DNA from: Thermodesulfobacteriota bacterium | GTDB lineage: Bacteria > Desulfobacterota > Desulfomonilia > UBA1062 | Length of the DNA stretch: 34,702 nucleotides | Reading direction: 5' to 3' | Assembly: GCA_025454155.1 (NCBI GenBank) | Contig: JALOOZ010000003.1 | Coordinates: 1 to 34,702 of the forward strand | In this document: in pieces, positions 1 through 34,702 of the stretch | Position numbering within the stretch: position 1 is the first letter of the stretch | How the letters are laid out: every line of letters starts with the position of its first letter | The notes under the pieces: model-generated | What the model was told of the DNA's origin: nothing | What the model saw: only the letters and a program-made list of their open reading frames with translations | Databases searched by the model: none | Position numbers and translations under genes: made by a program

Positions 1-138
1 AAGATAGGGCTTTCCATAAAGGCCATTGACGAAACCCACCACCGGAAGGCAGCCCCGGTACAGGACAAGCCGTCCGACAAGGTGGGCACCAATCTCGGCG
101 ACCTGCTCAAGGGCCTGAGAGAGGGCAAGAAGAGTTAA
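1..138 (+). CDS. rpsA: 30S ribosomal protein S1, C-terminal end (5' truncated by window)
   Basis: Frame 1 reads KIGLSIKAIDETHHRKAAPVQDKPSDKVGTNLGDLLKGLREGKKS*; the 'KIGLSIKAI' end of an S1 domain and the acidic/basic tail are typical of RpsA C-termini; sppA follows. Confidence 0.75.
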   Translation, partial: KIGLSIKAIDETHHRKAAPVQDKPSDKVGTNLGDLLKGLREGKKS

Positions 139-158
139 GGCCCATCATGAAGTGTATG

Positions 159-197
159 AAGGGGGATGCCTCAGTGCCTGGGGTATCCCTCTTTTGT
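159..197 (+). terminator. Rho-independent terminator downstream of rpsA
   Basis: AAGGGGGATGCC ... GGTATCCCTCTT can form about 12 bp (with G-U pairs) followed by TTTTGTTT. Confidence 0.65.
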
Positions 198-216
198 TTC
201 TGCATAGCCGAGTATG

Positions 217-245
217 TGGACAAGCTTTCCGTTCTTCTATATACT
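217..245 (+). promoter_or_regulatory. Putative sigma70 promoter for sppA
   Basis: TGGACA - N17 - TATACT, about 55 bp upstream of the sppA ATG and after the rpsA terminator. Confidence 0.5.
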
Positions 246-301
246 CACGGGCAGGTGAGGCGTTGCCGCCCAAGATACCGCAATCCCGGAGATCAAAGCC
301 C

Positions 302-1177
302 ATGAAAAGAAAGACCAAGTGGATACTCTTTATCCTGGTTGCACTGATGGGCGTCGGGTGGGGTTTCGAAGCGATGAGGACGGTGTTGAAGCCGGCGGTG
401 GGCATCCTGGAGATAGAGGGTGCGATCACGGAATCCCTGCCCTATCTCGAGACCATCAGGCAGTTCGAAGATGACGAGAAGATAAAGGCCGTCATCGTCC
501 GGCTCGACAGCCCAGGGGGGAAGGTCGGTCCTTCCCAGGAGGTCTACAGCGCCCTTCTTCGGCTGAAAAAGAAGAAGCCGCTTCTGGCATCCTTCGGATC
601 ACTCGGCGCATCCGGGGCTTATTATATCGCCTGCTCCGCAGACACCATATATGCCCTGCCGGGCACTCTGACCGGCAGCATCGGGGTGATCATGGAGTTC
701 TTCGACGCCAGCGAGGGTCTGAAGAGGATCGGGGTGACCCCGAACAGCATCACGGCAGGGACACTGAAGGACGCCGGATCACCCTTCAGGCCCATGTCAG
801 AGAGAGAGAGGGTCTACTTCAAGGTCCTGGTGGACGATGTCCACAGCCAGTTCATCGAGGCCGTCTCAGCCGGGAGAGGGCTGAAGATCGACGTGGTCAG
901 ACAACTGGCCGACGGCAGGGTTTTCACGGGAAGGCAGGCCAAGGCGGCCGGTCTTGTCGACCGGCTCGGTGGTCTGGATGACGCCGTGAAGGATGCAGGG
1001 AAGAGGGCGCATATCGAAGGGGAACCCCGCATCGTCCGATCCGAGGGCGCAGGGGGCATCTGGGATTCCATCAGAAGATTGATCCCATGGAATACCCCAC
1101 CTTTCCCTTTCAGGGGAGACCCTTCCGAGGGTCTGGGAATGGGGCGGCAGTTCCGCCTCGATTACAGCATTCAATAA
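302..1177 (+). CDS. sppA: Signal peptide peptidase SppA (S49 family)
   Basis: MKRKTKWILFILVALMGVGWGF (TM/signal) ... VIVRLDSPGGKVGPSQEVY ... LGASGAYYIACSAD ... GSIGVIMEFF. The ORF track starts at 152; ATG at 302 gives a proper N-terminus. Confidence 0.92.
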   Translation: MKRKTKWILFILVALMGVGWGFEAMRTVLKPAVGILEIEGAITESLPYLETIRQFEDDEKIKAVIVRLDSPGGKVGPSQEVYSALLRLKKKKPLLASFGSLGASGAYYIACSADTIYALPGTLTGSIGVIMEFFDASEGLKRIGVTPNSITAGTLKDAGSPFRPMSERERVYFKVLVDDVHSQFIEAVSAGRGLKIDVVRQLADGRVFTGRQAKAAGLVDRLGGLDDAVKDAGKRAHIEGEPRIVRSEGAGGIWDSIRRLIPWNTPPFPFRGDPSEGLGMGRQFRLDYSIQ

Positions 1178-2656
<1,479 letters not shown>

Positions 2657-2663
2657 AACCCAG

Positions 2664-5600
2664 ATGGGATTCGTCCATCTCCACTGTCATACCCAGTACA
2701 GCCTTCTCGACGGGGCCATCCGCGTCGACGACCTCATCAAGGCCACCAAGGGATTCGGCCAGGAAGCCGTAGCCATGACGGATCACGGCGTCATGTACGG
2801 TGCCGTGGAATTCTACGACAAGGCCATCAAGGCAGGCATCAAACCCATTATCGGCTGCGAGATCTACATCGCGCCCACGGACATGGAGAGCCGGGAAAAC
2901 ATACCGGGACTGCCCAGGCACTACCACCTCATCCTGCTCGCCAGGGACAACGAGGGGTATGCCAACCTCATGAAACTCACCTCACTGGCTCACATCAGGG
3001 GCTTCTACTACAGGCCCCGGGTGGACAGGCGGGTGCTTGCCGAGTACGGCAAAGGCCTCATAGGCCTCTCTGCATGCCTTCAGGGGGAGATCCCCCACTG
3101 GCTGCTTCGGGGGGATGAGGGAAGGGCGCGGGAAGCCCTGGACTTCTACCGGACCACCTTCGGAGATGCCTTCTATCTGGAGATCCAGCATAACGGCCTG
3201 CCCGACCAGGACCAGGTCAATCCGCTCATCGTCGACATGGCACGGCGGACCGGGACACCGGTGGTTGCAACCAACGACTGCCACTACCTGAAGCGCGGAG
3301 ATGCCAAGGCGCACGAGGTGCTCCTGTGCATCCAGACCCAGAATACCATCCACGACAAGGGACGCATGACCTTCGAGAGCGACCAGCTCTACCTCAAGGG
3401 CCCCGATGAAATGGCAAGGGATTTCCAGTGGATTCCCGAAGCAGTGGATGCCTCCGGGGAGATAGCCGCCCTGTGCAATGTGAAGATACCCAAGGACATT
3501 CACTGTTTCCCGGTCTATCCCACCGGGGGTGACAGGAGCCTGGAGGAAATCATCCAGGAAAAGGCCTGGGAAGGGCTCAGGACGAGGATGGGGGGCGTCA
3601 TCCCCGAGGACTATGAAAAAAGGCTCGCGGAAGAGCTCGAGATCATCAAGTCCATGGGATTCTCAGGCTATTTTCTCATAGTTGCAGACTACATACAGTA
3701 TGCCAAGGACCATAAGATCCCGGTGGGACCCGGCCGGGGGAGCGCCGCCGGCTCTCTGGTGGCCTATGGCCTGAGGATCACCGACATCGATCCCATCCAG
3801 TGGAATCTCTTGTTCGAACGATTCCTCAACCCCGAACGCAGGAGCATGCCCGATATCGATGTGGACTTCTGCCAGATCCGACGTGAAGAGGTCATCGAGT
3901 ATGTCAAGAACCGCTACGGCCCCGAATATGTGAGCCAGATCACCACGTTCGGCAACATGAAGGCCAAGGCGGTGGTCAGGGACGTGGGAAGGGTCCTGGG
4001 GATGAGCTATGCCGATGTGGACAGGATCGCCAAGCTCATCCCGAACGACCTCAATATAACCCTCGAGCAGGCGATCAAGGCGGAGCCGAGACTGAAGGAT
4101 CTCATGGAGGGCGACCCCTCGGTGTCCCAGCTCATGGAGATAGCCGGGGCACTGGAAGGTCTGAGCAGGCATGCCTCGGTCCATGCGGGCGGGGTCATCA
4201 TATCCGACCACCGGCCGCTCACCGACCATATCCCGGTGTATGTGGACAAAAAGGGCATGTACATAAGCCAGTACGACATGAAGCGCATCGAGCGTGTGGG
4301 CCTCATCAAGTTCGATATCCTGGGGCTCAAGACGCTCACCGTCATCGCAAAGGCCATCGAGTACCTGAATTCCCACGGGATCGATCTTGATATCACAGCC
4401 ATCCCTCTGAACGACAGGCTCACCTACCAGCTCATAAGCGACGGAGAGACGAACAGCGTGTTCCAGCTGGAGAGCCCAGGCATGAAGAACTCGCTCAGGC
4501 AGCTCAAGCCCGAGAAGTTCGAGGACATCATCGCGGCCGTCGCGCTGTACCGGCCGGGTCCCATGGATCTCATCCCCTCTTATGTGGACCGCAGGCACGG
4601 CAGACAGGCCATCGACTACCCCCATCCGCTCCTGGAGAAGATACTGAAGGAGACCTACGGCATCATCGTCTACCAGGAGCAGGTCATGCAGATCGCCCAG
4701 GAGATGGCAGGTTACTCGCTGGGCAAGGCGGACCTCCTCAGACGGGCCATGGGAAAGAAGATCCGCGAGGAGATGACCACCCAGCGGGAGATTTTCATGA
4801 CAGGGGCCGTCGAGCGGGGGGTGGACAGCGACAAGGCCGGCGAGATCTTCGATCTCATGGAGAAGTTCGCGGACTATGGCTTCAACAAGTCCCATGCCGC
4901 GGCCTACGCCCTGGTCGCCTACCAGACCGCGTATCTGAAGGCCCACCACTTCAAGGAATTCATGGCCGCGAACCTGACGCTGGACCTGAACAACACGGAC
5001 AAGGTCTCCCAGCACATCGCCGAGTGCCGGAAGAAGGGTGTGGCGGTCCTCAGTCCTGACATCAATGAGAGCAGTTTCGAATTCGTGGTCACGCATGAAG
5101 GCATCCGGTTCGGTCTGGGTGCCATCAAGAACGTGGGAAGGAATGCAGTGGAGGCCATCCTCGAGGAGCGCCTCAGGAGCGGACCCTACAAGGACATCGC
5201 CTCGTTCCTGGACAGGATAGCCCTGGCACGGGTGAACCGTCGTGTCGTGGAGTCCCTCATCAAGGCGGGGGCCTTCGACAGGCTGCATCCGAACCGCAGG
5301 TCCATGTTCGACGTCCTGGACACACTCCTCGACCAGGCCCAGCGTTCTGCACGCACCAGGAACGATGCCCAGGGAACCCTGTTCAGCCTGGAGGAGTTCG
5401 CCTCGGAAGACATCAGGAAGCCCCTGATGCTGCCGGATATCCCCGACTGGCCGGAGACCGAACGTCTCAAGATGGAGAAGGAGGGCATGGGTTTCTACCT
5501 TTCGGGGCATCCGTTGAACAAGTATGCGGAGCTCATGGACAAGTACGCCACGGCAACCACCCTGAGCCTGAAGGATGCACCATCACCCCTGCTGCTGGCC

Positions 5601-6101
5601 GGGATCCTGACCGGGGTCAACATCACCAGGACCAAGAGGGGGGAAGCCATGGCCCGGGGGATACTGGAGGATCTCGATGGATCGGTGCAGGTTGTATTCT
5701 TCCCGCAGGCCTACAGCAGGCACCAGGCACTGATAGCCTCGGACGATCCCGTGATCATCAGGGCCCGCCTCAAGGGCGACGAGGAAAATGGGGCCTCCGA
5801 GGCCGAGACGGCAATTCCCGAGCTCATTGCAGAAGAGGTGTGGCCCCTGGATGGCGCGGATATGGTGCTGGCGAAGCGGGTCATTGTACGGGTGCCTGTT
5901 ACGCTCAGGCCGGACAAGGTGAAATCACTCAAGGAAACTGTCATGAACTGCAGGGGGACATGCTCGCTCTGCTTCGAGGTGGAGACGGATGAGGCCCTTG
6001 TCAATATCGATGCAGGCAAGGATTACATGGTTTCACCGGTGAGGGATTTCCTGTTGCAGCTCACCGAGATCGTGGGACCGAAGGGGGTGGATCTCCAGTG
6101 A
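2664..6101 (+). CDS. dnaE: DNA polymerase III subunit alpha
   Basis: PHP domain FVHLHCHTQYSLLDGAI, MTDHGVMYG; GPGRGSAAGSLVAYGL; PDIDVDFCQIRREEVIEYV; FNKSHAAAYALVAYQTAYLKAH. Confidence 0.97.
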   Translation: MGFVHLHCHTQYSLLDGAIRVDDLIKATKGFGQEAVAMTDHGVMYGAVEFYDKAIKAGIKPIIGCEIYIAPTDMESRENIPGLPRHYHLILLARDNEGYANLMKLTSLAHIRGFYYRPRVDRRVLAEYGKGLIGLSACLQGEIPHWLLRGDEGRAREALDFYRTTFGDAFYLEIQHNGLPDQDQVNPLIVDMARRTGTPVVATNDCHYLKRGDAKAHEVLLCIQTQNTIHDKGRMTFESDQLYLKGPDEMARDFQWIPEAVDASGEIAALCNVKIPKDIHCFPVYPTGGDRSLEEIIQEKAWEGLRTRMGGVIPEDYEKRLAEELEIIKSMGFSGYFLIVADYIQYAKDHKIPVGPGRGSAAGSLVAYGLRITDIDPIQWNLLFERFLNPERRSMPDIDVDFCQIRREEVIEYVKNRYGPEYVSQITTFGNMKAKAVVRDVGRVLGMSYADVDRIAKLIPNDLNITLEQAIKAEPRLKDLMEGDPSVSQLMEIAGALEGLSRHASVHAGGVIISDHRPLTDHIPVYVDKKGMYISQYDMKRIERVGLIKFDILGLKTLTVIAKAIEYLNSHGIDLDITAIPLNDRLTYQLISDGETNSVFQLESPGMKNSLRQLKPEKFEDIIAAVALYRPGPMDLIPSYVDRRHGRQAIDYPHPLLEKILKETYGIIVYQEQVMQIAQEMAGYSLGKADLLRRAMGKKIREEMTTQREIFMTGAVERGVDSDKAGEIFDLMEKFADYGFNKSHAAAYALVAYQTAYLKAHHFKEFMAANLTLDLNNTDKVSQHIAECRKKGVAVLSPDINESSFEFVVTHEGIRFGLGAIKNVGRNAVEAILEERLRSGPYKDIASFLDRIALARVNRRVVESLIKAGAFDRLHPNRRSMFDVLDTLLDQAQRSARTRNDAQGTLFSLEEFASEDIRKPLMLPDIPDWPETERLKMEKEGMGFYLSGHPLNKYAELMDKYATATTLSLKDAPSPLLLAGILTGVNITRTKRGEAMARGILEDLDGSVQVVFFPQAYSRHQALIASDDPVIIRARLKGDEENGASEAETAIPELIAEEVWPLDGADMVLAKRVIVRVPVTLRPDKVKSLKETVMNCRGTCSLCFEVETDEALVNIDAGKDYMVSPVRDFLLQLTEIVGPKGVDLQ

Positions 6102-7030
6102 AGTCCAAGGAAAAATTCACGGACATAGACAAGGCCCTCAGGGAACTCCAGGAGACCATCTCTAGGCTCAAGGGCATCGATACGGCGGAGATCGAGCGCA
6201 AGGTGGAGGTCTTCCGGAAAGACCTCTATGAGGGTATCTCGCGATGGGGGAGTGTGGAGCTGTCGCGTCACGCCGATCGTCCGGGTATTGACGACTTCAT
6301 CCGGGGGGTCCTGACGGATTTCAACGAGCTCAAGGGCGATCGTATCTATGAGGACGATCCTGCCGTGCTCGGAGGCCTGGCCTTCCTGGACGATATCCCG
6401 GTCATGGTGGTGGGACATAAAAAGCGTTCCGGGGGGAAGAAGGACTACATCCGGTATCATTACGGTATGGCCAGCCCCTCCGGTCACTACAAGGCCATGA
6501 GGCTTTACCGGCTTGCCGAGAAGTTCCAGAGGCCCATCATCACCTTCGTGGACACCCCGGGGGCATACCCGGTACCCGAGGCCGAAGATAGGGGCCAGGC
6601 CTTTTCCATTGCCCAGTGCATCCAGACCATAGCCGGCGTGCGTACACCGGTGGTGGCCTGCATCATCGGTGAGGCCGGCTCCGGCGGGGCGCTGGCTCTC
6701 GGTTACGGCGACCGCATCATCATGCTGGAGAATGCATTCTACAGTGCCATTAGCCCGGAAGGCTTCTCTTCCATCATCTTCAAGGACCCGACCCAGAAGG
6801 AGAAGGCGGCTGAGACCCTGAGAGGAAGCGGCAGGGATCTATATGCGGCCGGGCTCGTGGATTATCTCGTCAAGGAGCCCGTGGGAGGGGCTCACAACTC
6901 CCCGGGTCATGTCATCGAGGAGGTTGCCGGGGCCGTGCGTAGGTATGTGCATGAACTCGTAAAGATCCCCATGGATGAGATCATGCAGAAAAGGGCCGCC
7001 TTCATTCAGCGCCTCATCCCCACGAGCTGA
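6098..7030 (+). CDS. accA: Acetyl-CoA carboxylase carboxyltransferase subunit alpha
   Basis: FVDTPGAYPVPEAEDRGQAFSIAQCI, IIGEAGSGGALALGYGDRIIMLENAFYSAISPEG; GTG start overlaps the dnaE stop (GTGA). Confidence 0.96.
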   Translation: MKSKEKFTDIDKALRELQETISRLKGIDTAEIERKVEVFRKDLYEGISRWGSVELSRHADRPGIDDFIRGVLTDFNELKGDRIYEDDPAVLGGLAFLDDIPVMVVGHKKRSGGKKDYIRYHYGMASPSGHYKAMRLYRLAEKFQRPIITFVDTPGAYPVPEAEDRGQAFSIAQCIQTIAGVRTPVVACIIGEAGSGGALALGYGDRIIMLENAFYSAISPEGFSSIIFKDPTQKEKAAETLRGSGRDLYAAGLVDYLVKEPVGGAHNSPGHVIEEVAGAVRRYVHELVKIPMDEIMQKRAAFIQRLIPTS

Positions 7031-7152
7031 CCGCATGGATCATTTTTCCCGCTGGAGGGGAAGTTTGTTCCTGCTCATGATCTGCCCGCCTGTTTGGGGC
7101 ATGGCGGCGGGCGATGGCATCTTCCTTGCTTGTGAAGGATCGGGAGGCACAT

Positions 7153-7578
7153 ATGAAGATTGATCCGAACAAGATCATAGGCTCGGTGGTACCCGGTGCG
7201 GTCAGGCCGTCAGCCGGTGCGGGGGGGGCTTTCGAGGATGTCCTCAAGGGCGTGGAGACAGGGGCAGTGGCCAAGCCGGTCAATATCCAGACGCCTTTCC
7301 AGCAGTTCTCGGTCAGTCCTGTGAAGCTCAGCGCAGTAGGCGCCGGCGAGGAGGCCCTGGAACTCCTGGAGCGCTATTCCCGGGCCGTGAGTGACCCGCA
7401 GGTGAGTCTGAAAGGACTTGCGCCCATGGTGGAAGAGCTTGAATCAATGAGAATCAGGGTGGAAGACGCCGCGTCTTTCATCTCCGATGACGACCCGCTC
7501 AAGGGGATCATGAAGGAACTTTCCTCCTCGCTCTACGGGGAGATTCTCAGGTTCCGGAGGGGTGACCTGATCGGCTGA
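7153..7578 (+). CDS. Conserved-looking small protein of unknown function
   Basis: ORF with upstream GGGAGGC; MKIDPNKIIGSVVPGAVRPSAG...LKGIMKELSSSLYGEILRFRRGDLIG; one base separates its stop from the pilD start. Confidence 0.7.
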   Translation: MKIDPNKIIGSVVPGAVRPSAGAGGAFEDVLKGVETGAVAKPVNIQTPFQQFSVSPVKLSAVGAGEEALELLERYSRAVSDPQVSLKGLAPMVEELESMRIRVEDAASFISDDDPLKGIMKELSSSLYGEILRFRRGDLIG

Positions 7579-7579
7579 T

Positions 7580-8344
7580 ATGGTATTCCTCGCTGCGGTT
7601 CTCGGCCTTTTTATCGGAAGCTTCCTCAATGTCTGCATCTACAGGATTCCCCGTGGGGAGTCCATCATCTGGCCCGGCTCGCGCTGTACGAAGTGCGGCA
7701 CTCCGGTAAAGGCCCGGGACAACATACCTGTCATAAGCTATCTCGTCCTCGGGGGGAAGTGCCGATTCTGCGCTGAGCCCATAGCGGTGCGGTACCCCGT
7801 TGTGGAGCTGCTCAGCGCCCTGCTGGCCGTGAGCCTCCTGTACCGTTTCGGACCGACCCCGGCCTTCGCGGTATACTATGCATGGGCATGTGTCCTGCTC
7901 GTCATCACCTTCATCGACCTGGACTTCCAGGTCATTCCCGACAGGTTCTCGCTCGGGGGGATCGTCGTGGGGCTGCCTCTCGTATATTTCCTGCCCGTGA
8001 CCTACCGGGATGCCCTCATGGGCCTTGTCCTCGGTGGGGGCATGCTCATGGCCATCATCTACGGCTATTACTTCCTGACGAAGAAGGAGGGCATGGGTGG
8101 CGGCGATGTGAAGCTGCTGGCCATGATCGGCGTCTTCACGGGCTGGCAGGGGGTCCTCTTCACGGTGTTCGCCTCGTCGCTCATCGGTACGCTCATTGGC
8201 CTCCCCTGGGTACTCCTGAAGAAAGGACCAGAGGGAACACTGAAGGCGGCCATCCCCTTCGGACCCTTTCTGGCCCTTGGCGCACTGATCTATGTGTTCT
8301 GGGGTCAGCTCCTCATCGGGTGGTACTTCGGGTTCCTCGGCTGA
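7580..8344 (+). CDS. pilD: Prepilin peptidase / type IV leader peptidase (A24 family)
   Basis: GLFIGSFLNVCIYRIPRGESIIWPGSRCTKCGTPVKARDNIPVISYLVLGGKCRFC; TFIDLDFQVIPD; GMGGGDVKLLAMIG. Confidence 0.95.
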   Translation: MVFLAAVLGLFIGSFLNVCIYRIPRGESIIWPGSRCTKCGTPVKARDNIPVISYLVLGGKCRFCAEPIAVRYPVVELLSALLAVSLLYRFGPTPAFAVYYAWACVLLVITFIDLDFQVIPDRFSLGGIVVGLPLVYFLPVTYRDALMGLVLGGGMLMAIIYGYYFLTKKEGMGGGDVKLLAMIGVFTGWQGVLFTVFASSLIGTLIGLPWVLLKKGPEGTLKAAIPFGPFLALGALIYVFWGQLLIGWYFGFLG

Positions 8345-8349
8345 GGACC

Positions 8350-8748
8350 TTATTCACCCTGATACGCAACGCATGAAATCTCCACGAGCACGTCCCGCGG
8401 CAGCCTCGACACCTGGACGGTCACGCGGGCGGGTTTGGTCTCCCCGGGGAAGAAGGCTTCATACACCTCGTTCATGACGGCGAAGTCATTCAGATCCTTC
8501 AGGAAGACCTCCGTTCTCACGACGTGGTCCATGGACAGGCCTGCCGCGGCCAGGATTGCGGAGATGTTTCTCAGGACCCGTGTGGCCTGCTCCCTGATTC
8601 CCCCTTCAGCGATGGTGCCCGTGGAGGGGCTCAGGGCTATCTGTCCGGAAACGAAAAAGAAACCGCCGGCGGAAACGGCCTGGGAATAGGGGCCTATGGC
8701 CTTGGGGGCCTCATCGGTATGGACGGCTCTGATCCTGGATTCTGACAT
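8350..8748 (-). CDS. ridA: RidA family protein (reactive intermediate/imine deaminase)
   Basis: APKAIGPYSQAVSAGGFFFVSGQIAL ... RVTVQVSRLPRDVLVEISCVAY; start CAT at 8746-8748 with AAGGAGGG upstream. The longer 8350..9138 ORF is out of family context. Confidence 0.92.
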   Translation of the reverse strand: MSESRIRAVHTDEAPKAIGPYSQAVSAGGFFFVSGQIALSPSTGTIAEGGIREQATRVLRNISAILAAAGLSMDHVVRTEVFLKDLNDFAVMNEVYEAFFPGETKPARVTVQVSRLPRDVLVEISCVAYQGE

Positions 8749-8835
8749 CTTCACCCTCCTTCCTCGCTTCATACGAACGTATTGCTGTACGATGTACCTC
8801 AGATCCACAAGAAAGGGTATAGGCGCATAATAAAA

Positions 8836-8855
8836 ATGAGCGAGCGCTCGTTCTT
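8836..8855. promoter_or_regulatory. Palindromic operator, TetR/AcrR-type
   Basis: ATGAGCGAGCGCTCGTTCTT: perfect CGAGCGCTCG core with mostly symmetrical flanks, in the divergent ridA/oxidoreductase intergenic region. Confidence 0.55.
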
Positions 8856-8920
8856 GTGACTTGCGTTTCCTGGCGCCCTTGATTATGGTGAGGATGATAT
8901 CCGCGATCAAGGAGATTGCC

Positions 8921-10855
8921 ATGCAAAGACTGCCTAACCTTCTCTCGCCCATTGTCATAAAGGGTTTGGAACTGGAGAACCGGGTGGTGATGCCGCCCAT
9001 GGGGACCAACCTGGGGAACAAGGACGCCACCGTCAGCGATGCGCTGCTTGCATACATGAGACGCAGGGCCCAGGCACGCCCGGGTCTCATCATTGCCGAG
9101 ATATCCGCTGTCCACGAATCGGGGGCGCTCATCGACACCGAGCTCGGGATCTACGACGACCGCTTCATTCCCGGGCTGAAGATGCTCTCTGAAACGATCC
9201 ATGCCGGCGGCTCAGGGGCTGCCGTCCAGCTCCACCACGGCGGACGTGAGTGCTTCTTTCTTCTGAACGAGGGAAAGGCCCTGGGTCCATCTGCTGAACC
9301 CTCACTCATCTACGGGATGCCACCCAAGGAGATGACTCTGGACGACATGCGGATGATCCGCGAGTCCTTTGCGGCGGCTGCGGTACGCGCACGCCGGGCG
9401 GGTTTCGACATGGTGGAGATCCATGCGGCCCACGGGTACCTGCTCTGCCAGTTCCTCTCGCCCATAGCCAACAGGCGCCAGGACGAATACGGCGCTTCCA
9501 TGAAGAACCGCGCCCGGTTCGTCGTCGAGGTCATCGAGGAGGTACGCCGGAACGTGGGGGATGATTTTCCCATCTCCCTGCGGTTGTCCGTGGACGAGAG
9601 CATCCGTGGAGGCTATACCCAGGAGGACATGCTGACGGTCGTCCCGGACTTCGTCAAGGCCGGCGCGGATGTCATCCATGCATCACTGGGCACCTACGGG
9701 ACCCCGGGAGGCATCACGAGTGCACCTGCGGAGTTCGACCCCGGATTCAATGCCTTCAGGGCCAGGAAGGTCAAGGAGGTGGTGGATGTCCCGGTCATCA
9801 CGGTGGGTCGGTTCACCGATCCTTCCCTGGCCGACGAGGTCATCCGCCGGGGTGATGCCGACCTCGTGTCCTTCGGCAGGCAGTTCCTGGCCGACCCGGA
9901 ATTCCTACCCAAGGCAAGGGCCGGCAGGTATGAAGACATCCGCACCTGCATCGCCTGCAACCAGGGGTGCATCGAGCGGCTCATGTTCGAGGGGAAAACG
10001 GTGCGCTGCGCCATCAACCCGGAGACCGGCCAGGAGACGATCTATCCCGGGACTCCGGCAGGAACCCCCCGGAAGGTATGGATCGCGGGTGCTGGTCCTT
10101 CCGGTCTGATGGCCGCCCATGAGGCCTCCCGCCTCGGGCATGCGGTCACTGTCTTTGAAAAGGAGGGCGCCGCAGGGGGACAGCTCCTTTTTGCATCCAT
10201 ACCCCCCTTCAAGAAGGTCTATGGCGCCTGGGTCCGGTGGCTCGAGCAGAAGGTCCGCCAGTCCGGGGTGGAGATCCGCACCGGCGTGACGCTGGACGAG
10301 GATGCCCTGGAAAAGGGCAGACCGGATTTCGTCATTGTCGCCACGGGCGGTGAGAAAGTCGTACCCGACATTCCGGGCATCGATCTGCCCCAGGTGCATG
10401 ATGCATGGGAGATTCTCGCGGGGACGGTTCCCCCGGGCCGCGATGTGCTCGTCATCGGGGGCGGGCTCATCGGCATGGAAACTGCTGACTTTCTCTGCCC
10501 AAGGGTGAAGACCCTCACCGTGGTGGAGGCCCTGAAACGCTCGCCGGTCTCAAAGCTCACCTCGCACGGATACATGCTCCACCGAAGGCTGAAAGACGGG
10601 GGATGCGCCCTGATCCTCGGCGGCTCGGTCGCCAGGATCGAGACGGATTCCGTGTCAGTCATGGTCAAAGGCGAGGAGCGCCGCCTTTCCCCGGTTGACC
10701 AGGTGGTCGTGGCGGTGGGACTGTCACCGAGGAGGGAGCTCAAGGCCATCTGTGAAAGGTTGAGCATCCCCCATACCCTGGCAGGTGACGCCGTATCGCC
10801 GAGGAGGATCATCGAAGCCACCGAAGAGGGTGCCAAGGCAGCCTGGGGGATATGA
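8921..10855 (+). CDS. NADH:flavin oxidoreductase / 2,4-dienoyl-CoA reductase-like (OYE barrel + Fe-S + FAD/NAD domains)
   Basis: MQRLPNLLSPIVIKGLELENRVVMPPMGTNL; HAAHGYLLCQFLSPIANRRQDEYG; CIACNQGCIERL(x7)C cluster motif; GAGPSGLMAAHEASRLGHAVTVFEKEGAAGGQL. ATG 8921 preceded by AAGGAG. Confidence 0.93.
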   Translation: MQRLPNLLSPIVIKGLELENRVVMPPMGTNLGNKDATVSDALLAYMRRRAQARPGLIIAEISAVHESGALIDTELGIYDDRFIPGLKMLSETIHAGGSGAAVQLHHGGRECFFLLNEGKALGPSAEPSLIYGMPPKEMTLDDMRMIRESFAAAAVRARRAGFDMVEIHAAHGYLLCQFLSPIANRRQDEYGASMKNRARFVVEVIEEVRRNVGDDFPISLRLSVDESIRGGYTQEDMLTVVPDFVKAGADVIHASLGTYGTPGGITSAPAEFDPGFNAFRARKVKEVVDVPVITVGRFTDPSLADEVIRRGDADLVSFGRQFLADPEFLPKARAGRYEDIRTCIACNQGCIERLMFEGKTVRCAINPETGQETIYPGTPAGTPRKVWIAGAGPSGLMAAHEASRLGHAVTVFEKEGAAGGQLLFASIPPFKKVYGAWVRWLEQKVRQSGVEIRTGVTLDEDALEKGRPDFVIVATGGEKVVPDIPGIDLPQVHDAWEILAGTVPPGRDVLVIGGGLIGMETADFLCPRVKTLTVVEALKRSPVSKLTSHGYMLHRRLKDGGCALILGGSVARIETDSVSVMVKGEERRLSPVDQVVVAVGLSPRRELKAICERLSIPHTLAGDAVSPRRIIEATEEGAKAAWGI

Positions 10856-10934
10856 GGCAACGGTGACCGTATGTCCCGCGGACATGGTACGGAATGACAT
10901 GGAGGATTCAGAAGCCCTGTCCACTGCATGCACA

Positions 10935-10966
10935 GGCGGCCCGGTACTCACTGGGCCGCTTTTTTT
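10935..10966 (+). terminator. Rho-independent terminator after the oxidoreductase
   Basis: GCGGCCC GGTACTCACT GGGCCGC followed by TTTTTTT. Confidence 0.85.
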
Positions 10967-11050
10967 GAGTCTTCCTCGTCCATCGAACTTCTGCTAAACT
11001 ACATGGGCTATCCGTGTAGAGAGCCCGGGTGCTACAAAGGAGCAGCCCAG

Positions 11051-12187
11051 ATGAAATCCGTATTCGTTTATACCTCGGCGTTTGATACCTACAGCCTCGG
11101 GACCGACCATCCCTTCAAGCCTTACAAAGCAACCATGGTCCACGAGCTCTGCTACCGCTATGGACTCTTTGACCACCCATGGATCAGGGTGTTCGAACCG
11201 AACCCCGCTGCCGGGGAGGACTTGGCCGAGTTCCATTCCCCAGAATACATAGATGCGCTCAAATCGTGCAACGGCGGTCATTTCGACTTCACCATGCTCC
11301 ACTACGGCCTGGGGACCGGGGATAACCCCGTCTTCAAGGGAGTGTACGACTTCTCGCTGCTCGTACTGGGGGCAACATTGGCCGGAACCCGGTTCATCAT
11401 CACGGGGGAGGCGGACACGGTCTTCAGCCCCGTGGGGGGCCTCCACCACGGGGGGTATGGGCATGCCGAGGGATTCTGCTATGTGAACGACATCGTGATC
11501 GCCATCAGGCGTCTCTTGGCCAATGGCTACAAGAGGGTCCTCTATGTCGATATCGACGCACACCACGGCAACGGTGTCCAGGATGCCTTCTACGACACGG
11601 ACCGGGTCCTCTTCCTCTCCCTGCACCAGAACGGGGAGACCCTCTATCCCGGCACGGGGTTCGAGAACGAGATCGGCGAGGGGAAGGGACGAGGCTACAC
11701 CGTGAATCTTCCCCTGCCCGAATACACCGATGACGAGGTTTATGTCAGGGCCTTCAGGGAGATCTTCCCGCCGCTGGCCAGGGCCTACCGGCCCGATTGC
11801 GTTGTGGCCCAGATAGGGCTTGACACCCTCAAGAGGGATCCGCTCACGAACCTGAGGCTGACCAACAACGGCTACTGCACGGTCATGGAGGAGATCCGCA
11901 GGAGCTGCCCGAAAATCCTCGCCCTTGGGGGAGGCGGCTACAGCGTGCCCGATGTGGTCCGGGGGTGGACCCTCGCGTGGGCGATACTGAACGGGATCAA
12001 GCCGGTGGATCGGTTTCTCGGGAGCGTGGGCAGCGGTGTCTATGGCCATGGACAAGCCATGGAAGATCTCTATGATCAGCCGCACAGGGTATCGGATGCC
12101 CTGAGAAAGTCAGTGGACATCTATGTCGATAATAAGATAGCCTATATCAAGGCACATGTGTTCCCGGTCCACGGCATTGGTGCCTGA
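11051..12187 (+). CDS. Histone deacetylase family protein (AcuC-like, class I HDAC fold)
   Basis: GGLHHGGYGHAEGFCYVNDIVIAI ... RVLYVDIDAHHGNGVQDAFYDTDRVLFLSLHQ ... LGGGGYSVPDVVRGWTLAW. ATG 11051 with AAAGGAG upstream. Confidence 0.94.
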   Translation: MKSVFVYTSAFDTYSLGTDHPFKPYKATMVHELCYRYGLFDHPWIRVFEPNPAAGEDLAEFHSPEYIDALKSCNGGHFDFTMLHYGLGTGDNPVFKGVYDFSLLVLGATLAGTRFIITGEADTVFSPVGGLHHGGYGHAEGFCYVNDIVIAIRRLLANGYKRVLYVDIDAHHGNGVQDAFYDTDRVLFLSLHQNGETLYPGTGFENEIGEGKGRGYTVNLPLPEYTDDEVYVRAFREIFPPLARAYRPDCVVAQIGLDTLKRDPLTNLRLTNNGYCTVMEEIRRSCPKILALGGGGYSVPDVVRGWTLAWAILNGIKPVDRFLGSVGSGVYGHGQAMEDLYDQPHRVSDALRKSVDIYVDNKIAYIKAHVFPVHGIGA

Positions 12188-12248
12188 TGCATGGGCCGGA
12201 TTCTACCGATGGGGAAGTTTCAGTCTGTGACCATTCCGGGGTGACGCC

Positions 12249-12680
12249 ATGTCAGACGAGAAGAAAGAGGAAAAGAAGGGCTATACCTTTCTGGACAAAA
12301 GGGGGAAGGATCAGGATGCGGCAGAAGTCCAGCCGGAATTCAAGAAGCCTGAACCAGAACAGAGAACAGAACACCGCGTAAAGCCCGATCCGCACCCCTA
12401 CGAACCGCAGACCCGCGGGGGTACGCCGCCGGCCATCGATTTCACCACGCTCATCATGAGCTTTGCCAGTGCCGCCATGATCAGCACGGGCAGGGTGGCT
12501 GACCCGGCCACCGGCGGCATCCACAAGAACCTGGCCATCGCCCAGCAGAACATCGACATCATCACCCTCCTCCACGAGAAGACCAGGGGAAATCTCACGG
12601 CGGATGAGGAGCGCCTCATGGACCAGGTCCTCTATGAGCTGAGGATGGCCTTTCTCGATGCCGTGAAGGAAGGGAGATGA
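12249..12680 (+). CDS. DUF1844 domain-containing protein
   Basis: PPAIDFTTLIMSFASAAMISTGRVADPATGGIHKNLAIAQQNIDIITLLHEKTRGNLTADEERLMDQVLYELRMAFLDAVK. Confidence 0.87.
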   Translation: MSDEKKEEKKGYTFLDKRGKDQDAAEVQPEFKKPEPEQRTEHRVKPDPHPYEPQTRGGTPPAIDFTTLIMSFASAAMISTGRVADPATGGIHKNLAIAQQNIDIITLLHEKTRGNLTADEERLMDQVLYELRMAFLDAVKEGR

Positions 12681-14170
12681 CATTGAAGAAAAGGTACGGA
12701 TTCTACGGCATCCTGGTCATGGTGGCGGTGTGTTCGGCATTCATCGGCATGTTCATCTCCTCATCCCTGAAGATGGATTCGGTCAGCGAGGCCAATCCAT
12801 TCTGGAAGGAAGGCATCACCCCGGCATCCGTGAAGATCCCTCTCCCCGGCTTTTCCTCCCTGGCCAGGGAGGTCACCCCTACGGTCGTGAACATCCGAAC
12901 CACCAAGAGCCTGGACGGCAGGGATATCTACCGCCGTTTCGAGCCGCCGCCGGGGTATGACGAATGGTTCGACGATTTCTTCAAGAAGTATTTCAAGAAC
13001 ATGCCCGAGCAGGATCTCCGGCAGAGGAGTCTCGGCTCGGGATTCATCATCTCTGCCGACGGATACGTGCTGACCAACAACCACGTCATATCCGGGGCCG
13101 ACGAGATCTTCGTATCGCTGGCCGACAAGGAGGAGTTCAAAGCCAAGCTGGTGGGGACCGACGACAAGACCGATATCGCCCTCATCAAGATCGAATCGGG
13201 CAAGAAGGACTTCCCCGTCGCAGTTCTCGGCGATTCGGACACCCTGGAGATCGGGGAGTGGGTCATTGCGCTGGGCAATCCCTTCGGGTTCGGACACACG
13301 CTGACCCAGGGTATCGTTTCCGCCAAGTCCCGAGTCATCGGGGCCGGCCCGTATGACAACTTCATCCAGACGGATGCGGCCATCAACCCGGGGAACTCCG
13401 GAGGACCTCTCATCAACATGCAGGGTCAGGTGGTCGGGATCAATACCGCCATCGTGGCGTCAGGCCAGGGAATAGGGTTCGCCACTCCCATCAATATGGC
13501 CAAGGATATCCTGCGGGAGCTTAAGGATACCGGAGAGGTGGCACGGGGCTGGCTCGGGGTGGCCATCCAGGAGGTGACCCCCGAGATCGCGCGGGCCGTG
13601 GGCATGAAAGAACCCAGGGGCGCCATGGTCACGAGCGTGTATGCAGGCGATCCGGCGGAGAAGGCCGGGGTCAGGCCGGGAGACATCATCCTCAGGATCA
13701 ACGGGCAGGAAGTAGCCGATTCGAGGGCACTGACGCGGATGATCGGCAGCCTGAAACCCGATGCAAAGGTAACCATCACCGTGTTCCGCGACGGGCGCTC
13801 CAAGGATCTGGCGACGGTGCTGCAGAAGAGGGTGGACGAGCATGTGGCCAAGCTCGGCAAAGGGCCCCTGAAGGAAGAGGGGGCGAAGGACACCCTGGGG
13901 CTCACGCTGGCGAACATAACCCCCCAGGTGCAGAGCGAGTTCAACATCTCGGAGCCAGCAGGCATCCTGGTGACGGACATCGATCCCAAGGGCAGCGCCG
14001 GGAGGAGCCAGATCCAGAAGATGGACATCATCCGTGAAGTGGACAGGAAAGCGGTGAATTCCGTTGAAGAATACCTTTCCGCGCTGTCCGCCAAGAAAAA
14101 GGGCCAGACCGTTCTGCTTCTGGTGCTGCGGGGCTCCAGACCCCTGTACGTGGCAGTTGATGTAGAGTGA
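12677..14170 (+). CDS. DegQ/HtrA-family periplasmic serine protease with two PDZ domains
   Basis: LGSGFIISADGYVLTNNHVI; TDIALIKI; INPGNSGGPLINMQGQVVGINTAI; two PDZ segments; ATGA overlap with the upstream gene. Confidence 0.95.
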   Translation: MTLKKRYGFYGILVMVAVCSAFIGMFISSSLKMDSVSEANPFWKEGITPASVKIPLPGFSSLAREVTPTVVNIRTTKSLDGRDIYRRFEPPPGYDEWFDDFFKKYFKNMPEQDLRQRSLGSGFIISADGYVLTNNHVISGADEIFVSLADKEEFKAKLVGTDDKTDIALIKIESGKKDFPVAVLGDSDTLEIGEWVIALGNPFGFGHTLTQGIVSAKSRVIGAGPYDNFIQTDAAINPGNSGGPLINMQGQVVGINTAIVASGQGIGFATPINMAKDILRELKDTGEVARGWLGVAIQEVTPEIARAVGMKEPRGAMVTSVYAGDPAEKAGVRPGDIILRINGQEVADSRALTRMIGSLKPDAKVTITVFRDGRSKDLATVLQKRVDEHVAKLGKGPLKEEGAKDTLGLTLANITPQVQSEFNISEPAGILVTDIDPKGSAGRSQIQKMDIIREVDRKAVNSVEEYLSALSAKKKGQTVLLLVLRGSRPLYVAVDVE

Positions 14171-15051
14171 AGATCTTTTCTCCGGCCAAGATCAACATCT
14201 ACCTCGAGGTTGTCGGGAGGAGGCCGGACGGTTATCATGAGCTTCGCTCCATCATGGTTCCCCTGTCCTTCGGTGACGACATCCTCCTCGAGCAAAGGGC
14301 CGCGGGGATCGACCTCGATGCCCCTGGATGCGGATGTGCCGATGACAGAAACCTTGCCTATCGCGCCGCCAGGCTGTTCCTTGAAGAGACCGGCATCAAG
14401 GGCGGCGTATCCATACGCATCACCAAGAGGATACCTGTAGGGGCCGGCCTGGGAGGAGGGAGCAGCAATGCATCCACCGTCCTGATCGCCCTCAACGAGA
14501 TGTTCGGCGCGGGCCTGGGAACGCGGGAGCTTGCGGCCGTGGCCGGGAAGCTGGGTGCCGACTGCCCCTTCTTCATCTACCGCAGGCCCCTGCTCCTGGG
14601 CTCCAGGGGAGATGTACCCCTGCGGGAGGTGAATCTGGAGGACAGGGCCTATCTCGTCGTCATACCGGCGCTGAGCATATCCACAGCCTTCATCTTTTCA
14701 AAATTGAGCTTGCCATTGACTCGCGCAGGGGGTAGAATTAAAATAGAAAATATTGACGACTGTTGCATTGCGCCGGAGGACTGGGTCGAGAACGACCTGG
14801 AATCTGTGGCATGTAATCTTTATCCCGAGCTTACTAGAATAAAGGGGGAGCTTCTCAGTACGGGGGCACTGAAAGCCGGAATGTCGGGTAGCGGTTCGGC
14901 TTTCTTTGGGGTCTATGCATCGCAAGCTCACCTGTTGACTGCAATGAGCCGCCTCACACGGCATGAGGGGTATAGGTATATACCCACAACAAGATTGACG
15001 GGGGATATGTATGGAGATTACAGAGGTCAAGGTGTTTCCGGTCAAGGATAA
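14167..15051 (+). CDS. ispE: 4-diphosphocytidyl-2-C-methyl-D-erythritol kinase
   Basis: SPAKINIYLEVVGRRPDGYHELRSIMVPLSFGD; IPVGAGLGGGSSNASTVL; GADCPFF; KAGMSGSGSAFFGVY; GTGA overlap with the degQ-like gene. Confidence 0.95.
   Translation: MKIFSPAKINIYLEVVGRRPDGYHELRSIMVPLSFGDDILLEQRAAGIDLDAPGCGCADDRNLAYRAARLFLEETGIKGGVSIRITKRIPVGAGLGGGSSNASTVLIALNEMFGAGLGTRELAAVAGKLGADCPFFIYRRPLLLGSRGDVPLREVNLEDRAYLVVIPALSISTAFIFSKLSLPLTRAGGRIKIENIDDCCIAPEDWVENDLESVACNLYPELTRIKGELLSTGALKAGMSGSGSAFFGVYASQAHLLTAMSRLTRHEGYRYIPTTRLTGDMYGDYRGQGVSGQG
14710..14738 (+). promoter_or_regulatory. Putative internal sigma70 promoter inside ispE, upstream of spoVG
   Basis: TTGCCA - N17 - TAGAAT in a locally AT-rich pocket. 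Confidence 0.45.
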
Positions 15052-15277
15052 CGACAAGCTCAAGGCATATGCCTCGATCGTATTCGACGACTGCTTCGTT
15101 ATCCGCGACCTGCGGGTCATCAGCGGGACAACAGGCTTGTTCGTCGCCATGCCTTCCCGGAAGAGAAAGGACGGGTCCTTCCGGGACACGGCCCACCCCC
15201 TGAACATGGAGACAAGGGACAAGATCGAGAAGTCCATTCTCGAGAGCTATAAACAAAAGATTGCCAACGAAGTCTAA
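15011..15277 (+). CDS. spoVG: Septation/regulatory protein SpoVG
   Basis: MEITEVKVFPVKDNDKLKAYASIVFDDCFVIRDLRVISGTTGLFVAMPSRKRKDGSFRDTAHPLN; overlaps ispE by 41 bp. Confidence 0.93.
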   Translation: MEITEVKVFPVKDNDKLKAYASIVFDDCFVIRDLRVISGTTGLFVAMPSRKRKDGSFRDTAHPLNMETRDKIEKSILESYKQKIANEV

Positions 15278-15289
15278 TTCTACTATAGT
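15261..15289 (+). promoter_or_regulatory. Putative sigma70 promoter for tRNA-Gln / prs
   Basis: TTGCCA - N17 - TATAGT, beginning inside the spoVG 3' end; tRNA starts at 15325. Confidence 0.6.
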
Positions 15290-15324
15290 GCGCTCCCGGT
15301 AACCGGATGGCTTCCACGGGATAC

Positions 15325-15398
15325 TGGGATGTCGTCTAATGGCAGGACACGAGATTTTGGATCTCGTTATGGAGGTTCGAATCCTCCCGTCCCAGCCA
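15325..15398 (+). tRNA. tRNA-Gln (anticodon TTG), CCA encoded
   Basis: Acceptor TGGGATG/CGTCCCA, anticodon stem CGAGA-TTTTGGA-TCTCG, T arm GGAGGTTCGAATCCTCC, 3' GCCA. Confidence 0.95.
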
Positions 15399-15476
15399 CA
15401 TTCAGCGATGTGAGACCACCTGCGCGAAGGAATTCTCTGAATCCCGGGAACCGAAGACATACACAGGGAAGGGTCT

Positions 15477-16418
15477 ATGAACTCGAGCATCTGTATCCTC
15501 GCAGGAAACTCCAACAGGCCGCTCACCGAGAGCATCTGCAAGATCCTCGGCTGTCAGCTGGGCAGCGGCGATGTCAAACGATTCTCCGACGGCGAGACCT
15601 CGGTGGACATCCATGAGAGCATCCGGGGCAAGGACATCTTCATTGTCCAGTCAACCTGCTCACCCACCAACGAGCACCTCATGGAGCTCCTCGTCATGCT
15701 CGATGCCACCAAGCGCGCCTCTGCGAAGAGGGTCACGGCGGTCATCCCCTATTTCGGCTATGCCAGGCAGGACAGGAAGGCATCACCCAGGGCCCCCATC
15801 ACGGCAAAGCTCGTTGCCAACCTGCTCACCGTGGCGGGTGCGGACAGGGTGCTCACCATGGATCTCCATGCCGGTCAGATCCAGGGATTCTTCGATATCC
15901 CGGTGGACAATCTCTATGCCAAGCCCGTCATGCTCCAGTATATCCGGGACAGATTTCCCGACGACCTGTGCGTCGTGGCGCCCGACGCCGGTGGCGTGGA
16001 AAGGGCCCGGGCCTATGCAAAGCCTTTCAAGGCCGATCTTGCCATCATCGACAAGAGGCGGGAACGTGCCAACGAATCCAATGTGATGCACATCATCGGC
16101 GATGTGAAGGGCAAGATATGCCTGATCGTGGATGATATCGTGGATACCGCCGGCACGCTGACCAACGGGGCGACGGCATTGCTCGACAGCGGTGCGGAAA
16201 AGGTGGCTGCATGCTGTTCCCACGGCGTGCTCTCCGGTCCGGCCATAAGCCGCATCAGTGAGTCGGGCATCGAGGAGCTCATCATCACCGACACCATCCC
16301 CTTGCGCAATGAGGCGAAGTCCTGCGGGAAGATCACGGTTCTGACCGTGGCCCCCCTGCTGGCCGAGGCCATCAAGCGAACCTACACGGGATCGTCGGTG
16401 AGCGAGCTGTTCCTCTAG
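15477..16418 (+). CDS. prs: Ribose-phosphate pyrophosphokinase
   Basis: FSDGETSVDIHESIRGKDIFIVQSTCSPTNEHLMELLVM; VIPYFGYARQDRKASPRAPITAKLVANLL; VDDIVDTAGTLTNGA. Confidence 0.97.
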   Translation: MNSSICILAGNSNRPLTESICKILGCQLGSGDVKRFSDGETSVDIHESIRGKDIFIVQSTCSPTNEHLMELLVMLDATKRASAKRVTAVIPYFGYARQDRKASPRAPITAKLVANLLTVAGADRVLTMDLHAGQIQGFFDIPVDNLYAKPVMLQYIRDRFPDDLCVVAPDAGGVERARAYAKPFKADLAIIDKRRERANESNVMHIIGDVKGKICLIVDDIVDTAGTLTNGATALLDSGAEKVAACCSHGVLSGPAISRISESGIEELIITDTIPLRNEAKSCGKITVLTVAPLLAEAIKRTYTGSSVSELFL

Positions 16419-17911
16419 CCGCCCGCCATTTCGGGCCTGAACTGAAGGGCCTCGGCGACGTGCGACTCCTGAATTTCCCCGCAAGCCTCCAAATCTGCGA
16501 TGGTACGGGCCACCTTGATGACCCGGGTCAGTCCCCGCATGCTCAGAGAATATCTCTTCAAGGCGGCAACGAGCATCGTCTTTGTACGGGCGTCCAGGCT
16601 GCATGATACCTCGAGGGTATTGTCGGGAATCCTCGCGTTGATGAAACCCCTTCTCATCTGCACAGACCGAGCGGAGGCGACCCTTTCACGAACCGGGGTC
16701 GATGAGGGACTGCCCTTCGGGCTCAGCACCAGTTCCGCCTCCACGGGATCCACCCAGACGTGGAGGTCGATCCGGTCCAGCAGGGGCCCGGAGATCCGGG
16801 ACCGGTATTTCGCCACCTGCATGGGCGTGCAGCAGCATTCCTTGGACGGGTGGCCGAGATAGCCGCAGGGGCAGGGGTTCAGGGCGGCGATGAGCTGGAA
16901 ACCGGCAGGGAAGGTGAACGTGGAGCCCGCCCTGGATATGGTCACCAGTGCTTCTTCCAGGGGCTGGCGCAGGGCCTCCAGGGCACTGCGCCTGAACTCG
17001 GGCAACTCGTCCAGGAACAGGACCCCGTTGTGGGCGAGACTGACTTCCCCGGGGACGGGGATGGCACCGCCGCCGATGAGACCGGCATCCGTTATGGTGT
17101 GATGGGGCGACCTGAAGGGCCGCGTGAAGATGATGCCGTCCTTGCTGAGCCTCCCGGCGGCAGAATAGATGGTGGTGCACTCGAGGATCTCGTCATGGGT
17201 GAGCTGAGGAAGGATTGAAGGCAGCCGTTTTGCCAGCATGGACTTGCCTGCCCCTGGCGGGCCGATGAACAGCAGGTTGTGGCAACCGGCGGCAGCAATC
17301 TCCAGGCCCCGTTTTCCCATGGCCTGTCCGCAGACCTCCGAGAGATCGGGCTGGTGTGTTTGACTGGCCGCAGGGGTTTCCCGTGCGGTCTGACGGGGAA
17401 TCCCTTCTCCCCGGAGAAAGGCGAAGACCTCCCTGAGACTGGAGACCGGATAGACCTCCACCCCTGCCAGGCATGCCTCATCTCCATTCTGCGAGGGGCA
17501 GACGATACCCTTGAAGCCCTTGTTCCTGGCGAGAAATGCCGCAGAGATCACCCCCCTTACAGGCCTCACGCCACCGTCGAGGCCGAGCTCTCCCACGAAG
17601 AGGTAGTCGAGCAAGGTCTTTTTCGGCACCAGACCAAGGGCCGCGAGGATGGCCACCGCTACGGGCAGGTCGAAGGTCCCGCCCTCCTTCTTCACGTCGG
17701 CGGGTGCGAGGTTCACCGTGATGCGCCGGGGCGGGAATTCGAGACCCGAATTCACGATGGCCGATCTCACCCGTTCCTTGCTTTCCCTGACCGTGGAATC
17801 GGGCAGGCCTACGACGGCCATGCTCGGCAGACCTCCCTGGATGTCGGCCTCCACCATCACACCAAGCGCATCAGTCCCCCACAGGGTGGCTGAGTGGACG
17901 CTTGCAATCAT
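16415..17911 (-). CDS. comM: YifB/ComM family Mg-chelatase-like AAA+ ATPase
   Basis: MIASVHSATLWGTDALGVMVEADIQGGLPSMAVVGLPDSTVRESKERVRSAI; GPPGAGKSMLAKRLPSILP; FRSPHHTITDAGLIGGG; LNPCPCGYLGH. Confidence 0.95.
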   Translation of the reverse strand: MIASVHSATLWGTDALGVMVEADIQGGLPSMAVVGLPDSTVRESKERVRSAIVNSGLEFPPRRITVNLAPADVKKEGGTFDLPVAVAILAALGLVPKKTLLDYLFVGELGLDGGVRPVRGVISAAFLARNKGFKGIVCPSQNGDEACLAGVEVYPVSSLREVFAFLRGEGIPRQTARETPAASQTHQPDLSEVCGQAMGKRGLEIAAAGCHNLLFIGPPGAGKSMLAKRLPSILPQLTHDEILECTTIYSAAGRLSKDGIIFTRPFRSPHHTITDAGLIGGGAIPVPGEVSLAHNGVLFLDELPEFRRSALEALRQPLEEALVTISRAGSTFTFPAGFQLIAALNPCPCGYLGHPSKECCCTPMQVAKYRSRISGPLLDRIDLHVWVDPVEAELVLSPKGSPSSTPVRERVASARSVQMRRGFINARIPDNTLEVSCSLDARTKTMLVAALKRYSLSMRGLTRVIKVARTIADLEACGEIQESHVAEALQFRPEMAGG

Positions 17912-17962
17912 TATGACGGCATCTTAACAGAAGCATCATGGGGGGTTCAAGCCGTCAAATGC

Positions 17963-17998
17963 GAGAAAAAGGGCGGGCCATGATAGCCCGCCCTTTGT
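17963..17998 (-). terminator. Strong Rho-independent terminator (minus strand)
   Basis: Minus strand AAAGGGCGGGC TATCATG GCCCGCCCTTT followed by TTCTC: 11-bp perfect stem running into a T tract. Confidence 0.85.
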
Positions 17999-18086
17999 GA
18001 ATGCGCAAAGCATTGATCAGGGGACCGGGTTGTGAGGGCTGTTCAGTCCGACAGGGTCATAGTATCGAGCCCTGCGATACCCCACC

Positions 18087-18135
18087 ACGCCTTGCCTCGC
18101 CGCGCCTGCCATGCCACGGCTTGCTTTGCCCGGCC
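18087..18135. repeat. Degenerate pentanucleotide tract (NNGCC on +, GGCNN on -)
   Basis: ACGCC TTGCC TCGCC GCGCC TGCC ATGCC ACGGC TTGCT TTGCC CGGCC: about ten units in 49 nt. Confidence 0.6.
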
Positions 18136-18181
18136 TTAACGCGCCTGACCACGGAACGATCTTCGCGCATTCGTGGTTTGA

Positions 18182-18209
18182 ATAATAACCCTGAAAGAGG
18201 GCTTGTCAA
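18182..18209 (-). promoter_or_regulatory. Putative sigma70 promoter of the candidate ncRNA
   Basis: Minus strand TTGACA (perfect) - N16 - TATTAT (5/6). Confidence 0.6.
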
Positions 18210-18242
18210 GGACAGCGTAACAAATTTAGCCTGGTCAGGTCC

Positions 18243-19181
18243 TCACGGGGAGAAGAACCGGGAAAAGAGCAGGAGCATGGCCGGCAGGCTGATGAGTGAG
18301 AAGAGGAAACTCGCCACCATGAACTGGTTCACGATGTTCCTGTTTCCGCCCTCCCGCTCGGTGATGATGGGGATGGCCGTGACCGGAGGGACGGCGGCCT
18401 GCATCATGATGATGAACGCCACCGGATACGGGGGTCTGACGACCATGAGCACCCCGAGGGTCACCAGGGGGAACACGAGGTTCTTCATGATGACGAATTT
18501 GAGGTTCTCTGCATAGGCTGGCGTCCCGCTCCCTTTCATGTCCATATGGATGTTGCCCCCGAGCACGAGCATCAAAAGGGGTACGGCCATGGCCCCCACG
18601 AGCCTGAGACCGTCAATGAGGAACTTGGGTATGAACCCGTCAACGCCCGCCAAGCGTACAGCCAGGGCCAGAATAGTGGCTATGAGCACCGGGTTGAAGA
18701 CCTTGGCCGGCTCCACCTTGATGCCCTTGCTGAAGAACAGGGGGGATATGTTGAAGAAGAAGGCCGGGTAAAAGAGGGTGAAGAGGAACAGCTCCACCAG
18801 CAGCGGGGAATTCGTGCCGTACATCTCTGCAATGATTGCCAGAGGGAAGAAGATGCCGTTCTGGAAGAGCAGGCTCACCCGGAACTCCCGGTGGAATTCT
18901 CTCCTGGCCACCGCGGAGCAGATGAACGTGAGCAGCAAGAAGAGGCCGGTGGAGCCGATCCACCACAGGGGAAGGGTCCACCACGAGGTGTTTTTCTCGG
19001 GATGGAAGTTCGTGAGGATGCCTATGAAGGTCAGGCAGGGAAGCGCGATGTCTATGGCGAGCACGGAGAGCGACCCCAGGATGGACCCTGCGATCACGCG
19101 CCTGCTCAGCATCCAGTATCCCAGCATGCCGATGGCCAGGAGCATGGCCACGGCGGTGAAGGTGGTGAAGAAGACGCTCAC
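18243..19181 (-). CDS. AEC family (auxin efflux carrier-like) transporter
   Basis: Hydrophobic multi-TM protein; VSVFFTTFTAVAMLLAIGMLGYWMLSRRVI...; C-terminal MMQAAVPPVTAIPIITEREGGNRNIVNQFMVASFLFSLISLPAM. Start uncertain; GTG at 19181 proposed instead of the 411-aa extended ORF. Confidence 0.82.
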   Translation of the reverse strand: MSVFFTTFTAVAMLLAIGMLGYWMLSRRVIAGSILGSLSVLAIDIALPCLTFIGILTNFHPEKNTSWWTLPLWWIGSTGLFLLLTFICSAVARREFHREFRVSLLFQNGIFFPLAIIAEMYGTNSPLLVELFLFTLFYPAFFFNISPLFFSKGIKVEPAKVFNPVLIATILALAVRLAGVDGFIPKFLIDGLRLVGAMAVPLLMLVLGGNIHMDMKGSGTPAYAENLKFVIMKNLVFPLVTLGVLMVVRPPYPVAFIIMMQAAVPPVTAIPIITEREGGNRNIVNQFMVASFLFSLISLPAMLLLFSRFFSP

Positions 19182-19201
19182 ACCAACATCATATACGCGA
19201 A

Positions 19202-21253
19202 TCAGGCGAGGTATTCGAGCATTTTTGATACCTCGGTGGTGGGCTCTCTGCAGGAAGAGTTCGAGCATACATAGGCCGTTGGCAGGCCGTTGACGGGCGG
19301 CATGTCCAGCTGCCCGGACGCGAAGCCTGGAGGTGCCGGTTCCGGCCCGAGGCGGTAGACCGCATGGGGCAGGAAGCGGGTGCGCAGTGCATGGATCATG
19401 GCACGGGCATCGCTGCAGGCCGGGTCGACGGCAATGACCACCTCCATGCCGGGGCCGCTCAGGGCATCCAGGCCGCACATCAGGAAGACATACGCCGACG
19501 GGAGGTGCTCCGCCTGGCCGGAAAATGCCGTCCCGATCTCAAAGGCCCGATCCTTCATGGTGCGGTCTCCCAAGAGGCCCGCGAGCCTGACGAGGCTGAG
19601 CATGGCCACGGAGTTGCCCGAGGGAACGGCGTTGTCGTATGCGGTCTTGGTCCGTGCGATGGGTACTGCGGTTTCGTTGCCAGTGGAGTAGAATCCCCCG
19701 CCGGTACTGTCCCAGAAATGCTCGAGAAGAACGGAGGTCAGGTTTGCCGCCTGGTCCAGGTACCGCTGTTCGAAGGTGGCCTCGTAGAGTTCGATGAACC
19801 CCCAGGAGAGGAAGGCGTAGTCGTCGAGCCCGGCCTCGCCCCTGGCCTGCCCGTGCATGAAAACATGCCTGAGCCTGCCGCCGGCCACCATGTTCTCCAG
19901 GATGAAACCCGCCGCCTGCTCTGCAGCGGCAGTGAAGTCGGGTCTGTCGAAAGCCGCCCCTGCCTTTGCCAGGGCGGCTATCATGAGGCCGTTCCAGTCA
20001 GCGAGGGCCTTGGTGTCCTTGAAGGGAGCCGCCCTGTTCAGGCGGGCTTTTCTCATGTCCGCCAGCATGCGCCGGATGTCTCCCTGCAGGACATCCGCGT
20101 CCTTGCCGAGGATCTCTGCCAGGGACCGTGTGTCCCGTGCCTGGTGTATGATGTTGAGCCCCTGGACGTCGCCGCCGCGGAAATTGCCGTCATCCTGGAG
20201 GTCGAAGACCTCCCGGGCCAGGCTGTAGGAGGATCCTTCCAGCACGGTTCTGAGCTCTGAGGTCGACCACAGGTAGAACTTTCCCTCCTCTCCCTCGCTG
20301 TCCGCATCCTCTGCACCGGCAAAAACGCCGTCTTCCGTGCGCAGATCCCTGAGAACATAGGCAATGATGTCTTCGGCGGTGTCCCTGAAGTCCTCCCTGC
20401 CGGTCAGCTGGAAGGCCTCGGTATAGGCCATGGCAAGCAGGGCCTGGTCGTAGAGCATCTTCTCGAAGTGCGGGACGAGCCACTCCCTGTCCGTGGAATA
20501 CCGGTGGAATCCTGAACCCACGTGGTCGTAGATGCCCCCTGCGCGCATGGCCTCGAGGGTCTTCACTGCCATGGCCAGGGCGTCGTCATCCCCGGTCCTC
20601 CTGAAATACCGCAGCAGGAACATGATGTTGTGAGGCATGGGGAATTTCGGTGCAGCGCCGACCCCCCCCCATTCCGGGTCGAAGCGGGCCTTGAGTTCTC
20701 CGTAGGTCTTTTCAAGGAGCTGAGGCCTCAGTCCCTGGCCCGGTTTCACCTCGCAGGCGCGCCTCACGAGCCTAGTGATTTCGGCAGCCTCGCTGATGAC
20801 CCGGTCTCTCTTTTCCTTCCAGAGATTATTGACGACCGGGATCAGCTCCATCATTCCCATGAGCCCTTGCCTGGTATGCTTGGGCAGGTACGTGGCGGCG
20901 AAGAAGGGCTGCTTCCCGGGTGTCATGATGACGGTGAGCGGCCAGCCGCCGCTTCCCGTGAGGAGCTGGCAGGCCTGCATGTAGATGTGGTCGATGTGCG
21001 GCAGCTCCTCCCGGTCCACCTTCACGCTGACAAAGGTGTCGTTCATGAGGGCGGCCACTTCTCCGTCCTCGAAGCACTGGTGGGCCATGACGTGGCACCA
21101 GTGGCAGGAGGAGTAGCCGATGGAGAGGAAGACCGGTTTGTCTTCCGCCTGGGCCTTTGCGAAGGCCTCCTCGCCCCAGGGGAACCAGTCCACCGGGTTT
21201 CCGGCGTGCTGGAGGAGGTAGGGGCTTGTCTCTTGTGAGAGCCGGTTGTGCAT
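19202..21253 (-). CDS. Thioredoxin domain-containing protein (DUF255 / YyaL-SSP411 family)
   Basis: [84 protein letters not shown]; start ATG 21253 with AAAGGAGC upstream. Confidence 0.94.
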
Positions 21254-21361
21254 TGCATGCTCCTTTGATGTACAGGACAAAGAATACCTGGCGCCCTGGT
21301 TCCCCATCAGTAGGGAGGCGGGCTGTCCGGATCAAGGGTCCCTGTCGGTGTGCACCCCCAT

Positions 21362-22294
21362 TCACCGTGCACGGAAGATGAACCTCGCCCGGGAATCGAG
21401 CCGGTGTATGCCGGCCCGCCGGGCCGCATCCAGGGCGTCTTCGTACTCGGCAGCGGTGATCCTCCGGTTGATCCGGAGGTCGTCCCCGGCCCTGTAACAG
21501 GGATGGTACTGGTCCATGACGTTCACATAGGTGTCCCTCGAGACGTCATGGGCGAGGAACCGCATGACCCCCGCGGTCCCTGCAAGGTTCTCCGGCATGA
21601 CCAGGTGCCTCACGAGAAGCCCTCGCCGGGCGATTCCCCGGTCATCCATCACCAGGTCGCCAACCTGTGAGTGCATCTCCCTGATGGCTGCACAGGCAAC
21701 CTCCCGGTAATCCGGGGCCGAGCAGAACACCCGTGCAGCAGCATCATCCCAGAACTTGAAGTCGGGCATGTAGATGTCGAAGATGCCGTCAAGGAGCCGG
21801 ATGGTCTCCACTGAGTCATAGCCGCCGGTGTTGTAGACCAGCGGCAGGTCGAGCCCTGCCTCGGCGGCCAGTGCGGCGGCCTGAAGGAGCTGGGGCACCA
21901 CGTGGGAGGGTGTGACGAAGTTGATGTTGTGGCAGCCTCTGCCGGCCAGATCGAGCATCATGCCCGCGATTTCCCCTGCGCCCGCCTCAACGCCGTCCTG
22001 GAGGTGGCTGATGTCATAGTTCTGGCAGAAGGAACAGAGCAGGTTGCAGGAGCTGAAGAAGATGGTGCCGGATCCGCGGCTGCCCACCAGGGGGGCCTCC
22101 TCGCCGAAGTGCGGACCGAAGCTCGCCACCCTGGCGGCCCGTCCGGTCCTGCAGAATCCCTGCTCCCCTTCGAGGCGGTTCACGCTGCACGACCGGGGGC
22201 ACAGCCTGCAGTCCTCGAGGAGCTTCACTGCCCGGGCGGCACGCTGTTTGAGCAGACCCAGGTCATGGAGTTTTCTGAAGGAGGCCCTGTTCAT
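21362..22294 (-). CDS. Radical SAM protein, PflA-like
   Basis: CRLCPRSCSVNRLEGEQGFCRTG; CNLLCSFCQNYDISH (CxxxCxxC); PDFKFWDDAAARVFCSAPDY; VNVMDQYHPCYRA. Confidence 0.9.
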   Translation of the reverse strand: MNRASFRKLHDLGLLKQRAARAVKLLEDCRLCPRSCSVNRLEGEQGFCRTGRAARVASFGPHFGEEAPLVGSRGSGTIFFSSCNLLCSFCQNYDISHLQDGVEAGAGEIAGMMLDLAGRGCHNINFVTPSHVVPQLLQAAALAAEAGLDLPLVYNTGGYDSVETIRLLDGIFDIYMPDFKFWDDAAARVFCSAPDYREVACAAIREMHSQVGDLVMDDRGIARRGLLVRHLVMPENLAGTAGVMRFLAHDVSRDTYVNVMDQYHPCYRAGDDLRINRRITAAEYEDALDAARRAGIHRLDSRARFIFRAR

Positions 22295-22345
22295 TCACCC
22301 TCCCCTGCCTGGCATTCTCGATGGCCAGGCCAGGACCACGGGCTG

Positions 22346-22876
22346 CTACTTCTTCTTGTAGGTCCCCATGAGCTCTGCCGTGCCCAGGACGTGTCCCTCC
22401 ATGGCCTTGAGCACCTCCTTCTTCTTCGCCCCTGAGGGGAGATTCAGCATGGAGTCCAGAGCATAGAGCCTGAAGAAGTAACGGTGGGTCCCCCAGGGCG
22501 GGCATGGCCCTCCGTAGCCGAAATCCCCGAAGCTGCTCTTGCCATGGATGCCCCCCTGCCCGGGTTTCTCCACCTTGGCCATCCCCTCCGGAAGGGACGA
22601 GAGGGTCGGGGGAAGGTTGTAGTATACCCAGTGTACCCAGGTGCCTAGAGGTGCATCGGGGTCGTCGCAGATGAGGGCAAAACCCTTGGTCTTTTCCGGT
22701 GCACCTGTCCATGTCAGCATGGGCGAGATGTCCTTGCCCTGGCAGGTATGGACGGACGGTATCATGCCGCCTGCCGTGAATGCCGTGCTCTTCAGTTCGA
22801 AGGCCGTCAGGCAGGTGCCGGCCAGAAGGAATGCCACCGTGCACAAGAAGAACACTGCGGTACGAGGATACTTCAT
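22346..22876 (-). CDS. YbhB/YbcL family (PEBP / Raf kinase inhibitor-like) protein, secreted
   Basis: Signal peptide MKYPRTAVFFLCTVAFLLAGTCLTA; GKDISPMLTWTGAPEKTKGFALICDDPDAPLGTWVHWVYYNLP; YGGPCPPWGTHRYFFRLYALD. Confidence 0.93.
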   Translation of the reverse strand: MKYPRTAVFFLCTVAFLLAGTCLTAFELKSTAFTAGGMIPSVHTCQGKDISPMLTWTGAPEKTKGFALICDDPDAPLGTWVHWVYYNLPPTLSSLPEGMAKVEKPGQGGIHGKSSFGDFGYGGPCPPWGTHRYFFRLYALDSMLNLPSGAKKKEVLKAMEGHVLGTAELMGTYKKK

Positions 22877-22887
22877 GGTTTACCTCC

Positions 22888-23436
22888 TCACTTTCTCTTT
22901 TTATACATGCCCATGAGCGATGCTTCGTCCAGGACATGCCCCTCCATGGCTCCTTCGACATCCTGCCATGAAGCACCCGGCTCCAAACCCAGCATGACAT
23001 CGAGGGCATAGAGCCTGAAGTAGTAGCGGTGAGTCCCTGTCTTCTGGCACGGGCCGCGGTAACCGAGTTCCCCGGTGCCGTTCTTCCCGTGGACCCCGCC
23101 CAGGGCCGGCCTCGTCACACGGGCGACCCGTTCGGGCAGATACATCACGGCCGCGGGCAGGTCATAGTAGACCCAGTTCACCCGGGAGGCCCTGGGGCTG
23201 TCGACATCCTCGCACATGAGCACGAAGCTCTTGGTGTCCCTGGGGACCCAGGCCCACCAGAGCTCGGGCGAGATGTCCTCACCGTCACAGGTGTATTTCG
23301 CTGGGATCATCCCGTACGGCCTGAAGGACGGGCTGTGGAGCTCGAGTTCCGGCGTTCCGAGGATGTCGGTGCGGCCCGGAACCGTGTAGGACGCAAGGAA
23401 GACGACAAGGGTAAGCCCGAAAATGCGCACGTTCAT
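22888..23436 (-). CDS. Second YbhB/YbcL family (PEBP) protein, secreted
   Basis: MNVRIFGLTLVVFLASYTVPGRT; GEDISPELWWAWVPRDTKSFVLMCEDVDSPRASRVNWVYYDLP; YRGPCQKTGTHRYYFRLYALD. Confidence 0.92.
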   Translation of the reverse strand: MNVRIFGLTLVVFLASYTVPGRTDILGTPELELHSPSFRPYGMIPAKYTCDGEDISPELWWAWVPRDTKSFVLMCEDVDSPRASRVNWVYYDLPAAVMYLPERVARVTRPALGGVHGKNGTGELGYRGPCQKTGTHRYYFRLYALDVMLGLEPGASWQDVEGAMEGHVLDEASLMGMYKKRK

Positions 23437-23466
23437 ACCGACCCCTCCATGTAGTCTCCATGGTAG

Positions 23467-23495
23467 ATAATAATGGAGTTCCCGGGGGTTGCCAA
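23467..23495 (-). promoter_or_regulatory. Putative sigma70 promoter for the PEBP pair
   Basis: Minus strand TTGGCA - N17 - TATTAT, about 31 bp before the first PEBP ATG. Confidence 0.55.
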
Positions 23496-23517
23496 CAGGC
23501 TTCGGAACATTTCCTTT

Positions 23518-24417
23518 TCAGGCATTCAGTGTCTTCACCAGATACCGCGTCATCTGGCCCACGACCATCTCCATGACCTCCCGGGGGAGAAAGTACCCCG
23601 AGCTCTCCTCCACGAAAAAGTCGGTCACTTCCTGAGCGGTCCGATTGACGTCACGGGTCTTCCTGTAGGTGTCCTCGATGAGCCTCCTGGTGGTGCGGGC
23701 AGATTCCATGGATCTGGCCATGAAGCCCCTGGCATCCTCTCCGGACAGGGCACCGTAGTGTTCGGCGCAATGGATATCCGTCTCGCAGCGCGACATCCTC
23801 TCCAGGCTTGCCTGGTACTGATCGAAGTTCGAGTTGGCTGCGCAGAAGACCTTCCCGTCGAAGGGGATGCCCCCGGCATCCGAGGCGAACAGGGCCTTCT
23901 CCTCGGGACAGTAGACTGCGATGGAGCAGGACGAGTGCCCGGGCACCTCGAGCACCTCCAGGCTCACGCTGCCGACGGCAATGCGCTGGCCGTCCCGGAG
24001 CACTTCGTCCACGGGGATGATCTCGAAGGGCAGCCCGAAATCCTCCTCCTGCGCCCCGGGGCGTTCCCTCTCGAGCAGGAACCGGTTGAGGTCCAGGATG
24101 GACCCGGTCACGTCCGGCCGGGAGAGCATGGCCCTGCCCCTCTCCGAGGCGCACACCGCGGCCTGCGGGAGCCGCTTCCTGAAGAAGGGCACGATTCCGA
24201 CGTGGTCGAAGTGGGTGTGGCAGATGATGATGCGGCGGATCGAGCTCTCCCTTATCCGGAGATCTCCCAACTGGTCCAGGATATCCGGGATGATGTACGA
24301 CATGCCGCCGCCGATGACGGCGCACTCGCTGCCGCCGTCGAGGAGATAGACGCACGACTCCCGCCTCCCGAGCAGGGTGATCCTGCCGCTCACGGCCCCG
24401 GGGTGGTCGATGATCAT
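23518..24417 (-). CDS. MBL fold metallo-hydrolase
   Basis: CHTHFDHVGIVPFFRKRLPQAAV; VLEVPGHSSCSIAVYCPEEKALFASDAGG; start ATG 24417 preceded by AAGGAGGT. Confidence 0.9.
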   Translation of the reverse strand: MIIDHPGAVSGRITLLGRRESCVYLLDGGSECAVIGGGMSYIIPDILDQLGDLRIRESSIRRIIICHTHFDHVGIVPFFRKRLPQAAVCASERGRAMLSRPDVTGSILDLNRFLLERERPGAQEEDFGLPFEIIPVDEVLRDGQRIAVGSVSLEVLEVPGHSSCSIAVYCPEEKALFASDAGGIPFDGKVFCAANSNFDQYQASLERMSRCETDIHCAEHYGALSGEDARGFMARSMESARTTRRLIEDTYRKTRDVNRTAQEVTDFFVEESSGYFLPREVMEMVVGQMTRYLVKTLNA

Positions 24418-24460
24418 GGAGACCTCCTTGCGTATCATGGAATGAAGGATCAATGGAACC

Positions 24461-24489
24461 ATGCTATCACGGTGCCCGGGGGCTGTCAA
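24461..24489 (-). promoter_or_regulatory. Putative sigma70 promoter for the MBL hydrolase
   Basis: Minus strand TTGACA - N17 - TAGCAT. Confidence 0.55.
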
Positions 24490-24651
24490 AACAGGCAGAG
24501 CCCGATCACGGAGAATTCATGAGAAACAGCAGGCGGTGCAGGGTGTCCGTGAGGTGGGCTCACGCCGCTTCCAGTCAGGGGACATTTTCCAGGCTTGCCC
24601 TTTGTTGGTGCTTTCATATATGGGGAGACCTCTGGAAGAAAGGAGTACACC

Positions 24652-25809
24652 ATGGGTATCTTGTCGAATACGGTGAGCATATATCAGTACAGGGTGACAG
24701 GCAAACCGGGCAATGCATCCTGGGTTCAGCAGTGCCTGGAGAAGAACCGGTTCGTCCCCATCGACACGACGGCCGAGGAAGACGCCGCGGGGTGGGTATC
24801 CCTCGATGACCATGGGAGCTTCGATTTCATGAACGAGAATGCGTTCCGTCGCGATCCCTACTATGCCTTCACCCTGCGCAGGGACCAGCGCAAGGTGCCC
24901 CCGGCGGTGCTGAAGGGCATGGTGGACAGGGAGTGTTCCCGATGGCTTGCCGAACGTCCCGCCATCTCCCGCATGCCGTACAGGCGCAAGGCCGAAATCA
25001 GGGAGAACCTCCATGCATCGCTCCTGGCCAGGACCCTTCCCATCCCCTCCACCTGTGATGTGGTCTGGAACGCAGAGACCGGCACCGCTTTCGTGTCAAG
25101 CGTCAGCGAACGGGTCCTCGACATGGTCGAAACCGAGTTTTCCCGCACCTTTGAGGGACTGATGCTCGAACCCGTTCACCCCATGGCGCGGGCACACCGG
25201 GTGCTGGGAAAGGACCAGCGTCTGCTGCTGGAAAAGGCCGACCAGGCGCCGTCGAAGGACGTGCTCCTGCAGATCAAGAGAAACCGGTGGATCGGGTGGG
25301 ACTTCCTGCTCTGGCTCACATACCGCTCGGGAAAGGGAGCAACGGCCTACGAGGTGAACCAGGACGGCACGCTGCAGAAGGGGGAGAGGTTCATGGCCTA
25401 TGTCCACGACAAGTTCGTGCTGGTGGCCGAGCACGAGCAGGGCAAGCGCCGGAGTTCCATCACCGGCGTCCAGCGCGAGTTCGCCGAGGCGCGGGAGGCG
25501 CTGCGCGACGGCAAGAACATCGTTGATGCCCTCATCTACCTCGAAAAGGACCCCAGATCCTGGAAGGTCTCGCTGAAGGCCGACATCTTCGCCTTCGGCT
25601 CCTATACCTGCCCGGTGGTACAGCTCGAGCGCGACGAGATCACCGACCCTTTCCAGGAGCGCATCGCGGTCTTCTACGAACGCATGAGCCTCGTGGAGAC
25701 AGGCCTCCAGCTCTTCGACAGCCTCTTCTCGACCTTCATGGCCGAGCGAATCAGCAGCGGATGGCCAGCCGGGCTCAGGAACCTGAACGAGTGGCTGGTC
25801 ACCCCTTGA
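24652..25809 (+). CDS. RdgC-like (recombination-associated protein family), divergent
   Basis: Layout resembles RdgC: N-terminal beta strand (SIYQYRVTG), GWVSLDDHGSFDF, Y..FTLRRDQRKVPPAVLKGMVDRE, then LHASLLARTLPIPSTCDVVWNAETGTAFVSSVSERVLDMVETEFSRTF. GAAAGGAG upstream of the ATG. Confidence 0.65.
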   Translation: MGILSNTVSIYQYRVTGKPGNASWVQQCLEKNRFVPIDTTAEEDAAGWVSLDDHGSFDFMNENAFRRDPYYAFTLRRDQRKVPPAVLKGMVDRECSRWLAERPAISRMPYRRKAEIRENLHASLLARTLPIPSTCDVVWNAETGTAFVSSVSERVLDMVETEFSRTFEGLMLEPVHPMARAHRVLGKDQRLLLEKADQAPSKDVLLQIKRNRWIGWDFLLWLTYRSGKGATAYEVNQDGTLQKGERFMAYVHDKFVLVAEHEQGKRRSSITGVQREFAEAREALRDGKNIVDALIYLEKDPRSWKVSLKADIFAFGSYTCPVVQLERDEITDPFQERIAVFYERMSLVETGLQLFDSLFSTFMAERISSGWPAGLRNLNEWLVTP

Positions 25810-25869
25810 GGCTGCGGATATTCAATTAGTCTGTTTATATTTTCACCGCAAAATGCCGATGCAAGGCGC

Positions 25870-26829
25870 ATGGATGTGTTCAGGCCCGTCCCCATCGACG
25901 TCATACTGGTCGACGAGAAGTCGGTGGTGGATCTCTACATAAAGCACGAGGACAGGCTCGTGCCCTTTCTCGGAAAGGGGGGGGTGTTCACAAGGGACCA
26001 CCTCGTGGAGCTCAACCGCTGGGGTCTCAGCAGGATATTCATCCGGGGCTCCGAGGCCCTTGCCTTCGAAGACTATATCAGCAGTCACTCCGGCAGGATC
26101 CTCACCGACCCGACGGTCCCCTCCCGGGTCAAGGCTGCCACGTTTTATATATCTTCCATCAATGCGCTGCGGAAGGCCTTCGACAACCCGGACTCGGAGA
26201 GGATAGAGGAGATCAAGCAGACCCTCAAGCCCATGCTGAAGAGCATCATGAAGAATGAGGTCCTCCTGGGCGACCTGTTCTCCATCACGGAGCACGATTT
26301 CAACACGTATACCCACAGTGTCAACGTGGGGATCTATGCCACGACTCTGGCCATGCACTTCTACAGAGAGGACAGCTCGGTGGGCAGCACTGAGCTGGAA
26401 CGGCTGAGCTACGGGTACTTTCTCCACGACATCGGCAAGTCCAGGGTGCCGCTGCAAATTCTCAGAAAGAAGGGTTCCCTGAGCCAGGATGACTGGGCCA
26501 CCATGAAGAAGCATCCCGAGTGGGGGTACACGATCCTCATGGAGACCGGCACCCTCACCGATGAGGCGGCCTATATCTCCATGCAGCACCACGAGCGGCC
26601 GGACGGTTCAGGCTATCCCTTCGGCATGAAGGACATTCATCCCTGCGCCCGCATCTGCACCATGGCGGACATCTTCGATGCACTGACATCCGCGCGGCCC
26701 TACAAGCCCCCCATGAGGCCCTTCGATGCCCTGGAGATCATCAAGAAGGAAGCGTTCACCGAATTCGACCACAACCTCCTGAACACCTTTATCAGAATGC
26801 TGGGCCCGCACCAGGAAACCACCCACTGA
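25870..26829 (+). CDS. HD-GYP domain protein (predicted cyclic-di-GMP phosphodiesterase)
   Basis: HSVNVGIYATTLAMHF; YFLHDIGKSRVPLQILRKKGSLS; MQHHERPDGSGYPFG; ARICTMADIFDALTSARPYKPPM. Confidence 0.94.
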   Translation: MDVFRPVPIDVILVDEKSVVDLYIKHEDRLVPFLGKGGVFTRDHLVELNRWGLSRIFIRGSEALAFEDYISSHSGRILTDPTVPSRVKAATFYISSINALRKAFDNPDSERIEEIKQTLKPMLKSIMKNEVLLGDLFSITEHDFNTYTHSVNVGIYATTLAMHFYREDSSVGSTELERLSYGYFLHDIGKSRVPLQILRKKGSLSQDDWATMKKHPEWGYTILMETGTLTDEAAYISMQHHERPDGSGYPFGMKDIHPCARICTMADIFDALTSARPYKPPMRPFDALEIIKKEAFTEFDHNLLNTFIRMLGPHQETTH

Positions 26830-26847
26830 CACTCTCAGGGCATACCC

Positions 26848-27846
26848 TCACGAGCCCGGGATGAACTCCTTCGGCCTCACCTCCATCAGCACAACGGCCG
26901 TCACCGGGCATGTCGACGCACACAGGCCGCAGCCGATGCACGCCTCCGAGATCACCGCGGCTATATCATCGGCGCCCACTGCAATGGCCTGAACCGGGCA
27001 GATCTCCTCGCACAGGCCGCAGCCGGTGCACGCCGAAGCATCCACCACTGCCCGGTAACGGCTCGGGGCGAGCACGCCCCTGGTCTTCTCGCCGGTGGCG
27101 AACCGGAGCATCTCGCAGCAGCAGCTGCAGCAGTTGCACAGCACGTTCGATCTCCCGGCCGTGTTCTCGGTCATGTGAACGAGCCCCGAATCCCGGGCCT
27201 TTCTCAGGATCTCCATCGCCTCTTCCACGCTCACCCGATATCCCGTGCCCCGCTTGATGGTGTACTCGGCGCCCCGGTTCAGCTGTAGGCAGACCTCCAG
27301 GGGTCTGTCGCATCGCTTCATGAGCTTGCGGCAGACGCACGTGGTCACGGCCACCATGCTCGACGCCTCGAGCATGGCCCTGGCGTCTTCATGGGAAAGG
27401 ACCTGGTTTTTCGCCGTGATGGTCTCGCCTATGGGGATCACCCGCATGAAGGAGGGCAGCTTGATGCTCGTGACCAGCTCCAGCAGCTGGGGATAGTCGA
27501 TCTCTCCGAATTCCTTCCAGAGCCTGAACATCTCTTCAGGGGCCTCTGCCCAGAGGATGGTGGCATCATGGAACTGTACGATGTGCCGGGGCCCGCGGTA
27601 CCAGGTAATGCCGTCCTTGACGAAGTCAAAGGCCGCACCGCGGTGGAAAAGCCCGTCGACGATGCCCTGCATTTCCTCGACACCCTTCGAAAAGGCCTGT
27701 GCAAGATCCTGCACGGTGGCCGGCATGCTGTTCACGATCCGGGCCTCCTCCTCGGTGCAGACGGTTCTCCAGATCTGAGGGATCACCTTCGAGTTCTCCA
27801 GCATGAGTTTCTTGGACAAATCCCGGTACACATCTTGCTGTTCCAT
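26848..27846 (-). CDS. 4Fe-4S (2x ferredoxin) protein with Cys-rich central segment
   Basis: TTCVCRKLMKRCDRPLEVCLQ; NVLCNCCSCCCEMLR; CTGCGLCEEICPVQA; CIGCGLCASTCPVTA. Confidence 0.87.
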   Translation of the reverse strand: MEQQDVYRDLSKKLMLENSKVIPQIWRTVCTEEEARIVNSMPATVQDLAQAFSKGVEEMQGIVDGLFHRGAAFDFVKDGITWYRGPRHIVQFHDATILWAEAPEEMFRLWKEFGEIDYPQLLELVTSIKLPSFMRVIPIGETITAKNQVLSHEDARAMLEASSMVAVTTCVCRKLMKRCDRPLEVCLQLNRGAEYTIKRGTGYRVSVEEAMEILRKARDSGLVHMTENTAGRSNVLCNCCSCCCEMLRFATGEKTRGVLAPSRYRAVVDASACTGCGLCEEICPVQAIAVGADDIAAVISEACIGCGLCASTCPVTAVVLMEVRPKEFIPGS

Positions 27847-27952
27847 GGGTCCCTCCTTATAAGATTATATTGTAGCCTCGCCGATGACGTATATGCAAGG
27901 CCGTATTAGGATATGACGTCCATGGGGCCGGCCGTGGTGGAGGGATGAAGAC

Positions 27953-28825
27953 GTGGAGGGACTCTTTTCCCACGAGGACATCAGAAAGACCTACGAGGAG
28001 CTCGCCTGGCACCGCAGGAGCAAGGACATCATCCAGGAGTATGCCCTCAACCTGAAGGACATCCGTGACGTTGCCCTCGAAGGGATAGATGCGACGAAGG
28101 CGGCGGCTGTCCTCGACCTCGGCTGCGGGTACGGCTTCTTCACGGAAAAACTCACGGGAAGGCTGAGGCCCGGGGCGAAGATCATCGGCATCGATGTGGT
28201 GAACCACAGCAACAGGCAGACCTTTCTCGATACCGTGACCCTCATGGGCTACAGCGCCGCCTTCATCCAGGGCAGCGCGGACATGATCCGGGACATGGCG
28301 GATGCCAGCTTCGACCTCGTCATCGCCAGCTACTCGCTGTACTTCTTTCCCCACCTCATTCCCCAGATCGCACGGGTGCTCCGCAGCAGCGGCATCTTCA
28401 TCGTGGTGACCCACAGCAGGTATTCGCTCCAGGAGCTCACCTCCTTCGTGCCTTTTTCCATGAAGACCGCGGGGCTCCAGATGCCTGAAGATCTCAGGAT
28501 CAACATGCTGTTCCGGTCTTTTTCTCTGGAGGACGGCGGACTCCAGCTCGATCCGTACTTCAGGGACGTGGAGCGCATCCCCTACGAGAATTCACTCGTC
28601 TTTCCCCTGGACCGGTTCGATGCCTGTATCGATTACCTCGACACCAAGAAGCATCTCCTCCTCAAGGAGGTCAACGATGTGCATCCGGGGAAGTTCGATG
28701 TCGTGCTCGCGGTCCTGGTGAAGACCCTGTTCGATCATGCCCGTGCCCACGGCAAGGTCCTCATCACCAAGGATGACGGCATTTTCAGGTGCAGGTTCCC
28801 GGTGCACGGGAGGAGGGTGGCATGA
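27953..28825 (+). CDS. Class I SAM-dependent methyltransferase
   Basis: AAVLDLGCGYGFFTEKLTGRLRPGAKIIGIDVV; SFDLVIASYSLYFFPHLIPQIARVLRSSGIFIVVTHS; GTG start. Confidence 0.85.
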   Translation: MEGLFSHEDIRKTYEELAWHRRSKDIIQEYALNLKDIRDVALEGIDATKAAAVLDLGCGYGFFTEKLTGRLRPGAKIIGIDVVNHSNRQTFLDTVTLMGYSAAFIQGSADMIRDMADASFDLVIASYSLYFFPHLIPQIARVLRSSGIFIVVTHSRYSLQELTSFVPFSMKTAGLQMPEDLRINMLFRSFSLEDGGLQLDPYFRDVERIPYENSLVFPLDRFDACIDYLDTKKHLLLKEVNDVHPGKFDVVLAVLVKTLFDHARAHGKVLITKDDGIFRCRFPVHGRRVA

Positions 28826-29829
28826 GGAAGCAGCGGGTGTACTGCCCCTACTGCGCCGAGCCCGTGGTTCGGCGGGAGGTGGAAGGGAAGGCGAGGGACC
28901 TGTGCATGAGGTGCTCGACGGTTTTCTACGAAAACCCCCTGCCCGTGGCGAGCGCCATTGTGGTGAACGAGCAGCGGGAGGTCCTCCTCGTGCAGCGGGA
29001 AAAGGAACCCTACAGGGGCATGTGGTGCCTTCCCATCGGTTTTGCGGAGACCGGGGAGGAGGTCAAGGATGCTGCCCTGCGCGAGCTGGAGGAGGAGTCG
29101 GGCGTAAAGGGAAAGATCGTCCGTCTCATCGATGTGGACACCGTTGATAACGACTTCTACGGCAGCCTCGCCATCGTGACCTATGAGGTCAGGGCAGCCG
29201 GAGGCAGGCTCAGGCCCGGTGACGACGCCACGGACGCCCGATATTTCTCCATCTTCGACCTGCCTCCCCTCGCCTGGTCCTCCAACGACAAGGCGGTGAA
29301 GATCTATATCGACATGTACCGGGACACCTGGGCCATGATGGATTCCTTCAGGCAGCTCTTCCCCGATTTCGGACCCCCGCATACCGTTTCTCAGGATACA
29401 CCTTCCCACGGCAGTCTCCTGTCCAACATCCTCATCAAGATAATCGACAGGGATCGGGAAGAGATCACCCGGTCATGGGCAGGGGAAGTGGAGGACGGCA
29501 TACCCTCGCTGGCGGCATGCATGGATGTGCTCATGGAAATCAACCGCACGGTGCTCCAGGGCATCCAGGAAGGCCTCGAGCAGAAGAGACAGCCCTTTGA
29601 CCGGGAACGTTTCGTGGAGGCCGGCCGGAACCTCAGACGGCTCGGTCTGCCGCTGCCCGACATCCTCAATGCGCTGGCCCTGAGCAGGAAGAGCATCTGG
29701 GTGCACGTGATCGGGAAGAAGATCCTGTCCTCGCCCCTGGAGATCTACAGCACCCTGGAGCTCAACAACCGCATCATCTTTCTCTACGACAGGGTGAACT
29801 ACCACATCACCGAGGGGTACATGGGCTGA
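28822..29829 (+). CDS. Nudix hydrolase with zinc-ribbon N-terminus and an extra C-terminal helical (RsbRD-N-like) domain
   Basis: CPYCAEPV..CMRCSTVFYENPLPV; Nudix box GFAETGEEVKDAALRELEEESGV; about 130 aa C-terminal extension LLSNILIKIIDRDREEITRSWAGEVED...RLGLPLPDILNALALSRKSIWVHVI...; ATGA overlap with the methyltransferase. Confidence 0.88.
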   Translation: MRKQRVYCPYCAEPVVRREVEGKARDLCMRCSTVFYENPLPVASAIVVNEQREVLLVQREKEPYRGMWCLPIGFAETGEEVKDAALRELEEESGVKGKIVRLIDVDTVDNDFYGSLAIVTYEVRAAGGRLRPGDDATDARYFSIFDLPPLAWSSNDKAVKIYIDMYRDTWAMMDSFRQLFPDFGPPHTVSQDTPSHGSLLSNILIKIIDRDREEITRSWAGEVEDGIPSLAACMDVLMEINRTVLQGIQEGLEQKRQPFDRERFVEAGRNLRRLGLPLPDILNALALSRKSIWVHVIGKKILSSPLEIYSTLELNNRIIFLYDRVNYHITEGYMG

Positions 29830-29971
29830 TACCTTCCTGTGGCACCTTTCTCTTCGTCAAAGGACCCGTAGTAGCGGATTCCATTCAAGTCAGGGGGGAT
29901 GAACGCCGTAACATATCTCGGATGGCTCGTCTTTCCAGGGATAACGGTACCGCTTCAGGGGACCCAGGCGC

Positions 29972-31186
29972 ATGAGTGCTGTTCTGTCATTCTTCCTGCC
30001 CGGGGGCATGCTTTTCCTGGCCTCCCTGGCCCTCGTGCATGTCCCCTCCGTGCGGGACAGTCTCGGTGACATAGCCGGCATATACCCGTATGCCGCATAC
30101 CTGTTTTCCGTGGTCTTCGGGTGGAGGTTCAACCGGTCAGCCCTGGTCTTCGGCACGGTGAGCATTGCCCTTGCCCACTGGTGCCTCGTCCGCTTCGCTC
30201 AGGTACCGCCAGGCACAGACCTGTACTGGCGGGTGGCCTTCCTCTCCACGGCCGTGCTGCTTCCGCTCAACCTCCTCGGCCTCGCGGTGTTCAAGGAGCG
30301 TGGCATCTTCACGCCCAGGGGCCTTTCCAGGCTGGTCGTCATCCTCTCCCAGCCCGTCCTGGTGGGGATCGTGGCCGGGCGTGACCCCCTCCGGTACGTC
30401 GCCCTGCTCGAAAAGGACCTCCTCCCGTACGCTTTCCTTCAGGGCCTGCCGGTGCCGCAGATCCCCGCAGCCGTGTTCCTTTTCTGCCTGATCGCAGCGG
30501 CAGGGCTCTATCTCCGGAACAGGGGGGCAAAGGAGAGCGGGTTCTTCTGGACGGTCTGCGCCGTGTTTGCGGCCTTCGTCTCATCACCAGACCAGGATCA
30601 GGAGGCCTTCCTCCTTGCGACTGCATCTTTCGTCCTGCTGGTGTCCATCATAGAAGTCTCCCATGCCATGGCCTTCAGGGACGAGCTCACGGGTCTGCCC
30701 GCCCGGAGGGCCCTCAGGGAGGAGCTCCTCAAGCTGGGCTCCGAGTACTGTCTGGCCATGATCGACATCGACCACTTCAAGAAGTTCAACGACAGGCACG
30801 GCCACGACGTGGGGGACCAGGTCCTGCGCATGGTGGCGGCCCGGCTGGGACGGGTGACCGGGGGCGGAAAGGCCTTCCGGTACGGGGGAGAGGAGTTCAC
30901 GGTGATCTTCCCGGGCAGGTACGCCGACGATGCCCTGGATCACCTCGAGACACTGCGCAGGGAGGTGGCCATGTCCCAGTTCGTCATCCGCTCTCCCATG
31001 AGGCCGAAGCGCAGGCCCAAGAAGCCCGGGAGACGGAAGGCCCCGCCCAGGAGGGTCTCGGTCACCGTCAGCATCGGGGCCGCATGGCCGGACGGACGAA
31101 CCGAGACCCCCGACGACGTGCTCAAATCCGCCGACAAGGCCCTCTACCGGGCAAAGAAGCAGGGGCGGAACCGGGTGACCACGTGA
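29972..31186 (+). CDS. Membrane GGDEF domain diguanylate cyclase
   Basis: N-terminal TM helices; FRDELTGLPARRAL; MIDIDHFKKFNDRHGHDVGDQVLR; FRYGGEEFTVIF; SADKALYRAKKQGRNRV. Confidence 0.93.
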   Translation: MSAVLSFFLPGGMLFLASLALVHVPSVRDSLGDIAGIYPYAAYLFSVVFGWRFNRSALVFGTVSIALAHWCLVRFAQVPPGTDLYWRVAFLSTAVLLPLNLLGLAVFKERGIFTPRGLSRLVVILSQPVLVGIVAGRDPLRYVALLEKDLLPYAFLQGLPVPQIPAAVFLFCLIAAAGLYLRNRGAKESGFFWTVCAVFAAFVSSPDQDQEAFLLATASFVLLVSIIEVSHAMAFRDELTGLPARRALREELLKLGSEYCLAMIDIDHFKKFNDRHGHDVGDQVLRMVAARLGRVTGGGKAFRYGGEEFTVIFPGRYADDALDHLETLRREVAMSQFVIRSPMRPKRRPKKPGRRKAPPRRVSVTVSIGAAWPDGRTETPDDVLKSADKALYRAKKQGRNRVTT

Positions 31187-31277
31187 ATGCCGCTGTCCGC
31201 GGGGAGTGGATTGACAGGTCCATTGCCCCGGAGATTTCCCCTTGATTCGTAGACCCGTGCGCTCTATCCATGGGTGT

Positions 31278-33200
31278 ATGGGGTCCAACGAGATCATCAC
31301 CGCCTGCACCATGGACTGTCCTGATGCATGCTCGCTGCTGGTTTCCCGGGATTCTTCGGGACTGGTCCACATCGGCGGCAATCCCGGGCACCCCCTCACC
31401 AGGGGCTTCACCTGCGCCAAGATCCGCAGCCACAAGAAGCGGATCACCAGCCCCGACCGTATCGTCCACCCCCTGAAGAGGACGGGTTCGACCTGGGAGC
31501 GCATAGACTGGGACACGGCCCTCGAACTCTGCGCCGGGAAGATCCAGTCCTTCCGGACCGCTCCCGCATCGATCCTCTATTTCCACGGCGAGGGCGCCAA
31601 GGGCGTCCTCAAGCAGGCGGGGCACCTTTTCTTCTCGCTGCTCGGGGCGAGCAGGGTACGCGGCTCCTTCTGCGACTCGGCGGGCTACAGCGCCTGCGTC
31701 AAGGATTTCGGTTCGCGCGAGACGAGCGATATCGAGTCCCTGCGGGAGGCCAGGGCCATACTGAACTGGGGCAAGGACCTCTCCCGGAGCTCGGTGCACA
31801 TGGCCTCCCTGGTCCAGGAGGCGAGGAAGTCCGGCGCCCGGGTGCTCACCATTTCCCCGGGCGGGGACGTGGGCAGGGCTCAGACGGATGAGTCCATACA
31901 CATCAGGCCCGGCACCGACCGCTTCCTGGCCGCGGCCGTGATCCGCCTCTTCATGGAGCGGGGAGCCGTCCCGGAGGGCATCATCTCCGGCAGCGCCAAC
32001 TGGGACGCATTCCGGCAGGTGATCATGGAGAACCCGGTGGATGCACTTGTCGCTTCCTGCGGCTGTACCAGGGATGACGCGGATCTCGTCTATGACTTCG
32101 CCGGCAGGCTCCGGCCCGCGGCCTCCATCATCGGCGCCGGGCTGCAGCGGTACGCTTTCGGCGGGGAGAATGTCAGGTACATCAATGCCCTTTCCTTCAT
32201 ATCCGGGAACATCGGTGTCCGGGGAGGGGGCAGCCATTTCCACATGAACTCGCTCAGGAACCTGAACCTTGCATGGACACGCTCCGGACAGACGAGGGGA
32301 GTCAGGCTCCTGCGGATGCCCGTCATCGGCAGGGACATCGCCGAGGCCACGGATCCGCCCATCCGGATGGCATGGGTCGACGGCTCCAACATGGTCAACC
32401 AGGCCCCGGGCTCCCGGCAGACCGCTTCCGTCTTCGAACAGGTGGAATTCACCGTGGTGGTCGACGCCTTCATGACGGATACCGCATCCAGGGCCGATCT
32501 CATACTGCCCTGCACCCTCATGCTCGAGCAGGAGGACATCGTTGCCTCGTACATGCACGACCACGTGCTGTATGTCAGGAAGGTCCTGGATGCCCCCGGC
32601 GAGGCAAGGAGCGATTTCGACATTCTCACCGGGCTTGGCCGGCTCCTGGACCCGACCATCGACCTGCCCGGACCGGAGGCCCTGCTTCGTGAGTCGCTCA
32701 AGTCCCCGTATCTCGGCACGACCCTGGAGGAGCTGAAGGAGAAGGGTTCCGTGCGCGCCCACAGGCCGGCCGTGGCGTACGAGGGCTGCGCATTCGATCA
32801 TCCGGACGGGAAGTACCGTTTCCCCGGCAGCCTCCATGGGGAACCGGCACCGCCTCCGGGCTACCCCCTGAGGCTCCTGAGCCTGGTGAGGAGGGAGGCG
32901 GTGCATTCGCAGATCCTTCCCCGGGACCAGGAGATGCCCCCGGGGATATGGGTGTCTCCCGACTGCCCGATGCTCGGAGCCATTGACCGGGGAAGGCCGG
33001 TGGCGCTGGTGACCCCCCTCGGTCGGCTCCGGGTGACCCTCCGGATTATGGACGGAATCCAACCCGAGGCCGTCGTGTACCGAAGGGGCGACTGGATGGG
33101 GCTTGGCGGCGGGGTGAACCAGCTCATAGAGCCGCATCTGACCGATATGGGCACAGGCACGGCCTATTATGACCAGTATGCCCGGATAGAAAACGACTGA
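31278..33200 (+). CDS. Molybdopterin (Mo/W-bisPGD) oxidoreductase, formate dehydrogenase/DMSO reductase superfamily
   Basis: CTMDCPDACSLL ... GFTCAK Fe-S ligands; GSFCDSAGYSA at the metal-ligand region; ALSFISGNIGVRGGG; VVDAFMTDTASRADLILPCTLMLEQED. TTG at 31242 is an alternative start. Confidence 0.92.
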   Translation: MGSNEIITACTMDCPDACSLLVSRDSSGLVHIGGNPGHPLTRGFTCAKIRSHKKRITSPDRIVHPLKRTGSTWERIDWDTALELCAGKIQSFRTAPASILYFHGEGAKGVLKQAGHLFFSLLGASRVRGSFCDSAGYSACVKDFGSRETSDIESLREARAILNWGKDLSRSSVHMASLVQEARKSGARVLTISPGGDVGRAQTDESIHIRPGTDRFLAAAVIRLFMERGAVPEGIISGSANWDAFRQVIMENPVDALVASCGCTRDDADLVYDFAGRLRPAASIIGAGLQRYAFGGENVRYINALSFISGNIGVRGGGSHFHMNSLRNLNLAWTRSGQTRGVRLLRMPVIGRDIAEATDPPIRMAWVDGSNMVNQAPGSRQTASVFEQVEFTVVVDAFMTDTASRADLILPCTLMLEQEDIVASYMHDHVLYVRKVLDAPGEARSDFDILTGLGRLLDPTIDLPGPEALLRESLKSPYLGTTLEELKEKGSVRAHRPAVAYEGCAFDHPDGKYRFPGSLHGEPAPPPGYPLRLLSLVRREAVHSQILPRDQEMPPGIWVSPDCPMLGAIDRGRPVALVTPLGRLRVTLRIMDGIQPEAVVYRRGDWMGLGGGVNQLIEPHLTDMGTGTAYYDQYARIEND

Positions 33201-33220
33201 GAAGGGGGAGACCGGGGACC

Positions 33221-33859
33221 ATGCAGAACAGACTCGGCATACTCGAACGGTTCGATCGCTGGTCGGACGAGATCAGGGAGCTGCGGGATGCCGGCGACCG
33301 GAAGGGGTATTTCCAGCAGGAGCTTCCCACTCTCCTTCAGGAGCGCTCGCTTTTCGTACCGGTGATGGAGGCCATCGTCGGAGGGGGGGAATATCCCGAT
33401 GTGAGGCCATCCACCATGTTCGACAGCGAGATCGTCCTGTACCGGGACCCGGGACGCCTCTTTTCCGTGAGGTTCTACCTGTGGGGGCCGGGCGAATACG
33501 ATCCCGTCCACGACCACAACTCCTGGGGGGTCATCGGCACGGTCCTGGGAACCCTTGACACCGTCAATTACCAGCGGCTGGACGACGGTGCGGACGAACG
33601 GCGCGCAGTGCTCGAAGAATGCTCACGCCAGTTCATCCCCGCCGGCCGGACCTATGCCGTCTTCCCCCTGAACAGGGGCATCCACAGGACCGGCAATGCC
33701 AGCGAGCCGGCCATCGTCCAGGTGGGTGTCTACGGCGAGAACCTCACGGGCAGGACCTACGTGAACACCTTTGACGTCAGGACCGGGGAGGTGAACCGGC
33801 TCTATCTGCCCCATGTGAAGAAGCGCATGCTGGCACGCCGTGCCCTGGAGCTGCTGTGA
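33221..33859 (+). CDS. Cupin, cysteine dioxygenase-like metal-dependent protein (COG5553-like)
   Basis: RFYLWGPGEYDPVHDHNSWGVIGTVLGTLDTVNYQRLDDG ... NRGIHRTGNASEPAIVQVGVYG. Confidence 0.78.
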   Translation: MQNRLGILERFDRWSDEIRELRDAGDRKGYFQQELPTLLQERSLFVPVMEAIVGGGEYPDVRPSTMFDSEIVLYRDPGRLFSVRFYLWGPGEYDPVHDHNSWGVIGTVLGTLDTVNYQRLDDGADERRAVLEECSRQFIPAGRTYAVFPLNRGIHRTGNASEPAIVQVGVYGENLTGRTYVNTFDVRTGEVNRLYLPHVKKRMLARRALELL

Positions 33860-33943
33860 TCCAAGCTCAAAGCAGTGGTTGACAACCCGCGTGAATGTGG
33901 CACACTTAAAGCGGCATAATCCCATCTATCCGGAGACGAGACC

Positions 33944-34702
33944 ATGGCCATACTCTTCACCCCGACGGACGGAACTCAGCAGGGCGGCATTTCATCGTTG
34001 CAGGCGCTTCTCGCCAAACTCGACCTTCCTTTCCCCGGAGGATCCTCGGTGGGGATCAAGCTCCACTGGGGCGAGAAGGGGAACAGGAGCTTCCTTGATC
34101 CCGCCTATGTCCGCGAGATCGTGCGCTGGCTCGCGACAAAGGACATGAAGCCGTTCGTCTTCGACACCACGGTGCTCTATTCAGGCGGCCGCCGCACCGG
34201 GAAGGACTCCCTCGAGACGGCTGCCTCCCACGGCTACACCGGTGAGTTCCTCGGCTGCCCGGTCGTGATCGCCGACGGCATGGACGGCCGCGACATTATC
34301 GACATCCCCGCCGGGTACCGGCACTTCAAGACCGTCCAGGTGGCTTCGCTGACGGAAAAGGCCGGCGGCTTCGTGATCTTTTCCCACTTCAAGGCCCACC
34401 TCGCTTCCGGATTCGGCGGCGCCATCAAGAACATCTCCATGGGCTTCGCCTCCAGGGCCCAGAAGCAGCGCATGCATTCGGACGTGAAGCCCATCCTCAG
34501 CCAGAAGAAATGCACCAGGTGCGGGGTGTGCGTCGAGGTCTGTCCCACCGGGGCCGCCACGATCGTCGAGGGGGAGTTCCCCTCCTACGACCTGGAGGTC
34601 TGCATCGGTTGCGCCCAGTGCATCGCCCAGTGCCCGGAGATGGCCCTGCGGATCCTGTGGGGCAGCGACAACGAGGCCTTCCAGGAGAAGCTCCTGGAGA
34701 CG
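33944..34702 (+). CDS. DUF362 domain-containing Fe-S protein (3' truncated by window)
   Basis: MAILFTPTDGTQQGGISSLQALLAKLDLPFPGGSSVGIKLHWGEKGNRSFLDPAYVREIV ... SHFKAHLASGFGGAIKNISMGFASR ... CTRCGVCVEVCPTGA ... CIGCAQCIAQCPEMA; open to the window end, so absent from the ORF track. Confidence 0.9.
   Translation, partial: MAILFTPTDGTQQGGISSLQALLAKLDLPFPGGSSVGIKLHWGEKGNRSFLDPAYVREIVRWLATKDMKPFVFDTTVLYSGGRRTGKDSLETAASHGYTGEFLGCPVVIADGMDGRDIIDIPAGYRHFKTVQVASLTEKAGGFVIFSHFKAHLASGFGGAIKNISMGFASRAQKQRMHSDVKPILSQKKCTRCGVCVEVCPTGAATIVEGEFPSYDLEVCIGCAQCIAQCPEMALRILWGSDNEAFQEKLLET

Follow-up and report, generated by a model that had tools for sequence, protein, structure and literature searches.

A candidate structured small RNA gene of narrow distribution between yifB and an AEC-type transporter gene in a Thermodesulfobacteriota bacterium

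On the minus strand of the window, the 34,702-nt stretch of Thermodesulfobacteriota DNA analysed here, a gap of 330 bp separates yifB/comM (16415-17911), coding for a Mg-chelatase-like ATPase, from the gene of an AEC-type transporter (18243-19478; PF03547). Does this gap harbour a gene of its own and, if so, of which kind? An original prediction, made from the letters of this DNA, had placed a structured non-coding RNA here, either of the 6S type or of a different or undescribed family. We assume, with a probability of roughly 80%, that the gap contains a lineage-specific structured small RNA gene that is presumably transcribed independently. The best reading of the sequence comparisons is a narrowly distributed, undescribed family of trans-acting RNAs.

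The elements of the putative gene lie between 18209 and 17966 and comprise a promoter-like sequence, a segment of 179 nt and a strong intrinsic terminator (Table 1). The promoter-like TTGACA-N16-TATTAT, proposed at 18209-18182, is indeed present with 11 of 12 matches and is the sole such site in 600 bases, for which 0.2 would be expected. The GC-rich hairpin ending in TTTTT had also been recognised correctly and reads AAAGGGCGGGC-TATCAT(G)-GCCCGCCCTTT+TT. A simple terminator scan did not pick it up, in our estimation because the T run is mostly absorbed into the stem.

Table 1. Features of the gap between yifB and the transporter gene (positions of the window), and NNGGC arrays found elsewhere (by locus)
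Feature	Position	Strand	Basis or remark
-35 box TTGACA	18204..18209	-	TTGACA also in G003 and G004; TTGTAA in G022
-10 box TATTAT	18182..18187	-	invariant across the four homologues, with the closing stem a few nt downstream
Predicted transcription start	~18175	-	
Putative structured RNA body, 179 nt	17997..18175	-	homologues in G003, G004 and G022; covariation
Closing helix P1, 5' arm GAATGCGCGAAG	18161..18172	-	12 pairs, 100% paired in four sequences; five pairs vary on one side
Helix P2, 5' arm GGTCAGG	18144..18150	-	two-sided changes at two pairs in G022
Unpaired 5' bulge, largely conserved; CGCGTTAA in G000	18136..18143	-	C35, G36, T37, A39 and A40 invariant in alignment A2
Helix P3, 5' arm GGCCGG	18130..18135	-	one pair two-sided: C-G replaced by U-A in one sequence and by U-G in a second
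Branch A, strongly conserved hairpin GCCGTG/CGCGGC, loop GCATGGCAGG	18089..18129	-	consensus; hairpin most distinct in the fold of G022
Branch B, long stem-loop with bulges, GTGGTGGGG...CCCTCACAAC, apical GCAGGGC/GACCCTGT	18029..18088	-	four pairs changed on both sides
Helix P3, 3' arm	18023..18028	-	consensus fold
Helix P2, 3' arm CCTGATC	18015..18021	-	consensus fold and covariation
Closing helix P1, 3' arm CTTTGCGCATTC	17999..18010	-	covariation test
Intrinsic terminator, GC-rich hairpin ending in TTTTT	17966..17996	-	copies in G000, G003 and G004 (identities in the text)
Putative separate promoter of yifB (TTGAAC-N18-TAAGAT), adjacent to the start of this gene at 17911	17921..17950	-	read by eye from the sequence
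NNGGC arrays	L203 1348-1597; L204 1278-1626; L215 6300-7019; L249, L268 reverse strand; L330; many IMG/VR loci L209-L288		

A DNA search of 99 related genomes recovered homologues in G003 (84% identity over 225 nt), G004 (87% over 184 nt) and G022 (72% over 181 nt). G003 and G004 belong to the same genus as the present genome (G000), G022 to another genus of the same family. Judged by its relatives, the lineage would be a Desulfomonilia-like one within the Desulfobacterota. The respective BLAST E-values of 2.6e-65, 2.5e-56 and 1.6e-16 are independent of the covariance model, which yielded E-values of 3e-43 to 5e-35 for the whole-length homologues and was itself built from these sequences. Measured over the RNA, identity to G000 is 82-83% for G003 and G004 and 74% for G022. 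The RNA precedes yifB in G003 and G004 as it does in G000; the copy of G022 occupies a different chromosomal place, next to an aminotransferase gene and with no known proximity to yifB, on a contig that stops short of a terminator. The covariance model, derived from four sequences, detected no further homologues in 42 genomes of the class and 395 genomes of the phylum; with laxer filters it recovered only the same four RNAs from 24 genomes of the family, and the candidate model found no homologue in the zapA-fau gaps and the yifB upstream regions of relatives. A search of plasmids and a search of IMG/VR for the core pattern were likewise negative. Where BLAST matched the core in distant relatives, the DNA concerned belonged to NNGGC arrays or coding regions, or the match was short and due to chance. 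Even in G001 and G002, two further genomes of the genus, and in most of the family the RNA was not found, and yifB is present without it in G001, G002 and other family members. Since it was not found in these genomes, the RNA does not provide a core function.

Pairwise identity over the whole RNA amounts to 71-83% among the four homologues, and the terminator is 82-94% identical among the three copies that possess one (G000, G003 and G004). Beyond the terminator identity drops to 50-53%, shuffled upstream pairs giving ~47-50%, and beyond the promoter it is 43-61%, one comparison with G022 lying above the shuffled value there. The -10 box and the 5' end of the RNA are co-aligned in all four sequences, the closing helix starts at nearly constant spacing, and insertions and deletions fall mostly in unpaired columns of the alignment. 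Promoter and terminator are conserved together with the RNA body, the terminator being judged in three copies as the contig of G022 ends. The putative gene is kept between flanks at or near chance-level identity, which indicates that selection acts on the RNA gene.

The consensus fold runs from P1 (12 bp) through an internal loop that varies, P2 (7 bp), a bulge CGCGUUAA that is largely conserved and stays unpaired in the consensus, and P3 (6 bp) to a three-way junction from which the branches A and B emerge. The original prediction had described a 12-bp closing helix with one G-U pair, which recurs in the predicted fold as P1. Its inward continuation was confirmed in part: GGTCAGG/CCTGATC and GGCCGGG/CCCGGTC are contained in the predicted fold and show compensatory changes in relatives, but the proposed CGTT/AATG link is missing from the consensus of the four sequences. 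As P2 and P3 had been read by eye from one sequence before the relatives were known, their compensatory changes constitute partly independent support.

Covariation among relatives had been suggested as a check of the proposed stems. In a sample of only four sequences, three of them from one genus and all of them used to derive the structure, two-sided changes affected 7 of 54 pairs and 8 cells, and 96.3% of the cells were paired. Neither the two-sided changes nor the pairing figure was reached in any of 500 shuffles, and slid partners gave values of 0-2. The folding energy of the G000 sequence is only moderately below that of shuffled sequences (z = -1.64 if the terminator is left out, -2.95 if it is included), and the homologues gave z-values of -3.39, -2.64 and -1.77. 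P1 is present in all homologue folds and the three-way junction is clearest in G022; the minimum-energy folds of G003 and G004 depart from the consensus in the middle, so that alternative pairings of the junction may exist. We consider the evidence for the fold from these four sequences good but not final, and it is the comparative support, not the folding energy, that is decisive for regarding the candidate as a structured RNA.

From these features a model can be proposed. Transcription would initiate from the sigma-70-type promoter at ~18175 and would terminate near 17966, where the hairpin and its T run lie, resulting in an RNA of ~210 nt whose 5' and 3' ends would be sealed by the 12-bp helix. 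Above P1, a bulged rod formed by P2 and P3 would lead to the three-way junction that carries the highly conserved hairpin A and the long stem-loop B. This RNA would act in trans and would probably regulate by binding a protein, instead of serving as a leader or an mRNA. In favour of this are its own terminator, the second genomic location, the predicted sealing of its ends and the way in which conserved letters cluster in hairpin A and the CGUUAA bulge.

Base pairing with mRNAs is the mode of action of many bacterial small RNAs, and an antisense RNA would be a sub-case of the same explanation that differs in its mode of action only. Suitable sites for contact with mRNAs could be the conserved unpaired CGUUAA bulge and the loop of hairpin A, which is rich in G, whereas a 5' end held in a 12-bp helix provides no single-stranded 5' seed; we treat antisense pairing as a tentative possibility. 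Protein binding appears somewhat more likely, given that the 5' end is predicted to be locked in P1 and that conservation is found in hairpin A and the bulge. The candidate resembles orphan structured non-coding RNAs that were proposed from comparative genomics of bacterial intergenic regions (e.g. PMC8632094, PMC11109978) in being a GC-rich intergenic RNA with a conserved fold and no assigned function. In contrast to those, it is narrowly distributed (four genomes of one family) and has no matching model in Rfam 15, the comparison having been made against Rfam only.

The 6S type named in the original prediction deserves separate consideration; 6S RNA binds RNA polymerase and serves as template for pRNA. 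The candidate shares with 6S RNA (SsrS, RF00013) a length of ~180 nt, a stand-alone gene with its own promoter and ends that are closed by the helix of a rod-like fold, but it has no covariance-model match, is not located at zapA-fau, and is predicted to form a three-way junction with a paired 3' strand in place of the large open central bubble by which the single rod of 6S RNA mimics an open promoter. A scan of the window against Rfam, proposed earlier with 6S, SRP RNA, RNase P RNA and tmRNA in mind, brought only a tRNA to the gathering score, none of these four models reaching it, and RF00013 did not match the gap even with E-values up to 10. A permissive scan of the gap gave sub-threshold matches only, mostly to a generic terminator hairpin, and the homologues matched nothing in Rfam at E <= 1. 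RF00013 was also without a match in the whole G000 genome, in the genus and in the homologues, although it scored above the cut-off in 52 of the 99 relatives. The structured non-coding RNA as such is thus upheld by homologues and covariation; its assignment to the 6S type is not, for want of a match to RF00013 or to a family-specific model and in view of the wrong locus and a different fold. The other option given at the outset, a different or undescribed RNA family, is now favoured, as none of the homologues is matched by a family in Rfam.

A strongly diverged or relocated 6S RNA, or a 6S paralogue, that binds the RNA polymerase holoenzyme would nevertheless explain the size, the sealed ends and the strong promoter and terminator, and would fit a genome and genus lacking an Rfam 6S match that so many relatives have. 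Moreover, 6S RNA diverges fast in this family. G005, G008, G016 and G018 possess a canonical 6S RNA in the gene order zapA, 6S, fau, rny, tyrS (gene names from translations), and G011 has a recognisable but visibly diverged copy at zapA-fau that is missed by Rfam. A family 6S model (R2) built from these five genomes, used with filters off, produced only chance-level matches, none of them at the candidate, and no credible match at its homologues; R2 is also blank in the zapA-fau gaps of other genera and so has limited reach. G000 has a zapA-fau locus separate from the candidate (L192 on contig C99), though in its gap of ~240 nt a 6S RNA was recognised neither by Rfam nor by R2. G001, G002 and most of those family members that equally lack an Rfam 6S match do not carry the candidate. 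Finally, the consensus and G022 folds predict a rod with a three-way junction and a paired 3' strand and leave the 40-nt hairpin A without an open bubble across from it. The candidate is probably not 6S RNA, and we regard even a diverged or relocated form as improbable.

Independently of the candidate, a zapA-fau gap of ~200-250 nt persists in most genera of the family in which neither Rfam nor R2 detects a 6S RNA (L171, L172, L174, L176, L178, L179, L180, L183, L192 and L193); either fast divergence of 6S or its replacement may account for this. Searches for rny came up empty in G000, G003, G004, G013 and G022, and those for fau in G003, G004 and G013. G004 is listed as 98% complete although neither gene was found in it; in G000 the contig stops just inside rny, and assembly gaps may explain some of the absences.

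The core of the RNA is dense in NNGGC units, most of all in branch A, and contains five GGC pairs at a spacing of 5, which none of 5,000 dinucleotide shuffles reproduced. Mycobacteriophages of the genus Cheoctovirus contain NNGGC arrays that a 48-nt stretch of the core matches with 89.6% identity (E = 2e-8). More than 100 stretches of IMG/VR carry arrays of this type, which in many cases lie between a stop codon and the gene that follows. The candidate might accordingly be imagined as the founding member of a new RNA class, with a core that derives from or works like the phage arrays and binds a dedicated partner via the periodic GGC motif. Apart from the 5-nt periodicity and the 48-nt match the two differ: the phage arrays are longer and mostly intergenic, and a closing helix and a terminator were not seen in them. 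Four-unit NNGGC runs in G000 are near the background of the reversed pattern (2+2 versus 0+1), and a literature search on phage pentamer repeats found nothing relevant. The similarity is unexplained and possibly coincidental, and a new class of this kind seems to us slightly less probable still than a diverged 6S RNA. As a separate observation, long strand-specific NNGGC arrays are present in phage contigs and in two genomes of the phylum (G062 and G067), and the strand that carries GGC is mostly that of the neighbouring genes (55:18 upstream and 45:24 downstream, with crude ORF calls).

A cis-acting leader or attenuator of yifB (comM) might be suspected from the position of the RNA in G000 and G004, where it lies ~50-60 nt upstream on the yifB strand, and from its terminator. 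However, a promoter-like site of its own directly precedes the yifB start in G000 as well as in G004 (TACAAT), G003 (TAAAAT) and G001 (TAATAT), at a similar place before the ATG, and the yifB mRNA is probably leaderless or nearly so in these four genomes as this site is very near the start codon. In G003 ~200 nt intervene between the terminator and yifB, the copy in G022 follows an aminotransferase gene, and most family members have yifB without the RNA. The RNA is thus not always found upstream of yifB, and the separate promoter-like site and the intervening terminator speak against co-transcription, which makes a leader very improbable. Least probable of all is a small protein encoded by a frame rich in Arg, Lys and Gly that starts with an ATG 6 nt past the predicted transcription start: it has 37 codons in both G000 and G003, and an inner frame VKAGxSxPWxGRxGxARRG (18058-18170) is open in all four sequences, but start, length and upstream frame vary, the ATG frame ends after 10 codons in G004 and G022 through indels in the P1-P2 internal loop (alignment read by eye), no 15-codon ORF from that ATG is listed for these two genomes, total lengths differ and substitutions track base pairing. 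Protein coding was rejected, as the ORFs are kept neither in length nor in frame among the homologues.

In most genera of this family a 6S RNA escapes the Rfam model, and loss of 6S, its replacement or mere divergence are all possible there. The candidate described here would add to a little-studied bacterial lineage a structured RNA family that is absent from Rfam and that offers a testable fold and clear gene boundaries.
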